From positions 1 through 64,000 of the forward strand of contig CAMBRQ010000007.1 of NCBI GenBank assembly GCA_945870325.1: a stretch of DNA of 64,000 bases, given 5' to 3'. The position numbers and the translations under genes are program-made. The notes under the pieces were generated by a model that was not told the DNA's origin, made no database searches, and was given only the letters and a program-made list of their open reading frames with translations. Positions 1-64,000 of the stretch are shown here, piece after piece; within the stretch, counting starts at the first letter, position 1, and each line of letters starts with the position of its first letter. This DNA comes from an uncultured Dorea sp. (GTDB lineage: Bacteria; Bacillota; Clostridia; Lachnospirales; Lachnospiraceae).

Positions 1-39
1 AGCAATGTTTTGATACTTAACTTAATGACATTGTTTTTT

Positions 40-80
40 CAATTTCCCCCGTCCCTTTTTCGTTTTGCCCTGTCCCTTTT
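40..80. repeat. G-rich intergenic repeat, copy 1
   Basis: Read on the minus strand this holds GGGACAGGGC, then an A-rich spacer, then GGGACGGGGG followed by AAATT and A's. The same two blocks in the same order occur on the plus strand at 45712-45763. It lies just past the stop codon of the amidohydrolase. It is a dispersed intergenic repeat; a role in transcript ends is possible but no terminator stem is visible in this copy. Confidence 0.6.
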
Positions 81-85
81 TGAAC

Positions 86-1324
86 TTACATGAACATATT
101 GGTGGTTCCTACATAACGCACACCATCTTCAAACACTCTCTTTCCACCCAGAGTTACTAACTTCACATCATTCAGCCTGGTAATATCCTTGCTCAGATCT
201 CCGCCGACTACAAGAAGGTCTGCATCCAGTCCTTCTTTTACAAGTCCTCTTTCGTTCTCCACGCCCAGAACCTTCGCCGGATTCGAGGTTGCTGTCTGGA
301 TTGCCTGTACTGGCGTAATGCCGTACTCTACCATGTACTGTAATTCTCTTGGAAGCGGCAGCAGCGGTGACTGGTACATTACCATATCAGTTCCTGCGAT
401 TACAGTAACGCCTGTATCATAGAACTCCTTAAAGTGGTCTCTATATGCTTTATAAGCAGGTTCAAAGTACTGATAATCCTTCATCTCCTTCTGCATAACC
501 GGATCATTGACAGGAGCACCTGCGTTCTTCTCAAGGTTCTCTTTGCAAATATCATACAGCAATGTGTAAGCCATAATTGTCGGAGTCCATGCGATTCCCT
601 TTTCAGCCATCTGTTTTGCATGATCTAACGTCATAAATGTAGCATGCTCGATGGTATCGAATCCTGCATCAATACACATCTGGATACCCGGGTTGGTTCC
701 TGCGTGAACACCGCATTTGATTCCTCTTCTATGACATTCATCAACTGCCGCATCCAACTCTTCCTGTGTCAGTTCCGGAATATGTGCACGATGTGTTGTC
801 AGAACCTTAATCCATTCTGCACCATCACGCGCCTGCTTCCGAATCTCCTTACGAACTTCCCATGGTCCGTCTACCTGCTCTACTTCCTCCCATGCATGTC
901 CACCCGTCATACAGATGCCTGTATCCGTATGTGTGATTCTAGGAATTGTGATAAATCCCTTCTCTGCTGCAAGTTTCAGATTCTTGCATACTCCATGTGC
1001 AGAAGACATGTCACGCACAGAAGTAATGCCCCGCTCAAAAGCAGCCTGTGCATGCTGCAATGCATAGAGCATAATCAACTGTGGTCCATAATTGAAACTA
1101 TCCGGCTGAGAATACCAGTATCCCAAATGAACATGCATATCGCAAAGTCCCGGAAGTAATGTAGCATCTCCGTAATCTTTGACCTCTTCTTCTGGAAATT
1201 CTTTCACCAATTCCTCTTTTGTTCCGATTTTCTTAATCTTACCATCACTTCCGGTCGCAACCGCCTGATCCTCAAGCACCGTCTTTCCGTCACCCGTCAT
1301 GAGATATTTGGCACAAATAATCAT
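86..1324 (-). CDS. metal-dependent amidohydrolase (imidazolonepropionase-like)
   Basis: A 412-residue cytoplasmic hydrolase of the amidohydrolase superfamily, expected to hydrolyse a cyclic amide, dipeptide or similar C-N bond; the substrate cannot be read from sequence. Seen: the N-terminal beta-sandwich, the metal motif DMHVHLG near residue 66, then VHAGTNPG and IEHATF (further metal histidines) and GTDMVM near residue 315 with the catalytic Asp. The ATG at 1324 is preferred over the in-frame TTG at 1330 because AAGGAGG sits nine bases before the ATG and only three before the TTG. It follows the leuA fusion gene by 55 bp on the same strand, so it is probably cotranscribed with it. No signal peptide. 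Confidence 0.85.
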   Translation of the reverse strand: MIICAKYLMTGDGKTVLEDQAVATGSDGKIKKIGTKEELVKEFPEEEVKDYGDATLLPGLCDMHVHLGYWYSQPDSFNYGPQLIMLYALQHAQAAFERGITSVRDMSSAHGVCKNLKLAAEKGFITIPRITHTDTGICMTGGHAWEEVEQVDGPWEVRKEIRKQARDGAEWIKVLTTHRAHIPELTQEELDAAVDECHRRGIKCGVHAGTNPGIQMCIDAGFDTIEHATFMTLDHAKQMAEKGIAWTPTIMAYTLLYDICKENLEKNAGAPVNDPVMQKEMKDYQYFEPAYKAYRDHFKEFYDTGVTVIAGTDMVMYQSPLLPLPRELQYMVEYGITPVQAIQTATSNPAKVLGVENERGLVKEGLDADLLVVGGDLSKDITRLNDVKLVTLGGKRVFEDGVRYVGTTNMFM

Positions 1325-1379
1325 CTTCAATATCCTCCTTATGATATAAACGTTTCAGCATCGTTACTTTTTGATATAT

Positions 1380-3368
1380 TTATTTCTGATTCCTGAACTG
1401 CATTGGAGTCATATTGTAAGCCTTCTTAAACATCCTGTTAAAATGCTCCACATTCTGATACCCCACTGTCAATGCAATATTTTCAACCGTCATATTACTG
1501 CTCTTCAACAACGCCTTCGCTTTCTTCATACGAATCTTCTTCACCAGTTCTCCAAACGTCATTCCAGACTTTTCTTTAATGTATTTGGAAATATAAGGTT
1601 TGGACAGATAGAACTTCTCAGCCAGGTCATCCAATGTGATATCAATATAATTCGCCTGGATATAATTCATGATCTCGATCATTCTGGCATCTTTGCAGCC
1701 ATCAGCACTTCCAATCTCTTCAATCTTATTCACTGCCACAATCAATGCCTCGATAGAAGCCTTGATAATATCAGCATCGATTCCTACACCCCAGAAGGTC
1801 TTGCCTTTGCAGATAATACCAACATAAGCAACCGCCTTGGAAGAAGAGCCTCTTGTCAGTGAATGCTCTTCATAATACCGAAGTTCATAACTGATATTAA
1901 AATACTGCTTAATCGCATTGCTGACTGCATCCAGTCGTCCGTTACCCATAGCGGTAATGACTCTGCTCTCACCCCCATGATTGATGGTTGCTTCAGCAGT
2001 GATGCCATCCACCTGTTTAAAATGACACTCATCGATATGGAATACCGGCTTGGTATTAATATAATTATCTGAGAAGATCTGATATACCCATTCCGGATTC
2101 AGTTCTTTGTGAGCCTTGTCGGATACATCTTTTACCAGATATCCAACCTCTTCTCGCATCTTCTGCGGCAGATTGATTCCGTGGCTCTGCTTCAGAATAT
2201 AGTTTACGCCGCCTTTCCCGGACTGGCTGTTAATACGGATAACATCGGAATCATATTTTCTTCCCACATCCTGCGGATCGATCGGAAGATATGGAACCGT
2301 CCATGTATCACACTTCTTCTCTTCTCTCCAGTTCATACCCTTGGCAATCGCATCCTGATGAGAGCCGGAGAACGCAGTAAATACCAGATCGCCTGCATAT
2401 GGCTGGCGGGCATATACTTCCATTCTTGTCAGACGTTCATAAGTCTCTCTGATGTGCTTCATATCTGAGAAATCAAGTCCTGGATCCACACCATGAGAGT
2501 ACATATTCATTCCCATCGTCACAATATCCACATTCCCTGTACGCTCTCCGTTACCGAATAATGTTCCTTCAATACGGTCAGCACCTGCAAGGATTCCCAA
2601 CTCTGCCGTTGCAACTCCGCAGCCTCTGTCGTTGTGCGGATGCAGGCAAAGGATCACATTATCTCTATAACTCAGATGCTTATTCACATACTCTAACTGG
2701 CAAGCGAATACGTGAGGCATTGCATTCTCTACTGTTGTAGGGATATTGATGATTGCTTTATTATCTGCTGTCGGTTTCCATACATCCAATACTGCATTAC
2801 ATACCTCAACCGCATAATCTACTTCCGTTCCAGGAAAACTCTCCGGACTGTACTGGAATGTAAAATTACCTTCTGTCTCAGAAGCCAATTTCAGAAGCAG
2901 TTCTGCTCCATCAATCGCAATCTGCTTAATCTCTTCTTTGCTCTTTCTGAACACCTGCTCTCTCTGCGCAACAGATGTTGAATTATACAGATGGATGACG
3001 GCATGAGGCGCCCCCTTAACAGCCTCAAACGTCTTCTTAATGATATGCTCCCTTGCCTGCGTCAGCACCTGCACTGTAACGTCATCCGGAATCATATCCT
3101 TCTCGATCAATGTTCTCATAAACTGATACTCTGTCTCAGACGCAGCCGGGAACCCTACTTCAATCTCCTTGAAGCCGATATCTACTAACATCTGGAAGAA
3201 CTCCAATTTTTCTTCCAGGCTCATAGGCTCGATCAGCGCCTGGTTTCCATCACGCAGATCAACACTGCACCAGATCGGCGGCTTGTCGACATACTCCTTC
3301 TTCACCCAATCGTATGTAACTTCTGGCGGCATAAAATATGCTCTCTCATATTTCTGATAATTCTTCAT
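1380..3368 (-). CDS. leuA: 2-isopropylmalate synthase fused to a C-terminal AraC-type HTH domain
   Basis: First enzyme of leucine synthesis: condenses acetyl-CoA with 2-oxoisovalerate. The 662-residue chain has the type-2 LeuA layout: DLRDGNQAL (residues 37-45, metal/catalytic), HPHNDRGCG (243-251), and a LeuA dimer/leucine-regulatory domain at about 440-550. After a short linker a complete AraC/XylS double helix-turn-helix follows (about 562-660), with helices around DLAEKFYLSKPYISKYI and ENIALTVGYQNVEHFNRMF. LeuA alone usually ends near residue 550-560, so about 100 residues are extra and lie in one uninterrupted frame. ATG 3368 is chosen because AAGGAGAGG sits just upstream; the longer frame to 3407 has no such site. 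No leuB, leuC or leuD lies nearby. Inference: a trigger enzyme that may couple leucine sensing to transcription. Confidence 0.92.
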   Translation of the reverse strand: MKNYQKYERAYFMPPEVTYDWVKKEYVDKPPIWCSVDLRDGNQALIEPMSLEEKLEFFQMLVDIGFKEIEVGFPAASETEYQFMRTLIEKDMIPDDVTVQVLTQAREHIIKKTFEAVKGAPHAVIHLYNSTSVAQREQVFRKSKEEIKQIAIDGAELLLKLASETEGNFTFQYSPESFPGTEVDYAVEVCNAVLDVWKPTADNKAIINIPTTVENAMPHVFACQLEYVNKHLSYRDNVILCLHPHNDRGCGVATAELGILAGADRIEGTLFGNGERTGNVDIVTMGMNMYSHGVDPGLDFSDMKHIRETYERLTRMEVYARQPYAGDLVFTAFSGSHQDAIAKGMNWREEKKCDTWTVPYLPIDPQDVGRKYDSDVIRINSQSGKGGVNYILKQSHGINLPQKMREEVGYLVKDVSDKAHKELNPEWVYQIFSDNYINTKPVFHIDECHFKQVDGITAEATINHGGESRVITAMGNGRLDAVSNAIKQYFNISYELRYYEEHSLTRGSSSKAVAYVGIICKGKTFWGVGIDADIIKASIEALIVAVNKIEEIGSADGCKDARMIEIMNYIQANYIDITLDDLAEKFYLSKPYISKYIKEKSGMTFGELVKKIRMKKAKALLKSSNMTVENIALTVGYQNVEHFNRMFKKAYNMTPMQFRNQK

Positions 3369-3530
3369 ACCAATAACCTCTCCTTCTTTTATTCCGTCCA
3401 AGTACACTTCGGCATCATCTTAAGAGTATTCTTCTATCAAAATCTCATTGACTCACTAAAGGCACTCGAATAATAATTATCAACCAAATTGTCTTTTTTT
3501 AACACTTTCTTATCCTAACATATATATAAC

Positions 3531-3562
3531 AAAAAGGAAAGTGGTAATTTTAATCACTTTCC
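3531..3562 (-). terminator. rho-independent terminator after the symporter gene
   Basis: On the minus strand GGAAAGTG and CACTTTCC form a perfect 8-bp stem around an 11-base AT-rich loop, followed by TTTTTGTT. It lies 86 bp past the symporter stop and separates that gene from leuA. The rest of 3369-3647 is AT-rich and must hold the leuA promoter, but no convincing -35/-10 pair or riboswitch was recognised there. Confidence 0.8.
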
Positions 3563-3647
3563 TTGATGTATTTTAATATTCTTTTTCTTTCTTTTTCCTA
3601 CCGCATTTTCAAATGCCTATTCTTGCACTCTATACATGCACTTTCCA

Positions 3648-5177
3648 CTAATTCGCTTCTAATGAACGTTTCTTTGTAATCGTTACCTTCTCTTCATAAC
3701 AGGTAAAGATACCATCAACCTTCTCTTTTTTCATCTTCGGTGTTACAAGACTCACAATCGGCACAATAATCAGACCTGCAATCATAGCAACCGCGCCTGC
3801 ATTAATCGGAGATGCAATGTAGTGCAGGAACATATTGGAAACGGTAATGCCTACACCTGCGATAAAACTTGCCCATACTGCCGCTTTGGTTACACCTTTC
3901 CAGTATAAGCCATACATGAACGGCGCCAGGAATGCCCCTGCCAATGCTCCCCAGGAGATACCCATAAGCTGTGCGATGAATGTCGGCGGATCAAGCGCAA
4001 TTACTACAGACAGTACAATAAAGAATACAACCAGTATCTGCATCGTACGTACCTGTTTCTTCTCGCTCATATCCTTCATCACATTGTCTTTCAGGAAATC
4101 CAGTGTCAATGTAGAACTGGAGGTCAGAACCAGTGATGCCAGCGTGGACATTGATGCGGATAATACCAGTACCACTACAATTCCGATCAGGATATCCGGC
4201 AATGTGGATAACATATATGGAACAATACTATCGAACACCACACTTCCGTCCTCTGCATAGATAGACGCATTGTCAAACAATCTTCCGAAACCGCCGAGGA
4301 AATAGCATCCTCCTGAGATAATAACTGCAAATGCAGTAGAAACTACAGTACCTGTATTGATAGATTTCTCGTCCTTAATTGCATAGAACTTTCCAACCAT
4401 CTGAGGAAGTCCCCATGTTCCAAGAGAAGTAAGGATCACAACTCCAAGAAGATTCAGCGGGTCTGGTCCAAAGAATGAAGTAAATGCTCCCGGCTGTCCC
4501 ATCGTAACCGGAATATCACTTGGAATCTCTGCCATCTTGCGGATTGCTTCAATAAATCCACCCTGTCCGCTTAACACTGCTCCTATAACCGCTGCAATAC
4601 CTACAAGCATAATAATTCCCTGAATAAAGTCATTAATCGCTGTTGCCATATAACCGCCAAGGATTACATAGATGCCTGTAAAAATCGCCATACCAATTAC
4701 ACAGTATGTATAAGGAATGTTGAATGCCATTCCGAAAAGTCTTGATAATCCATTATACACAGAAGCCGTATAAGGCACCAGGAAGATGAATACAATCGCT
4801 GATGCTGTAATCTTAAGTGCTTTGCTGTCGAATCTCTCACCAAAGAAGTCCGGCATCGTCTTAGAATTCAGATGCTGTGTCATAACCTTCGTACGTCTTC
4901 CAAGCACAACCCACGCAAGCAAACTTCCGATAAATGCATTACCCAGTCCGATCCAGGTGGAAGCAAGTCCATATTTCCATCCAAACTGTCCTGCATAACC
5001 AACGAACACAACTGCTGAAAAGTAAGATGTACCATAGGCAAATGCAGTAAGCCACGGTCCTACGGAACGTCCGCCCAATACATACCCATCTACACTTGTT
5101 GCATGTTTTCTGGAATAAAGCCCTACTGCAACCATAACTGCAAAGAACACAACCAGTAACACTAACTTGATAGCCAT
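3648..5177 (-). CDS. sodium:solute symporter family protein
   Basis: A 509-residue integral membrane protein of the SSS family (SLC5-like, near PanF/PutP), importing a small organic solute with sodium. Seen: about 13 hydrophobic segments from the N-terminus, the family region GGRSVGPWLTAFAYGTSYFS, and GGYMATAINDFIQG in the middle helices. The substrate cannot be assigned. Start: ATG 5177 has TTGAGGG upstream; a longer frame to 5273 would begin upstream of the transcription start predicted by the promoter at 5255-5283, so it is rejected. It has its own terminator (3531-3562). Its neighbours, a LeuA-AraC fusion and an amidohydrolase, hint at an amino-acid or amide-type substrate, but this is only context. 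Confidence 0.9.
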   Translation of the reverse strand: MAIKLVLLVVFFAVMVAVGLYSRKHATSVDGYVLGGRSVGPWLTAFAYGTSYFSAVVFVGYAGQFGWKYGLASTWIGLGNAFIGSLLAWVVLGRRTKVMTQHLNSKTMPDFFGERFDSKALKITASAIVFIFLVPYTASVYNGLSRLFGMAFNIPYTYCVIGMAIFTGIYVILGGYMATAINDFIQGIIMLVGIAAVIGAVLSGQGGFIEAIRKMAEIPSDIPVTMGQPGAFTSFFGPDPLNLLGVVILTSLGTWGLPQMVGKFYAIKDEKSINTGTVVSTAFAVIISGGCYFLGGFGRLFDNASIYAEDGSVVFDSIVPYMLSTLPDILIGIVVVLVLSASMSTLASLVLTSSSTLTLDFLKDNVMKDMSEKKQVRTMQILVVFFIVLSVVIALDPPTFIAQLMGISWGALAGAFLAPFMYGLYWKGVTKAAVWASFIAGVGITVSNMFLHYIASPINAGAVAMIAGLIIVPIVSLVTPKMKKEKVDGIFTCYEEKVTITKKRSLEAN

Positions 5178-5254
5178 AATTTTTCCCTCAACTTTCATCC
5201 TGTTTGTCACTTTAAACCGCAACGCTTCAACGCATTGAAGTTCAGCACTCACTA

Positions 5255-5283
5255 AGAATACCACATACTTCATACAATGTCAA
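5255..5283 (-). promoter_or_regulatory. promoter of the sodium:solute symporter
   Basis: On the minus strand a consensus TTGACA (5278-5283) is followed after exactly 17 bp by TATTCT (5255-5260). The leader to the start codon is about 70 nt and contains CTTCAA-tgcg-TTGAAG, a small hairpin. The site decides the start choice of the symporter. Confidence 0.75.
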
Positions 5284-5385
5284 CGAAATTTTATATCTTT
5301 TCACAGTATCTTTGTACTGAATCTACAACAACCTACAGAACCTGCCACCAGCAGTTCCCTCCGCATGCTTTGGCAACGCAAAAAA

Positions 5386-5414
5386 CCTGCCGGGAAACTC
5401 CCGACAGGCTTTTT
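5386..5414 (-). terminator. rho-independent terminator after the membrane protein gene
   Basis: CCTGCCGGGA (5386-5395), a three-base loop, TCCCGACAGG (5399-5408). The single non-matching position is a G-U wobble on the minus-strand RNA but a C-A mismatch on the plus strand, so it is built for the minus strand; a run of T follows on that side. It closes the mgsA / membrane-protein unit. Confidence 0.85.
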
Positions 5415-5429
5415 ATGATATTTTCTTTC

Positions 5430-5978
5430 CTATTCACCCAGTATCCAATATCCTTCATTGTCATTACCGAACTCCCACCAAAGCAGATACTTCTGGCTGC
5501 AGGTCATATAAGACAACGCATAAGCAATGAAAGCAAGAACAATGCCCATCACCAGGATATTTCCAACAAAAAGAACTCCCATATCCAGATAGCAATAGAA
5601 TCCCACCACAACCAGGAACCACGCCAGAATCATAAGCTGTACATGAAACAACCCGCGGATACGGAGGAACACCATCTTACGCTGCTCTTTCCGAACCCCC
5701 ATCTTCCACATTCCCTGGATACAAAAATACATACGGAGCATGGTTGTACTCCAAGTAAATATCCACAATATGGACAAATATAACGGAGCGCAATACAGGG
5801 AATGCAGGAAGACAACCGCAGACACAATAAAGATCACGCCCAAGATTACCTGCAAGCGAATCGCCCGCTTAATTGAGCGGCATATCTCGCCAATCCGTGC
5901 CTCCAGCGTCTTCTTCGCCTGTTTGTTGCTAAAATGATATTTCCCGAGATTGTCCTGATCAAATTCATAGAATTCCAT
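5430..5978 (-). CDS. hypothetical membrane protein
   Basis: A 182-residue protein not recognised as a named family. After a charged N-terminal segment of about 45 residues with several Lys/Arg, four hydrophobic stretches follow (VILGVIFIVSAVVFL, APLYLSILWIFTW, MILAWFLVVVGFYCYL, VGNILVMGIVLAFIAY), suggesting a four-helix inner-membrane protein, and a short acidic tail ending WILGE. ATG 5978 is chosen because TGAGG lies about six bases upstream; the frame also permits GTG 5990. It starts 22 bp after the mgsA stop and shares its promoter. No function is proposed. Confidence 0.75.
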   Translation of the reverse strand: MEFYEFDQDNLGKYHFSNKQAKKTLEARIGEICRSIKRAIRLQVILGVIFIVSAVVFLHSLYCAPLYLSILWIFTWSTTMLRMYFCIQGMWKMGVRKEQRKMVFLRIRGLFHVQLMILAWFLVVVGFYCYLDMGVLFVGNILVMGIVLAFIAYALSYMTCSQKYLLWWEFGNDNEGYWILGE

Positions 5979-5999
5979 ACTATACCTCACAAAATTCTT

Positions 6000-6476
6000 C
6001 TACTTCATCTGCTCCACACGTTCTTGAATCGTCTTATTGAAGTTCTCTACTCTTCTGCTATATGTTCCATTCATATATTCGGAATGAAGCATGAAATCTG
6101 CTGTTGCCAGATTATTCGCGATCGGAATATCATATACAACCGCAATACGAAGAAGTGCCTTTACATCCGGATCATGCGGCTGCGCTGCTAACGGATCCCA
6201 TAAGAAAATCATAAAATCAATCTGTCCCTCTACAATCTTCGCACCTATCTGCTGATCGCCTCCCAGCGGGCCACTATTATATCCCTTCACAGGAAGTCCG
6301 GTCTTCTCTGCGATCAATCTTGCTGTAGTACCTGTTCCACATAAGAAATGGCTCTTTAAGATGTCCTTATTCTTATCACACCACTCTACCAGTTCTTTCT
6401 TCTTTCCATCATGAGCAACCAACGCAATATGTTTTGCCTTGCCTATCTCAAATGTTACATAATTATTATCTAACAT
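6000..6476 (-). CDS. mgsA: methylglyoxal synthase
   Basis: Converts dihydroxyacetone phosphate to methylglyoxal and phosphate, a bypass of lower glycolysis when sugar phosphates accumulate. The 158-residue protein shows the family features in order: LVAHDGKK, the GTGTT phosphate-binding loop, SGPLGGDQQIG with the catalytic Asp, DPHxxxPHDPDVKALLR-type segment (DPLAAQPHDPDVKALLR), and NLATADF near the end. Length is slightly above the usual 130-150. ATG 6476 has AAGGAG upstream. It is first in a two-gene unit from the promoter at 6509-6537. Confidence 0.95.
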   Translation of the reverse strand: MLDNNYVTFEIGKAKHIALVAHDGKKKELVEWCDKNKDILKSHFLCGTGTTARLIAEKTGLPVKGYNSGPLGGDQQIGAKIVEGQIDFMIFLWDPLAAQPHDPDVKALLRIAVVYDIPIANNLATADFMLHSEYMNGTYSRRVENFNKTIQERVEQMK

Positions 6477-6508
6477 TGCTTAAACTCCTTTCTTACAACT
6501 CTATATTC

Positions 6509-6537
6509 ATCATACTATATCTGCGCTTCATTTACAA
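6509..6537 (-). promoter_or_regulatory. promoter of mgsA
   Basis: Minus strand TTGTAA (6532-6537), 17 bp, TATGAT (6509-6514), about 33 bp before the mgsA start codon. Confidence 0.65.
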
Positions 6538-6549
6538 GAAACCAAAGTT

Positions 6550-7425
6550 CTATTCTTCCTCTGTCTCTTCATAATATTTCATCAATGCCTGCGTTCCCAG
6601 ATCACCGTACCCTTCGGCTTCCAGCATCTCATAACTTGCAAGCACCTGGCTTAATACCTCCAGGTTCAGTTCACTCATGTTCGCTTCTGTCAGCGCAAGC
6701 CGCATATCCTTGATGAAATGCTTCATAAAGAACCCTGGTGCATAGTCTCCTGCCAGAATCTTCGGTCCGAAGGTATCAAGCTGCTTACTTCCAGCCGCCC
6801 CGGTAGAAACAGAATCAAGAAGTACCTGAAGATCCAAACCTTTGCTCTTGGCATAAGTCAACGCCTCACAGACACCTGATAATGCTCCTGCTATCATAAT
6901 CTGATTGGCAAGTTTGGCATGCTGTCCGCATCCGGCAGTTCCCTGGTAATTGATATTGGTTCCCATTGCCTCAAATAACGGCATACATGCCTCATAATCT
7001 TCCTTCAGGCCACCTACAAGAATGGATAATGTTCCCGCCTTGGCTCCAGTATCACCACCAGTTACAGGCGCATCCAGCACATGACATCCTTTTTCACTTC
7101 CTGCCTTGAAGATCTTCTCTGCAAGCATCGGACTTGTGGTCGTCATATCGATCAGATAGGTTCCCGGTTTCACGCTGTCTAAGATATTCCCTTCATCAAA
7201 ATACACCTCTTCAACGTCTCTTGGGAAGCCCACGATCGTGATCACCGCCTCACAATCACTGACACAGTCACTGATTGATTCGTGGAACACTGCTCCTTCA
7301 CTGATTACATCTTCTACTTTTGATTTTGTTCTCGCATAGATATGAAGTTCAAACCCTGCCTTCATGAGATTGCGAACCATGGATTTGCCCATGATTCCAA
7401 CTCCAATAAAACCGATCTTATTCAT
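6550..7425 (-). CDS. NAD(P)-dependent beta-hydroxyacid dehydrogenase (GarR/3-HIBADH family)
   Basis: A 291-residue oxidoreductase of the family containing tartronate semialdehyde reductase and 3-hydroxyisobutyrate dehydrogenase. Seen: the Rossmann start IGFIGVGIMGKSM, the substrate signature DAPVTGGDTGAKAGTL, and GCGQHAKLANQIMIAGAL with the catalytic Lys. The tail ends with an acidic EETEEE. It begins two bases after the stop of the upstream beta-helix gene and is preceded by AGGAGG, so the two are translationally linked. The exact substrate is unknown. A second family member at 52051-52938 sits in a sugar-acid operon; this copy has no such context. Confidence 0.85.
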   Translation of the reverse strand: MNKIGFIGVGIMGKSMVRNLMKAGFELHIYARTKSKVEDVISEGAVFHESISDCVSDCEAVITIVGFPRDVEEVYFDEGNILDSVKPGTYLIDMTTTSPMLAEKIFKAGSEKGCHVLDAPVTGGDTGAKAGTLSILVGGLKEDYEACMPLFEAMGTNINYQGTAGCGQHAKLANQIMIAGALSGVCEALTYAKSKGLDLQVLLDSVSTGAAGSKQLDTFGPKILAGDYAPGFFMKHFIKDMRLALTEANMSELNLEVLSQVLASYEMLEAEGYGDLGTQALMKYYEETEEE

Positions 7426-7427
7426 GT

Positions 7428-8099
7428 CTAGTCCTCCTGTTTCTCTACTACTTCGCCCTGCTTCTTATAGATGCTGTTTGCCGACACATATCCTCTGACA
7501 CTGGAGAGTGGATAGATATTCGTATGACCGCCTACAACACTTCCTGGATTCAAGACTGTTCCGCAGCCTACTTCAACTTCGTCTCCCAGCATAGCGCCGA
7601 ATTTCTTAATGCCTGTCTCAATATTGCCTTCCGGGGTCTTCACTACTACCAGTTTCTTATCGGATTTTACATTGGATGTGATAGAGCCTGCACCCATATG
7701 TGCCTTGTATCCCAGTATAGAATCCCCCACATAATTATAGTGTGGAACCTGCACTTTATTAAACAGGATGACATTCTTCAACTCTGTAGAATTCCCAACA
7801 ACTGCTCCTTCGCCTACAATCGCATTGCCACGGATGAATGCGCAGTGTCTTACCTCTGCATTCTTTCCAATGATTGCCGGTCCGTGAATATATGCTGATT
7901 CGAAGACTTTCGCAGATTTGGCGATCCATACATCCTCTCCTACCTTGTCATATTCTTCTTCCGGAAGCGTTGCACCTAACTGAAGAATGAATGCACTGAT
8001 CTTCGGAAGAACCTCCCATGGATAAGTTGCTCCCTCGAAGATATCCTTTGCGATTGTCTCCTCCAGCGTATACAATTCTGCTATTGTTAATCCTTTCAT
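7428..8099 (-). CDS. left-handed beta-helix (hexapeptide) nucleotidyltransferase-like protein
   Basis: A 223-residue protein with an alpha-helical N-terminus followed by hexapeptide repeats (GPAIIGKNAEVRHCAFIRG, GNAIVGEGAVVGNSTE, GVGTVLNPGSVVGG-like turns), the fold of the C-terminal acyltransferase part of GlmU. In Clostridia such proteins are commonly labelled UDP-N-acetylglucosamine pyrophosphorylase, but no nucleotidyltransferase domain is present here, so that activity is not supported. More likely an acetyltransferase-like or sugar-nucleotide-binding protein. It heads a two-gene unit with the dehydrogenase that follows after two bases. ATG 8099 has GAGGAG upstream. Confidence 0.75.
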   Translation of the reverse strand: MKGLTIAELYTLEETIAKDIFEGATYPWEVLPKISAFILQLGATLPEEEYDKVGEDVWIAKSAKVFESAYIHGPAIIGKNAEVRHCAFIRGNAIVGEGAVVGNSTELKNVILFNKVQVPHYNYVGDSILGYKAHMGAGSITSNVKSDKKLVVVKTPEGNIETGIKKFGAMLGDEVEVGCGTVLNPGSVVGGHTNIYPLSSVRGYVSANSIYKKQGEVVEKQED

Positions 8100-8150
8100 G
8101 ATATCTGTTCTCCTCTCTTATTGGTTATTTTTTGCCTACATATCTATCTC

Positions 8151-10181
8151 TTATGATTTGGACGCATTCCTTCCTTTCGTCGGCTTTTTATAATACTGTG
8201 CCACTTTATCATAACAGGCTCGAAGCTGGTTCTGGTTATATAATCCTTTTACTCCCTGAGTCCTGCTCATAATAAAATGATCCAGTTTCTGCATATATTC
8301 ATCCGGCGTAATCTCGCCATCTGCCACATAAGTCAGTCCCTTCTCCCAACTGGCTGTCAGTTCCGGGTTCAACAGCGACTTAATAGAATGCTCCACCACA
8401 TCAAAGATCATCTCTCCCAACATCGTTGGTGTTACAATCTGCGTCTTTTTATTCAATGCCAGATACTTATTGTGAAAAAGCTTCTTCAGAATCTCACCAC
8501 GGGTTGCACTGGTTCCGATACCGCTTCCTTTTATCTGCGCCCGCAATTCCTCATCTTCAATCAACTGCCCTGCATTCTCCATTGCAAGAATCAAAGAACC
8601 AGAATTATAACGCTTCGGCGGAGAAGTCTTGCCTTCTTTGATATCCAATGACTGCACCTCCAGTATCATTCCTTTTTTCAAAGCCTGTATCTTCTGGAAA
8701 AATGCCGCATCCGTATCTTTCTCCTCTGCATTACTATCCTCTTCGGTTCCGGAATTCTTCTTTCCCGGAATGCCCGCAACCTTCAGATATCCTTCTTCTG
8801 CCAACACTTTAAAACTTGAGAAGAAGGACTCTTCTTTCATCTTAGTAACGATTGCTACCTTCTGATATACCGCCGGAGGATAAAAGATGCTTAAGAATCT
8901 TCGCACGATCACATCATACACCTGGCTTGACAAATGTGACAATGAGCCAAGTGTTCCTACTCCCTGTCCTGTCGGAATAATCGCATAATGGTCAGTAATC
9001 TGCTTATCATTCACATACCTTGTCTTCTCTAATCCCTTATGGCTCTTAAGCGCTACAATATCCTGAAGATAAGGTACTGCCGGCTCGTATTTCATCAGCC
9101 CATTCAGGTTCTTATGTATCTCCTTGGCTACTGCCGTTGATAAGACTCTGGCATCGGTTCTTGGATAGGTAACAAGTTTCTTCTCATATAACTCCTGCAC
9201 AATCCGAAGGGTCTCATCCGGGCTGATCTTGAAGCGCTTAGAGCATTCATTCTGCAACTCTGCAAGGTTAAAAAGCAGGGGTGGATTCTTCTTCTCTTTT
9301 TTCTTCTCTATGGATACAATCTGGCACTTAAGCGGTGTCTCATTGCTTAGATAAGCTATGAGTTCTTCTGCCTTCTTTCTTTCCTTGAATCCATTCTCTT
9401 TATACAGATCAAAAGATTCGAACCATCTGGAGCCTTTCACGGCTCTCCACTCTCCTTCAAATGTCTGCCCTTTCTCTCCGATTGTACTGATGACTCTGTA
9501 AAACGGCGTCTCTACGAATTCTCTGATCTCCCGTTCCCGCCGCACCACCATTCCAAGCACGCAGGTCATAACCCTTCCTACTGAGATAACCGAATACTTA
9601 GTATTCAGATAATTGGAAATACTATTCCCATATTTTAACGTCAGCAGGCGAGAGAAATTAATTCCCATCAGATAATCTTCTTTTGCCCTAAGATACGCAG
9701 ATGCTGACAGATTATCGTATTCTTTCAGATCCTTTGCTTCCCGGATTCCTCTTAAAATCTCCTCCTCCGTCTGGGAATCGATCCAGACACGCCTTCGTTC
9801 TTTTCCCTGTACATGCGCCTGCTGTTCCACCAGGCGATAGATATACTCTCCTTCCCGTCCGGAGTCGGTACATACATAGATTACCTCCACATCCTTACGG
9901 TTCAGAAGACCTGCTACAGTCTTATATTGTTTGGCCACCGCCGGAATCACTTCATATTTGAATTCCTCCGGTATAAAAGGCAGAGTCTCAAGGCTCCACC
10001 TTTTTAGATTCGGATCATATTCTTCCGGATAACTCATGGTTACCAGATGTCCGACACACCAGGTAACGATTGCTTCCTCTGACTCCAGGTATCCGTCTTG
10101 TCTTCTAGCCTTTATCTTCAGTGCCTTGGCAAATTCCTGTGCCACACTGGGTTTCTCAGCAATATAAAGTGATTTCCCCAT
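8151..10181 (-). CDS. topB: DNA topoisomerase III
   Basis: Type IA topoisomerase that relaxes negative supercoils and decatenates DNA. The 676-residue protein has the N-terminal Toprim domain (LYIAEKPSVAQEFAKAL; then VTWCVGHLVTM; and CTDSGREGEYIYRLV with the acidic metal residues) and the active-site tyrosine in LVTYPRTDARVLS. After residue about 450 is a lysine/serine-rich linker and a last domain with GIGTSATRGEILKKL. No zinc-finger tail is present, as is common for short Firmicute TopB. It starts nine bases after ppk1 ends, so the two are probably cotranscribed. Confidence 0.92.
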   Translation of the reverse strand: MGKSLYIAEKPSVAQEFAKALKIKARRQDGYLESEEAIVTWCVGHLVTMSYPEEYDPNLKRWSLETLPFIPEEFKYEVIPAVAKQYKTVAGLLNRKDVEVIYVCTDSGREGEYIYRLVEQQAHVQGKERRRVWIDSQTEEEILRGIREAKDLKEYDNLSASAYLRAKEDYLMGINFSRLLTLKYGNSISNYLNTKYSVISVGRVMTCVLGMVVRREREIREFVETPFYRVISTIGEKGQTFEGEWRAVKGSRWFESFDLYKENGFKERKKAEELIAYLSNETPLKCQIVSIEKKKEKKNPPLLFNLAELQNECSKRFKISPDETLRIVQELYEKKLVTYPRTDARVLSTAVAKEIHKNLNGLMKYEPAVPYLQDIVALKSHKGLEKTRYVNDKQITDHYAIIPTGQGVGTLGSLSHLSSQVYDVIVRRFLSIFYPPAVYQKVAIVTKMKEESFFSSFKVLAEEGYLKVAGIPGKKNSGTEEDSNAEEKDTDAAFFQKIQALKKGMILEVQSLDIKEGKTSPPKRYNSGSLILAMENAGQLIEDEELRAQIKGSGIGTSATRGEILKKLFHNKYLALNKKTQIVTPTMLGEMIFDVVEHSIKSLLNPELTASWEKGLTYVADGEITPDEYMQKLDHFIMSRTQGVKGLYNQNQLRACYDKVAQYYKKPTKGRNASKS

Positions 10182-10190
10182 AGATATTAT

Positions 10191-12314
10191 CTAACTCCTT
10201 TTACTCTTCAAAAGCCTCTTAAACCAATCCCCAAGCGTCCTTTCTTTCTCCGGAGTCTCCTTCTTGGCATGAATCGCCTCCTCCATGAATACTGCCTGAG
10301 AATCTATCATTGGCTCAGATGCTTTCTTCTTCACGAATGTACCGTCACTTAACAGTACTCTGGACTTGATATTATCTGCAAGCATTACTTTCAGGTAATG
10401 ATTGATCTGCTTCTTAATATCCTCATCCAATACCGGGCAGGCAACCTCCACACGCTTCTCCGTATTTCTCGTCATCATATCTGCGGAACCGATATAGATC
10501 TTCTGCTCTGCTCCCGTGCCAAAACTAAAGATACGAGGATGTTCCAGATATCTTCCCACAACGCTCATAACTCTTAAATTATCTGTATAACCCGGTACTC
10601 CTGGAAGTATACAGCAGATTCCTCTTACAATCAAGTCTATCTTAACTCCCGCCTTGGATGCTTCTGACACTTTCTTGATAAAATCTACATCCGTAAGCGA
10701 ATTCATCTTCATAATAATCCGTCCGCTGCTTCCCTTCTGAATCTCCTCATCCATCAGATAAAGAACCTTCTGCTTCAGACTCGTCGGAGACACGATCAGA
10801 TGGTCATAATTGCCACTTAAGTTACCAATCGACATATTCTTGAAAAACTCCGCTGCATCTCTGCCTATTGCCTGGTTACCTGTCATTAATGACAGATCCG
10901 TATACATTGCCGCGGTCTTCTCATTATAGTTACCGGTTCCAATCTGCGTGATATACTGAATCTCATTCCGGTTCCGATATGTAATCAGACAGATCTTCGA
11001 ATGTACTTTATATCCTTCAAATCCATAGATCACACGGCATCCCGCTTCTTCCAGACGCTCAGACCAGTCGATATTGTTCTGTTCATCGAATCTTGCTCTT
11101 AACTCTATCAAAACAGTAACTTCTTTTCCATTCTCTGCCGCCGCACATAAATACTCAACCAGACGTGCCTTCTTAGCCAATCGGTAGATCGTAATCTTAA
11201 TCGTCATAACATTCGGATCAACCGATGCTTCTTTGATCATCTTCAGGAACGGATTCATACTCTCGTATGGATAGAACAGCAGGACATCCTTCTTCTTCAC
11301 CTGCTTCATCACACTGCTATCCTGCACACGCGGAGAATTCTGCGGTGAAAACGGCGAATAGATCAGTGAACGCTTCATAGATTCCGGCAGATTGCTGCTG
11401 ATTGCAAACACATAATCTAACTTCATCGGCATCTTCGTACGGAAGATCTGATTCGGCTCGATATGGAATTTCTCACAGAAATATGCCTCCATATCCGGTT
11501 TTAATTTTTCCGCAATCTCCAGACGCACTACGGACATTCTGCGGCGTTTATGAAGAGTCTCTTTCATGAGATAGCGAAAATCATCATTGACCTCCAACGC
11601 CTCATCATCCGGTGCGATATCTGCATTCCTTGTCACGCAGATATAATTCGCATCTGACACTTCATACTGTGCAAAGACAAGATCCAGATGCTCCATAATG
11701 ACTTTCTCCATACGGATATATCGGATATCATGTCCCGGAAGATAAAGCACATCCGATACAAATTTCGGAACCGGAACAATTCCAAGCACATTTTTAGCAT
11801 TGGATTTCTCTTTCAGTTTCAGATTCGCCGTTACATAGATGTCCTTATTCAAAAGATGCGGAAATGGATGGTTTGCATCCACGATCTGCGGGGACAGAAT
11901 CGGCAGGATCTGGTCTTTAAAATATTTCTTCACATACTTCTTCTCATCCTGCTCTAATTCTTTAAACCCAAGTCCACATACTCCATATGGACTAAGCTGC
12001 TTCTTAATCTCAGCGTATGTCTTATCTCTCTCTTTATAAAGAGGCGCAACCTCCTCAAATATCTTCTGAAGCTGCTCTTTTGGTGTCATGCCGGAACGGC
12101 TGTCCTTCGTATTCGCATCCGTATGTGCCATATCGAACAGGCTTCCGACACGAATCATAAAGAACTCATCCAGATTGCTGGTGAATATCGCCACGAACTT
12201 CATGCGCTCCAGAAGCGGAACAGACGGGTCCTGTGCCTCCTCTAATACTCGTTTGTTGAATTTAAGCCATGATAGTTCTCTGTTTTGGGTATAATTTAGA
12301 ATCTCTTTGTCCAT
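10191..12314 (-). CDS. ppk1: polyphosphate kinase 1
   Basis: Makes inorganic polyphosphate from ATP, reversibly, through a phosphohistidine. The 707-residue length is typical. Seen: the N-terminal ELSWLKFNKRVLEEA, DYVFAISSNLP in the head/body, and the PLD-like catalytic region with YKVHSKICLI (the autophosphorylated His) and the partner segment RNTEKRVEVACPV near residue 640. The C-terminal 60 residues are Lys/Glu-rich. It precedes topB by nine bases. Upstream lies the 200-bp gap shared with asd that contains a GC-rich hairpin. Confidence 0.93.
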   Translation of the reverse strand: MDKEILNYTQNRELSWLKFNKRVLEEAQDPSVPLLERMKFVAIFTSNLDEFFMIRVGSLFDMAHTDANTKDSRSGMTPKEQLQKIFEEVAPLYKERDKTYAEIKKQLSPYGVCGLGFKELEQDEKKYVKKYFKDQILPILSPQIVDANHPFPHLLNKDIYVTANLKLKEKSNAKNVLGIVPVPKFVSDVLYLPGHDIRYIRMEKVIMEHLDLVFAQYEVSDANYICVTRNADIAPDDEALEVNDDFRYLMKETLHKRRRMSVVRLEIAEKLKPDMEAYFCEKFHIEPNQIFRTKMPMKLDYVFAISSNLPESMKRSLIYSPFSPQNSPRVQDSSVMKQVKKKDVLLFYPYESMNPFLKMIKEASVDPNVMTIKITIYRLAKKARLVEYLCAAAENGKEVTVLIELRARFDEQNNIDWSERLEEAGCRVIYGFEGYKVHSKICLITYRNRNEIQYITQIGTGNYNEKTAAMYTDLSLMTGNQAIGRDAAEFFKNMSIGNLSGNYDHLIVSPTSLKQKVLYLMDEEIQKGSSGRIIMKMNSLTDVDFIKKVSEASKAGVKIDLIVRGICCILPGVPGYTDNLRVMSVVGRYLEHPRIFSFGTGAEQKIYIGSADMMTRNTEKRVEVACPVLDEDIKKQINHYLKVMLADNIKSRVLLSDGTFVKKKASEPMIDSQAVFMEEAIHAKKETPEKERTLGDWFKRLLKSKRS

Positions 12315-12424
12315 ATCTGGTACCTCGCACTTTTTTATAACTCTCTTTTTATTTTACCACCTGATAAGAGGAAATGAAAGAAGGAAGAATAAAAGATATT
12401 GTAAAAATCATGTTAAGGAAGACA

Positions 12425-12478
12425 GGCGCGGGGGTGAGCCTTGGGCGGCTGCCAACCACCCAAGATTCACCCCCACGC
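12425..12478 (-). repeat. GC-rich intergenic hairpin downstream of asd
   Basis: Two arms of about 26 bases, starting GGCGTGGGGGTGA and ending TCACCCCCGCGCC on the minus strand, face each other across a few bases. Of the five positions where the arms differ, four are G-U wobbles if the minus strand is the RNA, which supports a folded minus-strand transcript (the asd 3' region). No T-run follows, so it is not a plain terminator. The flank AATTAGTTGGCG...ACGGCGT resembles the flank of the element at 61857-62005. The remainder of 12315-12515 shows nothing else. Confidence 0.65.
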
Positions 12479-12515
12479 CGTACACCTACGCCAACTAATT
12501 TTCTCCAAAAAATTC

Positions 12516-13601
12516 TTACTTAGCCTGAATATATCCTTTTGCCGTCAATGCCTCTGCACAAAGCACAGCTCCGCCAGCCGCACCACGAACCGTATTATGG
12601 GACAATCCAATGAACTTATAATCGAACATGCTGTCTTCTCTCAGACGTCCAATTGATACGCCCATGCCCTTTTCATAGTCCACATCCAGATTCACCTGAG
12701 GACGGTTATCCTCCTCCAGATACTGAATAAACTGCTTCGGAGCACTTGGCAGTTCTGCTTCCTGTGGGAATCCCTTATAATTCACCAGTTTCTCAATTAA
12801 CTGTTCTTTGGTTGGCTTCTTCTCAAAGTTGATGAATACTGCAGCAGTATGACCATTCAATACAGGTACACGAACACACTGACAAGTAATCTTCGGAAGT
12901 TCTGCCTTCACAATCTGTCCATTCTCTACTTTACCTAATACACGTAATGGCTCCTGCTCGCTCTTCTCTTCCTCACCGCCGATATATGGGATAATATTCT
13001 CTACCATCTCCGGCCAGTCTTTGAAGGTCTTTCCTGCTCCTGAGATTGCCTGATATGTTGTTGCTACTACTTCTTTTGGTCCGAATTCTTTCCATGCTGC
13101 AAGACATGGCGCATAACTCTGGATAGAGCAGTTCGGTTTTACTGCGATGAATCCACGAGTTGTTCCAAGACGTTCCTTCTGAGACTTAATCACTTCAAAA
13201 TGTTCTGCATTGATTTCCGGTACTACCATCGGCACATCCGGTGTCCAGCGATGTGCGCTGTTATTGGATACAACCGGAGTCTCTGTCTTCGCATATTCTT
13301 CTTCGATTGCTTTAATCTCTTCTTTTGTCATATCAACTGCACTGAATACGAAATCAACCGTTGACGCAACCTTCTCTACTTCATTTACATTCAGCACTAC
13401 CAGATTCTTTACTGCTTCTGGCATTGGTGTTGTCATCTTCCAGCGGCCGCCCACAGCTTCTTCATATGTCTTTCCTGCTGATCTTGGGCTTGCTGCCACC
13501 GTTACAACCTCGAACCATGGATGGTCTTCAAGCAGTGAGATAAAACGCTGTCCAACCATTCCTGTTGCTCCTAAGATACCTACTCTTAATTTCTGTTCCA
13601 T
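12516..13601 (-). CDS. asd: aspartate-semialdehyde dehydrogenase
   Basis: Reduces aspartyl phosphate to aspartate semialdehyde, the branch point to lysine/diaminopimelate, threonine and methionine. The 361-residue protein is of the archaeal/fungal-like class: GILGATGMVGQRF for NADP, KPNCSIQSY with the catalytic Cys, SGAGKTF, and PVLNGHTAAVFI with the catalytic His. It starts 52 bp after the argH stop on the same strand and may be cotranscribed with it. No other lysine or threonine gene is adjacent. Confidence 0.93.
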   Translation of the reverse strand: MEQKLRVGILGATGMVGQRFISLLEDHPWFEVVTVAASPRSAGKTYEEAVGGRWKMTTPMPEAVKNLVVLNVNEVEKVASTVDFVFSAVDMTKEEIKAIEEEYAKTETPVVSNNSAHRWTPDVPMVVPEINAEHFEVIKSQKERLGTTRGFIAVKPNCSIQSYAPCLAAWKEFGPKEVVATTYQAISGAGKTFKDWPEMVENIIPYIGGEEEKSEQEPLRVLGKVENGQIVKAELPKITCQCVRVPVLNGHTAAVFINFEKKPTKEQLIEKLVNYKGFPQEAELPSAPKQFIQYLEEDNRPQVNLDVDYEKGMGVSIGRLREDSMFDYKFIGLSHNTVRGAAGGAVLCAEALTAKGYIQAK

Positions 13602-13653
13602 AATTCCTTCTCTCCATTTCTTTTACTAATCTTTTGCTGATATACTATTTATT

Positions 13654-15033
13654 CTAATATTCATCCATGTATTTTTGATACACGGCAATTACCTCTTCCA
13701 TCGCCATCTTTCCAGGCGCGCCTAGTGTAATTCGCTTATTTACACAGGTCTCCAGGCTGATCGCATCATAGATGTCTTCTTCGAATACCGGAGATATCTT
13801 CTGATACTCTTCTAACGGGAGTTCATCCAATGCAATCTTCTTCTCGATACATAATAATACCAGTTGCCCTACGATGCCATGTGCATCTCTGAACGGAACT
13901 CCATGATTCACCAGATAATCTGCCGCATCCGTTGCATTGGTAAATCCATGTCTTGCGCTGTCCTTCATACGTTCTTTGTTAAACTGCATGGTTCTAAGCA
14001 TTCCGGTAAATAAAGTCAGACATCCTTTTGCAGTATCGATCGCATCGAATGCCCATTCTTTATCTTCCTGCATATCTTTATTATAAGCAAGAGGGATTCC
14101 CTTCATTGTCGTAAGGAGCGCATTCAATGCCCCATAGACACGTCCGGTCTTTCCACGAACCAACTCAGCAATATCCGGATTCTTCTTCTGCGGCATAATG
14201 CTGCTTCCGGTACTGTAGGCATCATCAATCTCTACGAATTTATACTCGTTAGAATTCCAGATAATCACTTCTTCAGAAAATCTGCTTAAGTGCATCATAA
14301 TGATGGATAAAGCGGATAACAACTCCAGCAGATAATCCCTGTCCGAAACACCATCCATACTATTCAGCGTAGGACCATCGAATCCCAGAAGACTTGCCGT
14401 ATATTCTCTGTCTAACGGATAAGTTGTTCCTGCCAGCGCTCCAGAACCTAATGGACAGGTATTCATGCGCTTGTAGATATCCTGAAGTCTCTCATGGTCT
14501 CTTTTGAACATCTCAAAATATGCTCCCATATGATGTGCCAGCGTAATCGGCTGTGCCTTCTGAAGATGGGTAAATCCCGGCATATATGTCTCTGTATTCT
14601 CTTCCATAATTGATAAGATTGCCTGAAGAAGTTCCTCAATGAGATTATCCATAATATGTACTTCATCTCTTGTATAAAGTTTCATATCCAATGCAACCTG
14701 ATCATTCCGGCTTCTTCCGGTATGCAATTTCTTACCCGGATCTCCGATTCTGTCAATCAGCGTAGCCTCCACAAAACTGTGGATATCTTCGTATCTATCT
14801 GATATCTGAAGTTTCCCATTCGTGACATCGCTTAAGATTCCTTCCAGACCATCGATAATCTTCTCTTTCTCAATATCTGTAAGGATTCCCTGTCTTGCCA
14901 GCATCATCACATGCGCAATGCTTCCGCGGATATCCTGTGCATAGAATCTCTTATCAAATGAGATCGACGCATTAAAATTATATACTAACTGGTCTGTTTC
15001 CTTTGTAAAACGACCACCCCATAACTGTGCCAT
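13654..15033 (-). CDS. argH: argininosuccinate lyase
   Basis: Last step of arginine synthesis, splitting argininosuccinate to arginine and fumarate. The 459-residue length is standard. Seen: LWGGRFTKETDQLVYNFNAS at the N-terminus, LHTGRSRNDQVALD, the proton donor region TPGFTHLQKAQPI-type (MPGFTHLQKAQPITLAHH), and the superfamily signature GSSIMPQKKNPD. argG is not beside it. It has a good promoter at 15073-15100, and asd follows downstream. Confidence 0.96.
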   Translation of the reverse strand: MAQLWGGRFTKETDQLVYNFNASISFDKRFYAQDIRGSIAHVMMLARQGILTDIEKEKIIDGLEGILSDVTNGKLQISDRYEDIHSFVEATLIDRIGDPGKKLHTGRSRNDQVALDMKLYTRDEVHIMDNLIEELLQAILSIMEENTETYMPGFTHLQKAQPITLAHHMGAYFEMFKRDHERLQDIYKRMNTCPLGSGALAGTTYPLDREYTASLLGFDGPTLNSMDGVSDRDYLLELLSALSIIMMHLSRFSEEVIIWNSNEYKFVEIDDAYSTGSSIMPQKKNPDIAELVRGKTGRVYGALNALLTTMKGIPLAYNKDMQEDKEWAFDAIDTAKGCLTLFTGMLRTMQFNKERMKDSARHGFTNATDAADYLVNHGVPFRDAHGIVGQLVLLCIEKKIALDELPLEEYQKISPVFEEDIYDAISLETCVNKRITLGAPGKMAMEEVIAVYQKYMDEY

Positions 15034-15072
15034 ATGGCTTTCTCTTCCTTTCGTATAAAATTCATGTAAACG

Positions 15073-15100
15073 ATTTTATCACATTTCTGCATAAAATCAA
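15073..15100 (-). promoter_or_regulatory. promoter of argH
   Basis: Minus strand TTGATT (15095-15100), 16 bp, TAAAAT (15073-15078), about 40 bp before the start codon. The AT-rich stretch upstream (15100-15145) has a weak TGTA...TACA symmetry that might be an ArgR site, but the match is too poor to call. Confidence 0.5.
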
Positions 15101-15170
15101 ATATTATTGTATTAATTTACATTTCTTATCTTTATTTTTCATAATGTACCGAAATCAACCATCTATATTC

Positions 15171-15785
15171 TTATACATTCTCCGTCTGCCGGACTGAGAA
15201 TTCGCACCCACAGTAATCCTGCCTGTATAATCCATACTCCTTTGACAATTCAATGGAACGCTTGTAGCCATTCTTTTTCTTAAAATCTGAAGGCAAGTAC
15301 CAAACCCCATATTCTTCTGCCAGCCTCATGCCAATCTCATTCAACTTAGCCGCATTCTTAAGAGGACTGATACTTAAGGTTGTCGTGAAATAATCGAAGC
15401 CACATTGCTTCGCAATCTTGGCAGATTCTCTTAAACGTAATTCGTAACACTTAAAACAGCGGGCACCGCCCTCTTTCAGATGCTCCATGCCTTTCGCCAT
15501 CTCATAAAAAAGATCCTTGTCATAATTCCCTGCCATAAATGAGATCGGATGCTTGACCATCATCTTTCCAATCAATGTCTGCTGCTCCAGAATCCGCTTC
15601 GTATATTCACTCTCCGGATAGATATTGGGATTATAATAGAATACTGTGATCTTAAAATAATTACTCAGATACTCCATCACATAACTGCTGCATGGAGCAC
15701 AGCAACTGTGCAGCAATAAGGTCGGCACCTTCTCTTCCTTGCCCAGACGCTCGATTATCTTCTCCAGTTCTTTCTGATAATTCAT
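15171..15785 (-). CDS. queH: epoxyqueuosine reductase QueH
   Basis: Reduces epoxyqueuosine to queuosine in tRNA, the final step of queuosine synthesis, using the QueH rather than the QueG fold. The 204-residue protein has the expected metal-cluster cysteines: HSCCAPCSSY near residue 27, RCFKCYELRL near residue 105, and YCGCEFS close to the C-terminus. No other que gene is nearby, and no preQ1 riboswitch was seen upstream. The gene stands alone, divergent from the ABC importer. Confidence 0.92.
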   Translation of the reverse strand: MNYQKELEKIIERLGKEEKVPTLLLHSCCAPCSSYVMEYLSNYFKITVFYYNPNIYPESEYTKRILEQQTLIGKMMVKHPISFMAGNYDKDLFYEMAKGMEHLKEGGARCFKCYELRLRESAKIAKQCGFDYFTTTLSISPLKNAAKLNEIGMRLAEEYGVWYLPSDFKKKNGYKRSIELSKEYGLYRQDYCGCEFSVRQTENV

Positions 15786-15924
15786 CAGGTTTCTTCTCCT
15801 TCTTACATATATGAGGATATATACTTTTGAATTATAACCGCTTCTTTCGTTTCTTTCAAGGGCAATCCTTCACTAATTCCGAATATTTACATAAAATAAT
15901 ATATAGTCATCACAGGAGGTTCCT

Positions 15925-16692
15925 ATGGAACAAGTATTAGAACTAAAGCATATTCACTACGCATACCATACCCTCGAAGGCGAGACTCCTACCCTTACGG
16001 ATATCTCCTTTGCACTGAACAAAGGAGAGTTCGTATCCATAGTCGGACCTTCCGGCTGCGGCAAGTCCACTCTGCTCTCTCTGATCGCAGGGCTTATCAC
16101 TCCCGAAAAAGGACTCATCAAGATTAATGGAAAATACTTAAGAGAAAGTACCACGAATGTCGGCTATATGCTTCAACATGACGAACTCTTTGAATGGCGT
16201 ACGATCTATAATAATGTCATCTTAGGTCTGGAAGTCCAGCACATGCTGACTGCCAGAACGCGCCAGCGCGCCCATGAACTACTAGATCTCTATGGACTGA
16301 AGCAGTTCGAATCCTCCCGCCCTTCTGAATTATCCGGCGGTATGAGACAGCGTGCCGCCTTAATCCGCACCCTGGTACTGGAACCAGATCTTCTGCTTCT
16401 GGATGAACCTTTTTCCGCGCTCGACTACCAGACACGGCTAAATGTAGGTGATGACATCGGGCAGATTATCCGGCAGGAGAATAAATCTGCTTTGCTGGTA
16501 ACCCATGACCTGTCAGAAGCCATTTCTTTAGCAGACCGGGTGATCATCCTAACCGGACGCCCCGCATCTATCAAGCAGACCATACCACTGATATTCAATC
16601 TGGAATCTGATACACCTTTAAACCGGCGTAACGCCCCGGAATTCAAAACATATTTTAATCTTATATGGAAGGAGTTGAATACGAATGAGTGA
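15925..16692 (+). CDS. ABC importer ATP-binding protein (SsuB/TauB type)
   Basis: Cytoplasmic ATPase of an importer of the nitrate/sulfonate/taurine/thiamine-precursor class. The 255-residue protein has Walker A GPSGCGKSTL, Q-loop LQHDELFEW, signature LSGGMRQRAAL, Walker B LLLLDEPFSALD and switch His in LVTHD. AGGAGG sits six bases before the ATG. Its 3' end overlaps the permease gene by eight bases. No substrate-binding protein is encoded on either side, so the solute cannot be assigned; no riboswitch was recognised in the short leader. Confidence 0.9.
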   Translation: MEQVLELKHIHYAYHTLEGETPTLTDISFALNKGEFVSIVGPSGCGKSTLLSLIAGLITPEKGLIKINGKYLRESTTNVGYMLQHDELFEWRTIYNNVILGLEVQHMLTARTRQRAHELLDLYGLKQFESSRPSELSGGMRQRAALIRTLVLEPDLLLLDEPFSALDYQTRLNVGDDIGQIIRQENKSALLVTHDLSEAISLADRVIILTGRPASIKQTIPLIFNLESDTPLNRRNAPEFKTYFNLIWKELNTNE

Positions 16693-17482
16693 TCTGTCCA
16701 TCGGTCAGCAGCAATATCTTCTTCAGCATCGAAAACATAAGCGTATCGTTAGAATCTCTCGGATTCTGATCCTGTTAAGTTTTCTCTTTATCTGGGAATT
16801 CACTGCCAATGTAGGGATCATAGATTCTTTTATCTTCAGCAGCCCTTCTAAGATCGCGCTTTGCTTCTGGGGGATGGTGCTGGATCAAAGCATCTTCCTT
16901 CATATCGGTATTACATTATACGAAACTATTGTAAGTTTCCTGCTCGTAATTGCCATCAGTATTCTGGTGGCAGTTGCCTTATGGTTCAGCAGCAAACTCT
17001 CGGAAATCCTGGATCCATACCTGGTAGTACTGAACAGCCTGCCCAAATCGGCATTGGCTCCTTTGCTTATTGTGTGGCTTGGCGCAACCAAGACTACGAT
17101 TATCGTAGCCGGAATGTCTGTCGCTATCTTCGGCAGTATTCTAAGCCTGTATACCAGTTTTACCACGGTAGATCCCGGGAAAATCAAACTGATCTATACG
17201 CTTGGAGGCACTCGGTTTCATGCGCTTATCAAGGTGGTGATTCCCAGTTCCATCCCTGCGATCATCAGTAATATGAAAGTGAATATCGGACTTTGCCTGG
17301 TGGGTGTGATTATCGGTGAATTCCTGGCAGCAAGGGAAGGGCTGGGGTATCTGATTATCTACTCTAGCCAGGTCTTCAAGATGGATTGGCTGCTGATGTC
17401 GATCTGCCTGCTGTGCATCATGGCAATGACATTGTATGCTTTCATTAATGCACTTGAAAAATGGTGTTCCAAAAGATTTTAA
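16685..17482 (+). CDS. ABC importer permease (SsuC/TauC type)
   Basis: A 265-residue permease with about six hydrophobic segments and the EAA-type loop (TLGGTRFHALIKVVIPSSIPAI), the contact site for the ATPase encoded just upstream. The N-terminal 25 residues are hydrophilic and rich in His/Lys/Arg. The start ATG overlaps the ATPase gene, indicating coupled translation. A binding protein would be expected next but the following gene runs the other way. The 177-bp convergent gap to 17660 holds only a weak imperfect hairpin (AGGAG...CTCCT near 17495-17518). Confidence 0.88.
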   Translation: MSDLSIGQQQYLLQHRKHKRIVRISRILILLSFLFIWEFTANVGIIDSFIFSSPSKIALCFWGMVLDQSIFLHIGITLYETIVSFLLVIAISILVAVALWFSSKLSEILDPYLVVLNSLPKSALAPLLIVWLGATKTTIIVAGMSVAIFGSILSLYTSFTTVDPGKIKLIYTLGGTRFHALIKVVIPSSIPAIISNMKVNIGLCLVGVIIGEFLAAREGLGYLIIYSSQVFKMDWLLMSICLLCIMAMTLYAFINALEKWCSKRF

Positions 17483-17659
17483 CAGTCAAAAAGGAGATGC
17501 TTCATACGCACCTCCTGCTACATAACTTTAATTATACCTATCCATATCTTTCAGTTATTCATATCTTTACGACTCCATTTTCCTACAATCCATAAATTTG
17601 TTTTAACTTATCTGCCCCATTTCACATTTCTTTATATCCTCGACCCATATACTTCTCTT

Positions 17660-20600
17660 CTATATTGATTGACTCTCTTGTTTTAACTTCTCAATATATG
17701 CCATAATTACGTTTATATCTTCCTCTCCATCCAAGTCACGCACAGCCTTCATCATATAGTAAGAAAAATCCTGATCGTCCCTCATCTGTCTGTGGCTGAA
17801 CAGATCAATCATCTTCTGTATCTCTTCGTCATATCCCTCTGTCTCATCCTGCAGTTCATAGAATACCTCCAACCTCTTCATATAATAAGAATCCCTCACG
17901 AGAGTTCCCCTGGTCTCATACTGAACCCTGACAGATTCCAGATAAGGCAAAAGCCATTGCTCTATTGGAAGGATTCCCTTCTTTCCTGCCAGCAGATATG
18001 TTTCCTGGTCATAGTCATAAGTTTCCCAGGCTTTCTCACGGGTCCACTCTGCTCTGGAAGGGTTCTCATGGATCCTCTTCGCCATGTATTCACGATATGT
18101 CCTGGTTTCAGAGAGCAGACGCTCAAGCCATAGCACTTCCCCGGTCACTTTCAGCGCCCTTAGGCACAGATCTGCACAATGTCCCATGATAGACATCCAA
18201 TCCGTTTCTCCACTCTCGCCAAGAGATGGAAGTGTCTCTCGTTTTTCCCGAAGCAGCACATAGAACTCCCATTGTTCTTCGGATACGTATGTATCTGGCA
18301 CATCTTCATTCATCTGACACAGCGCAGTCAGCACATAATTTCCCAGGCTCTCAGCCCTTCGGTTCTCTCCTTTTTTCCAAAGAACCTTAGAACAGCACCG
18401 CACATAAGATATATTTGTCTCACGCAGTTTACGAATCTCCTGCGACTCTTCTTTTGCTTTCTTCATGATCTGTATCCTATCATACAGCGTATCTGAAAGT
18501 TCCTGAAGCTTATCCATGAGTTCTTTTCCGGAAACCATCTCATCCTTGCACATTCCCTGGAATTCTGTCCGAAGCGTTTCTTCCTGTTCTTCCAGATATT
18601 GCATTCTCCTGCTGTCTCTTGCTTCCTCATTGACTAACAGAATATCTTCTAATTCTTCCGGAATTGCCCACGCTTTCGCCTGATAATACTCTGCTAATGC
18701 CTGTGCCTGCCGAAGCAGAAGCGGACGGCGTGAAGCATTTTGATCCGTCGTGTAATTTTCTAATATCAGGTGGTACTCATGGATCACTTCCAGAAGAAGT
18801 TTCTGGTCATCCGTAATCTTCGCCCTCAACTCCTGCATCTTAAGCATCTCAAAATATCTCTGCATTACCTTCTCATATCTTTGATTGCCCGCCCAGGAAT
18901 CGCTCACATCCAGGTTGCCGGAAGACTGTTTCAATACGAGTGCGGATTGCTTCTCTTCATTCCAGGAATCTCTTGCACTCTTCAGGATTTGGGCAGACCG
19001 CGCGTCATCACCAAGAGCGTGATAGAGCCTTCCTACTATGCCCATATATCTTTCACGTACCATCGCATCCGTCTCCGGCAGTTCTTCCCACCTGCCTTCC
19101 TGCGCTGCTATCATTTCCTGTGCTGACTTGCAGCACGTAATCACCTGTTGCTCCTGCTTCTCCTGCAGATAAATCTGAGCCAACATCAGATACAGATTTG
19201 CAGACGTTCTGCGCCATTCCTCCCTCAGCTTGTTCTCCTCGATCCATTCATTTGAAATCTGTCTCAGGATTTGCAGGCATACACCCGCATTCTCTATGAC
19301 CTTCTGCCATCTGTCCCACCGCAGATATATTTCTAAAGCATCCATATAGTAAGAAACTGCAACCCAACATCCACCATATGTCAGTTCTTCCAGCAGTTCA
19401 CTCTGACATTCTGTGAGTTTACCACACCAGATAATTGCCTTTTCTTCCTCCTGGTGCATATCATAATAAAGTGCCCCGATTCTATATACCCGGCGAAGTT
19501 CCCGATTCAAAGCATTTTTCCCCTCCGGCTCATACAATTCATAGCATCCTGCTTCCAGTCTTCTCAAGTCATCTTCCATCTGATTTTCGAAAAACTCTGG
19601 CTCTTTAAAACGATATGCCCACTTTTCTTCTTTCCAGAACCAGATATCTCTTCTGACTCTCCTTGCAACTCTCATATGCCGCGCATATAATGCCCAGGAC
19701 AAAAGATATGAATAATTCGAATCTTCTGCTGTCCGATCCTTAAGCAATCCGTCATAAAGTTCTATCGCCTGGGTGTAATAGAATACAATTCTCTCAGCGT
19801 GATCATATCCTCTCTCTATCTCAGGATATCTCTCTATATCTTCCAGAATCTTTCCCAATGAATAATTGGTATAAGCCAGGAAATCACGAACAACCTCCGA
19901 TTCATACATCGTATCTAAACGTGTCCATATCTTAAGTTCCTGCTCCTTGTATTTCTCCTTAAAATTAATCTTGACAGCCTGACTCCGACATCCTAATACA
20001 TTCGCATACTGCATCCCCTCTGCCAGTGAAGGAAGCAGTTTCATCCGAAGTTCATAATATGACATCAACTGTTTCGTTAGTTCTACGACCTCCTGATACC
20101 GCTTTAATTTCAGATATCTTCTGACAAGAATTACCTGCTGTCCTCTAAGCGTTTCATAAACCTTTATACGGATTGGCGATAATTTTTCAAGTCCTTCTCT
20201 CTCCAGGCGGTTCATATTGATATTTAACAATGTTTGCAGAGCGCCTAAATTACTCGATTGATCCTCTTCTTTGCTTTCCTTCAGTTTCTCCCAGAAGAAA
20301 AGAACACACTGCATCTCATCTATCTCATACTCTTTCTTATCCAATCCAAGTTTTTTTATACTGAACTCCAATCGAATATATCGCTTTTTCAGTTCCTCCC
20401 ACAGCGACTTTCTGGAAGAATCCTGCATGACTTCCAGAAGATTACAGTAATATGCATCTATCTCCTCTTTGCCAGGACACTCTATCGCATCAAATGCCTG
20501 TACCATCTCATGCCATTTCTGTAGATACTGTTCAGAATCCATTCCATAATTCAAGAAGACCAGCCCGGATAACCGCTGCCAGAACCGTGCCGCAGCAGAC

Positions 20601-22036
20601 AGTGGCTCCGCCTTGGCGAATGTCCCATAGAATCCCTGCCACAATCCTGTTTCCCGCCAGATCATATCCGTATCTGACAGGAGGATCTTCGACAGGAGTT
20701 CTATATAAGCGTCTTTCTCAAGTTCCGGCGATTCCAGTACCTCTGCAAATACTCTCTGTCCATCCTGGGTCAGCAATTTGTAACATTCTAAGATAAGTAC
20801 TCTCTTATCAAATGTCTGATCCTTCAGTATTCCTGTGATACACTGGTTAAGCCGCAGGATATCCCTCGCCCTTATCGCATAAAAAAACGCCTGATCCAGT
20901 TCTTTATTCTCAAGTTTCTGCACGCAAAGCATCTTCGCAAAACGGCAGATCTCATCCCTGCTCATGATCTGAAGCAGACTCTCCCGAAGCATTCTATGAC
21001 GGAAGTCCCAGCGTCCTTCCCGGTCTTCTCCAAAGGAATCATACAGATAACAGAAGAAACGTTCCAGGAACACCGGAAGGAATATCCTGCCTTCCCGCCC
21101 GATCATCGCTTCTATCTCCGCCAGTTTAAGACCTCCTTCTGAGACTGCAAGGAGTTTTATAATCTCCATAGGATCTGCCTGTTCATTTACACTCTCAACG
21201 CCCTCATACATAAGGCGCAGTTTCTCCGCCGCTTCCTCCAGCATGGAGATGGTTAACGCTGAAACTTCTTCCGGCATAACCTCAATCTCTTTTCTCATGA
21301 ACCGGGAGATTCCTTCCATCCCCGGTGCCAGACGCTCCGCCTCTTCAAAATCCGCCTTACTCATCATGAATAATTTCTGCATTACCAAAGACAGATAGTA
21401 AGGATTCGTGCACCCTCTCTTCTTCCGGATCTCTGCTACCACTTTCGCATCCACGTGTTTCCCTCTATGCGCAGCGTGTATCTGTACAAAAGCATTGATC
21501 TCTGTATTTCGGAAAGGCTCCATTGGTCTTGCTCCGAAATATTCCGACAGTCTTTCACTTCGCATCTCATAATATTCCGGCAGCGAACTTACCCCGATTG
21601 CAAAGGTATGCCCCTCCACCTTCTCCCGGATCACTGCATCTGCAAGAATCATCAGAATCTCAGAGATATCCTCTTCCATCTCATCAACTGCATCTATCAG
21701 AATCAACCGGTCTGCATCTCTCTCGGACCTCAATGCACGGTCAATATAGAACAATTTCTGTCTTCGCGTCAGACCATTCGTGTCAGGGATCTCTGATCCA
21801 GCCTGGGGAAACTCCATTTTCAACCAGTATAACAGCGTATCCAGAAGCACTTCCGTCTTCCCACAGTTTTCATTTCCGCAATAATAGAGAAATACATGGA
21901 CTCCAATCTTTCTTGCTGAAGCTGCAATACTTGCCATATATGCGCTCTTTCCACTCCCACTCTCACCAGTGATCCATCCGCCGCTTCTTCCATTTAAAAG
22001 TGCTGCTCCTTTCTCCTGCTCTTTTTGTCTTGCCAC
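17660..22036 (-). CDS. STAND-type P-loop ATPase with long helical-repeat region (C-terminal part of split DUF4062-STAND gene)
   Basis: A 1458-residue frame. Near its start is Walker A GESGSGKS (residues 24-31) and at 111-120 Walker B LILIDAVDEM, the layout of NACHT/STAND ATPases. A winged-helix-like region follows (about 250-380), then more than 1000 residues of amphipathic helices rich in Trp, Tyr, Leu, Glu and Arg that look like degenerate TPR repeats, the usual sensor part. The frame starts at a GTG with no ribosome site; the codons upstream are TAC, TCC and then the TGA ending the DUF4062 frame, all in phase. So this and 22043-22753 are one gene of about 1697 codons interrupted by one stop codon. 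In related proteins the DUF4062 domain, the ATPase and the repeats lie on one chain. Likely role: a conflict or immune sensor; not proven. Confidence 0.8.
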   Translation of the reverse strand: MARQKEQEKGAALLNGRSGGWITGESGSGKSAYMASIAASARKIGVHVFLYYCGNENCGKTEVLLDTLLYWLKMEFPQAGSEIPDTNGLTRRQKLFYIDRALRSERDADRLILIDAVDEMEEDISEILMILADAVIREKVEGHTFAIGVSSLPEYYEMRSERLSEYFGARPMEPFRNTEINAFVQIHAAHRGKHVDAKVVAEIRKKRGCTNPYYLSLVMQKLFMMSKADFEEAERLAPGMEGISRFMRKEIEVMPEEVSALTISMLEEAAEKLRLMYEGVESVNEQADPMEIIKLLAVSEGGLKLAEIEAMIGREGRIFLPVFLERFFCYLYDSFGEDREGRWDFRHRMLRESLLQIMSRDEICRFAKMLCVQKLENKELDQAFFYAIRARDILRLNQCITGILKDQTFDKRVLILECYKLLTQDGQRVFAEVLESPELEKDAYIELLSKILLSDTDMIWRETGLWQGFYGTFAKAEPLSAAARFWQRLSGLVFLNYGMDSEQYLQKWHEMVQAFDAIECPGKEEIDAYYCNLLEVMQDSSRKSLWEELKKRYIRLEFSIKKLGLDKKEYEIDEMQCVLFFWEKLKESKEEDQSSNLGALQTLLNINMNRLEREGLEKLSPIRIKVYETLRGQQVILVRRYLKLKRYQEVVELTKQLMSYYELRMKLLPSLAEGMQYANVLGCRSQAVKINFKEKYKEQELKIWTRLDTMYESEVVRDFLAYTNYSLGKILEDIERYPEIERGYDHAERIVFYYTQAIELYDGLLKDRTAEDSNYSYLLSWALYARHMRVARRVRRDIWFWKEEKWAYRFKEPEFFENQMEDDLRRLEAGCYELYEPEGKNALNRELRRVYRIGALYYDMHQEEEKAIIWCGKLTECQSELLEELTYGGCWVAVSYYMDALEIYLRWDRWQKVIENAGVCLQILRQISNEWIEENKLREEWRRTSANLYLMLAQIYLQEKQEQQVITCCKSAQEMIAAQEGRWEELPETDAMVRERYMGIVGRLYHALGDDARSAQILKSARDSWNEEKQSALVLKQSSGNLDVSDSWAGNQRYEKVMQRYFEMLKMQELRAKITDDQKLLLEVIHEYHLILENYTTDQNASRRPLLLRQAQALAEYYQAKAWAIPEELEDILLVNEEARDSRRMQYLEEQEETLRTEFQGMCKDEMVSGKELMDKLQELSDTLYDRIQIMKKAKEESQEIRKLRETNISYVRCCSKVLWKKGENRRAESLGNYVLTALCQMNEDVPDTYVSEEQWEFYVLLREKRETLPSLGESGETDWMSIMGHCADLCLRALKVTGEVLWLERLLSETRTYREYMAKRIHENPSRAEWTREKAWETYDYDQETYLLAGKKGILPIEQWLLPYLESVRVQYETRGTLVRDSYYMKRLEVFYELQDETEGYDEEIQKMIDLFSHRQMRDDQDFSYYMMKAVRDLDGEEDINVIMAYIEKLKQESQSI

Positions 22037-22042
22037 GTAGGA

Positions 22043-22753
22043 TCAAAGATACATGGAAGATGTAAGCACCGCATCCTGTAAGATACGCTCCTCCATTGTC
22101 TGCTTCTGCTCTCCAAACTGACTCTTCAGCATCTCCCAGAGAGCATTCTCCAATCCATCCCTGAATTCCTTCAGATTCCCCGCCTGTCCGGCTTCATCAT
22201 CCCATACCGGATGATATTCCATAATATGTGCTTTAGGATTCGCAAGTATCTTCTCTTTTAATGCTTCAAGTTTCGTTCTGTGCTTCTCGCTTTCCACCTC
22301 ATACAATGCCCGGTATTCTTCCGGAACAGTAGCATTAAAAGAAGAATCACGAAAACAGAATATACACTGCTTCAGGTTTTCCTCTTTCATGGCTCCATAC
22401 AGAATCTCCATCTGTGTAATACTAATCTCTTCCTGGCACCACATCTCAAGTCTTGCATCGTGGCTCTGTTCGATCAGCGCTCTGTCCGGAATCCATCCAT
22501 AACGCTCGCCAACGAGAACCACCATATATGGCTTACAGCGGTCAATCGCATCAATGCAGCTTTCTATGACATGTTTTCCGCTGTCTTCCTCGGACATACG
22601 GCTGGTATCTACGCCCCAGCGTAGGTCCAGTTCCTGAACATCCTCTCCGTATTCTTTCAGACGTCTCCTAAGTGCCGGGAACACCTCCTGATGCAGAACA
22701 TCCCGTTCTGCCTGCATATCTTTAAATGTACTGGAAATAAAAAAAGATTTCAT
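22043..22753 (-). CDS. DUF4062 domain protein (N-terminal part of split DUF4062-STAND gene)
   Basis: A 236-residue frame with the DUF4062 pattern: FISSTFKDMQAERD at the start, LDLRWGVD, and VVLVGERYGWIPD near residue 85. DUF4062 is found at the N-terminus of STAND ATPases in bacteria and in eukaryotic NWD1/TEP1-like proteins, as a signalling or effector module. The ATG at 22753 has a strong AGGAGG site. The frame ends at a TGA (22043-22045); two codons later the ATPase frame continues in the same phase. A single C-to-T change from an Arg codon CGA would create this stop. Alternatives: readthrough, internal initiation, a recent nonsense mutation, or a sequencing error. Confidence 0.85.
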   Translation of the reverse strand: MKSFFISSTFKDMQAERDVLHQEVFPALRRRLKEYGEDVQELDLRWGVDTSRMSEEDSGKHVIESCIDAIDRCKPYMVVLVGERYGWIPDRALIEQSHDARLEMWCQEEISITQMEILYGAMKEENLKQCIFCFRDSSFNATVPEEYRALYEVESEKHRTKLEALKEKILANPKAHIMEYHPVWDDEAGQAGNLKEFRDGLENALWEMLKSQFGEQKQTMEERILQDAVLTSSMYL

Positions 22754-22787
22754 AATCCCCCTCCTGTTATCTCTTTTTTCTCTTTTC

Positions 22788-23411
22788 TTACATCTTCTCA
22801 ATCTTATTCCTGAGTTTCAGCATCTTACGGTCTAATGCGGCAATCTCCTCGGAATATCCCTTCAGTTCCTTACTCACTTCTTCTGCGCCAGATACATCCT
22901 TCTTATAGATCAACTGATAATCCAATACAGACCAAAAATCCATCGCAACCGTCCGAATCTGAATCTCAACTCTCTTAACCTCCGGCTGTTCACTGATGCC
23001 GATTGGAACCTCAACGATCAGATGCAGGCTCATATAACCGTTCTTCTTGGATCTCTCAATATAATCCTTCATCTTAATAACTTTGATATCGCTCTGTTTT
23101 TTCAGCATGTTGGCTACTTTATAGACATCATCTAAGAACAGACAGATAATTCTAACTCCCATCAAATCATTCAGTTTCTCCTGCGCCGTTGCAAAATCCC
23201 GGTCATAACCCTTGCGCTCCAGTTTTGCGTGAATACTCTCCGGCTCCTTCATACGACTGAGCACAGTTCGAATCACCTCTCTGCCAGATTTCTCCGATAA
23301 CTGCTCGTTAATGATCTTAATCTTTGCCTCTAATATCCCTACGATATATTTGAATTGCAGGTCGTATCTTGCCTTCTCCATATCCTCGGCAATCTTCTGA
23401 ATCTCCTGCAT
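22788..23411 (-). CDS. small alarmone synthetase (RelA/SpoT synthetase domain, RelQ-like)
   Basis: Synthesises (p)ppGpp from ATP and GTP/GDP. The 207-residue single-domain protein shows DLMGVRIICLFLDDVYKVA, KDYIERSKKNGYMSLHLIVE and VEIQIRTVAMDFWSVLDY, the core of RelA/SpoT synthetases, with no hydrolase, TGS or ACT domain. A coiled coil is likely at the C-terminus (about 175-207, KELKGYSEEIAALDRKMLKLR). It lies 34 bp upstream of the DUF4062-STAND gene on the same strand and is probably cotranscribed. Small alarmone synthetases of this type are common stand-alone genes in Firmicutes, so the neighbourhood may be chance. Confidence 0.9.
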   Translation of the reverse strand: MQEIQKIAEDMEKARYDLQFKYIVGILEAKIKIINEQLSEKSGREVIRTVLSRMKEPESIHAKLERKGYDRDFATAQEKLNDLMGVRIICLFLDDVYKVANMLKKQSDIKVIKMKDYIERSKKNGYMSLHLIVEVPIGISEQPEVKRVEIQIRTVAMDFWSVLDYQLIYKKDVSGAEEVSKELKGYSEEIAALDRKMLKLRNKIEKM

Positions 23412-23543
23412 TGCTTCCTTTTTAACTTCCTTTTTAATCTTTCTTCGCCTCCAGTCAATACATACTGTCTTCTTATTATATCTTAAAACCTAAGCATCGG
23501 CTATCAAACTTTGATAAAACTTTCGTTAAATATAAAAAAGTTC

Positions 23544-23571
23544 TTGCAAATATTCGGAAATTCGCTATAAT
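23544..23571 (+). promoter_or_regulatory. promoter of tRNA-Thr
   Basis: TTGCAA (23544-23549), 16 bp, TATAAT (23566-23571), about 34 bp before the tRNA 5' end. Confidence 0.75.
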
Positions 23572-23605
23572 AATATTTGTGACTGCGAGATAGACGCTGT
23601 CATAT

Positions 23606-23678
23606 GCTGGAATAGCTCAGTCGGTAGAGCACTTCACTCGTAATGAAGGGGTCGTCGGTTCAAGTCCGATTTCCAGCT
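23606..23678 (+). tRNA. tRNA-Thr (anticodon CGT)
   Basis: A full cloverleaf: acceptor GCTGGAA/TTCCAGC, D arm GCTC/GAGC, anticodon stem CTTCA/TGAAG with loop CTCGTAA (anticodon CGT, reading ACG), T arm GTCGG-TTCAAGT-CCGAT, discriminator T. The CCA end is not encoded. It is transcribed alone between its own promoter and terminator. Confidence 0.97.
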
Positions 23679-23690
23679 TGATATAAAATC

Positions 23691-23720
23691 AGCGCAAACC
23701 TGTTCGGGTTTGCGCTTTTT
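23691..23720 (+). terminator. terminator of tRNA-Thr
   Basis: AGCGCAAACC and GGTTTGCGCT form a 10-bp stem around a short loop, followed by a run of T, 12 bases after the tRNA. The stem can also be read from the other strand. Confidence 0.9.
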
Positions 23721-23729
23721 ATATGTCCA

Positions 23730-24665
23730 TCATTCATGCAGCCTGCGTATAATCTTGAATACAATCTCACTCTCCGTTACCAGCGGCTTCTTATGCGAAA
23801 AGAAGATGATTCCATCCGTAGGCGATACCACCTGACGGATTACCTCTCCTTCATACGGATCAAGAATCTCTCCCAGCACTTCCCCCATATGCACTTCTTC
23901 GCCCGGGCATTTTAATCTGCGGAAGATTCCTGCCGCATCCGTCTTTACAATTGTCAATTCTTCTTCATCAATAATACTTGCGATATAGCCGCTGTGGCTG
24001 TTATACCGCAAGATCCCCATCCGCGTAAGGAACCGAAGCACCGCCGATACCGCCTGTCTTGCAGATACTTCATCCACTACATCCGTCTCACTGGTGTACA
24101 CAGAGAATGCATTGGTCTCCCACACCTGCCAGTTATAGTTCAACGTCGTTGTATCGATCGGTCTTGGCTTTCTGACTACCACATAGGGTAATCCGAACAG
24201 GTTCGCAAGACTGGTATTCTGATACCCGGTCTCCATCATACGCACATGAGGCACGAAATCTCCCGGCAGATAGAAACTTGCAAACTGAATGCCATAATTA
24301 TAGTTTTTCACACAATCGAACACGCCTGCCGCAATCCGCTGTGTCGTCTCTCCCTTATCATAACCGGGGAACATCCGGTTCACATCGGTATTATCCACCG
24401 CCCAGAATCGCTTCCCGATATTCATGGAATGATGGTTCACAGAAGGAATCACCATAATCTCATTGTCAGATACGATTGCACCGTGCTGCTCCAGTTCTTT
24501 TAACTTCTTAATTAACTGAGAACATACATATAACTGCTGCACCTCATTTCCCCTGATAGAACCTACGATACACGCAGACTTTTTCCCGCTCCCGAAGCGG
24601 TAGCCCGTAATATCCAGGCTCTCCCTATAAGGAGAGTCCAGTCTATATATTACTTCTTTCTTCAT
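23730..24665 (-). CDS. M14-like succinylglutamate desuccinylase/aspartoacylase family protein, zinc histidines missing
   Basis: A 311-residue protein of the zinc deacylase family. It aligns with the paralogue encoded just upstream, but where that one has GTHGDE this one has SIRGNE (His to Arg), and where that one has DIHAS this one has IQFAS (His lost). Only the motif Glu remains, so two of the three zinc ligands are absent and hydrolysis is unlikely. The region around NTDVNRMFPG is kept, as is the C-terminal beta domain. The start overlaps the paralogue's stop by four bases (ATGA), so the two are made together, perhaps as a catalytic/non-catalytic pair. Last gene of the five-gene cluster. 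Confidence 0.82.
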   Translation of the reverse strand: MKKEVIYRLDSPYRESLDITGYRFGSGKKSACIVGSIRGNEVQQLYVCSQLIKKLKELEQHGAIVSDNEIMVIPSVNHHSMNIGKRFWAVDNTDVNRMFPGYDKGETTQRIAAGVFDCVKNYNYGIQFASFYLPGDFVPHVRMMETGYQNTSLANLFGLPYVVVRKPRPIDTTTLNYNWQVWETNAFSVYTSETDVVDEVSARQAVSAVLRFLTRMGILRYNSHSGYIASIIDEEELTIVKTDAAGIFRRLKCPGEEVHMGEVLGEILDPYEGEVIRQVVSPTDGIIFFSHKKPLVTESEIVFKIIRRLHE

Positions 24666-25603
24666 TGCTCCTGCACACCTCCCAGAATTCTATTCAGCAG
24701 TGAACCACTGTATACAATTGGATACTCTCTTCTTGTAAATACTTTTCCGGCAATCGGCGCTTTTACTTCCTCCATAATGTTTCCCGTCATAGGATCCACA
24801 ATCCTTCCGATAATATCTCCTTCATCTACATCATCAAATATCCGTGCTTTCGGAAGATAGATACCTGGATGGTCAGCATTCACGAAACCAATCTCCCGGT
24901 CAGAAGATACGATTGGCGTTCTGACTTCCCCGACTGGTCCCGCCCAGATTCCCATTTCTTTCATCAGGTTCAGGATGCCTTCTACCAATTGACATCCATA
25001 ACTCTCTGTAATCCGCATTCCTACTCCCATCTCTACTACCAGAGTCGGAACACCGATCATATTCAGACTATACGCCAGCGTTGATTCCAGCACCGTTGCC
25101 GATGCATGAACCCATACGAAATCAACATTGATCATCTTAGCATAAGGCACAAGCCTCTCGGCCGTCTCTTCGTTAATCCGCACCTGCGGCATCTCCTCAA
25201 GATAGATATTGCTTGCATGAATATCCACGCACATATCTGCCCCTGCCAGATCATCCATAAGCTGGCGCACAATCGTCTCCATCATAGGGCCGTCTTCGCT
25301 TCCCGGGAAGATCCGGTTCATATCCAAGTCGAACATAGGAATTCCCCGGGTAATTGAGTCAATTCCCAGGGGATTGAAAGCCGGATAGATATCCACGATT
25401 CCTTGTAAATATTCCGGATGCTCCTGTATTCTTCGGTTTAACTCATAACATACAAACTGCCCTTCTAATTCATCTCCGTGCGTCCCTGTTACAATTCCAA
25501 TTCTCTTAAGTTCCTTTCCCAGTTCTTCGGGCATCAGGCGGTTCTTCCTGATTACCAGATGCTCGTCCACTGGAAGTCCCATAGACACAACTGTCTCTAC
25601 CAT
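24662..25603 (-). CDS. M14-like zinc deacylase (succinylglutamate desuccinylase/aspartoacylase family)
   Basis: A 313-residue predicted zinc hydrolase that removes an acyl or amide group from an amino-acid-type substrate. Zinc ligands are visible in GTHGDELEGQ and VDIHAS; the carboxylate-binding Arg is in DLDMNRIFPG. The C-terminal 90 residues form the beta domain typical of the aspartoacylase/AstE group. The start follows directly on the stop of the transglutaminase gene, and the stop overlaps the next paralogue. In this cluster the most natural substrate is a product of the ATP-grasp ligase or transglutaminase, but this is inference. Confidence 0.87.
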   Translation of the reverse strand: MVETVVSMGLPVDEHLVIRKNRLMPEELGKELKRIGIVTGTHGDELEGQFVCYELNRRIQEHPEYLQGIVDIYPAFNPLGIDSITRGIPMFDLDMNRIFPGSEDGPMMETIVRQLMDDLAGADMCVDIHASNIYLEEMPQVRINEETAERLVPYAKMINVDFVWVHASATVLESTLAYSLNMIGVPTLVVEMGVGMRITESYGCQLVEGILNLMKEMGIWAGPVGEVRTPIVSSDREIGFVNADHPGIYLPKARIFDDVDEGDIIGRIVDPMTGNIMEEVKAPIAGKVFTRREYPIVYSGSLLNRILGGVQEQ

Positions 25604-26377
25604 CTATATTTCCTCCACATTCGCATAGATTGTCTGTGTCTGTCTTGCCTGTCCCAGGAACAGACCTTTATCCAGTACACAGTCCCCATAATCTCTTCCA
25701 TGGGCTAATTTGATATAATAATCGTCTACATGCAGATGATTCGTCGGGTCAAGACCATACCAGCCTTCCCCTGTATAGATCTCTACCCAGGCATGGGTAT
25801 AGCCTTCACCGATCATAAGTCCATTCACATATCTTGCCGGAATCCCTTTCATCCGGCACAGTGTGATCATAATATGCGCATAATCCTGACAGACGCCCAT
25901 ACGCTTCTTCCATGCCTCTCCGGCTGTGGTATGGATATCCGTACTGCCGGAAACATACTTGAAATCCCGGTATAGCGCATCCATGATCTGGATTGCATTT
26001 CCAAGATTGTCCCCCGCCGTAAGGGTCAGGGATTCTCCATATTCTATCAGTTCCTCCGTGGGTTCTGTATACCTGGTCGGATACTTATACATCGGGTGCA
26101 GAGATTCCGGCTGTACCTGCATCCCCTTCACCCTGGCAATCCCCTCTACTTCATATGAGAACTTCATATGATTCGCCATATAATGTCCTACATACTTATG
26201 ATTCCCGAATCCATCGATCACCTCATCCAGACTGTCTGCAGGGCTTACATATCTGCTCGTAATCTGTATATCCTGTACATCATTCGACGCCGGCACGCAG
26301 CGCAGCGCAAAATAATGGTCACATACAGGCTGGTCGAATTTAAGTTCCATCCTGTATGTGAACTGTAATGACTTCAT
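25604..26377 (-). CDS. transglutaminase-like cysteine protease/acyltransferase
   Basis: A 257-residue protein with an N-terminal beta-rich domain (about 1-110) and a transglutaminase-like core. The catalytic triad is visible: Cys in GVCQDYAHIM, His in GYTHAWVEIY, Asp in GLDPTNHL. No signal peptide, so it acts in the cytoplasm, as a peptidase or acyltransferase. It starts one base after the alpha-E gene stops and the deacylase gene starts directly after its own stop. Proteins with this architecture are regularly found beside alpha-E and circularly permuted ATP-grasp genes. Confidence 0.9.
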   Translation of the reverse strand: MKSLQFTYRMELKFDQPVCDHYFALRCVPASNDVQDIQITSRYVSPADSLDEVIDGFGNHKYVGHYMANHMKFSYEVEGIARVKGMQVQPESLHPMYKYPTRYTEPTEELIEYGESLTLTAGDNLGNAIQIMDALYRDFKYVSGSTDIHTTAGEAWKKRMGVCQDYAHIMITLCRMKGIPARYVNGLMIGEGYTHAWVEIYTGEGWYGLDPTNHLHVDDYYIKLAHGRDYGDCVLDKGLFLGQARQTQTIYANVEEI

Positions 26378-26378
26378 G

Positions 26379-27068
26379 TTATCTCACCTCAATAATATTT
26401 CCTAGATAATCAAGAAGTTCTGCATCCTTGCCTTCTGCCTGTTCAGGACAATGAATCTTTGCATCAATCATGTCCTTCAGTTTCTCAAGTTTGGCAGCAT
26501 CATAGTACATCTGCGTCTTATGCAGACGATTCAGCAATTTTCTGAATTCCTTCTCGATATCTTTAGTATGATACTCCAAACGTATATATAAGTCCAGCCT
26601 TTCTATATATTTCCCGCATTTCATAATATTCCGGCAGTCTTCATCTTCTACATAATCATCCACACAACCCCAGAATGCCAACAGATAATCAATCACAGAC
26701 TGGAGTTCCAGAAGCGGAGAAGCATGATTATCAGATTCAAATACATCCAGTGCCATCTGCATATAACTAAGCACATTACTGCTTAACTCATCTCTAAGGA
26801 CGATTGCATTGTCAAATGCTCTGCTCATGTTCGAATACAGGGAATCCGGATTATCCTTCCCATACAGATACTCCTCCGCAAACTGACTGTTTGATGTATA
26901 GATATCCGGAATATTCAGTCTCTTACAGTAATATGTATAACTCCCCTCCGGCGCTTCGATCATATCATCAAAGATACGGTAGAATTTCCTTAACGTTGTA
27001 TATACCCGCTCCGTATACCTGCCAAGCCAGTATAAATGATCTAATTTTTCTATTGAGATAGCACCCAT
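26379..27068 (-). CDS. alpha-E domain protein (DUF403)
   Basis: A 229-residue all-helical protein starting with the family signature EKLDHLYWLGRYTERVY. The alpha-E domain has no known enzymatic activity; it is known as the partner of circularly permuted ATP-grasp ligases and transglutaminases, sometimes fused to them. Here its start overlaps the ATP-grasp gene by 19 bases, indicating translational coupling and a probable complex. Confidence 0.9.
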   Translation of the reverse strand: MGAISIEKLDHLYWLGRYTERVYTTLRKFYRIFDDMIEAPEGSYTYYCKRLNIPDIYTSNSQFAEEYLYGKDNPDSLYSNMSRAFDNAIVLRDELSSNVLSYMQMALDVFESDNHASPLLELQSVIDYLLAFWGCVDDYVEDEDCRNIMKCGKYIERLDLYIRLEYHTKDIEKEFRKLLNRLHKTQMYYDAAKLEKLKDMIDAKIHCPEQAEGKDAELLDYLGNIIEVR

Positions 27069-28363
27069 GTGTCTTTAAATCCTCCTCCCTGTGATGAATT
27101 GACTACAAATGAATCCGGATTCCTTGAGAATCTTGTAAGACCACTTGGCCATACTTTCGTTGTCTCTCCGGATAATACGAACGCTCTAAGGTCCGCTTTT
27201 CTGGCAACCTTTTCATCGCCTTCTACAATATACAGATCCTGAAAATCTATGACTTCCTGCGCGATGAATCTTCTAGATTCGCGTGTAACCAGTTCTTTCA
27301 TATCTTCCAGTTTCTCCTTCGATAATTCATTGCCGAATATGACTCCATAACCGCCTGCTTCCGCAACATCCTTGATGACCAACTTATGAATATTCTCAAG
27401 CACGTATTTCCGGTCCTCTTCATAATATGGCAGATAAGTAGGCGCATTCCTAAGCACCGGCTCCTGATCCAGATAATACCGTATCATCTTTGGCACAAAA
27501 TAATAGATTCCCTTATCATCAGCAATACCATTGCCCGGCGCATTGACAATTGCAACATTGCCGGAACGGTAGACATCCATAATATTCGGCACACCAATCA
27601 GCGATTCCGGATTAAATGTCATCGGGTCAAGATATTCATCTGATATTCTTCTGTAAATTACTCCCACCTTTTGTTTTCCACCGCGGTAATCTCTATAGTA
27701 CAGATGATTCTTCTCTACGAATAGATCGCTGCACATCGCCAGCACGCTTCCCGTCCTCTCCGCCAGATAAGAATGCTCGAAATACGCTGCATTGTATCTT
27801 CCAGGTGTCATGATCACCCGGATGCCTCCTGTATTAACATATTCCATCGTGTCTGTCAGCATCTTGGCATAATTCCGGTTATCTATGATCGGATTCTTCC
27901 GAAAGGTATCCGGTGCCACACGCCGTTCCAGTTCTCTTGCAATCAAAGGATAGGATGCCCCGGAAGGTATCCGAAGATTATCCTCCAGGATATACCAGTT
28001 TCCATCTTTTCCCTGTACCAGATCGATTCCTGAGATATGGCTGTAGATATCCTTCGGAGGACAGGCGCCCTCACATTCCGCCAGATATCCCGATGAAGAG
28101 AATACAAACTCTTCAGGGATCACTCCGTCTTTGATAATCTTCTTCTCACCATACACGTCCTTAAGGAACAGATTCAGCGCATCCACTCTCTGAATCAATC
28201 CCCTCTCCAACAGAGCAAAATCATCTTTTGATATCACTCTTGGTATTGCATCAAACGGAAATAACTGTTCATGGAATGTCTGATTCTTATAGATTCCGAA
28301 TTTCACTCCATATCTTGCCAGCAATCGGTTAATGCCGTCTACATGATTTACTAACTGTTCCAT
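27050..28363 (-). CDS. circularly permuted ATP-grasp type 2 ligase (DUF404/DUF407)
   Basis: A 437-residue predicted COOH-NH2 ligase that joins a carboxylate to an amine with ATP, probably making a peptide or isopeptide. Visible: WYILEDNLRIPSGASYPL (a metal-binding ATP-grasp region), VNAPGNGIADDKGIYYF, and GGYGVIFG in the permuted nucleotide loop. ATG 28363 is favoured because GGAAGG lies eight or nine bases upstream; GTG 28372 and ATG 28369 are closer to the site than usual. It is the first gene of a tight unit ATP-grasp, alpha-E, transglutaminase, two M14-like proteins. Such sets have been predicted to make and process small peptides, without a known product. Confidence 0.9.
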   Translation of the reverse strand: MEQLVNHVDGINRLLARYGVKFGIYKNQTFHEQLFPFDAIPRVISKDDFALLERGLIQRVDALNLFLKDVYGEKKIIKDGVIPEEFVFSSSGYLAECEGACPPKDIYSHISGIDLVQGKDGNWYILEDNLRIPSGASYPLIARELERRVAPDTFRKNPIIDNRNYAKMLTDTMEYVNTGGIRVIMTPGRYNAAYFEHSYLAERTGSVLAMCSDLFVEKNHLYYRDYRGGKQKVGVIYRRISDEYLDPMTFNPESLIGVPNIMDVYRSGNVAIVNAPGNGIADDKGIYYFVPKMIRYYLDQEPVLRNAPTYLPYYEEDRKYVLENIHKLVIKDVAEAGGYGVIFGNELSKEKLEDMKELVTRESRRFIAQEVIDFQDLYIVEGDEKVARKADLRAFVLSGETTKVWPSGLTRFSRNPDSFVVNSSQGGGFKDTWVLSQ

Positions 28364-28488
28364 ATTCATCACCTTCCCGGAAACAAAAAGATGTCCGTCC
28401 CATAATACTGCTGATCATGAGAAAGACATCCTCGTCCTATCATATTTATATCACCAGGAATCACAAAAAATACCCAGCATATTGAAAC

Positions 28489-28613
28489 GAATGTGCTTCG
28501 CACATTCTCGCGCCGAAGCGCGGTTGCGTTAGCAACCATTTTCCACTTGCGCATAGTGCGCATCCTCCCGGAGGGGTTTGTTGTATAGGGAACGAAGTTT
28601 CCTATACAACAAA
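28489..28613. repeat. cluster of six adjacent short palindromes
   Basis: Within 125 bp: GAATGTGC-ttc-GCACATTC (28489-28507), CGCGC-cgaa-GCGCG (28509-28522), GGTTGC-gtta-GCAACC (28522-28537), TGCGCA-tag-TGCGCA (28548-28562), CCTC-ccg-GAGG (28564-28574), and TTTGTTGTATAGG / CCTATACAACAAA (28577-28613, perfect 13 bp). They lie upstream of the ATP-grasp gene and past the end of mscS, and occupy most of this 314-bp gap. The order of unrelated small hairpins looks like a mosaic intergenic element. A short frame reading through it (28369-28563) is judged spurious. Confidence 0.7.
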
Positions 28614-28639
28614 AGAGACCTCGAATTACTTCGGGCCTC
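28611..28639 (-). terminator. terminator after mscS
   Basis: Minus strand GAGGCC-CGAA-gtaa-TTCG-a-GGTCTC, a 10-bp stem with one bulged A, then TTTTGTTG. It ends the long pgeF-mscS side of the ylxM block, 38 bp past the mscS stop. Confidence 0.8.
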
Positions 28640-28677
28640 TTCGCTTACTATTATCTTACTTGAATATATGGCATTTG

Positions 28678-29559
28678 TCAAACATTTTCGACATGATGCA
28701 CCGTCATCTGCGGATATGGTATCGCAATACCCTCTTCGTCAAACGTCAGTTTGATCGTCTCCAGAAGTCTCCATCTGGTAGGCCAGAATTCCTCATTGCT
28801 CACCCACGCTCTTGCTCCAAGGATAACTGCGCTGTCTGCCAGTTCATCTACAAACACATTGATCTCATCATCTTTCTTAACACATGCATCTCTTCGCAGA
28901 ATCTCCTCAACCAGTGCTTTTGCTTTCCTTAGATCTACCTCATATGCGATCGACACTCTCAGATCCAGCCTTCTCTCTGCCTTAGCCGTAGCATTCGTCA
29001 GACTGCTGTTCGTCAACATACCATTCGGTATGACGATCGTCTTATTGTCAATCGTACTCAACTTCGTATAGAAAATCTGAATCTCTTTAACTGTTCCTTC
29101 ATTCTTATTCGTATCCTCGATAATGTAGTCTCCTACCTCGAAAGGCTTCAGAAGCAGAATCAATACACCGCCTGCAAAATTAGACAGACTCCCCTGCAGC
29201 GCAAGACCAATTGCCACACCACCGGAAGCCAGAAGCGCTGCTACCGAAGTCGTATCTATTCCTAACTTCGCCGCAATACTGAAAATCAGCAGGCAATACA
29301 ATCCCGCCCTTAAGAAAGAATCTACGAACTGTTCCACTCCCTTATCCGCTTTAGAACGTTCTAAAGACCGGCGCACAATCTTTCGAATCCACTGAATGAC
29401 CAATCTTCCTATAAAAAACACAACCAATGCAATCAGAACTTTAATCCCAAATGCAATCAGTGAAGGAATACTGTCCTGAAGATATTGTGCAAAACGATTC
29501 ATCTCTTCGACCGTATCCTGTGTAACTTCTACTACTTCATTCGTTGTCTCTGCTGTCAT
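28678..29559 (-). CDS. mscS: small-conductance mechanosensitive channel (MscS family)
   Basis: A 293-residue membrane channel that opens under hypo-osmotic stress. It has an N-terminal helix, two transmembrane segments (IKVLIALVVFFIGRLV, LYCLLIFSIAAKLGI), the pore helix GGVAIGLALQGSLSNFAGG with the Gly/Ala packing pattern of MscS TM3, and the beta/alpha-beta vestibule after VGDYI. ATG 29559 is preferred because AGGAGG lies six bases upstream; ATG 29565 would overlap that site. It begins 13 bp after pgeF ends and is last in the transcription unit before the terminator at 28611-28639. Confidence 0.93.
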   Translation of the reverse strand: MTAETTNEVVEVTQDTVEEMNRFAQYLQDSIPSLIAFGIKVLIALVVFFIGRLVIQWIRKIVRRSLERSKADKGVEQFVDSFLRAGLYCLLIFSIAAKLGIDTTSVAALLASGGVAIGLALQGSLSNFAGGVLILLLKPFEVGDYIIEDTNKNEGTVKEIQIFYTKLSTIDNKTIVIPNGMLTNSSLTNATAKAERRLDLRVSIAYEVDLRKAKALVEEILRRDACVKKDDEINVFVDELADSAVILGARAWVSNEEFWPTRWRLLETIKLTFDEEGIAIPYPQMTVHHVENV

Positions 29560-29572
29560 ACTCATCCTCCTG

Positions 29573-30406
29573 TTATTTCAAAGCAAGGAATGCACTAAGG
29601 TTCCCTCTTTTGGTCCCTGTACTTCTGTGCGAGAACAGAATCTCTGGATTACAATGGGTACAAAGATTGGTAACCGCAATATTCTCCTTTTGGATTCCCG
29701 CCTCCATAAGCACTGCCTGATTCGCTTTCCAGAGATCCAGCTGGTATTTGCCATTCTCCTTCTTATAGAATAATTCCGGCCACAGTGATTCTGCAAATTT
29801 TGCTTTGAATTCCTGAATCACATCTTCACTGACTTCATAGCAATCCTGACAGATAGAAGGTCCTATCGCAGCAATGATCTGCCCCGGATCAGTGCCATAC
29901 TGTCTCTGCATTGTTTCTACCGTAATCTTCCCCATCTTATTCACGGTGCCTCTCCATCCGGAATGGCTAAGTCCGATTGCTTTATGAATCGGATCAACCA
30001 AAAATAGTGGGACACAATCTGCATAGAATGTCACAAGACAGATTCCCGGTACATTGGTCACCATTCCATCCGTCTCCATAAAACGGCTTCCCCTATCCTT
30101 TTCTTCTACCACCGCAACATTGGTCGTATGTGTCTGATGGGTATAAGTCAGATCAGCCACTTCCACTCCTATTGCAGATGCAATCCTCCGCCGGTTCTCT
30201 TCTACTGCCTTCGGATCATCTCCTCTGGTCGTACTGATATTCATTGTGGCACAATATCCTGTACTGACGCCTCCAAGCCTTGTTGAAAACCCATGTTTTA
30301 CTACACCTGTATTCTCAAGCATGGGATAAGAAAGATATGGCACCCCATTCACTTCTTTCTCATCAAATATATGCTCATTATTCTTATATTTTAATCCCAG
30401 ATTCAT
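29573..30406 (-). CDS. pgeF: peptidoglycan editing factor / multicopper-like purine nucleosidase (YfiH, PgeF family)
   Basis: A 277-residue protein of the YfiH/LACC1 family, which are purine nucleoside phosphorylases/adenosine deaminases and in E. coli help keep peptidoglycan stems correct. The metal motif residues are visible: the His in THQTHTTNVAVV, Cys/Asp in YADCVPLFLVDP, and His in GLSHSGWRGT; a C-terminal TNLCTHCNPEILFSHR completes the site. AAGGAG precedes the ATG. It sits downstream of yraN and upstream of mscS on the same strand. Confidence 0.92.
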   Translation of the reverse strand: MNLGLKYKNNEHIFDEKEVNGVPYLSYPMLENTGVVKHGFSTRLGGVSTGYCATMNISTTRGDDPKAVEENRRRIASAIGVEVADLTYTHQTHTTNVAVVEEKDRGSRFMETDGMVTNVPGICLVTFYADCVPLFLVDPIHKAIGLSHSGWRGTVNKMGKITVETMQRQYGTDPGQIIAAIGPSICQDCYEVSEDVIQEFKAKFAESLWPELFYKKENGKYQLDLWKANQAVLMEAGIQKENIAVTNLCTHCNPEILFSHRSTGTKRGNLSAFLALK

Positions 30407-30471
30407 TCTGATTCTCCTTTATCCTCCATGGTATGCAGCCGTATTCGCTTTCTGCCGGAAGATGAGTTATG

Positions 30472-30846
30472 CTATCCGCCAATATAATCAAACGCATTCT
30501 GATATACAGTAATCTGCTCCCCTTCTATGCTCACCACATCAAAACGGCATTCTGCATCCGTAAGTCCATGAGTCGTCAGATAATACAGCGCACACTTAGA
30601 AATCACACGCTGCTTCTTATAATCCACCGCCTCTGCCGGATGTCCACTCTCCGATCCGGAGCGGTATTTTACTTCGCAGAAGACCAGACACCCGCCATCT
30701 CTGGCAATCATATCTATCTCACCCACTTTGCAGCGGTAATTATATTCCAGGATCTCATATCCCTTTTCCTTCAGATGCTCTCCTGCTTTTCTTTCGTACT
30801 GCGTACCTATTTCCCGCCTGTTCTTACTATATCCGCATCTACTCAT
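30472..30846 (-). CDS. yraN: YraN family protein (UPF0102, predicted endonuclease)
   Basis: A 124-residue protein of the conserved YraN family with a PD-(D/E)XK-type core: GEIDMIARDGGCLVFCEVKYR holds the catalytic Asp, Glu and Lys. Physiological role is not settled. It follows rnhB by 37 bp, the classic order rnhB-yraN in many bacteria. Start ATG 30846. Confidence 0.92.
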   Translation of the reverse strand: MSRCGYSKNRREIGTQYERKAGEHLKEKGYEILEYNYRCKVGEIDMIARDGGCLVFCEVKYRSGSESGHPAEAVDYKKQRVISKCALYYLTTHGLTDAECRFDVVSIEGEQITVYQNAFDYIGG

Positions 30847-30883
30847 TATCTATACAATCCTATATTTCTATGCTTTTACTATT

Positions 30884-31543
30884 TTATATAAAATTCCGGA
30901 TAAATGTCCTTCTATGAATCGGAGAAGGTCCTAATTCCTTCAATCCCGCAATATGCGCCTTCGTCCCATAGCCCTTATTGCTTGCAAAGTCATACCCCGG
31001 AATCACCTGATCATACTCTGCCATCATGCGGTCCCTGGTCACCTTCGCAATAATACTGGCCGCAGCAATAGACACGCTCTTGGCATCCCCTTTGATGATC
31101 GGCACCTGCGGGATATCAACTTCCGGTATCGTAACCGCATCATTCAAAAGTATATCCGGACGCACCTTCAGATTCGCAATCGCCTGGCGCATCGCCTCAT
31201 AAGTTGCCTGCAGGATATTGATCTCATCAATACGCGCCGGACTTACCATACCAATCCCCGTAGCAATTGCCTTCTCCATGATCTCATCATATAATGCTTC
31301 CCTTTTCTTCTCCGACAATTTCTTAGAATCGTTAAGATAAAGAATCGGATTGTCTTTAGGCAGGATAACCGCTCCTGCCACAACCGGCCCCGCAAGCGGT
31401 CCCCTGCCTACTTCATCAATTCCACATATATACTGGCACATATCATATTCTTTTTCATAAACGCACATAGCCTCAATACGTGCCATCTCTTTTTCCAGTT
31501 TTTCCTTCTGCTTTCGAAGTCTCTCTTCTTCCCGCTTATTCAT
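30884..31543 (-). CDS. rnhB: ribonuclease HII
   Basis: Cleaves the RNA strand of RNA-DNA hybrids and single ribonucleotides in DNA. The 219-residue protein carries the active-site signature [19 protein letters not shown], further acidic residues in [13 protein letters not shown] and SIIAKVTRD, and the C-terminal HRRTF. An extra N-terminal helix rich in Lys/Glu (residues 1-30) precedes the core. Its start overlaps the upstream lepB stop by eight bases. Confidence 0.96.
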
Positions 31544-32105
31544 GCTTGATCACTCCCATTTCATCAAATGGATAGATCCGTACCCACGCTCTTCCAATCA
31601 GATCATCTCTTTTCAGGACACCTACACTTCCATCACGGCTGTCCGAACTGTGATTCCGGTTATCGCCTAATACAAAGTACTCATCTGCTCCCAATGCGAT
31701 CGGTGTCTCTGCAATTCCGGGAGATTCCATTACCTCCGCACCATAAATATCGCTGGACAATAATTCACCATTTATATACACATAACCGCCTACAACCTGA
31801 ACAGTCTCCCCAGGCATACCGATAATACGCTTGATATAATAGGTATTCTCCTCATATTTATAAGGGAATACAATAATGTCATATCTCTTCGGTTCTTTAA
31901 AATGATATGTCAGTTTATCTACGATCAGATTATCTCCATCACTTAATGTCATCTCCATAGAAGAGCCGCTGACCCTCGTTCTCTGTCCTACGAACGTGAT
32001 AATCAGCCATGTCAGCACTATAATAATCAATATGTATAGAAGCCATCCTCCCAATGAGTAAAGGATGCCTCTTTCTTCCTCGTCATTTTTCCTGTTTCTT
32101 GCCAT
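31536..32105 (-). CDS. lepB: signal peptidase I (second copy)
   Basis: Membrane-anchored serine/lysine protease that removes signal peptides outside the membrane. The 189-residue protein has one N-terminal transmembrane helix ([17 protein letters not shown]), the nucleophile region [12 protein letters not shown], the general-base Lys in [12 protein letters not shown], and the late box [13 protein letters not shown]. Start ATG 32105 is taken over the upstream TTG 32114. It overlaps rnhB by eight bases and follows rbgA. A second, distinct lepB at 33013-33627 lies on the other side of rbgA. Confidence 0.94.
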
Positions 32106-32150
32106 CTTCTGCAATCCCCTTTCTGTGTCCCCTATTAGATTCTAGCACAC

Positions 32151-32993
32151 TTACTGCGGATATTCCAGTGTCAGTCTTCCCAGTCTTCCATTACGGAAAT
32201 CATCCAGCAAAAGGATTGCGGCTTTCTCTGTATCCAATTCATTCCCTTTGAGCAGACAATGCCTGCTCTCTGCGATCTGCCCAAGCATTACATAGGCGTC
32301 TGCCGCTGGCTCTACCTGGTACTTTCCTTCCAGCACGCCCGGATAATATTCATTCAAAAACTGAATCAGTTCTGCCGCCAGTTCCTCTGTGTTCAAAATC
32401 TCATCTTTAATAGAACCGATGAATGCCAGCCGAAGCCCTACACTCTGGTCTTCGAACTTTGGCCAGAGGATTCCCGGCGTATCTAAGAGTTCCACCTGCT
32501 TATTCAGACGGATCCACTGCTTGCCTTTTGTAACGCCTGGCTTATTCCCCGTCTTGGCACATGCTTTTCCTGCAAGAGAATTAATGAACGTAGATTTTCC
32601 AACGTTCGGAATCCCTACTACCATTGCACGAACCGGGCGGTTCAGGATTCCTCTTTTTCTGTCTCTTTCTATCTTCTCTTTACACGCTTCCTGAATCACA
32701 CTATGGATCGACTTCATTCCACCGCCTTTTTTGGAATTCACTTTTACTACTGAGAATCCTTTGGCACGGAAATATTCTGCCCATGCATCATTCCATCTAT
32801 CCTCCGCAAGGTCTGCCTTATTCAAAAGAATCAGTCTCGCCTTGTTCTTTCCCAATTCATCTATATCCGGATTCCGGCTGCTGATTGGCACCCTTGCATC
32901 GACCAGTTCGATGACAAGATCAATTAACTTCATATTCTCCTGCATCATACGTTTTGCCTTCGTCATATGACCCGGATACCATTGAAAATGCAT
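32151..32993 (-). CDS. rbgA: ribosome biogenesis GTPase RbgA (YlqF)
   Basis: Circularly permuted GTPase needed for late assembly of the 50S subunit. The 280-residue protein shows the family start QWYPGHMTKAKRMM, then the permuted G motifs: NKADL (G4) near residue 58, GIPNVGKSTFIN (G1) near 129, and DTPGILWP (G3) near 176. A helical C-terminal domain of about 80 residues follows. The position between two lepB genes and upstream of rnhB matches the conserved Firmicute order. Confidence 0.95.
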   Translation of the reverse strand: MHFQWYPGHMTKAKRMMQENMKLIDLVIELVDARVPISSRNPDIDELGKNKARLILLNKADLAEDRWNDAWAEYFRAKGFSVVKVNSKKGGGMKSIHSVIQEACKEKIERDRKRGILNRPVRAMVVGIPNVGKSTFINSLAGKACAKTGNKPGVTKGKQWIRLNKQVELLDTPGILWPKFEDQSVGLRLAFIGSIKDEILNTEELAAELIQFLNEYYPGVLEGKYQVEPAADAYVMLGQIAESRHCLLKGNELDTEKAAILLLDDFRNGRLGRLTLEYPQ

Positions 32994-33012
32994 ATTACTT
33001 CTCCTTATCTGC

Positions 33013-33627
33013 TTACTTTACAAATCCAAAATCTTTCTTCGGGGATAGGATCAGCCACGCTTTTCCATAGATATATTCCCGCTTCACATTGCCCACATCC
33101 GCATTACGGCTGTCTTCACTGCTCTTACGGTTATCCCCCAGTACAAAATACTCATCCCCGGCAAGTTGTATCTTCTCAGTTACGATGCCCACATCATCAA
33201 TATCAGTTGTCGCATAGTCTTCATCCAGTTTCTCTCCGTCAATATAGATCCGGTTCTCTATGATCTCAACCGACTCTCCCGGAAGTCCAACGATCCGCTT
33301 AATATAATAATGGGCATTCTCATTCCCTTTTGGCTTAAATACAATAATATCTCCCCGTTTCGGAGTCGTAGCATTGTATACGATTCGGTTCACCAGTACC
33401 ACATCTCCATTGCTCAGGACTGGATTCATAGAATCTCCCACCGTGCTGACCTGCTGCCCAAAATACCATACGCCCACGAATGCCAGCAGGCAGGTCACGG
33501 CAATCTTGAATATCCACTTCCCGATGACAGCCAGATGTGCAAGGTTGATACGAATCTTCTTCTTTGGCTGCTTTATGATCGACTTTTTCGCCCGCCCAAG
33601 TTTTATTTTCTTACGTCTACGCTTCAT
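33013..33627 (-). CDS. lepB: signal peptidase I (first copy)
   Basis: A 204-residue signal peptidase with a strongly basic N-terminus (first 25 residues mostly Lys/Arg, cytoplasmic), one transmembrane helix (WIFKIAVTCLLAFVGVWYF), nucleophile region VGDSMNPVLSNGD, catalytic Lys in YYIKRIVGLPGES, and VLGDNRKSSEDSR. It follows rplS across a terminator-like hairpin (33652-33690) and precedes rbgA by 19 bp. Sequence differs clearly from the second copy, so the pair is not a recent duplication. Confidence 0.94.
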   Translation of the reverse strand: MKRRRKKIKLGRAKKSIIKQPKKKIRINLAHLAVIGKWIFKIAVTCLLAFVGVWYFGQQVSTVGDSMNPVLSNGDVVLVNRIVYNATTPKRGDIIVFKPKGNENAHYYIKRIVGLPGESVEIIENRIYIDGEKLDEDYATTDIDDVGIVTEKIQLAGDEYFVLGDNRKSSEDSRNADVGNVKREYIYGKAWLILSPKKDFGFVK

Positions 33628-33651
33628 ATCTTCCCCTTCGGATGCTTAATA

Positions 33652-33690
33652 ACAGAAAAAGGACAACATACAATATGTACTTGTCCTTTT
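33652..33690 (-). terminator. terminator or attenuator between rplS and lepB
   Basis: Minus strand GGACAA and TTGTCC with flanking A/T pairs form a stem around an AT-rich loop, followed by TTTTTCTG. It lies 12 bp past the rplS stop and would let rplS be made in excess of lepB and the genes beyond. Confidence 0.7.
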
Positions 33691-33701
33691 CTCTTTGTCT
33701 C

Positions 33702-34049
33702 TTATTTTACTAATTCTTTTACCTTAGCTTTCTTACCAACGCGATCTCTCAAGTAGTAAAGTTTTGCTCTTCTTACTTTACCTCTTCTTACTACTTCAAC
33801 CTTCTCAACGTTTGGTGAGTGCAGCGGCCATGTCTTCTCAACACCGATTCCGTTAGAAGACTTTCTAACTGTGAATGTTGCTCTTGCTCCGCCGCCCTGT
33901 TTCTTAAGGACTGTTCCTTCGAATACCTGTACTCTTTCACGGTTTCCTTCTTTGATCTTACCATATACTCTTACGGTATCTCCAACGTGGAACTCAGATA
34001 CAGTTTCTTTCAACTGTGCTGCTTCAATGTTCTTAATGATATCGTTCAT
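33702..34049 (-). CDS. rplS: 50S ribosomal protein L19
   Basis: A 115-residue ribosomal protein at the 30S-50S interface. Family features: [39 protein letters not shown], and the basic C-terminus [26 protein letters not shown] precedes the ATG. It follows trmD in the conserved order but has a separate promoter (34133-34161) and a leader of about 75 nt that could fold (GATG...CATC); an L19 autoregulatory leader is possible but was not recognised with confidence. Confidence 0.97.
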
Positions 34050-34132
34050 TATGTGTGACCTCCTTATTTAACTGGATGTTCTTAATACGCTTCTGTACCA
34101 GAGGACCATCTCTTCTCTTCACAACATGCTAT

Positions 34133-34161
34133 AGTTTATCATATTTACTAAGGATTTGCAA
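34133..34161 (-). promoter_or_regulatory. internal promoter of rplS
   Basis: Minus strand TTGCAA (34156-34161), 17 bp, TAAACT (34133-34138), in the 138-bp gap between trmD and rplS. It would allow rplS to be expressed apart from the upstream genes. Confidence 0.5.
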
Positions 34162-34187
34162 GGATTTTCTATATAAATTCCAGCAGA

Positions 34188-35009
34188 TTACTCCAATTCT
34201 TCTATGATCTTATCGGCTAATTCTTTCTCTGCTTTCGTCAACTCCGCTTTTTCCAATAGATCCGGTCTCATCTTTGCAGTCCGAATCACCGACTGCTCTC
34301 TTCTCCATTTCTCAATATTCGCATGATGACCAGACATCAGGACCTCCGGCACCCGTTTCTCATGCCACACTTCCGGACGGGAATACTGAGGATATTCCAG
34401 CAGATTGTCCTGAAAACTTTCGAACTCTGCAGATACATCATTATGAAGCACCCCAGGAACCAGCCTGGAGATAGCGTCTATCATGATCATAGCAGGAAGT
34501 TCGCCGCCCGTCAGGACATAATCTCCGATAGATACATAGTCTGTTACGATCTCCTCTAAAACACGCTCATCGATTCCTTCATAATGTCCGCATAGGAACA
34601 CCAATTCTTCTTCCTTGGCGAATTCCTCCGCCATTCCCTGATTGAATGTCTTCCCCTGTGGCGAAAGATAGATGACTCTCGTTTTTCTGGCAGACCGCAC
34701 TGCATCCTCACAATCGTTCTTCCGGCTATCCTCCTGCACATTCTCGTTACAACAATCACTCCGTCTTCTGGCAGCGATCTTCTCTTCTACTGCTTTATAA
34801 GTCTGATACACCGGCTCCGCCTGCATCAGCATCCCAGCTCCGCCGCCATATGGATAGTCATCCACACTATTATGCTTGTTAAATGCATAATCCCTGATAT
34901 TAATCGCCTCAATGGAGAGCAATCCCTTGCTCATTGCCCGTCCAATAATACTTGTATCCAGACCCTGCATAACCATCTCCGGAAATAATGTCATAATGTA
35001 AAACTGCAT
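34188..35009 (-). CDS. trmD: tRNA (guanine-N1)-methyltransferase
   Basis: Methylates G37 next to the anticodon using S-adenosylmethionine, preventing frameshifts. Knot-fold motifs: YPYGGGAGMLMQ, VIYLSPQGKTFNQ, CGHYEGIDERV, SIGDYVLTGGELPAM. At 273 residues it is longer than the usual 240-250: a charged insertion of about 28 residues (about 80-107, rich in Arg, Asp, Glu with three Cys) separates the first motif block from the SAM-binding one. Position after rimM is standard. The gap of 55 bp to rimM has no promoter call. Confidence 0.96.
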   Translation of the reverse strand: MQFYIMTLFPEMVMQGLDTSIIGRAMSKGLLSIEAINIRDYAFNKHNSVDDYPYGGGAGMLMQAEPVYQTYKAVEEKIAARRRSDCCNENVQEDSRKNDCEDAVRSARKTRVIYLSPQGKTFNQGMAEEFAKEEELVFLCGHYEGIDERVLEEIVTDYVSIGDYVLTGGELPAMIMIDAISRLVPGVLHNDVSAEFESFQDNLLEYPQYSRPEVWHEKRVPEVLMSGHHANIEKWRREQSVIRTAKMRPDLLEKAELTKAEKELADKIIEELE

Positions 35010-35064
35010 ATCCTTTGCTCCTACTATTATCTTTATTATCTATACTCTTTGGATCAGGAACATC

Positions 35065-35571
35065 CTACAGAAGCCCGTCCATCACATGAATCTTCATAAG
35101 CCTTCCCGGAATATCCACATCCAGGATACACTCCTTAATCGCCGGAACCAACACCTCTCCCGCCTGCGGATGCTCAATCACATACACGTCATTCGCCCCA
35201 GTCTCCATCACATCCTTAAGGACGCCAAAATCTTCTCCCTCATCCGTTAAGACCTTCATCCCGATCATATCGGCAATAAAGTATTCATCCTCCTCAAGTG
35301 GAACCGCATTCTCCCTTGTGACCAGAAGTGGACAGCGCTTATATCTCTCTATATCATTTATATTATCATATCCTTTGAACTTCAGTATTACAAACTGCTT
35401 GAAGAACTTCACGCGCTCTATCTCCAAAGGTATCGTCTCTTTCCCTGTATCTAAAACTACCTGCTTCAAATCCTCAAAGCGTGCGGCGTCATCTGTTGTT
35501 GGAAACACTTTTACTTCCCCACGGATTCCGTGTGTCTGGGTAATAACCCCTACCTGTAATAATTCTTCCAT
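35065..35571 (-). CDS. rimM: 16S rRNA processing / 30S maturation protein RimM
   Basis: Helps assemble the 30S head by binding S19. The 168-residue protein starts LLQVGVITQTHGIRGEVKVFP, followed by the PRC-barrel half (EDEYFIADMIGMKVLTDEG...). ATG 35571 is taken because AAGGAG lies nine bases upstream; the longer frame to 35688 reads through an intergenic region with an inverted GGGGACAG...CTGTCCCC pair and is not supported. Located between khpA and trmD in the standard order. Confidence 0.95.
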   Translation of the reverse strand: MEELLQVGVITQTHGIRGEVKVFPTTDDAARFEDLKQVVLDTGKETIPLEIERVKFFKQFVILKFKGYDNINDIERYKRCPLLVTRENAVPLEEDEYFIADMIGMKVLTDEGEDFGVLKDVMETGANDVYVIEHPQAGEVLVPAIKECILDVDIPGRLMKIHVMDGLL

Positions 35572-35671
35572 ATAATTCTCCTTAAGATATGAATGGGGAC
35601 AGACTACGGCAATCCGCGCCTGTCCCCAAATGAACGGGATACCTCCCATCCAAGTGAACTCATAATAATTA

Positions 35672-35902
35672 CTAATCCATAATATCAACGATCACTTTTT
35701 TATCTTCTTTTGCAGCAGCTGCTTTTACAACTGAGCGGATTGCTTTGGCAATACGTCCCTGTTTTCCAATGACTTTTCCCATATCGGAATCTGCCACACG
35801 TACTTCCAGAACCATTGTCTTCTTATCTTCTCTCTCAGTTACCACAACACTGTCCGGATCGTCAACCAATGCCTTCGTAATAACCTCAACTAATTCTTTC
35901 AT
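35672..35902 (-). CDS. khpA: KH-domain RNA-binding protein KhpA
   Basis: A 76-residue single KH domain protein (YlqC/KhpA), which with KhpB binds small RNAs and affects cell division in Firmicutes. The RNA-binding loop is GKVIGKQGRIAKAIR. ATG 35902 has GGAGG five to six bases upstream; the frame upstream to 35920 is not needed. It lies between rpsP (21 bp) and rimM. Confidence 0.93.
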   Translation of the reverse strand: MKELVEVITKALVDDPDSVVVTEREDKKTMVLEVRVADSDMGKVIGKQGRIAKAIRSVVKAAAAKEDKKVIVDIMD

Positions 35903-35923
35903 AATGCACCTCCAGGCCAAAGA

Positions 35924-36169
35924 TTATTTTTCAATGCCTGCTGCTTTAAAGATCTTGCTTACTGCTTCTGTAGGCTGTGCACCATTACCTAACCATTTCT
36001 TAGCTGCTTCCTCATCAACTGTGATTGCGCTTGGATCGCAATTCGGATCATATGTTCCGATCTCATCGATGAATCTTCCATCTCTTGGGGATTTTGAATC
36101 AGCTACGATGATTCTATAGAAAGGAGCCTTTTTCTGTCCCATTCTTCTTAATCTGATTTTTACTGCCAT
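35924..36169 (-). CDS. rpsP: 30S ribosomal protein S16
   Basis: An 81-residue ribosomal protein: [19 protein letters not shown] at the start, [19 protein letters not shown] in the middle. Length and order (after ffh, before khpA) are standard. A ribosome site GGAGG precedes the ATG. Confidence 0.98.
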
Positions 36170-36235
36170 TGCATTTCACCTCCATAAAATTGTATACATT
36201 ATCTATATAACGCGCTTTGCGCGATATACCAACTC

Positions 36236-37582
36236 TTAGAACGGCAAACGGAACTTACCTTTTCTGCCGCCTTTTCCCATCATCTTCATCATCTTCTTCA
36301 TCTCGCCAAACTGTTTCACCATTCGGTTGACTTCACTGATGTCTACACCGGAACCTTTGGCAATTCGATGCTTTCTTGATGGATTCAGGATATCTGGGTT
36401 ACTTCTCTCTTCTGGCGTCATAGAGTAGATCATGGCTTCTATTCTTGCCAGATTCTTCTCTGCCTGGGATGTCTGTTCATCATCCAGACCTTTCATCTTA
36501 CCCATGCCGCCAAGCCCCGGCATCATGCTCATAACACTGCCAAGACCGCCCATGTTCCTCATCTGCTTGATACTCTCTAAGTAATCATCAAAATCGAACT
36601 GGTTCTTCTTAAGTTTCTGAGTCATCTGCCTTGCCTTCTCTTCATCGATCTCGGCTTCTGCCTTCTCGATCAATGTCAGCACATCACCCATTCCAAGGAT
36701 ACGGGATGCCATTCTATCCGGATAGAACTGCTCCAGATCGGATAACTTCTCTCCCATACCTACATATAGTATCGGCTTTCCGGTCACGGCTTTTACGGAC
36801 AATGCCGCACCGCCTCTTGTATCACCGTCAAGTTTCGTAACTATCACACCATCAACGCCAATCTTCTCATTGAAGTCCTTGGCTACATTCACCGCATCCT
36901 GACCTGTCATGGCATCAATTACCAGAATTGTCTGATGCACGGTTACCATCTCTTTAATCTCCTGAAGTTCTGCCATCATATCCTCATCAATATGAAGACG
37001 TCCGGCTGTATCCAAGATTACGATATTATTTCCATTCTTCTGTGCATGTTCGATTGCAGCCTTTGCAATATTCGCCGGCTTATGGTTCTCACCCATGGCA
37101 AATACTTCTACGCCCTGTTTCTCACCATTCACCTGTAACTGCTTGATTGCTGCCGGCCTGTACACATCACAAGCCACAAGCAGAGGATTCTTACCTTTTA
37201 ACTTATATTTACCTGCTAATTTCGCAGTGGTGGTTGTCTTACCAGCACCCTGAAGACCTGCCATCATAATGACTGTCATGGCTTTCCCCGGCTGCAGCTG
37301 AATCTCGGTCGTCTCTGATCCCATCAGTTTGACCAGTTCTTCATTCACAATCTTGATCACCATCTGTCCGGGATTCAATCCGTTCATGACGTCTTGACCG
37401 ATTGCTCTTTCCTGAACATTCTTAATGAAGTCTTTTACAACCTTGAAGTTAACGTCCGCTGCAAGCAGAGCACGCTTAATCTCTTTTAACGCCTCTTTTA
37501 CATCTTCTTCCGTAAGACGTCCCTTGCTTTTCAAATTCTTGAATATGTTCTGAAGTTTTTCTGTCAAACTGTCAAATGCCAT
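36236..37582 (-). CDS. ffh: signal recognition particle protein Ffh
   Basis: SRP54 GTPase that delivers nascent membrane proteins with 4.5S RNA to FtsY. The 448-residue protein has the N domain, the G domain with GLQGAGKTTTTAKLAG, DTAGRLHID, TKLDGDTRGGAALS, and the Met-rich M domain (from about 320) with SMMPGLGGMGKMKG and the RNA-binding GSGVDISEVNRMVKQF. It starts one base after ylxM ends, so the two are coupled. Confidence 0.98.
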   Translation of the reverse strand: MAFDSLTEKLQNIFKNLKSKGRLTEEDVKEALKEIKRALLAADVNFKVVKDFIKNVQERAIGQDVMNGLNPGQMVIKIVNEELVKLMGSETTEIQLQPGKAMTVIMMAGLQGAGKTTTTAKLAGKYKLKGKNPLLVACDVYRPAAIKQLQVNGEKQGVEVFAMGENHKPANIAKAAIEHAQKNGNNIVILDTAGRLHIDEDMMAELQEIKEMVTVHQTILVIDAMTGQDAVNVAKDFNEKIGVDGVIVTKLDGDTRGGAALSVKAVTGKPILYVGMGEKLSDLEQFYPDRMASRILGMGDVLTLIEKAEAEIDEEKARQMTQKLKKNQFDFDDYLESIKQMRNMGGLGSVMSMMPGLGGMGKMKGLDDEQTSQAEKNLARIEAMIYSMTPEERSNPDILNPSRKHRIAKGSGVDISEVNRMVKQFGEMKKMMKMMGKGGRKGKFRLPF

Positions 37583-37583
37583 A

Positions 37584-37928
37584 CTATAACTCCTCTATAA
37601 TCTCATCGGATATCCTGCGGACATTGCCAATCAGTTCTTTTACATCCTGCTCTTCATAATCATCCAGCAAATCATTGATCGTCTTTACCTTCTCCTTGAT
37701 CGCCAGAAATTTCTCAATAAGATGAAGTTTCTCTTCATAGCCTTTTAAGGTCTGATTGCACCGCTTGATCAGATCATGAACTCCCTGTCGGCTGATTCCT
37801 GCTTCTTTCGCAATCTCTCCAAGCGACAGATCTTCCAGTACGAATTGCTCATAGATCTCTTTCTGGTGTTCTGTTAGCAGTTCGCCATAAAAATCAAATA
37901 ATAATGCCTGTTCCAGAATCTCATTCAT
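37584..37928 (-). CDS. ylxM: YlxM family helix-turn-helix protein, SRP cofactor
   Basis: A 114-residue protein with a sigma-70 region 4-like HTH (LSLGEIAKEAGISRQGVHDLIKR) known to sit before ffh and to stimulate SRP in streptococci. ATG 37928 is taken because AGGTG lies six bases upstream; ATG 37934 is a possible alternative. First gene of the long block, from the promoter at 37945-37973 with a very short leader. Confidence 0.93.
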   Translation of the reverse strand: MNEILEQALLFDFYGELLTEHQKEIYEQFVLEDLSLGEIAKEAGISRQGVHDLIKRCNQTLKGYEEKLHLIEKFLAIKEKVKTINDLLDDYEEQDVKELIGNVRRISDEIIEEL

Positions 37929-37944
37929 GTTCATCACCTGTGCT

Positions 37945-37973
37945 ATCATACAACAAAAGTTTTGGGGTGTCAA
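37945..37973 (-). promoter_or_regulatory. promoter of the ylxM-ffh block
   Basis: Minus strand TTGACA (37968-37973), exactly 17 bp, TATGAT (37945-37950). The -35 box is half of an inverted pair, GGTGTCAA ... TTGACACC, whose other half lies at 37984-37992; this can also fold as a hairpin at the end of the upstream protease transcript. Confidence 0.75.
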
Positions 37974-38014
37974 GTGTTTTTTCTTGACACCTTTTAATTT
38001 TTCCCTAATCTTTT

Positions 38015-38914
38015 TTAACCTGTGGATGCAGTTTTGAAAAGGCGGTCAATTCTAACACTTCTCCATCCTTGTATTTCGCCGCTTTCTTTCCTGTCGCAGG
38101 TTTCGCGCAATTTTAGTTTGATCTCTACATTGCGGGCATCGGGATATTTTGAGAGGAATAGTGCTGCTGCGCCTGATACGACGGGCGTTGCCATGGAGGT
38201 GCCACTTTTCTTTATATAGTAATTTTTACTTTTTCGATAGAGGCTGTTGCAGGACATTATCTGGTAACCCGGGGCTACGAGGTCTGGTTTTACGATGCAT
38301 TGGGTGGTTGGTCCCATGCCTGAACAATTATATTTCATCGTCGGCTCATCCATTGCTCCTACCGTGATTACCTTTCTGCTATTACCTGGTACTGCAATGG
38401 TTCCCTCTCCCGGTCCGTAATTCCCGGCAGATACTACAACCACATAGCCTCTATCCCACAGATTCTCTACCGCCTGCACCAGCCTTTCTTCCTTCCCACG
38501 ATCCAGATTCTGCTTTGCTCCTACGGAAATGTTCACAATCCGAACTCCATATTGTCTTCCATTCTTTCTGACCCATTCGATTCCTTCCAAGATCTGTTCG
38601 ACCTCTCCTTCACCTTTTGCATCCAATACTTTCACAACAGCCAGTCTCGCTTCCGGAGCCATCCCACTATATAGTCCCTTCGACATCCTGCCATCGCCTG
38701 CAAGTATCCCGCCTACGTGAGTCCCATGTCCACTATCGTCATACATCCCCTGCCTGTGATTCACGCAATCCCAGAATGCCGTTACCCTGCCTGTGATATC
38801 AGGGTGCGCTGCCATACCTGTATCCAGTACTGCAACTGCAATGCCACATCCTCTGATGCCTTTCTTAAGTGTATCCTCACACCAATACCCGATCCTCTTC
38901 TTAACTCTATCCAT
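38015..38914 (-). CDS. S8 family subtilisin-like serine peptidase, intracellular type
   Basis: A 299-residue protease with the complete catalytic triad: Asp in AVAVLDTGM (near residue 31), His in DDSGHGTHVGGILAG (near 66), Ser in KSGTSMATPVVSGAAALF (near 239). It has neither a signal peptide nor a propeptide: the catalytic domain begins about 20 residues from the start. This suits an intracellular serine protease. The C-terminus is short. It stands alone between the ylxM promoter and the accessory patch. Confidence 0.93.
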   Translation of the reverse strand: MDRVKKRIGYWCEDTLKKGIRGCGIAVAVLDTGMAAHPDITGRVTAFWDCVNHRQGMYDDSGHGTHVGGILAGDGRMSKGLYSGMAPEARLAVVKVLDAKGEGEVEQILEGIEWVRKNGRQYGVRIVNISVGAKQNLDRGKEERLVQAVENLWDRGYVVVVSAGNYGPGEGTIAVPGNSRKVITVGAMDEPTMKYNCSGMGPTTQCIVKPDLVAPGYQIMSCNSLYRKSKNYYIKKSGTSMATPVVSGAAALFLSKYPDARNVEIKLKLRETCDRKESGEIQGWRSVRIDRLFKTASTG

Positions 38915-39187
38915 AAATCCCCGATTCCTTTTTTATTAAAATATTCACCTCCCTTTCTTTTCGCTACTGGCTCCGCAATCTCTATCTATTGAGATAAGAT
39001 ATTCTTTTCCATAATTTACCCCACTTATAGTAGCTTATTACCACCTTTCAGTTGACGGTACAATTTCAAAATCTGCTACTTATTTCTTTTTCAAGAATTA
39101 CTTTTATTCACTTTCCCACAGTAAATCAAACTTAAATCCAGTTAATTCATTTTCCATCACAGTATTCTGTCAATTTATAATAGAAAT
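38915..39187. other. AT-rich gap with possible gene remnants
   Basis: No complete gene is visible. On the minus strand a peptide MENELTGFKFDLLWESE (39104-39157) ends in a stop and looks like the tail of a lost immunity- or toxin-type gene, but it is too short to identify. The region nearest 38915 holds the protease's AGGGAGG ribosome site. Confidence 0.3.
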
Positions 39188-39580
39188 TTAACTTTCTTCC
39201 AAATATTTGAGAAATCCTTTAAAATCATGTGACACAATAAGCATTTCATCTATTGACATTCCAATAAAAGGCACCTGAATATACTGCCCCTCATTATCAA
39301 TTCCATATGCCATATCTCCTCCATCACTCCCTATTAAAAAAACATTTGGCAAAAAAGTCTCAACCTCATACGCTGAATTTAAATCATTCAGGTCATCTTT
39401 CCTCCATAATATTAAATAATTATTATCGCCTATTAGTCCATTACCTCCATCTGTATAAGCCAAAAAATCAGAATAATCAAATATATGATTTTTTAATTTT
39501 TCATCAATTATTATCTGATTCTTAGAATCATTATTTCTATTAAATTTACTTGTCATTCTTAATATTTCTTCATTCATCAT
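39188..39580 (-). CDS. SMI1/KNR4 (SUKH) family immunity-type protein
   Basis: A 130-residue SUKH-fold protein, the commonest immunity fold in bacterial polymorphic toxin systems. Seen: DFLAYTDGGNGLIGDNNYLIL, FLIGSDGGDMAYGID (the family's conserved GSDGGD block) and FKGFLKYLEES at the end. The coding sequence is much more AT-rich than its neighbours, a sign of horizontal transfer. Its start overlaps the stop of the toxin-like fragment by four bases, as expected for a toxin-immunity pair. No complete toxin is present, so it is an orphan immunity gene. Confidence 0.85.
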   Translation of the reverse strand: MMNEEILRMTSKFNRNNDSKNQIIIDEKLKNHIFDYSDFLAYTDGGNGLIGDNNYLILWRKDDLNDLNSAYEVETFLPNVFLIGSDGGDMAYGIDNEGQYIQVPFIGMSIDEMLIVSHDFKGFLKYLEES

Positions 39581-39789
39581 TTTTTACTTTTCTCCCTTAG
39601 AGGTTTATTCCAATATGTTGTATATTTGAATACCCCAAAAGTTCCTAATAATTTAGGTTCACGATTTAGTTTATTACCGTATTCATCTAAAATCTCTCTT
39701 AGAAAATGCCTTTCTATAGCACAGGTTTTATCTAAATCCAACATCCGCAAGCATGACACTGCAGCGTTTTTTATAACATGCAATTCCAT
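39577..39789 (-). pseudogene. toxin C-terminal-like fragment
   Basis: A 70-codon frame that begins inside the 3' end of the AAA-ATPase pseudogene. Only its last part (from about LDLDKTCAIERHFLREILDE to the Lys-rich end) looks like native protein, with GTFGVFKYTTYWNKP near the end, a form seen at the tips of polymorphic toxins. It has AT-rich codon use like the SUKH gene, whose start it overlaps by four bases. Most probably the tail of a toxin whose front was lost when the ATPase sequence was joined to it. The family was not identified. Confidence 0.45.
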
Positions 39790-40925
39790 ACTTTAAGATA
39801 TGCTCGATTCCTTCTTCGCACAGGGATTCCTCATACCGATTCCTCTCGATCTGTTCCAGGGCTTTCTTGCACCCTGCTTCCAGATTCCCATCCTCCGCAT
39901 ATTTCAGTTCGATCACAATACCCATCTCTTCGTCATCAATTTCCACGAGAATATCGCTGTACCCGTCTCCTGATTCCTTATTAGAGGAGATTCCCCAGGT
40001 ATCCTGATATCCCAGAAGCCCTAGCAGGATGCCATGATAAAAATTTTCCTTCATCGGCTTCTGCACAAATGTATCCCTAATGCTAATGGTCTGTCTCAAA
40101 TACTCCGCAAGCCGTTTCTCCACGCCTTCAGCATCCCCTTTTTTCAGAGCATTCCCAAAAGCCTTCCTTTCCGGTTTCCCTCTCTGGGTAAGATAGCCTG
40201 TGGTAAATAGGACACTCCATATATGATCAATGGAATTATACATATCTTTATAAGTCAATTCCTGATGGATTCCCTTCTTAATCACCTCTCCCGCAACGAG
40301 TTTTTCAATCTCACGTTTTGTCGTTCCATTATCCGCTTCCTGGATGAAACGTCTGACTGCATCATTACTGCTGGTATTGGACCAGTAGTTCCGAGGGTGC
40401 GCACCGCTGTCTGCGCAAAGTTTACTACAATGGCAGATCACATCCCAGGGACAGTACACCTCCACATTTCCAAACTGATATCCATCATACCATTCCTTAA
40501 TGGTTTCATAATCCCGGGACAGGCCATAATACTCTAACAGTTCCTTTACTTCGCCATCTGTAAATCCAAAATATTCATCGAATTCCACATCCGCTGCAGA
40601 TAACACCCGCAGATTATTCAGGCCGGTAAAGATACTCTCCTTGGAGATACGCATGCATCCGGTCTGCTTCTTCATTTACGGCTCTGACCCCATATCCCGC
40701 GCTGTTTCATAGGAATCCGCATTGATTCCTTTCAGAGATACCGAAATCACGGGGAATTTTCCCATATTTTCCCCAATTATCAAGCAGCTCCTTGATTAAT
40801 CCTGTCTTGTCCACATAATAAAAGCCATCCCCTCGAATTTCTTCAAAACTCTCAATCCCGATTGGAAGTTTCTTTTTCCTGTCTTCCATCCAATTTTCAC
40901 ACTCCTTATTCCTATTCAGATTCAT
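39728..40925 (-). pseudogene. AAA-ATPase / PD-(D/E)XK nuclease-like protein, degraded by two internal deletions
   Basis: Two pieces of one gene of the abundant gut AAA-ATPase-like + PD-(D/E)XK family (usually about 560 residues). The N-terminal piece (40707-40925) has LPIGIESFEEIRGDGFYYVD. It then runs out of frame; a different frame reads MGKFPVISVSLKGINADS, so the Walker A region is missing. The long 3' piece (39728-40675, 315 codons) starts at RISKESIFTGLNNLRVL, so the Walker B region is missing too. The rest continues through EWYDGYQFGNVEVYCPWDV to the nuclease motif SDILVEIDDEEMGIVIELK. Without either Walker motif it cannot be an ATPase; the 3' part might still be translated from ATG 40675. 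Confidence 0.85.
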
Positions 40926-41261
40926 ATCTTTTCATAAATTTATCTCAACCTATTCTCGTCTTTTCATCGCACATATTTCTTCTTATTATAACAGAAACCT
41001 CTTGCAAAACCTACTACTTCTTTTCGACAGACAGTCTTTCCACCTTCGCACTTGAACCACTTTTAATCTTCCTAACATATGCTCAAATCGCTCGGGATGC
41101 TTTTTTCTTATTTTCTCTAATCACTAATAGGTATGCCGTAAAATAACCGTTTCGTCAGTATAAGAGCCTCTCATATGCACCCCTGCCTAAATTTTATCAT
41201 AAATAAAAGAACCTGCCTATCTCAAAGCAGATTCTCTGCCTTGTTCAGCGTATCAAGAAAG

Positions 41262-41290
41262 TTGTCTTTTGAGAACACCCATGATAGAAT
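41262..41290 (+). promoter_or_regulatory. promoter of the yjdF leader
   Basis: TTGTCT (41262-41267), 17 bp, TAGAAT (41285-41290). It places the transcript start near 41297, at the 5' edge of the structured leader. The 335 bp before it (40926-41261) are AT-rich and hold no gene that can be supported. Confidence 0.65.
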
Positions 41291-41296
41291 TAAGTG

Positions 41297-41440
41297 AAAC
41301 ATGGCAAAGATAAAAACACAACGTAAGGGTATCACAGACTCTTACAGAACCGGTAGGTAGTCCGGTCACACCATTTTGGTGTAAGTAGCCCTCCCTCCTT
41401 TGGGTCGTCCGTTCTTTGTCCAAACAAATTAAAGGAGGAT
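41297..41440 (+). promoter_or_regulatory. yjdF-type riboswitch leader
   Basis: The 150-nt leader of a yjdF gene. It contains GTAAGG...CTTAC, ACCGG-taggtagt-CCGGT and ACACC-attt-GGTGT hairpins in a row, followed by a CCTCC-rich segment (41391-41398) able to pair with the AAAGGAGG ribosome site at 41431-41438. yjdF leaders are known riboswitches that bind aromatic heterocyclic compounds and turn translation on by freeing the ribosome site. Assignment rests on the gene context, the multi-hairpin form and the pyrimidine block; the consensus was not checked by a covariance model. Confidence 0.72.
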
Positions 41441-41445
41441 TTGTC

Positions 41446-41862
41446 ATGGACAAAATATCAGGCAGTTTGACAGTATTTTTTGAGGAACCATTCTGGATAG
41501 GCGTATTTGAACGAATATCTGAAGAAAAGTTATCTGTATGTAAGGTTACGTTTGGTGCGGAACCGAAAGACTACGAGATATATGATTTTATTCTGAAAAA
41601 TTACGATCGGCTGAATTTTAGTCCGGCTGTGGCAACTGATGTAAAAGAGGCAAGTCGCAATCCGAAACGGATACAGAGAGAAGTTCGGAAACAGGTGCAA
41701 AATACTGGAATAGGCACAAAATCACAACAGGCTTTGAAATTACAGCAGGAGCAGTTGAAAACTGAACGTAAAATCGCGAGCCGGGAACAACGGGAAGCAG
41801 AGAAACAACGGCAGTTTGAACTGAAACAGCAAAAGAAAAAGGCGAAACATAAGGGGCATTAG
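41446..41862 (+). CDS. yjdF: YjdF family protein (DUF2992)
   Basis: A 138-residue protein with the YjdF N-terminal domain: SGSLTVFFEEPFWIGVFER, then CKVTFGAEPKDYEIYDFIL. The C-terminal half (from about 75) is a highly charged Gln/Lys/Glu/Arg helix, probably a long coiled coil. Function is unknown; the family is thought to respond to toxic planar aromatics through the leader RNA. ATG 41446 has AAAGGAGG seven bases upstream; the TTG at 41416 lies upstream of this site and is rejected. It stands alone on the plus strand. Confidence 0.92.
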   Translation: MDKISGSLTVFFEEPFWIGVFERISEEKLSVCKVTFGAEPKDYEIYDFILKNYDRLNFSPAVATDVKEASRNPKRIQREVRKQVQNTGIGTKSQQALKLQQEQLKTERKIASREQREAEKQRQFELKQQKKKAKHKGH

Positions 41863-41969
41863 CCCCTGTGTTTCATGTCTGCGAATCGCAAATTACGGGA
41901 AAAATAATACAACATTATCAGTCCGCTATTAGTGAATATCTGGATGTAATTGTCAATGGCAGAAAACAC

Positions 41970-42088
41970 ACCCCGCCAGGAATCCTCCCCGTTCATGAAG
42001 AGTCACACCTAAGAATGTCAGGCAGAGAGTCGGATATGAACTGCCATACTCCCCCTCTCTGCCGTACATCTTACGAATGACTCTTCAA
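41970..42088 (+). repeat. palindromic intergenic element, short form
   Basis: Arms GAAGAGTCA (41997-42005) and TGACTCTTC (42078-42086) enclose TAAGAATGTCAGGCAGAGAG and, in reverse, TAAGATGTACGGCAGAGAG, so the element is a long imperfect hairpin. The 16-base block at 42052-42067 (reverse strand) is identical to 53996-54011, and 42010-42022 matches 54241-54253 on the other strand, so this is a shorter member of the same family as the element at 53972. The rest of 41863-42172 shows nothing else. Confidence 0.75.
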
Positions 42089-42172
42089 GAACTAAATTCA
42101 CATTGATTTCTTCCCCATTTTGTCGTAAGATAATTATTGTTCTACATCCATTTATAATAAGGGGAGGATATA

Positions 42173-42808
42173 ATGGAGAACAAGAATTACTACGAGATAT
42201 TAGGGGTATCTATGAAAGCAACTCCGGATGAGATTACCGCTGCCAAGAACACTCTTGCCAAGCAATACCATCCGGATGCCAATATGAAGAACGGCATTGA
42301 CACCACCGCACAGATGCAGGAGATTCTGGAAGCATATCGCATCCTGTCCGATCCTGCCAAACGTGCAGAATATGACCGGGACATTTCCGGCAGGAAATCA
42401 GTCATGCAGACTTTCGATCTACATAATATGGAAGAAACAGATGACGACACCGCCCCTGCCTTCGTTACATACTGGAAGACCGCCAATGCCCTGTACGACA
42501 TCATACTGGAAGCTGATACGCTGTTTAAAGAAAAGAATCGATCAAGCAGATTAACCCAGTTATCCATGCAGGCGATCAAGTATGTGATCCAACTTCGGAA
42601 TGCTTCCATTCCAGAGCGTTACTGGCATCCGGATATTATGAACTGGCTGCTCTTTACCTCATATAAGAACCGGAATTATACAGTATCTTACCTGCTGACT
42701 TTATATGATAGCTTTGCTAAGGAAAGCATCTCTGCCATAGATAAGATTAAACTCCAAAAAAAGTCTTACCAGTACCAGCATTCTGTAAAACGTTTGGTAA
42801 AATATTAG
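42173..42808 (+). CDS. J-domain protein (DnaJ-like N-terminus)
   Basis: A 211-residue protein with a J domain at the start (NYYEILGVSMKATPDEI...; the HPD tripeptide in YHPDAN; AYRILSDPAKRAEYDR), which stimulates DnaK ATPase. There is no Gly/Phe-rich region, no zinc finger and no C-terminal substrate domain of DnaJ. The remaining 130 residues are helical and basic at the end, of unknown function. GGGGAGG precedes the ATG. It lies upstream of small unusual proteins, but no operon link is certain. Confidence 0.9.
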   Translation: MENKNYYEILGVSMKATPDEITAAKNTLAKQYHPDANMKNGIDTTAQMQEILEAYRILSDPAKRAEYDRDISGRKSVMQTFDLHNMEETDDDTAPAFVTYWKTANALYDIILEADTLFKEKNRSSRLTQLSMQAIKYVIQLRNASIPERYWHPDIMNWLLFTSYKNRNYTVSYLLTLYDSFAKESISAIDKIKLQKKSYQYQHSVKRLVKY

Positions 42809-42880
42809 ATTTTATTTTTTCACACATTGGAATCATCCACATATTATGTACTGTAAACATTATCAATGGAGGATTTCAAA

Positions 42881-43147
42881 ATGAGCGATTTAAGTGCTAC
42901 AAACTGTGGATGTGGTTGTGATTCTGGAAGAAGCGGAGGAGACTGCGGATGTGGTTGTGGTTTCGGAGGCAATAGCTGCCTGTGGATCATCCTTCTGCTT
43001 ATCTTCTGCGGCGGATGCGGCAACAACTTTGGCAACAACGGATGCGGATGCGGCAATGACAGTTGTCTGTGGATCATCCTTCTGCTCATCTTCTGCGGCG
43101 GATGCGGCAATGGATGCGGCAACTTCGATTGCGGATGCGGATGCTAA
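42881..43147 (+). CDS. Cys/Gly-rich small membrane protein with duplicated hydrophobic unit
   Basis: An 88-residue protein with 18 or more Cys and many Gly/Asn. Two almost identical units SCLWIILLLIFCGGCGN occur at about 35 and 68, each preceded by a GCGCG/GCGN run; the DNA of the units is also nearly identical, so this is a recent tandem duplication. Each unit could be one membrane helix. Similar Clostridial proteins are labelled chorion-class high-cysteine proteins, without known function. The ATG at 42881 has GGAGG seven bases upstream; an earlier in-frame ATG at 42866 overlaps the ribosome site and is rejected. Confidence 0.85.
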   Translation: MSDLSATNCGCGCDSGRSGGDCGCGCGFGGNSCLWIILLLIFCGGCGNNFGNNGCGCGNDSCLWIILLLIFCGGCGNGCGNFDCGCGC

Positions 43148-43213
43148 TCTTCTGAAATACAGACCTGCGGAATCTGCCACTGGCAGTTCCGCAGGATGCA
43201 TACAGCCCAAAGG

Positions 43214-43246
43214 GGACGGAGTATATCACTCCGTCCTCTTCATTTT
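43214..43246 (+). terminator. terminator after the Cys/Gly-rich gene
   Basis: GGACGGAGT and ACTCCGTCC form a perfect 9-bp stem with a 5-base loop, followed by TCTTCATTTT. Upstream, CCTGCGGAA/TTCCGCAGG (43164-43195) is a second hairpin with an inner CTGCC/GGCAG pair. The stop codon of the convergent small gene lies in the terminator loop. Confidence 0.8.
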
Positions 43247-43372
43247 ATGACCATCAGATTCGCGCCTCTTATGTTCATCCTTCTTCTCACTTGTATTCAA
43301 CTGTTTCTTCAGCATACACTTCTCATCCAGTTCATACACTGCATTTCCATCAATAATCAGTTTTCTGTCCAT
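43226..43372 (-). CDS. small basic hypothetical protein
   Basis: A 48-residue frame beginning MDRKLIIDGNAVYELDEKC and ending in a Lys/Arg/Glu-rich tail. The first half reads like a short conserved Lachnospiraceae protein; the second half is mostly charged. AAGGA sits seven bases before the ATG at 43372; ATG 43378 is the alternative but too close to the ribosome site. It converges on the Cys/Gly-rich gene, and its stop codon is inside the shared terminator. It is too short for standard gene finders. No function is proposed. Confidence 0.6.
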   Translation of the reverse strand: MDRKLIIDGNAVYELDEKCMLKKQLNTSEKKDEHKRRESDGHKMKRTE

Positions 43373-43501
43373 ATTCATTTCCTTTCTTAATAACGCTGCT
43401 TACCCTATAATATATGAAGATTCTCATATTTAGTTTTTCCATATCTCATAAATTCCATTCCATTGGCATATATATTTACAACGCTATGTTAAGGAGCACG
43501 T

Positions 43502-43975
43502 ATGGAACAAAAATCCTACAGACCAATGACACCTTTCGATAATCTGGTTACCCCACCCTTCCTCTATACACTCAAACTGCTGCTTCCATACACTCCGCCT
43601 TCCATGCAGCGCTTCCTCGCATTCTATATCAAATTCCTGGAACTGCGCCGAACCATGGAATCCTTCCGGGGCTTTCCTTCCCGTTCTTTATCCATGAATA
43701 TGCTGGACGAATTAAAGCCCTACATGGAGCCATCCGAAAAAGAGATGATGGAACAGATGTCAAGCATGATGAATATGATGGAAATGATCCAGAGTATGCA
43801 GGCTATGTCCGATTCCACCTCTCAGGACTTCGGGAATTTTAATCCCATGGATATGATGCAGAACATGCTGACCCCTGAACAGCAGGAGATGTTCAACATG
43901 TACAACACTATGTTTGAAAATGAAATGAACACGCCAGATTCCGGCAATATGAAAGGAGAACAAGATAATGAATGA
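43502..43975 (+). CDS. Met-rich hypothetical protein
   Basis: A 157-residue protein not recognised as a known family. The first 75 residues have a hydrophobic/aromatic character (PPFLYTLKLLLPYTPPSMQRF); residues about 80-145 are unusually rich in Met (26 in the whole chain), with runs such as MSSMMNMMEMIQSMQAM. The tail is acidic. It overlaps the next gene by eight bases and is preceded by AAGGAG. A role in metal binding, oxidant protection or a spore layer could be imagined, but nothing in the sequence decides it. Confidence 0.75.
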   Translation: MEQKSYRPMTPFDNLVTPPFLYTLKLLLPYTPPSMQRFLAFYIKFLELRRTMESFRGFPSRSLSMNMLDELKPYMEPSEKEMMEQMSSMMNMMEMIQSMQAMSDSTSQDFGNFNPMDMMQNMLTPEQQEMFNMYNTMFENEMNTPDSGNMKGEQDNE

Positions 43976-44249
43976 ATGGATGAATCATCCCGCAATGAAG
44001 AATTTAGACCCAATCAAACTGGAACTGATCCGAACCGCCGCCACCCAGACCCAGGGTAAATCCGGCAAGTCCCTTGCCCCGGTCATGATGGCACTGATCA
44101 CCAATGCTAACAAAAAAGGAATCCAATTCACCCCTGATGAATTCTCCCTGATCCTTTCCATCTTGAAAGAAGGCAAGACTCAGGAAGAACAAAACCAGAT
44201 TGAGAACATGGTCAAAATGGTTCAGGGCTACATGAAAAAGGTCCACTAA
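43968..44249 (+). CDS. hypothetical protein, partner of the Met-rich gene
   Basis: A 93-residue, mainly helical protein (MNEWMNHPAMKNLDPIKLEL..., then a basic end KMVQGYMKKVH). It is translationally coupled to the Met-rich gene by an eight-base overlap and a GGAG site inside that gene. Not recognised as a known family. The pair is closed by the hairpin at 44253-44274. Confidence 0.75.
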   Translation: MNEWMNHPAMKNLDPIKLELIRTAATQTQGKSGKSLAPVMMALITNANKKGIQFTPDEFSLILSILKEGKTQEEQNQIENMVKMVQGYMKKVH

Positions 44250-44252
44250 TAA

Positions 44253-44274
44253 AGGAGGCGAATCATCGCCTCCT
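44253..44274 (-). terminator. hairpin between convergent genes
   Basis: AGGAGGCGA and TCGCCTCCT form a perfect 9-bp stem with a 4-base loop, three bases after the upstream plus-strand stop and overlapping the minus-strand stop. On the minus strand TTTATTAG follows, so it probably ends the thioesterase transcript; on the plus strand no T-run follows. Confidence 0.7.
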
Positions 44275-44749
44275 AAAAATCTTCTTCTTTTCGCAGCATT
44301 CTCATCTCCCGGCGCATCTTCGCCTTCTCCCAGTCTTCTTTGTCCAGTTCCGTTTCCAGTTCCAGTCTTGGAACGGGTGCCGGCTTATCATTCTCATCCA
44401 GCGCAACCATCGTAAAGAATGCCCGATTGATCAGTGTCCTGCCACCGTCAATATCTTCAATATACGTATCCACTTTCACTTCCATAGATGTATTTCCTAC
44501 ATAAGTCACTTTTCCCTTAATGACGATAACATCCTTCTGATATGCTCCTTTTAGGAATCTTAAGTTATCGACCGAAGCCGTAATCACATTCATATGTGCG
44601 TGTCTTTTTGCCACAATTCCCGCAATCTCATCTATCCACTGCATCAGGATACCTCCAAAGAGACGTCCCGCAGCATTCAGATGATTCGGTCGCACCATAT
44701 GAACCGTCTGAACCACTGATTCTGATACTTTTCTACTCTCTATACTCAT
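44273..44749 (-). CDS. acyl-CoA thioesterase, hotdog fold (YciA/BACH-like)
   Basis: Hydrolyses acyl-CoA to free acid and CoA. The 158-residue protein carries HMVRPNHLNAAGRLFGG, the hotdog helix ILMQWIDEIAGIVAKRHA with the catalytic Asp, and ASVDNLRFLKGAYQ, then strands with KVTYVGNTSMEVKV. One hotdog domain, probably a dimer or hexamer. The C-terminus is a basic/acidic tail. It is alone, convergent with the Met-rich pair. Confidence 0.92.
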   Translation of the reverse strand: MSIESRKVSESVVQTVHMVRPNHLNAAGRLFGGILMQWIDEIAGIVAKRHAHMNVITASVDNLRFLKGAYQKDVIVIKGKVTYVGNTSMEVKVDTYIEDIDGGRTLINRAFFTMVALDENDKPAPVPRLELETELDKEDWEKAKMRREMRMLRKEEDF

Positions 44750-44956
44750 ATATCACTTGACCCCTTCTAAAAAATACTTTCCATTCTTTTCTCGCAAGAC
44801 TCTTTTATTATAACACAAGATTTGATATACTAAAAATGATTTATTATAATAGAGTAAATTACTGCAATTGATTATGATACGGACAAAAGATTTATATATA
44901 CTAACGATAATTAAAATGGAAGAACCTCTATAAATACCTTACTATAAAGGAGACAA

Positions 44957-45700
44957 ATGAAGATGAGAAATATCAAATTAACAATAGAATATGACGGCAG
45001 CCGCTACCAGGGCTGGACACGCCTTGGAAAAGACGAATCTAACAATACCATTTCCAATAAGATTGTTGAAGTACTGAAAAAGATGACGGATGAGTATCTG
45101 ATCGAATTAAACTGCGGATGCCGCACAGAGGTTGGAGTCCACGCTTATGCACAGGTTGTGAACTTCAAGACCGAATGTACCATGGAGGTTCAGGATATCC
45201 AACATTACCTGAACCGCTATCTGCCAATGGATATTGCCATTGTGGATGTGGAAGAAGTCCCGGAACGTTTTCATGCTCAACTGAATGCGGTTTCCAAAAC
45301 TTATGTATACCGTATGACCATCGATGATGTTCCAAGCGTATTCGACCGCAAATACACCTACCACTGCTATAAGATTCCGGACAAGCGTCTTATGCAGCAG
45401 GCATCCATTCTCCTGATTGGAAAACACGACTTCAAGAACTTCTCTTCCGCCAAGAAAACCAAGTCTACGCTGCGCGAACTCTATGATATCGAGATCTATG
45501 GCGATACAGAAGAGATGCAGATTCTGATCCATGCAGATGATTTTCTTCATAATATGGCACGTTTGATCGTGGGTACTTTGCTGGATATCGGGTTCGGCAA
45601 CCGCCCGAAAGAAGACATCGAGGATATCTTCGCCGGAAGTCAGGAGCCAAGCGCTCCATGTGATCCGAAAGGGCTGTATCTCCAAGAGGTTGAATATTAG
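44957..45700 (+). CDS. truA: TruA-family tRNA pseudouridine synthase with Glu in place of the catalytic Asp
   Basis: A 247-residue member of the TruA family, which makes pseudouridine at tRNA positions 38-40. Fold features are present: LTIEYDGSRYQGW at the start, FHAQLNAVSKTYVYRM, DFKNFSS, and DDFLHNMARLIVGTLLDIG. The catalytic motif is normally GRTD-x-GVHA; here it is CRTEVGVHA, with codon GAG for Glu at the position of the essential Asp. The ATG at 44957 has AAAGGAG five bases upstream. TruA paralogues are frequent in Clostridia, and a normal copy is expected elsewhere in the genome. Activity of this copy is doubtful or altered. Confidence 0.88.
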   Translation: MKMRNIKLTIEYDGSRYQGWTRLGKDESNNTISNKIVEVLKKMTDEYLIELNCGCRTEVGVHAYAQVVNFKTECTMEVQDIQHYLNRYLPMDIAIVDVEEVPERFHAQLNAVSKTYVYRMTIDDVPSVFDRKYTYHCYKIPDKRLMQQASILLIGKHDFKNFSSAKKTKSTLRELYDIEIYGDTEEMQILIHADDFLHNMARLIVGTLLDIGFGNRPKEDIEDIFAGSQEPSAPCDPKGLYLQEVEY

Positions 45701-45711
45701 ATTCTTAATTG

Positions 45712-45785
45712 GGGACAGGGCAAATCCAAAAAGGGACACGGCTATTTTAATTAGGGACGGGGGAAATTTAAAAAACCCCCGTCCC
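45712..45785. repeat. G-rich intergenic repeat, copy 2, with hairpin
   Basis: GGGACAGGGC (45712-45721), GGGACACGGC (45733-45742) and GGGACGGGGG (45754-45763), the last pairing with CCCCCGTCCC (45776-45785) across an A/T loop. The first and third blocks match the copy at 40-80. The stop codon of the DeoR gene lies in the loop side of the hairpin, so the last residues of that protein are encoded by the repeat. Confidence 0.7.
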
Positions 45786-46523
45786 CATTATAACTGCATT
45801 TAGTTTCTCTAACTTTTTCCGTTCTTCGGAAGTAAATTCTCTATCAGTAATCACTCCCGTATAATCTCCCAGATGGTTGATCCTCGTCATCGCCTGCTGT
45901 CCGAACTTGGACCTGTCCACTACCAGATATGATTTTTCACACTGCATCGGGGTATACCGTTTCAGCCACATCTTATCAAAGGTAGGCGTTGTCACCTCGA
46001 AGTCATCATTAATCGAAGCCGCTCCGAAGAATCCCACATCAAATTTAAAATCTGCCAGCATCTGTGTTGCATAACGTCCGAACATACTTCCAGTCTCCTT
46101 CTGTATGCTGCCGCCACAGATGAACAGTTCTGCCTCACTCTTCTTCAGCAGTTGTGCAATCTCAAGATCATTCGTAACGATCAGTATTCCCCGCATATCC
46201 TTGATCAGTTTGGCAATCTCATAAGTTGTTGTCCCTGCATCCAAGAATACTGTATCTCCTTCTGATACCAGAGGAAAACAGATCTTCGCCAACAATTCTT
46301 TTTCCTTCTTGTGGCTTGTCTGCTTATCCGCATAAGTCACTTCCTGCTTTGCCACAGCCCCTCCATGGCAGCGTTCGATCACATTGTTCTCCTGTAACTT
46401 CACCAGATCCCTGCGAATCGTCATTGGGCTGACTTTCAATTCCTTTGCCAGTTCATCTACCTGTGCGCTGCCTTTCTGCTGAACCAATTCAACAATCATT
46501 GCCTGTCTCTCTGCTGCTAACAT
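45768..46523 (-). CDS. DeoR family transcriptional regulator
   Basis: A 251-residue sugar-phosphate-responsive repressor. N-terminal HTH: AAERQAMIVELVQQKGSAQVDELAKE... with SPMTIRRDL as recognition helix; C-terminal sugar-isomerase-like sensor with FLDAGTTTYEIAK and GGSIQKETGSMFG. Its last residues (MGTGVF) come from the G-rich repeat, so the tail is slightly unusual. It is the last gene in the sugar-acid gene set, 113 bp after gntP with a hairpin between, and probably senses a phosphorylated sugar acid. Confidence 0.92.
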   Translation of the reverse strand: MLAAERQAMIVELVQQKGSAQVDELAKELKVSPMTIRRDLVKLQENNVIERCHGGAVAKQEVTYADKQTSHKKEKELLAKICFPLVSEGDTVFLDAGTTTYEIAKLIKDMRGILIVTNDLEIAQLLKKSEAELFICGGSIQKETGSMFGRYATQMLADFKFDVGFFGAASINDDFEVTTPTFDKMWLKRYTPMQCEKSYLVVDRSKFGQQAMTRINHLGDYTGVITDREFTSEERKKLEKLNAVIMGTGVF

Positions 46524-46545
46524 CTGCTTACCCCTCTTTTACAAA

Positions 46546-46577
46546 TATGCAGCGAAAGATATTTCTTCCGCTGCATA
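46546..46577 (-). terminator. hairpin between gntP and the DeoR gene
   Basis: TATGCAGCG (46546-46554) and CGCTGCATA (46569-46577), a perfect 9-bp stem; on the minus strand TTTGTAAAAG follows, giving a weak T-run. It may reduce readthrough from gntP into deoR. Confidence 0.6.
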
Positions 46578-46636
46578 TTATTTTACCTCATTGTAAAAAG
46601 ATATTCAATTACCTAAAAATATTACATAAAGATACC

Positions 46637-48040
46637 TTACATAAAGATATTCAGTACCAGAACCTCAACAACACCAACTGCCCATGCAACGGTAGATGTA
46701 ACAGACCATATAGTTAACTGATCCTTTGCTTCGCTTACTCCAAGAGTTCTGTTAACAACCCAGAAATAACTATCATTAAAGTATCCGAAGAACAGAGAAC
46801 CTACACAGCATGCTACTGCTCCCAGCAGCGGGCTTGCGCCTGATGCTACAACGATTGGTGCAGAGATACTTGCTGCTGTTGTCATAGCTACTGTACCAGA
46901 ACCCTGGATGAATCTCATTGCGGTAGAGATAATCAGCGGAAGGATAATAATCGGAATTGCTGTCTGCGCAAGACCGTCCGCCATGAATGTTCCAAGCCCT
47001 GAATCTTTGATAATCTGTCCAAGAGCGCCACCGCCGCCTGTTACCAGCATAATGATACCTGCTGACATCATACCTTTCTCCATCTCAGTAAGGCAAGTAT
47101 GTCTGTCAAGTTTTCTTCCCAGTGTAAAGATAGCTACCAAAAGTCCAAGTCCTACTGCTACGATTGGCTGTCCAAGGAAGATCAGTATTTCCATAATACC
47201 ACTGGTCTGTCCTAATGCAGAAGCGATCGTATTAATTAAGATCAGAATAATCGGCACGATCAGAGGCATGAAAGACTCTAATGTTCCCGGCATTCCTGTC
47301 ATATCCATAGAGAATGCACCTTCATAATCTGGCTCCTGGTATGGTGCTTCAACTACTTCACCTTCCTCGTTAACAACACGATAGTATTTCTTTGCCAAGA
47401 ACATTCTTGCATAAGCAATACATGCAATCGCCATTGGAATCGCAAGCACAATTGTTAACAGGATAAATTTGCCAACATCAATTCCGAAGATACCACATAC
47501 GCCCAGAGGACCCGGTGTAGGTGGAACTAATGAGTGAGTGATTACAAGACCGGCCGCCAGTGATACGCCAAGTGCGATGACAGATTTCTTTGTTGCTTTG
47601 GAAATCGCTTTTGCAATCGGTGCAAGTACCACGAATCCGGAGTCACAGAAGATCGGGATTGATACAAGGAAACCGGTAAGTGCTAACGCTTCCTCTTCTC
47701 TCTTCTTACCAAATAACTTAAGGAATGTATGCGCCATTCTCTTTGCTGCTCCTGTTACCTCGAAGATCTGTCCCATCATAACACCGAAGCCGATAATAAT
47801 ACCGATACTTCCCAATGTTCCTCCGAAACCTGATGTGATCGAATTCACAATACCAAATGTCTTACCATCTTCCAGTGTGATATTCGTAAGCGGCATTCCA
47901 CCTACAACACCTACGATAATCGTACAGATAATCAATGCAAGAAATGCCTGTACTTTTGTTTTCAATACTAAGAATATCAGGACTGCGATACCAATCGCCA
48001 GACCAATTAACATTCTTTCCCCACTAAGTCCGTTTACCAT
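46637..48040 (-). CDS. GntP family gluconate/sugar-acid:H+ symporter
   Basis: A 467-residue permease with about 12-14 transmembrane helices, of the GntP family that imports gluconate and related aldonates. Family features: GFGVMMGQIFEVTGAA, PIFCDSGFVVLAPI, THSLVPPTPGPLG and GSGTVAMTTAASISAP. Inside the operon it is the obvious uptake route for the C4 sugar acid. It follows pdxA2 by 29 bp. A 15-base direct repeat around ACATAAAGATA spans its stop codon. Confidence 0.93.
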   Translation of the reverse strand: MVNGLSGERMLIGLAIGIAVLIFLVLKTKVQAFLALIICTIIVGVVGGMPLTNITLEDGKTFGIVNSITSGFGGTLGSIGIIIGFGVMMGQIFEVTGAAKRMAHTFLKLFGKKREEEALALTGFLVSIPIFCDSGFVVLAPIAKAISKATKKSVIALGVSLAAGLVITHSLVPPTPGPLGVCGIFGIDVGKFILLTIVLAIPMAIACIAYARMFLAKKYYRVVNEEGEVVEAPYQEPDYEGAFSMDMTGMPGTLESFMPLIVPIILILINTIASALGQTSGIMEILIFLGQPIVAVGLGLLVAIFTLGRKLDRHTCLTEMEKGMMSAGIIMLVTGGGGALGQIIKDSGLGTFMADGLAQTAIPIIILPLIISTAMRFIQGSGTVAMTTAASISAPIVVASGASPLLGAVACCVGSLFFGYFNDSYFWVVNRTLGVSEAKDQLTIWSVTSTVAWAVGVVEVLVLNIFM

Positions 48041-48069
48041 AATTGACCTCCTCTTCCTTCTTTAAAGAA

Positions 48070-49068
48070 TTACTTTGTAAAATTGGGTGCGTATTTCGCC
48101 GCCAACAGTATGGCTTCGATCATGCTGACCGCACTTACAATTCCCTTTCCTGCGATATCAAATGCAGTTCCGTGATCTACAGATGTCCGAAGAATCGGCA
48201 TGCCATTCGTAATTGCAATGGTCTTCTCAAAATCAAGAGTTTTCGTTGCAATATGTCCCTGGTCATGATACAAAGACAATACGCTGTTATATCTTCCAAT
48301 TGCAGCCTGGTGGAATACAGAATCTGCTCCGATTGGTCCTACAACATTGTAGCCCTCTGCCTGTAATTCCTCAACAGCCGGCGTGATCTCATTCACTTCT
48401 TCCCATCCGAACAGCCCATGTTCTCCACTGTGCGGATTCAGTCCGGCAATTGCCATCGTTCCATCTGTAACACCGAGTTTCTTAAGTGCTTCCATACAAC
48501 GCTTGACATAATCCTTAATTCTTTCTTTTGTGATCATATCTAACATCTCTCTTAAGGATACGTGTCTCGTCAGGAAGAATACGCGCATTCCATTGGTCTC
48601 GAACATGGTCAGAGGATCTTCTGTATTGGTAAGAGCACCGAAGATCTCCGTATGTCCGATAAAATTAATCTCACCTGCACGCAGAGACTCCTTATTGATC
48701 GGCGTTGTAGCGACAGCATCGACCTTGCCATCGTTCGCAAGTTCAATACTTTTTGCAATATATTCATATGCAGCTTTCCCGCACATTCCATTGACCTTGC
48801 CGAATTCGAATTCAGCCATGTCAACATTGCCTAAATCGATCAGATTCAAAACTCCTTCACGGAAATCTCCTTCTTCCGGCTCATGAATAACATGAACCTC
48901 AAGATCTGCTCCAACAATCTTGATTGCATTCTCCATGACGGTCTTGTCTCCGACAATGATACAATCTGCTACGTCAAATACTTCCTTTGAAGCAATTGAT
49001 TTTGCAACAATCTCTGGTCCGACTCCTGCCGGATCTCCAATAGGTACTGCGATTAGTGATTTTCTCAT
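48070..49068 (-). CDS. pdxA2: PdxA2, 4-phospho-D-threonate/erythronate dehydrogenase
   Basis: A 332-residue NAD-dependent, metal-dependent enzyme of the PdxA family. In sugar-acid operons this form oxidises and decarboxylates 4-phospho-threonate to dihydroxyacetone phosphate and CO2. Seen: [20 protein letters not shown] (metal/substrate His), [13 protein letters not shown] and [10 protein letters not shown] with conserved His. Location between the DUF1537 kinase and gntP argues for catabolism rather than pyridoxal synthesis. Product identity is inferred from the family. Confidence 0.9.
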
Positions 49069-49108
49069 GATATTCTCTTCCTTTCATTGATAAATATTTG
49101 ATTTGTTT

Positions 49109-50413
49109 TTAGATATACAGTTTCTCTTTCAGATAGGTAATGCATCGGTTAATGGCATCGCGTCCGCCCTGGCTGCCGCCCTTGGTAATGATATGCACGC
49201 CTTCGAACTCACCTTTTAAGAATTGTCCGTACGCCGCAAGCGGCAACACCTCATCCATCAGGCTCAATCCGGCAGTCTGAAACTTCTCGCACACTGCCAC
49301 CGTCACATCACCTCCACTGGTATATAATCCCTTGAAGGTCGGCTCACTCTTAAATATCCGGTAAGTAATCTCTGCAAATGCACTGTTAATCATTCCCGTC
49401 ACCTTATCCAGCGAACATTCATACTGCTTCATATAAGGTTTGAAATCAATCCGGTTCTCAGGATAGATTCCATCGCCGGTTACCGTAGATACTACGTTAC
49501 GATCACACTCCTCCAGAATCAATCTGGTTACCCGCGCAATCTCCTGCTCTCTTCTCTCATCACCTTCTAAGAGTTCCTTCGTATTCACGAACACGTTATG
49601 CGTTCTCTGAGAGAGCCACAATTCTTCCATCTGTACGGTAGTATTCGGATTCACGCTTCCCACTACGGCAAGGATCTTATTCTTCTCCTTCTTCTCAGAA
49701 GGTACGATTAATTTCCTTGACAGCGTTGCGGTAAACACACCCGGATCAACCGTTACGACCTTGAGTTTGCTCCTTATTGCTGCATCCGCAATCAGATCCA
49801 GATCTTCCTGCGTCACACAGTCGATTACAAGAATCCGGCTTCCTTCGGCAACACACTTGTTCATCAGATCCGCCAGATAATGCTTGCCATGCATCAGATC
49901 CTTCATCAGAATCGATGACACCTGATACTTACTCTGCTCACGGAACAGAACTGCTGCTTCGGATACTTTTACTGGAGTCTTTGGATCAATGGCAATATTC
50001 GTCTTATGCAGCGGAATTCCATCCACCAGCATATAGCCACCTATTACAATCCTTCCGGAAGACGGGAAGCACGGCGCTACAATCGCTACATAATCCTCTC
50101 CAAGACAATCCAGCATCGCGTCCGTCTCACTTCCCAAGTTCCCCCTTAAAGTACTGTCGATCCTCTTTGCATAGACCTTTACCTCGTCTCCTTTCAGAAG
50201 ACTGCACACATTATGTACCCGGTTATAAGCAATCTCTGCGTCTACGCCCCGACTGTCCGTCGGATATAGTACACAATCGCAGTCGGACAGGGTAGACAGT
50301 TCAATCCGTTCCGTGTTCATCACCGTATATGCTTTATAATTCATCTTCTTTAGAAGTACACCGGTGGCATTGGCGCCCGTCAGGTCATCTGCTATCACAA
50401 CACACTGTGGCAT
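49109..50413 (-). CDS. four-carbon acid sugar kinase (DUF1537, DtnK-like)
   Basis: A 434-residue kinase of the four-carbon acid sugar kinase family, which phosphorylates D-threonate, D-erythronate or 3-oxo-tetronate at C4. N-terminal substrate domain: VVIADDLTGANATG, KRIDSTLRGNLGSE; C-terminal nucleotide domain: LYTSGGDVTVAVCEKF and ITKGGSQGGRDAI. Next to pdxA2 it most probably makes the 4-phospho acid. GGAGG lies before the ATG. A second, distinct family member is the next gene upstream. Confidence 0.88.
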   Translation of the reverse strand: MPQCVVIADDLTGANATGVLLKKMNYKAYTVMNTERIELSTLSDCDCVLYPTDSRGVDAEIAYNRVHNVCSLLKGDEVKVYAKRIDSTLRGNLGSETDAMLDCLGEDYVAIVAPCFPSSGRIVIGGYMLVDGIPLHKTNIAIDPKTPVKVSEAAVLFREQSKYQVSSILMKDLMHGKHYLADLMNKCVAEGSRILVIDCVTQEDLDLIADAAIRSKLKVVTVDPGVFTATLSRKLIVPSEKKEKNKILAVVGSVNPNTTVQMEELWLSQRTHNVFVNTKELLEGDERREQEIARVTRLILEECDRNVVSTVTGDGIYPENRIDFKPYMKQYECSLDKVTGMINSAFAEITYRIFKSEPTFKGLYTSGGDVTVAVCEKFQTAGLSLMDEVLPLAAYGQFLKGEFEGVHIITKGGSQGGRDAINRCITYLKEKLYI

Positions 50414-50530
50414 AACCAGCCTCCTTTCACAAAAAACTCATTGTTCTTTTATGTCAATTTAATCTATTTTTTATCAATGTTTTCGGCTAATCGCACAATT
50501 AAAATGTTTGTTTTTGTTCACATTAGACAA

Positions 50531-51955
50531 CTATTCGTTCATCAGTACCTCTACGGCTTCTTTTAAGGTTGTAATCTCGCCAACATTTCCCGGGAAGATT
50601 ACATACGGTGTCATCGGGAATTTGCTCTCTTCCCCAGTCTGCCATACCGGAATTCCAGGCTTGATCTGTCCCAGCACATTGGCTTTCTTAACAGCAAGTG
50701 CTTTGGTTCCTACATCACTAGAGGTAATTCCACCTTTCGCAATGACGAAACTCGGTGTAATGCTTAAGCGCCCAACCAGTGACTGTACCGCATCAGAGAT
50801 CTTAACAGACAATCTAAGTTCATCCTCCTTATCACCGGTATCAGCCGTAATCAATGCACGCGTAGTATAGCAGCACACTGTTTTTCCTGCTTTGATGCAT
50901 TCCTCTTCTTTGTCAAGGCATCTCTGCACCTCTACCTCGAATGCAGCATCATCTTTTACTAAAGTTGCATCCAATTCGATGAATTCAATATCAGACAGTT
51001 CTTTTAATGCTTCCACCTGCTTGGTTGTCTTGTCTGTATGAGAACCTACTACAACGATTCCGCCATTTGAAGTTTCTTTCACTACCATCTGCTTTCTGGT
51101 AAGAAGCGGCTGGTCCGTGACTGCTCCCATCACTTTTACGATTGCTGCTGCAGTACGGAACATGAATACTTTACCTTTAGCCATCGCACGATACAGCGCA
51201 ACACAGAATACTTTTACATCCACATAATCTACTGCATTTACGATAATCTTGTTAAAATCTTTCACTTCCATTAACTGCGCTTCAATCTTATCAATATCCA
51301 TATTGTGGATATCCTCAAGAGAGATGCAGGTAACATCAGATGCCTTATATGCTCCCTTCGTCTTCTCTTCTACATATTCCGGCATAGTTGCTGCCGTGTA
51401 GCCAAATGTCTTATCCTTTGCAAATTCTGTCTCATTCGCCGGAACAAGTTCATCGCCATATTTTACATAGTGTACATTCTCGATGGTAAAACGTCCACCT
51501 TCCTTGAAGAAAGGACACAGAATCTCTCCATCAATCGTCTTACCTGTATTCTTCTCGTAATTACTCTTCAGAAGTTCCGTCTCCAGTGGATAATGACCAC
51601 GAAGCGTACTGTCACTGCGACTGATAAATATGTATTCTTTTCCAGTCTCTTTTGCAACTTCGTCTACAACTGCTGCGATCTCATTGTGAGCTTTTGTTGT
51701 CTGTTCTACGGTAAATCCTCTGGAATTCGTCAATACATAGAACAGGTTGTTCTCTTCTTCAAATCCCTGACGGATACTGTCCTTCTCCCAGTTGGTATAT
51801 ACTGAGATGTCATGAACCGTCTGAACTCCCGTCGGGTCGTCATCCAATACAACGATTTTCTTGTTGTTTGCTTCAATTTCATTCTTTAACAGACCATCAA
51901 TATATTCTTCGTCAATTTTCTTATATGAAGTTAACACTTCCACATTGATTGCCAT
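50531..51955 (-). CDS. four-carbon acid sugar kinase family protein (DUF1537), second type
   Basis: A 474-residue protein of the same family with an N-terminal extension of about 30 residues. Visible: VVLDDDPTGVQTVHDI, ISRSDSTLRGHYPLE, and near the C-terminus FVIAKGGITSSDVGTKAL. It clearly diverges from the 434-residue copy. It may phosphorylate a different acid (for example a 3-oxo acid made by the dehydrogenase encoded upstream), so that the operon handles two substrates. AGGAGG precedes the ATG. Confidence 0.85.
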   Translation of the reverse strand: MAINVEVLTSYKKIDEEYIDGLLKNEIEANNKKIVVLDDDPTGVQTVHDISVYTNWEKDSIRQGFEEENNLFYVLTNSRGFTVEQTTKAHNEIAAVVDEVAKETGKEYIFISRSDSTLRGHYPLETELLKSNYEKNTGKTIDGEILCPFFKEGGRFTIENVHYVKYGDELVPANETEFAKDKTFGYTAATMPEYVEEKTKGAYKASDVTCISLEDIHNMDIDKIEAQLMEVKDFNKIIVNAVDYVDVKVFCVALYRAMAKGKVFMFRTAAAIVKVMGAVTDQPLLTRKQMVVKETSNGGIVVVGSHTDKTTKQVEALKELSDIEFIELDATLVKDDAAFEVEVQRCLDKEEECIKAGKTVCCYTTRALITADTGDKEDELRLSVKISDAVQSLVGRLSITPSFVIAKGGITSSDVGTKALAVKKANVLGQIKPGIPVWQTGEESKFPMTPYVIFPGNVGEITTLKEAVEVLMNE

Positions 51956-52050
51956 ATTTTCTTCCTCCTAACCAGACTCATTTTCGTCAAATAGCCTTAA
52001 ACCACATATAAACATTGGCTTCTGCCACGACCATCCGCTATGACTAAGGC

Positions 52051-52938
52051 TTAGTCGAATTTTTTAACTTCTACATCTGCCAGTTTTTCAAAATACTGTA
52101 CGATTCCGCCGTGATCATCATTCATATGTCCGTGAATCTTCAATGACTGAAGAATCTCATATAACTGTGCTGTATATGGAATCGGAACGTCGATGGAATG
52201 TGCTGTATTTACAACGTTCTTAATATCTTTGTGGTTGATACGGATCGGTCCGCCCGGTTTGAAATTACGCTCTACGATCATTGGAATCTTAGCATCCAGA
52301 ACTGCACTTCCTGCAAGTCCTCCACGGATTGCTTCGTATACCTTCTGCGGATCTGCGCCAGCCTTTGTAGCCAGAACGAATGCTTCTGATACAACTGCGA
52401 TTGTGTTGTTAACGATTACCTGATTCGCTAACTTTGTAACACTTCCGCTTCCGGATGCACCGATCAACAATGCAGAAGATCCTAAGATATCAAAATACTC
52501 TTTCATTGCATTGAAATCTTCTTCATCTCCGCCAGCCATGATTGCAAGTGTTCCAGCAATTGCTCCCGGCTCCCCGCCAGATACAGGAGCATCCACAAAT
52601 CCAACTCCTTTTTCCTTCAGACCGTTGTAGCATTCCTGAGATTCTACAGGAGTAACGGAACTCATATCACATACAACGGTTCCCGCCTTAATTGTAGATG
52701 CAACTCCATTCTCGCCAAATAAGATAGACTTCGTAATCTCTCCGCTTGGAACCATAATGATGATTCTCTCACACGCTGCTCCAATCTCAGCATATGAACC
52801 CTCCGTTGCACCTGCAGCAACAACGTCTGCAACTGCTTCTTTGTTCAGGTCGGCAACCATCAGGTCTACGCCTGCCTTCAGCATGTTCTTTGCCATTGGT
52901 CTTCCCATGATACCAAGTCCAATAAATCCTACTTTCAT
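52051..52938 (-). CDS. beta-hydroxyacid dehydrogenase (GarR/LtnD-like)
   Basis: A 295-residue NAD(P)-dependent dehydrogenase: VGFIGLGIMGRPMAKNML, signature FVDAPVSGGEPGAIAGTL, and GSGSVTKLANQVIVNN with the catalytic Lys. Family members reduce tartronate semialdehyde or oxidise threonate/erythronate at C2. As first gene of an operon with two DUF1537 kinases it could be the sugar-acid dehydrogenase of the pathway; tartronate semialdehyde reductase is the alternative. It is transcribed from the promoter at 53043-53071. Confidence 0.88.
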   Translation of the reverse strand: MKVGFIGLGIMGRPMAKNMLKAGVDLMVADLNKEAVADVVAAGATEGSYAEIGAACERIIIMVPSGEITKSILFGENGVASTIKAGTVVCDMSSVTPVESQECYNGLKEKGVGFVDAPVSGGEPGAIAGTLAIMAGGDEEDFNAMKEYFDILGSSALLIGASGSGSVTKLANQVIVNNTIAVVSEAFVLATKAGADPQKVYEAIRGGLAGSAVLDAKIPMIVERNFKPGGPIRINHKDIKNVVNTAHSIDVPIPYTAQLYEILQSLKIHGHMNDDHGGIVQYFEKLADVEVKKFD

Positions 52939-53042
52939 TCTTTTTACTTCCTTTCTTTTTTGATTTCACTTTTGATTACATTTTGTTGTCAATAAGTGTT
53001 CATTCTTGAAATAATCTGTTCATTATTTCCTTCGTTACGTTG

Positions 53043-53071
53043 ACTATACTACATACCGGTATACCGGTCAA
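53043..53071 (-). promoter_or_regulatory. promoter of the sugar-acid operon
   Basis: Minus strand TTGACC (53066-53071), 17 bp, TATAGT (53043-53048). The spacer is filled by the palindrome at 53055-53068. Leader to the first gene about 100 nt. Confidence 0.75.
53055..53068. promoter_or_regulatory. operator, probably for the divergent GntR regulator
   Basis: ACCGGTATACCGGT, a perfect 14-bp palindrome, the GTATAC centre being typical of GntR/FadR-type sites. It occupies the spacer and part of the -35 box of the operon promoter, so a bound protein would block RNA polymerase. Confidence 0.75.
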
Positions 53072-53206
53072 GATGTTATTTTTCTTTCTCCCTTTTCTAC
53101 AGTTTTATCATTCATTTTTTGTGCATATTTGCTATATTTGTTATTTTTTTATCGTTATGATTTTAACATCTTGAACAACTATATTTATTTTCTGTAACCC
53201 TTACTA

Positions 53207-53235
53207 TTGACCGATTTTCACGATTGTTGTATGAT
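53207..53235 (+). promoter_or_regulatory. promoter of the GntR regulator
   Basis: TTGACC (53207-53212), 17 bp, TATGAT (53230-53235), about 75 bp before the ATG. The rest of the 372-bp divergent region is AT-rich without other recognised sites. Confidence 0.65.
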
Positions 53236-53310
53236 ATTTACAGACTTTCAAATGACTTTTTTACGTCATTTTCGTTAAAAAAATATTTATATTTAATATA
53301 AGGAGTTTTT

Positions 53311-53955
53311 ATGATACCGTTAAACGAACAGGCATATCAGCATCTTCAAAATCTAATTATGCAGGGAGAACTCTCTCCTGAAAAGATCTATTCAGAGACC
53401 AAACTATCCAAAGAATTAGGCATATCCCGTACCCCATTCCGCGACGCAGTCCACAGGCTTGCCCAAGAAGGATACATTGACATCATTCCTAGCAAAGGGA
53501 TCATGCTTCATCAACTGACCCGGCAGGACATAGACGAAACCTTCCAGGTCCGCTCCGCACTAGAATGCTACTGTACTCTGCAGATTACAAAATCAGCCGT
53601 CAGACGTCCGGTAAAGAAATTATTAAAGGAGTTACACTTCCTTACAGATATGTTAAAAGATATTATGGAATCCAGTAATTCGATTGAAGAATTCTGTGAC
53701 TATGATTTCCAATTTCATACGAAGATTATAGAGTATTCCGGAAATGCGCAGTTCTCTTCCATCTTCGCCACATTCAAATATCGAATGCGCAGACTGGCGG
53801 AACTGTCACTTAAACACGAAGGTCGTATGCTGGATACGTATAATGAGCACCTGGCGATCGTGGAGGCGATGGAGAAGGGAGATGTGGAACATATCTATGA
53901 GATAACGTTGCGCCATATGGATACGGCCAGGGGAATCAACTTGGATGATTTGTAA
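53311..53955 (+). CDS. GntR family regulator, FCD (FadR-like) type
   Basis: A 214-residue transcriptional regulator. The winged helix is at 1-70 (EQAYQHLQNLIMQGELSP..., recognition helix SKELGISRTPFRDAVHRL, wing IIPSKGIMLH); the all-helical FCD ligand domain follows with conserved metal/ligand residues in the C-terminal half (DYDFQFHTKII, NEHLAIVEAMEKGD). AAGGAG precedes the ATG. It is divergent from the sugar-acid operon and is the likely binder of the palindrome at 53055, releasing it when a sugar acid or its product is present. Confidence 0.92.
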   Translation: MIPLNEQAYQHLQNLIMQGELSPEKIYSETKLSKELGISRTPFRDAVHRLAQEGYIDIIPSKGIMLHQLTRQDIDETFQVRSALECYCTLQITKSAVRRPVKKLLKELHFLTDMLKDIMESSNSIEEFCDYDFQFHTKIIEYSGNAQFSSIFATFKYRMRRLAELSLKHEGRMLDTYNEHLAIVEAMEKGDVEHIYEITLRHMDTARGINLDDL

Positions 53956-53971
53956 GAACAGGGGAATTTTG

Positions 53972-54292
53972 TTCGTGAAGAGTCACTTGTAAAGTGTACG
54001 GCAGAGAGGGGCGGTATGGTGGGGCACATCCGACTCCAATCGCCTACAAGCCGTAAGTTCAAAAGAGGTCTGAAATTAGGCACCGACTATAGCGGACGTA
54101 AAATCTTGATGATTTTCCGCCCACGATAGTCTGGACTTCTGTACTGGTAGCACAGAAGCCCTCCTAATTCCAGACCTCTTTTTCACGAACGGCTTGTACA
54201 GCTCTTCTACGGATATGCCCCACCATACCGCCCCTCTCTACCTGACATTCTTACGTATGATCTTAACGAACGGGAAGGATTCCGGCGGGAAT
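53972..54292. repeat. long palindromic intergenic element, full form
   Basis: About 300 bp fold back on themselves. A 23-bp perfect inverted pair lies at 54004-54026 and 54216-54238; further in are ACAAGCCGT/ACGGCTTGT, AGAGGTCTG/CAGACCTCT, AATTAGG/CCTAATT and AAAATC-ttgat-GATTTT, with a side hairpin CTTCTGT...ACAGAAG (54136-54157). It spans nearly the whole 415-bp gap between the GntR gene and the HD gene; no reading frame is credible. Segment 54030-54068 matches the element at 61857 at 35 of 39 positions. The last 78 bp (54293-54370) hold nothing recognisable. Confidence 0.85.
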
Positions 54293-54370
54293 GCGTGGAG
54301 AACGATGTTGGATGAATAACGGAAAATCTTGAGCGCCTAGAAATATCAAGCAGAAGGATCTATTTCTCCA

Positions 54371-54946
54371 CTACTTCCCTTCTTCTATCTTATCCACAGA
54401 ATCCTGCTCCACAGTCTTACGCAACGAACGAAGATAAGTCGAAAACTGCGCCTGTTCTTGCCCATAAGTCATCTGAAGTTCATACTCCAACGGAAGCCAG
54501 GTATCAATCGAAGCCTCATTGTGCTGAATCAATGCCTCCATCTTATCTAATGCATGGACAATCTTGGCTTCCGGTGTCTTGTTGGCTTCTAACTCCTGGA
54601 TCATGCTTAACAGTTCTTCTTGCTGTGCCGCCGGAAGTATCCCCGCCACATGCTCAATTGCTTTCGCCTCTTTCTCATGATCCGTTTTCTTCTTCTCAAA
54701 GCATGGTACATCCCCGGTCACTGCTTCGCCCAGATCATGGAACAGGCACATCTTCATAACTTTATCCATATCACAGTCCGGGAATTCTCTTGCCATGTCT
54801 TCCTTTACAAGCCATGCAAATACACACAGACGGTATGTATGTTCTGCCACGCTCTCATGCCTTCCCGAGGATGTCCAGGAATGTCTTGTATTGCACTTTA
54901 GTTTCTCAGCAACTGCCATAAAATCCAGCAATGTTCGGTTATCCAT
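54371..54946 (-). CDS. HD-domain phosphohydrolase (YfbR-like)
   Basis: A 191-residue metal-dependent hydrolase; family members are 5'-deoxynucleotidases. The HD signature residues are visible: His in RHESVAEHTYRLC, HD in CLFHDLGEAVTGDVP, and Asp in HALDKMEALIQHNE. The C-terminal 40 residues are helical and acidic. It starts 12 bp after the YjbQ gene stops, so the two are cotranscribed. Confidence 0.9.
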   Translation of the reverse strand: MDNRTLLDFMAVAEKLKCNTRHSWTSSGRHESVAEHTYRLCVFAWLVKEDMAREFPDCDMDKVMKMCLFHDLGEAVTGDVPCFEKKKTDHEKEAKAIEHVAGILPAAQQEELLSMIQELEANKTPEAKIVHALDKMEALIQHNEASIDTWLPLEYELQMTYGQEQAQFSTYLRSLRKTVEQDSVDKIEEGK

Positions 54947-54958
54947 CGTAATCTTCTT

Positions 54959-55363
54959 CTATCCTTCCATAATCTTTACATAGAATTTTCGGTTTCTTGG
55001 ACCGTCGAATTCACAGAAATACACATCCTGCCAGATTCCCAACACCAATTCGCCCCTATTTAGAATCAATGTCTGGGATGGTCCTACAAAACTAGTCTTA
55101 ATATGAGCATGGGAATTCCCTTCCATATGCTGATAATAACTGGTTCTTGTCGGGAATGCTTCTTCCAGTCCATACAGCATATCGTGTACTACATCCGGGT
55201 CAGCATTCTCATTAATGGTGAAACCTGCGGTAGTATGCGGAGAATACACTACCACAATCCCATTCTGGATGCCGCTTTTTTCAATATCCTCCCGGATCAT
55301 GTTCGTCACTTTCGCCATCTGCTGTGCACTTTTTGTCGAGATACGGTGTTCAAATAAGTTCAT
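54959..55363 (-). CDS. yjbQ: YjbQ family protein (UPF0047)
   Basis: A 134-residue protein of the conserved YjbQ family. Seen: VVYSPHTTAGFTINENADPDV (metal-binding His region), SHAHIKTSFVGPSQTLIL, and LVLGIWQDVYFCEFDGPRNR. Some members replace thiamine phosphate synthase weakly in vivo; the true role is not known. GGAGGG lies upstream of the ATG. It follows the patatin gene by 20 bp. Confidence 0.92.
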   Translation of the reverse strand: MNLFEHRISTKSAQQMAKVTNMIREDIEKSGIQNGIVVVYSPHTTAGFTINENADPDVVHDMLYGLEEAFPTRTSYYQHMEGNSHAHIKTSFVGPSQTLILNRGELVLGIWQDVYFCEFDGPRNRKFYVKIMEG

Positions 55364-55383
55364 AATCTGCCCTCCATACTTTC

Positions 55384-56241
55384 TTATATTTCCAGATAAT
55401 CCTTAAGCGCCTGATACTCTCTCTTCATCAGATAATATCCATGATTATAGAAATGCATCAGTGCATCATAATTCTTCTCAAGCCTAGATACTGTCGGAAT
55501 CAAAGGTCTCAACACGAATATCTTCCCTTCTCTTTCCAGTTTCTCAATCAACTTCACTTGCTGATTGTACACATAATTCCTCCGAATTGTTGTGCGTACC
55601 AGATTCGGATATGTCTTATAGGCTTTTCGATAGAGATCCGCGACTGCCCTGGAAGTAGGTTTCTTATGGTATCCCGGATTCCTGGTCAGAATCAGAACTA
55701 CTTTATCGTTTCCTAATTCCAATGCTCTCTTTACTGGAATCGAATCTGCCAGACCGCCATCCAAATAAGGGATTCCATCTACATTTACGATTGGCGAAAC
55801 CAATGGCATACTACTGGATGCACGGCAGATCTTCATCAGACGGTCTCTATCGCTTCTTTCCGTCATATATTCTGCCTGTCCCGTCTCGCAATTCGTTGTT
55901 ACAATCTCGCATTCCATCTCAGATGCAAAATACGTATCATAATCAAACGGGAAGAATCCATTCGGGTATTTGTCAAATATCATATCCATATCCATCAGGC
56001 TCTTCTCTTTGATGAATTTCGAAAAGCCATGATAATAATTATATTCCTTCTCTCTGTGAATCATACAATCCCTGGTTCTGCCCGGCTGTCTGGATACATA
56101 GTCTACTCCATTGCAAGAACCGGCGGACACACCGATCACATGGGACAGATACAGATCCTGCTCCATCAGATAATCTAAAACGCCTGAAGTGAACACCCCT
56201 CTGGTCGCCCCACCTTCAAGTACAATTGTTGCTTTTGTCAT
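55384..56241 (-). CDS. patatin-like phospholipase family protein
   Basis: A 285-residue acyl hydrolase with the Ser-Asp dyad: oxyanion loop LEGGATRGVFTSGVL, nucleophile GVSAGSCNG, and catalytic Asp in PYLDGGLADSIPV. No signal peptide; the enzyme probably acts at the inner face of the membrane. First of three genes (patatin, yjbQ, HD) on this strand, divergent from the ABC-F gene. Confidence 0.92.
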   Translation of the reverse strand: MTKATIVLEGGATRGVFTSGVLDYLMEQDLYLSHVIGVSAGSCNGVDYVSRQPGRTRDCMIHREKEYNYYHGFSKFIKEKSLMDMDMIFDKYPNGFFPFDYDTYFASEMECEIVTTNCETGQAEYMTERSDRDRLMKICRASSSMPLVSPIVNVDGIPYLDGGLADSIPVKRALELGNDKVVLILTRNPGYHKKPTSRAVADLYRKAYKTYPNLVRTTIRRNYVYNQQVKLIEKLEREGKIFVLRPLIPTVSRLEKNYDALMHFYNHGYYLMKREYQALKDYLEI

Positions 56242-56347
56242 AATCTATACCCCACTTTCTTATCTGCTATTATATACCATTTTTCCTATAAAAAAACTGA
56301 AAGTTTTATTAAGTCACTATATTTCAATGATATCGAAACATAACAAC

Positions 56348-56376
56348 TTGCTATTTTCTGGTATATTTGATAATAT
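56348..56376 (+). promoter_or_regulatory. promoter of the ABC-F gene
   Basis: TTGCTA (56348-56353), 17 bp, TAATAT (56371-56376), about 50 bp before the chosen start codon at 56432. Confidence 0.55.
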
Positions 56377-56431
56377 AAGCAAGGTATATAAATATGAATC
56401 ATTTTCAAACAAGAAGGAGTATGTAACTGCT

Positions 56432-58066
56432 ATGATTAGTACAAGCAATGTAACACTACGTGTTGGAAAAAAAGCCCTGTTTGAAGACGTCAATATCAAA
56501 TTCACCGAAGGAAACTGCTACGGTCTGATCGGTGCCAACGGTGCCGGAAAGTCTACATTCCTTAAGATTCTTTCCGGTCAGTTAGAGCCAAGCAAAGGCG
56601 AGGTTATCATTACCCCCGGCGAGCGTCTCTCTTTCCTTCAGCAGGATCACTTTAAATACGACGAATACCCTGTTCTTGACACGGTCATGATGGGAAATGC
56701 ACGTCTCTATGAGATTATGAAAGAAAAAGAAGTCATCTACGCCAAAGAAGACTTTACCGATGAAGATGGAATCAAAGCCAGCGAATTGGAAGCAGAATTC
56801 GCCGCTATGAACGGATGGGAAGCAGAATCCGATGCTGCAACACTTCTGAATGGTCTTGGCATCCCGACTGAGATGCACTATGAGATCATGCAGAACTTAA
56901 ATGGACCAGAAAAAGTCAAGGTGCTTCTTGCTCAAGCGCTTTTTGGCAATCCGGACATTCTTCTTTTGGATGAGCCTACCAACCACTTAGATCTGGATGC
57001 GATTGCATGGCTGGAAGAATTCCTGATTAACTTCGACAATACGGTTATCGTAGTATCCCATGACCGCTACTTCCTGAATAAAGTCTGTACACAGATTGCA
57101 GACATCGACTACGGCAAGATCAAACTTTACGCTGGTAACTATGACTTCTGGTATGAGTCCAGCCAGTTATTGATCCGTCAGATGAAGGAAGCAAATAAGA
57201 AGAAAGAAGAAAAGATCAAAGAACTTCAGGAGTTCATCTCCAGGTTCAGCGCCAACGCTTCCAAGTCCAAGCAGGCAACTTCCAGAAAGCGTGCGCTGGA
57301 GAAGATCCAGTTGGATGATATCCAGCCATCCAGCCGTAAGTATCCTTATATTGATTTCCGTCCTAACCGCGAGATTGGTAACGAGGTTCTTACCGTAGAT
57401 GGATTAAGCAAGACAATTGACGGAGAGAAAGTCTTAGACAACATCTCTTTTACTTTGGGTCATGATGACAAAGTTGCTTTCGTAGGAAGCAATGAACTTG
57501 CCAAAACTACCCTGTTCCAGATTCTCGCAGGCGAGATGGAGCCGGATGAAGGAACTTATAAATGGGGAATCACCACTTCCCAGGCATATTTCCCTCTGGA
57601 CAGCGGCGCCGAATTCGACAACGACTACACTATCGTTGAGTGGCTGACCCAGTATTCTGAAGAAAAGGACGTCACCTATGTACGTGGTTTCCTGGGACGT
57701 ATGCTCTTCTCCGGAGATGATGGAGTAAAGAGAGTAAATGTACTTTCCGGTGGCGAGAAGGTACGCTGCCTCTTATCCAAGATGATGATCTCCGGAGCCA
57801 ACGTATTGCTCCTTGATGAGCCTACCAACCACTTGGATATGGAAAGCATCACCGCTCTTAATAACGGTATGATCAAATTCCCTGGTGTAATCTTATTCTC
57901 ATCCAGAGACCACCAGATCGTACAGACCACTGCGAACCGTATCATGGAGATCGTTCCGGGCGGCAAATTGATCGACAAGATCACTACCTACGATGAATAT
58001 CTGGAAAGCGATGAGATGGCAAGAAAGAGACAGACATATACTGTACAGCAGGAAGAGGACGACTAA
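56432..58066 (+). CDS. ABC-F family ATPase (YbiT-like)
   Basis: A 544-residue soluble protein with two ABC domains that acts on the ribosome rather than in transport. Domain 1 has Walker A GANGAGKST and LLLDEPTNHLDLD; domain 2 has LSGGEKVRCLL and LLLDEPTNHLDME. Two sites look odd: the first signature is LNGPEKVKVLL and the second Walker A is GSNELAKTT. Both are, as far as I recall, family traits of this Clostridial subgroup and not damage. Start is ATG 56432, with AAGAAGGAG 12 bases upstream, a rather long spacing. No antibiotic-resistance subtype was recognised. Confidence 0.92.
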   Translation: MISTSNVTLRVGKKALFEDVNIKFTEGNCYGLIGANGAGKSTFLKILSGQLEPSKGEVIITPGERLSFLQQDHFKYDEYPVLDTVMMGNARLYEIMKEKEVIYAKEDFTDEDGIKASELEAEFAAMNGWEAESDAATLLNGLGIPTEMHYEIMQNLNGPEKVKVLLAQALFGNPDILLLDEPTNHLDLDAIAWLEEFLINFDNTVIVVSHDRYFLNKVCTQIADIDYGKIKLYAGNYDFWYESSQLLIRQMKEANKKKEEKIKELQEFISRFSANASKSKQATSRKRALEKIQLDDIQPSSRKYPYIDFRPNREIGNEVLTVDGLSKTIDGEKVLDNISFTLGHDDKVAFVGSNELAKTTLFQILAGEMEPDEGTYKWGITTSQAYFPLDSGAEFDNDYTIVEWLTQYSEEKDVTYVRGFLGRMLFSGDDGVKRVNVLSGGEKVRCLLSKMMISGANVLLLDEPTNHLDMESITALNNGMIKFPGVILFSSRDHQIVQTTANRIMEIVPGGKLIDKITTYDEYLESDEMARKRQTYTVQQEEDD

Positions 58067-58082
58067 GTACCCGAAGCAAACT

Positions 58083-58118
58083 AATGGCAGATTCCCAAGA
58101 GAGAATCTGCCATTTTAA
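58083..58118. terminator. bidirectional terminator between ABC-F gene and a membrane protein gene
   Basis: AATGGCAGATTC and GAATCTGCCATTTT form a stem of about 10 to 12 bp, with T's on the plus side and A's before it; it serves the two convergent genes. Confidence 0.8.
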
Positions 58119-58129
58119 ATTCTATCATT

Positions 58130-58648
58130 CTATGAAACTCTCGCCCGCAGTTCATGATACACCTGGTCGAACTTCTTCTGCATCCCGTCATCTTTCACAC
58201 AGGATACAATCTCATGGCGGACACCTTGTTTATCGGTAAGGAACAGGGTCTTCTTCACATTGCCCTGTAACCCTACTTCTACCTTCTCCATATCCTCTAA
58301 CTGATACACATATACATCACTTTGCTCCACAAGCACATAGTCCTTCGCAATCATCAAATGATAATCCGGAATCTCAGTCAGATTCGGATCTGCCAACTGA
58401 TGAAAGAACTCTTCCTGATCTCTGATGCCATCTAATTTGCTCTTTAATTCCTTCTGTGACTTCATATTCGTTACTGCAAGGAACGCACCTGCCACAGCCA
58501 GTATCAATGCCAGCATAATATTCGAAAAAAGACAGATGAAAGCCACCGCCAGCAGGCTTGCCCATACAATCATTCCTGTCTGCAGTTTCTTTGCCCGTTC
58601 CTGGATAAAATCATAATACTTTTGCTGACCTGCCGTCTGGATATTCAT
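58130..58648 (-). CDS. hypothetical membrane protein
   Basis: A 172-residue protein with two adjacent hydrophobic segments near the start (GMIVWASLLAVAFICLF and IMLALILAVAGAFLAV), a short loop between them, and then a cytoplasmic-type domain of about 110 residues (IPDYHLMIAKDYVLVEQS..., TLFLTDKQGVRHEIVSC) that looks like a small PH-like beta-rich domain of the YcxB type. Not recognised with certainty. GAGGCG precedes the ATG. It stands between the ABC-F gene and trpS. Confidence 0.75.
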   Translation of the reverse strand: MNIQTAGQQKYYDFIQERAKKLQTGMIVWASLLAVAFICLFSNIMLALILAVAGAFLAVTNMKSQKELKSKLDGIRDQEEFFHQLADPNLTEIPDYHLMIAKDYVLVEQSDVYVYQLEDMEKVEVGLQGNVKKTLFLTDKQGVRHEIVSCVKDDGMQKKFDQVYHELRARVS

Positions 58649-58732
58649 CTTCTACGCCTCTTTTCTTAATACTTATTATCATTTCCACTATCAATTCCTA
58701 CTGGCATGCTGCAGAAATACCAAATTCTCTTA

Positions 58733-59737
58733 CTAGCGGATTCTCTCCGGGAATCCAATCTTCTTCTGTACTTTTCTTAAAGTCTTATTAGAGAAATACT
58801 GTGCTTTCTCAGCATTATTCTTAATGATTCCATCAATATAAGCCTTATCTTTCTCAAGTCTTGCGACCTCATCCTGAAGTGGCTTCAGAACGCTAACGAC
58901 TGCTTCTCCTACTGCCATCTTGAAATCGCCATATCCCTTGCCATCGAATTCCTTCACCACATCTTCCGGCTTCTTTCCGGTGCATGCACTATAGATATCG
59001 ATCAGGTTCTTAACTCCCGGCTGCTCATCACGATACAGAATCTGCGCTTCTGAATCCGTTACCGCACGTTTACATTTACGAATGATTGTATCCGGATCAT
59101 CCATAAGATAGATGCTGGCATTCGGATTCTCATCAGACTTGGACATCTTCTTTGACGGATCCTGAAGGCTCATGATTCTGGCTCCAACTTTTCCAATGTA
59201 TGCTTCCGGAATTGTAAATACATTTCCATAGATATTGTTGAATCGCTCTGCAATATCTCTTGTAATCTCCAGATGCTGCATCTGGTCACTTCCAACCGGA
59301 ACCACATCTGCCTGATAGAGCAGGATATCTGCCGCCATCAGTACCGGATATGTAAATAATCCCGCATTGATATTATCCGCATGTTTTGCTGCCTTGTCCT
59401 TGAACTGAGTCATACGGTTCAACTCTCCCATATAAGTAAAGCAGTTCAGTATCCATGCCAGTTCTGCATGACCGGATACATGGGACTGATAGTAGATACA
59501 GTTCTTCTCCGGATCAAGTCCCGCTGCAATGTACAGAGTCAGAAGCGCTCTTGCCCTCTTTCTAAGTGTTGCCGGGTCCTGTCTCACAGTAATGGAATGC
59601 ATATCTACCACGCTGTAGAAACACTCATACTCATCACTTAAAGTCACCCAGTTCTTCAATGCGCCCAGATAATTCCCCAATGTCAGGTTACCTGTTGCCT
59701 GCATACCGCTAAATAATACTTTCTTATCTCCAATCAT
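58733..59737 (-). CDS. trpS: tryptophan--tRNA ligase
   Basis: Class I aminoacyl-tRNA synthetase charging tRNA-Trp. The 334-residue length is typical. Seen: LFSGMQATGNLTLGNYLGAL with the HIGH-type TLGN, the conserved GSDQMQHLEI, and the KMSKS motif in SKKMSKSDENP. ATG 59737 is chosen because GGAGG lies eight bases upstream; the in-frame ATG 59752 overlaps that site. No T-box leader was seen in the 107-bp gap before it, unlike trpB2 (62022). Confidence 0.96.
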   Translation of the reverse strand: MIGDKKVLFSGMQATGNLTLGNYLGALKNWVTLSDEYECFYSVVDMHSITVRQDPATLRKRARALLTLYIAAGLDPEKNCIYYQSHVSGHAELAWILNCFTYMGELNRMTQFKDKAAKHADNINAGLFTYPVLMAADILLYQADVVPVGSDQMQHLEITRDIAERFNNIYGNVFTIPEAYIGKVGARIMSLQDPSKKMSKSDENPNASIYLMDDPDTIIRKCKRAVTDSEAQILYRDEQPGVKNLIDIYSACTGKKPEDVVKEFDGKGYGDFKMAVGEAVVSVLKPLQDEVARLEKDKAYIDGIIKNNAEKAQYFSNKTLRKVQKKIGFPERIR

Positions 59738-59844
59738 CTTCTCATCCTCCATATTATTTCTATTATTAGACTTCTATAGCATTCTTTATCCTATCATCAT
59801 CTAACATCAAAATTCATTCTTTGTAATGTACTTCTCTTACTTCA

Positions 59845-60480
59845 TTACTTATCCCAGGACTCTACCTTATCATCATAATAAACCACGTTCTCTGACAGAA
59901 TCTCCGGGATTCCGCTCGTTACCTGTACCTCTGTCACCGCGCAGTTCTTATGTACGCCAAGCCCCCAATATTCTGATATGGGCTTGCCTTTCATGTTATT
60001 CAAAAGACCTGCCAGCGCGGCACCATGGGTCGTAATCAGTATACTACTATCCTGATACTCTTTCTTATGATATAATTCCTGCAGGAATTCTCCCGTTCTC
60101 TTCTTCACATCAGCAAAATCTTCGCCTTCCGGCGGAGCCGTATATCGTTCCGGTCCATCAAAGAACCGATGGAATTCCTCCGGAAGTTCCCAGCCATCCT
60201 TAGAACAGCTCTTCCCTTCATACTCACCGAATGACATCTCTATAATCCGCCCGTCTTCTATAATAGGGATCTCTCTGCCCTCCAGAATCAGTTCTGCAGT
60301 CTCCTTCGCTCTGGATAAAGGACTGGTATAACACACATCAAAAGAAATCTTCGCAAGTCCCTTCGCCGTCTTCCTTGCCAGTGTTCTTCCAAACTCATCC
60401 AGTGGAATATCCACCTGACCCTGAAGTCTTCTCTTCTTATTCCATTCCGTCTCTCCGTGCCTTACGATATATAGCCTCAT
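59845..60480 (-). CDS. histidine phosphatase family protein
   Basis: A 211-residue member of the phosphoglycerate mutase-like superfamily. The phosphorylated His is in YIVRHGETEWN, the second Arg/His set in YTSPLSRAKETAEL and ILITTHGAALAGLL. Substrate unknown; such proteins often act on small phosphate esters. ATG 60480 has AAGGAGG seven bases upstream; the longer frame to 60516 is rejected. It is divergent from luxS. Confidence 0.9.
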   Translation of the reverse strand: MRLYIVRHGETEWNKKRRLQGQVDIPLDEFGRTLARKTAKGLAKISFDVCYTSPLSRAKETAELILEGREIPIIEDGRIIEMSFGEYEGKSCSKDGWELPEEFHRFFDGPERYTAPPEGEDFADVKKRTGEFLQELYHKKEYQDSSILITTHGAALAGLLNNMKGKPISEYWGLGVHKNCAVTEVQVTSGIPEILSENVVYYDDKVESWDK

Positions 60481-60558
60481 CTTCTGCCTCCTTAACGTAC
60501 TCTGTAAGTATATCACATCTCCTCATAGTTTTCATTAGTAAATTCACCAGAAAAGTGT

Positions 60559-60564
60559 TATAAT
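60559..60564 (+). promoter_or_regulatory. extended -10 box of luxS
   Basis: TATAAT preceded by TGT (TGnTATAAT), 51 bp before the luxS ATG; no good -35 box is seen at 17 bp, which fits an extended -10 promoter. Confidence 0.55.
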
Positions 60565-60615
60565 ATCACTACTCACTGTATCATCAGTAAATTATAAAAG
60601 GAGCTGTGAAGAATT

Positions 60616-61095
60616 ATGGAAAAGATCACAAGTTTTACAATAGACCATCTGCGTCTCGTTCCGGGAGTCTATGTTTCCCGAATCGACTATGTAGCAGGCA
60701 ATCCTGTTACTACTTTCGATATCCGTATGACAAGCCCGAATGATGAGCCGGTTATGAATACTGCTGAAGTTCATACCATCGAACATCTGGCTGCCACATT
60801 CCTGCGGAATCATGAAACCTACGCTGACAAGACCATCTACTTTGGTCCAATGGGATGCCGTACAGGCTTCTATCTTCTCCTTGCCGGTCAGTATGAATCC
60901 AGGGATATCGTCCCGTTAATGACCGAGATGTTTACATTCATTGCTGATTTTGAAGGAGAAGTACCTGGTGCAAGCGCCAAAGACTGCGGCAATTACCTGG
61001 ATATGAATCTCCCGATGGCAAGATACCTTGCAAAAAAATATCTGGATAACGTTCTTCTGAACATTACAGATGCACAGTTGACTTATCCTGCATAA
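60616..61095 (+). CDS. luxS: S-ribosylhomocysteine lyase
   Basis: Splits S-ribosylhomocysteine to homocysteine and DPD, the precursor of autoinducer-2. The 159-residue length is standard. Zinc motif HTIEHLAATF is present, with the catalytic Cys in GPMGCRTGFY and the third zinc Cys in AKDCGNYLD. AAGGAG lies 12 bases before the ATG. It stands alone, not linked to pfs or metabolic cys genes, and ends in the terminator at 61111-61163. Confidence 0.97.
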   Translation: MEKITSFTIDHLRLVPGVYVSRIDYVAGNPVTTFDIRMTSPNDEPVMNTAEVHTIEHLAATFLRNHETYADKTIYFGPMGCRTGFYLLLAGQYESRDIVPLMTEMFTFIADFEGEVPGASAKDCGNYLDMNLPMARYLAKKYLDNVLLNITDAQLTYPA

Positions 61096-61110
61096 GGCTA
61101 CATTTCCATA

Positions 61111-61163
61111 ACACTGGCGTCTGCATTCTATACTGCACCAACGCCAGTGTAATTATCTTTTTC
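61111..61163 (+). terminator. terminator of luxS
   Basis: ACACTGGCGT (61111-61120) and ACGCCAGTGT (61141-61150), a perfect 10-bp stem with a 20-base loop; T-rich AATTATCTTTTT follows. Confidence 0.8.
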
Positions 61164-61225
61164 AGTTTCTCAAGGCACCTCCCAGCCCTACCCAGATGAA
61201 CTTATCCATAATCTGTCATGCCTTT

Positions 61226-61762
61226 CTATTCCACACATATAATCTGACACATCTTCATCGCTTCCAACGCATTCCTATGGCTTTCTGGTGTCACTCCGGC
61301 ACAGCACGCCGCGTCCACAATCACCGGAACCTCCGGCAGGAATGCCTTCACAAGCATCGCATTGGATATCACGCAGATGTCCGTACACAGACCGACAAAA
61401 GTAACCGATTCAATCCCTTTCTTCCCCTGTTTCTTCAGATCTTCGTCCTGCGCTTTCAACACCTGCCCAAGCGCTGCGCTTCCAAATGTCGGCTTATCAA
61501 TCGGCTCCTCTTTGCGAACCGCTTCAATCTCCGGATTCAGTTCCCATCCCTTCGTCCCTCTGACACAATGAACAACTGGAAGATTCTTCCCTTCCTGAGT
61601 CTCCAGATAATTCTCCTCATGTGTATCCCTGGTATAAAGTACCCTTCCCTCAAAATTACGGATCTTCTCCACAACCTTCGGCACTATCGTAACCGCTTCC
61701 TTCGTCCCAAGCGCCCCATCAATAAAATCATTCTGCATATCCACTACAACCAAAATATCCAT
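61226..61762 (-). CDS. isochorismatase family cysteine hydrolase
   Basis: A 178-residue hydrolase of the isochorismatase/nicotinamidase superfamily. The catalytic triad is visible: Asp in VVVDMQNDFIDGAL, Lys in DKPTFGS, Cys in FVGLCTDICVISN. Metal-binding His of nicotinamidases is represented by DTHEENY. Nicotinamidase is the likeliest activity; other small amidases are possible. It is convergent with luxS. Confidence 0.9.
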   Translation of the reverse strand: MDILVVVDMQNDFIDGALGTKEAVTIVPKVVEKIRNFEGRVLYTRDTHEENYLETQEGKNLPVVHCVRGTKGWELNPEIEAVRKEEPIDKPTFGSAALGQVLKAQDEDLKKQGKKGIESVTFVGLCTDICVISNAMLVKAFLPEVPVIVDAACCAGVTPESHRNALEAMKMCQIICVE

Positions 61763-61856
61763 AATACCATTCTCCCTTCATAATCAATCTGCCAAAACTA
61801 CTATTTCTATTATATCTCACTTCTCCTCATAGTCAAATTGTATACACAATTTTCCA

Positions 61857-62005
61857 ACAATTCGTAAGTTCAAAAGAGGCGAAAACTCAGCCATCTTACA
61901 GTCTGCGTTTTCACCTCTTTTGAACTTACGGATTGTAGACGACCGGAGTCGGTCTCCTGTCACCGGACACCTCCTCCAGATGCCGTCCTCCCGCCAACTA
62001 TCTAA
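61857..62005 (-). repeat. palindromic intergenic element downstream of trpB2
   Basis: The core 61857-61936 is a nearly perfect hairpin of about 30 bp per arm (CGTAAGTTCAAAAGAGG repeated inverted) around a 20-base loop. It is followed at 61945-61952 by GGAGTCGG and at 61990 by CCTCCCGCC. On the minus strand 61952-61914 matches 54030-54068. It fills the 259-bp gap between isochorismatase and trpB2 together with an AT-rich stretch (61763-61856). Confidence 0.8.
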
Positions 62006-62021
62006 TTATGCCCCAAAATTC

Positions 62022-63407
62022 CTACTCCATATTCCCTGGAAACTTCGGAATTCCATCAAACCCAACCTGCAGATCCGCATCTGTTGGAATATAATCACTC
62101 ATCTCTCCATTATGGAACTTCTCATAGGCCACCATATCGAAATATCCTGTACCAGTCAAACCAAATACGATCGTCTTCTCCTCGCCAGTCTCTTTGCACT
62201 TCATCGCTTCATCAATCGCAACTCTGATTGCATGGCTGCTTTCCGGTGCCGGAAGGATACCTTCTACTCTTGCAAACTGCTCAGCCGCTTCAAATACTGC
62301 TGTCTGCTCTACGGATCTTGCTTCCATATATCCATCTGCATATAACTGTGACAGAATAGAACTCATACCATGATATCTTAATCCACCTGCATGGTTTGGA
62401 GACGGGATGAATCCGCTTCCTAATGTATACATCTTCGCAAGCGGGCATACCATTCCTGTATCACAGAAATCATATGCATACACGCCTCTTGTCATACTTG
62501 GGCAGGATGCAGGTTCTACTGCGATAAAGTGATAATCCTTCTCTCCTCTTAATTTCTCACCCATAAATGGAGAAATCAATCCTCCAAGGTTCGAGCCACC
62601 GCCTGCACATCCAATGATGATATCCGGCGTAATTCCGTATTTATCTAAAGCAATCTTTGTCTCCATACCGATAATGGACTGGTGAAGCAATACCTGGTTC
62701 AATACACTGCCAAGTACATATCTATAGCCTTCCGTACCTACTGCAACTTCTACTGCTTCAGAGATTGCACATCCAAGACTTCCTGTGGTTCCTGGATGCT
62801 CCGCCAGAATCTTTCTTCCCACTTCTGTCTCTGTTGATGGCGAAGGTGTCACACTAGCGCCGTATGTACGCATTACTTCACGACGGAATGGCTTCTGCTC
62901 ATAAGAGCATTTTACCATGAATACTTTACAATCCAGATCCAGATAAGAACAAGCCATGGAAAGCGCTGTTCCCCACTGTCCTGCTCCAGTCTCTGTCGTA
63001 ACACCCTTAAGCCCCTGCTTCTTTGCATAATATGCCTGGGCAATTGCGGAATTCAACTTATGGCTTCCACTGGTGTTGTTACCTTCAAACTTGTAATAAA
63101 TCTTCGCCGGTGTCTGTAATTTCTCTTCCAGACAGTATGCTCTTACCAGAGGCGCCGGACGATACATTTTGTAGAAATCCTGAATCTCCTGCGGGATATC
63201 GATATAGCGATTGTCATTGTCTAACTCCTGGCGCACCAGTTCTTCACAGAACACGCCTGATAATTCCTCTGCCGTCATCGGCTGTAAAGTTCCCGGATTC
63301 AAAAGCGGTGCCGGCTTATTCGTCATATCCGCGCGTACATTGTACCATTGTTTTGGCATCTCACTCTCTTCCAGATAGATTTTGTAAGGGATTTTCTGTT
63401 CACTCAT
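62022..63407 (-). CDS. trpB2: tryptophan synthase beta-like protein TrpB2
   Basis: PLP enzyme of the TrpB2 class, using indole and serine; it does not need a TrpA partner. The 461-residue length fits TrpB2 (longer than TrpB1, about 400). The PLP lysine is in EGNNTSGSHKLN, the glutamate-bearing loop in VTTETGAGQWGTALS, and the PLP phosphate loop in GCAGGGSNLGG. The extended N-terminus of TrpB2 is present. AAGGAG precedes the ATG. No other trp gene is adjacent; a tryptophan T-box leader controls it. Confidence 0.94.
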   Translation of the reverse strand: MSEQKIPYKIYLEESEMPKQWYNVRADMTNKPAPLLNPGTLQPMTAEELSGVFCEELVRQELDNDNRYIDIPQEIQDFYKMYRPAPLVRAYCLEEKLQTPAKIYYKFEGNNTSGSHKLNSAIAQAYYAKKQGLKGVTTETGAGQWGTALSMACSYLDLDCKVFMVKCSYEQKPFRREVMRTYGASVTPSPSTETEVGRKILAEHPGTTGSLGCAISEAVEVAVGTEGYRYVLGSVLNQVLLHQSIIGMETKIALDKYGITPDIIIGCAGGGSNLGGLISPFMGEKLRGEKDYHFIAVEPASCPSMTRGVYAYDFCDTGMVCPLAKMYTLGSGFIPSPNHAGGLRYHGMSSILSQLYADGYMEARSVEQTAVFEAAEQFARVEGILPAPESSHAIRVAIDEAMKCKETGEEKTIVFGLTGTGYFDMVAYEKFHNGEMSDYIPTDADLQVGFDGIPKFPGNME

Positions 63408-63741
63408 TGTTTTGTTCTCCTTTCATTTCTCGCTTCTGGGAATAGGGTATTGCATAAAAAAATACCCTTATCCCATACAATTCTTATTGCAGGGACAAGA
63501 GTAATATTAATCAACTCCTGCGGTGCCACCCGGCTTGGTATATCATACCCACTCATGCGTACCATCATACGCGGACTTTGTTAACGGAGTACCCTCTCCG
63601 GCTTACTTACTTCATATAAATCCATCCATTTCAGTTCGCCCTCGGAAGTCCATTCCTCCTAGTATTATCTGCTGCAATTCCAGCATCTGCAACTCTCTGA
63701 TAGACACTTGACTAAAAGTACTTGCTCTTCCTCATCAGTTT
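63408..63741 (-). promoter_or_regulatory. T-box leader of trpB2, probably tryptophan-specific
   Basis: On the minus strand the T-box core AAGCCGGGTGGCACCGC lies at 63520-63536, and a stem III CCGGAGAGGGTACTCCG lies upstream. In the Stem I area a segment GAACTGAAATGGATGG offers UGG codons as specifier, which fits tryptophan. A 14-base pair of arms (63438-63451 and 63460-63473) lies just before the ribosome site; its T-run is in the loop, so the exact on/off switch was not resolved. T-boxes sense uncharged tRNA and antiterminate. Confidence 0.88.
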
Positions 63742-63747
63742 AACCAA

Positions 63748-63776
63748 ACTTTACCACGTTAACTTGTTATTGTCAA
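63748..63776 (-). promoter_or_regulatory. promoter of the trpB2 T-box
   Basis: Minus strand TTGACA (63771-63776), exactly 17 bp, TAAAGT (63748-63753), with the predicted start next to the first base of the T-box leader. Confidence 0.75.
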
Positions 63777-63805
63777 GAGTTTTTTCAATTCACAATTTAT
63801 GCAAT

Positions 63806-64000
63806 CTACCTCTGCACTTGCAGTAATTTTGATTTTAATTCCTGCTCCAGACGCTGCATCTCTTTCTCTGCCTCAGCACGTTTCTGCCGTCCTTCCTGCT
63901 GGATCTTCATCACTTCATCCAGAGTCGCAATTAATGATTCATTCGTATGCTTCAACGTCTCAATCTCGACAATACCACGTTCTGACTCTTTCGCCGTATC
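63806..64000 (-). CDS. TelA-like toxic anion resistance protein, C-terminal end
   Basis: The last 64 codons of a gene that runs off the window edge. The reading, ending in [10 protein letters not shown] then stop, has [18 protein letters not shown] and [20 protein letters not shown], the typical tail of TelA/KlaB (tellurite/toxic anion resistance) proteins with a C-terminal coiled coil. Family assigned on this tail only. It lies upstream of the trpB2 promoter on the same strand with its own stop at 63806-63808. Confidence 0.75.

Follow-up and report, generated by a model that had tools for sequence, protein, structure and literature searches.

A 2-isopropylmalate synthase joined to an AraC-type DNA-binding domain, and a putative operator upstream of its own gene, in Lachnospiraceae

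Within the 64-kb stretch of DNA considered here (hereafter 'the window'), a single uninterrupted reading frame on the reverse strand, at positions 1380-3368 (662 codons and a stop), joins all of the domains of a leucine-regulated 2-isopropylmalate synthase, LeuA, to an AraC-type DNA-binding domain. This fused leuA-araC gene raises the question of whether an enzyme of leucine synthesis might also act as the feedback transcription factor of its own gene. The initial annotation of the locus had proposed that it could, and the proposal finds support in a conserved, operator-like block of sequence that lies upstream of the fused gene and is nearly absent from genes that encode plain LeuA.

The fused chain and its relatives

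The product of the frame is 662 amino acids in length when translated from its ATG codon, and an alternative upstream GTG start would produce a chain of 675. Pfam matches above the curated cut-offs identify, in order, a catalytic HMGL-like barrel (residues 32-308; window 2445-3275, on the reverse strand as for all features of this gene), an IPMS_D2 domain (residues 327-393; 2190-2390), the leucine-regulatory domain LeuA_dimer (residues 423-549; 1722-2102; 89.9 bits against a cut-off of 24.9) and an AraC-type double helix-turn-helix (HTH), the last of which is matched both by HTH_18 (residues 582-661; 1386-1625; 78.2 bits against 33.6) and by HTH_AraC (residues 621-660; 49 bits against 26.6). 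The NCBIfam model NF002991, '2-isopropylmalate synthase', extends over residues 4-548 with 807.6 bits (cut-off 455), and the narrower model TIGR00970 falls slightly below its own cut-off (673.1 against 697.4). Both collections thus confirm the initial reading of one frame as a complete LeuA, with its leucine-regulatory domain, followed by an AraC double HTH. Because Pfam finds only the LeuA domains and the HTH in the chain, and no separate AraC-type sensor domain, the protein would act like an AraC regulator rather than belong among the standard members of that group.

Six residues that we take to be the catalytic residues of LeuA (R39, D40, H243, H245, H337 and Y360) are invariant across 28 sequences and aligned with those of the Mycobacterium tuberculosis enzyme, and the stretch G475-A481 within LeuA_dimer is also invariant across 28 sequences. 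In sequence comparisons with the PDB, M. tuberculosis LeuA aligns at residues 25-517 and 521-548, and AraC-type regulators align at residues from approximately 560 to 660. An AlphaFold2 model computed from 28 sequences (mean pLDDT 77.8, pTM 0.51), in which the relative placing of the domains is unreliable, is confident across the HTH (pLDDT 82-89 per block over residues 571-660) and falls below a pLDDT of 50 at residues 322-346 and 352-384. The top match of that model among solved structures is again M. tuberculosis LeuA (PDB 1sr9, 3fig), which is the best match by sequence as well as by fold. At 44-46% identity in the fold alignment, it has the catalytic, linker and regulatory domains of the fused chain but no HTH. 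No list of leucine contacts was found in the accessible part of PMC11057210. The family model, the catalytic residues and the leucine-regulatory domain all point to a type-2 2-isopropylmalate synthase, for which both synthase activity and inhibition by leucine are predicted.

The fused gene is flanked on the same strand by genes for an amidohydrolase (86-1330) and a sodium symporter (3648-5273), and it stands apart from leuC and leuD, which are located on contig 12 of the same assembly, and from leuB-ilvD-ilvB, located on contig 20; the surroundings of the gene are therefore as first described. In a genome 82.5% complete, no LeuA_dimer match other than LeuA-AraC was found, which makes it most likely that this is the strain's biosynthetic isopropylmalate synthase. 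Elsewhere in the window, on the forward strand, an azaaromatic (yjdF) riboswitch was recognized at 41300-41428 (64.8 bits; gathering score 45).

The same set of LeuA and HTH domains is found in all 120 relatives among the matches listed (7984 were scored), and where those matches carry a database name it is simply 2-isopropylmalate synthase. In named genomes, 53 of 62 loci match over residues 1 to 660-662; two others (L060, L068) end at contig ends but include HTH residues, one (L057) ends before the HTH, and six (L061-L064, L069, L070) encode plain LeuA. Recurrence of the full domain set and of the full chain across these relatives, and across genomes of the family, rules out the frameshift or assembly error that the initial annotation had named as a possible source of the fusion. 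Named hosts of the fused form include Dorea, Merdimonas faecis, Mordavella massiliensis, Faecalicatena contorta, Extibacter muris, Sporofaciens musculi and Cuneatibacter caecimuris, together with Ruminobacter amylophilus from another phylum. Judged by these relatives, the DNA of the window would come from a member of the Lachnospiraceae.

Among 250 genomes of the family, one per genus, a LeuA match (threshold E 1e-60) was obtained in 229, comprising 60 fused forms (59 complete, and one, in G154, that ends at a contig end), two split forms and 167 plain forms, with plain status resting partly on E-value alone for matches weaker than about 2e-186. A class-wide sample of 147 genomes gave a LeuA match at E 1e-200 in 34, and one of the 29 that lie outside the family is fused. 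That chain (G316:C41:83-2059), from another family of the same class, displays 70% identity over residues 2-660. Over 54 full chains, the mean share of the majority residue is 90% in the catalytic part, 82% in LeuA_dimer, 70% in the linker and 85% at the HTH end, and conservation is strong in the recognition-helix region GYQNVEHFNR.FKK.

LeuA-AraC chains are thus numerous, occurring for example in 60 of the 250 sampled genera of the family, and were placed on a tree of 58 rows (loci thinned by hand; L129, equal to L056, and L135, equal to L054, excluded), on which a single origin of the fusion is not rejected (p-AU 0.109), yet not established. Alignments were likewise thinned by hand (A1, 37 of 50 loci; A2, 28 loci). 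The remark that the architecture was without a known description stands in so far as none was found in the open-access literature, as judged by titles and the beginnings of abstracts; the architecture is nevertheless no rarity of this one genome, and the proteins themselves are already in public databases.

A conserved block upstream of the fused gene

Alignment of upstream regions revealed an operator-like block (102-209 bp before the leuA start codon) that is conserved among loci whose surrounding sequences differ. In the window, on the reverse strand, it begins with putative operator A, composed of half-site 1 (TTAAAATACATCAA, 3563-3576) and half-site 2 (TTAAAATTACCACT, 3540-3553) at a distance of 23 bp, and continues with a predicted extended -10 element (TATGTTAGGAT, 3512-3522), assigned by its fixed spacing from an anchor sequence, and with putative operator B (3470-3502), a further copy, close to where transcription is predicted to begin, that is formed by TTAAAAAAAGACAA (3489-3502) and TTGATAATTATTAT (3470-3483). 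A sequence resembling a ribosome-binding site (AAGGAGAGG, 3377-3385) was assigned by eye.

The strict anchor is matched in 50 of 56 genes with readable starts (the window gene, 53 full fusions, and L057 and L068, both at contig ends; L060, without a start, was left out) and in none of five plain genes. The genes that lack it are L050, L053 and L055, which nevertheless score above 5 with a weight matrix of operator A, L065 and L066, in which a variant of the block is one base shorter and scores below 0, and L051, which was left out of weight-matrix scoring. The distance from the anchor to the beginning of the extended -10 is 47 bp in 49 of the 50 loci and 46 bp in L052, whose site is one base shorter; operator B is present in 44 of the 50, at 72-75 bp from operator A by the measure of the script. 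At the block-bearing promoters, no -35 hexamer better than background was seen at 16-18 bp. A direct-repeat test of the block gave identities of 0.57 at an offset of 22 and 0.46 at 23 (median 0.31), and the repeat structure is suggestive only, because an offset of 13 also scores 0.55. A terminator-like stem of 12 bp at 3534-3564 overlaps half-site 2 of operator A, and is perhaps the terminator of the symporter gene, the same letters being used twice.

The block was modelled by sequence alone from 37 sequences, and this model (R1) was searched against the 250 family genomes. The kilobase upstream of LeuA contains a match in 47 of the 60 fused genomes, in both split genomes and in one of the 167 plain genomes (Fisher p 2e-35, which treats non-independent genomes as independent), leaving 13 fused genomes with no R1 match near leuA. 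The lone plain match (G249; E 5.8e-4; model positions 14-99) overlies the first part of a T-box leader, and weak matches in two other plain genomes (G081, G160) were not placed relative to leuA. On the tree, the operator A weight matrix exceeds 5 in 36 of 45 HTH-bearing rows and in none of 13 plain rows (plain maximum -10.6), with L052 among the nine HTH-bearing rows below that threshold; these counts are to be read with the fact that R1 and the matrix were both trained on fused loci, and that at least G138, G161 and G231 are apparently training records. The tree holds only three independent pairs, of which on average 2.7 favour a link between block and HTH and none goes against it, a number that cannot reach 0.05.

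Several individual loci bear on the same association. Two plain leuA genes (L061, L114) are nested within the fused group, and their loci contain neither an HTH nor an operator; in G225, the recognition region has diverged and the operator was not found. Ruminobacter amylophilus carries the fusion together with the operator (score 17.1, control -10.3), which fits a joint transfer of the two. In one of the split forms (G072; L103 2192-4212), an HTH frame of 83 residues lies about 65 bases behind a LeuA of 567 residues, and because a run of eight A is found near the junction, the split may represent slippage or a sequence error, or else a true division of the gene. In the other (G056), the HTH has its own frame, which overlaps the last part of a LeuA of 564 residues. 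Operators are kept in both G072 and G056 (scores 7.7 and 27.8, respectively), and that of G056 consists of two identical 15-mers, GATTAAATTTAATCA, 23 bp apart.

R1 matches the genome of the window once, upstream of leuA itself; this single match does not support the symporter promoter, which the initial annotation had put forward as a possible target, and the symporter was rejected as such. A pattern search of the same genome that allowed up to three mismatches returned 18 places, one of them a perfect match (leuA) and the other 17 at two to three mismatches; a reversed control also returned 18. The strain's own leuCD and leuB were also rejected as targets (leuC -15.6 against a reversed control of -19.1; leuB -16.8 against -19.2). 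In other fused or split genomes, an operator is found upstream of leuC in two of 61 regions (G194, score 22.0; G202, 13.7), and the remaining 59 score -2.8 or lower, with which R1 run with filters off agrees; the two leuCD sites are the most direct tie between the operator and leucine synthesis. In 13 of the 62 fused or split genomes (G186, G147, G131, G072, G092, G012, G217, G161, G189, G184, G221, G007, G085), the only LeuC-like proteins found have 43-47% identity to the strain's own LeuC, in most cases as two in tandem, and because of that low identity the corresponding regions may not be true leuC promoters.

Second R1 sites were recorded in a few genomes. A strong operator-like site on contig C11 of G042 (L096 1977-2061; E 6e-7), away from the leuA and leuC genes of that genome, lies upstream of a PspA/IM30-type gene; one on G217 C1 is flanked by an ABC transporter gene and a gene of the sodium:neurotransmitter symporter type; and others are found on G037 C10, G037 C140 and G130 C150. 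All of these may be due to chance.

Leader RNAs, operators and a possible leucine switch

T-box RNAs sense uncharged tRNA, and in most of the plain relatives examined the same leuA gene is preceded by a predicted leader of this kind. In a scan of loci that were chosen rather than sampled at random, Rfam identified a T-box leader at 11 of 13 plain rows of the tree (L062, L063, L064, L070, L105-L109, L111, L112) and at the fused loci L065, L066, L110, L113, L124, L126, L131 and L132; at the Rfam gathering score none was found at fused L123 and L127, at split L103 and L104, or in the 64-kb window. In G225, a T-box-like leader that is below the Rfam threshold can be seen by eye. At L110, L113, L124, L126, L131 and L132, all of which are fused, an operator site (scores 6.2-38.5) lies upstream of the T-box. 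Three states therefore exist (T-box alone, T-box with operator, and operator alone), and the window gene displays the last of them. The sequences suggest that at this gene an operator and protein switch replaced the T-box, and that the change proceeded in that direction.

We consider it probable that LeuA-AraC binds the operator-like block before its own gene and adjusts its own transcription to the level of leucine. The protein would then be a trigger enzyme that autoregulates by leucine, its DNA binding, its response to leucine and the sign of that response all being predicted. At low leucine, the dimer formed through the LeuA regulatory domain would set its two HTH units onto the paired tandem half-sites of operator A, next to the extended -10, and so bring in RNA polymerase. 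Once leucine occupies that domain, the rearrangement by which it inhibits the enzyme would also swing the HTH units off these half-sites, possibly to operator B close to the transcription start, and the promoter would shut. A single chain would in this way be enzyme, sensor and regulator, with its own gene as the sole target found in the genome of the window. The activating sign, and looping between operators A and B, are guesses made from geometry and analogy: the lack of a -35 element better than background is expected of a promoter that would be activated, but activation is unproven because an extended -10 promoter can work without a -35. The fuller account, in which a two-state switch between A and B forms a single-locus leucine loop that was first added to a T-box in Lachnospiraceae, later displaced this RNA, passed with its operator into another phylum and in some lineages took in leuCD, is put forward tentatively and falls somewhat short of an even chance.

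The strongest rival to activation, although one that we regard as rather unlikely, is that LeuA-AraC is a repressor only, which when loaded with leucine would occupy operators A and B and block a strong extended -10 promoter. The placing of operator B near the predicted start in most loci, and the ability of such a promoter to fire alone, are consistent with repression; in six of the 50 loci, however, operator B was not found although operator A is present at its constant distance from the -10, and operator A appears to occupy the position of a class II activator. It is improbable that the block instead serves another, separate regulator, with the HTH of LeuA having some other target or sensing something else. 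The 28 AraC-type HTH matches in the genome mean that other regulators of the type exist, but the block tracks the HTH through fused and split genomes, occurs in only a single plain genome and is missing from the nested plain genes. A further reading, and a very improbable one, takes the HTH to have lost DNA binding and to serve the enzyme as an added part for structure or oligomerisation; G225, which keeps a diverged HTH with no detectable operator, would agree with it, whereas the conservation of the recognition-helix region and the co-occurrence of block and HTH argue against it. That the block is merely the terminator of the symporter plus an ordinary promoter is, despite the 12-bp stem, scarcely credible, given that L035, L042 and others lose the stem and keep the half-site letters, that the upstream genes differ among loci, and that the block does not go with plain leuA.

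Known systems and significance

Autoregulation by LeuA-AraC, the reading preferred here, has counterparts in PutA, BirA and NadR, which are described in the accessible part of PMC8249747 as trigger enzymes, that is, as enzymes that gained a DNA-binding domain. LeuA-AraC is of this type, in that enzyme and DNA-binding domain are united in one protein. According to the same part of that source, PutA binds only the putA-putP spacer and controls only that region, which is comparable to the single site found for LeuA-AraC. LeuA-AraC differs from them as a biosynthetic LeuA that possesses an allosteric domain for its own end product and carries a C-terminal AraC double HTH, for which DNA binding is predicted.

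In the arabinose operon, AraC recruits RNA polymerase when it is bound at araI1 and araI2, and when bound at araI1 and araO2 it makes a loop that represses (PMC4760080, accessible part). A double HTH, two tandem sites by the promoter and a further site are shared with LeuA-AraC, and would fit a switch of two states. LeuA-AraC differs from AraC in having no match to the arabinose-type sensor domain, so that sensing would fall to the LeuA regulatory domain, and in having its second site near the transcription start rather than far upstream, any loop being hypothetical.

If the proposal is true, a chain that both senses leucine and binds DNA in response would lend itself to use as a biosensor. 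Because the named relatives carry the 2-isopropylmalate synthase label, such a regulator would hide behind the name of an enzyme. The series of loci with a T-box only, with T-box and operator, with operator only, with the HTH split off and with the HTH lost makes the replacement of an RNA switch by a protein switch testable. Inhibition of the enzyme and control of its gene would both be read from one leucine pocket, and in a large group of gut bacteria a core enzyme of amino-acid synthesis would double as the transcription factor that senses its own end product.
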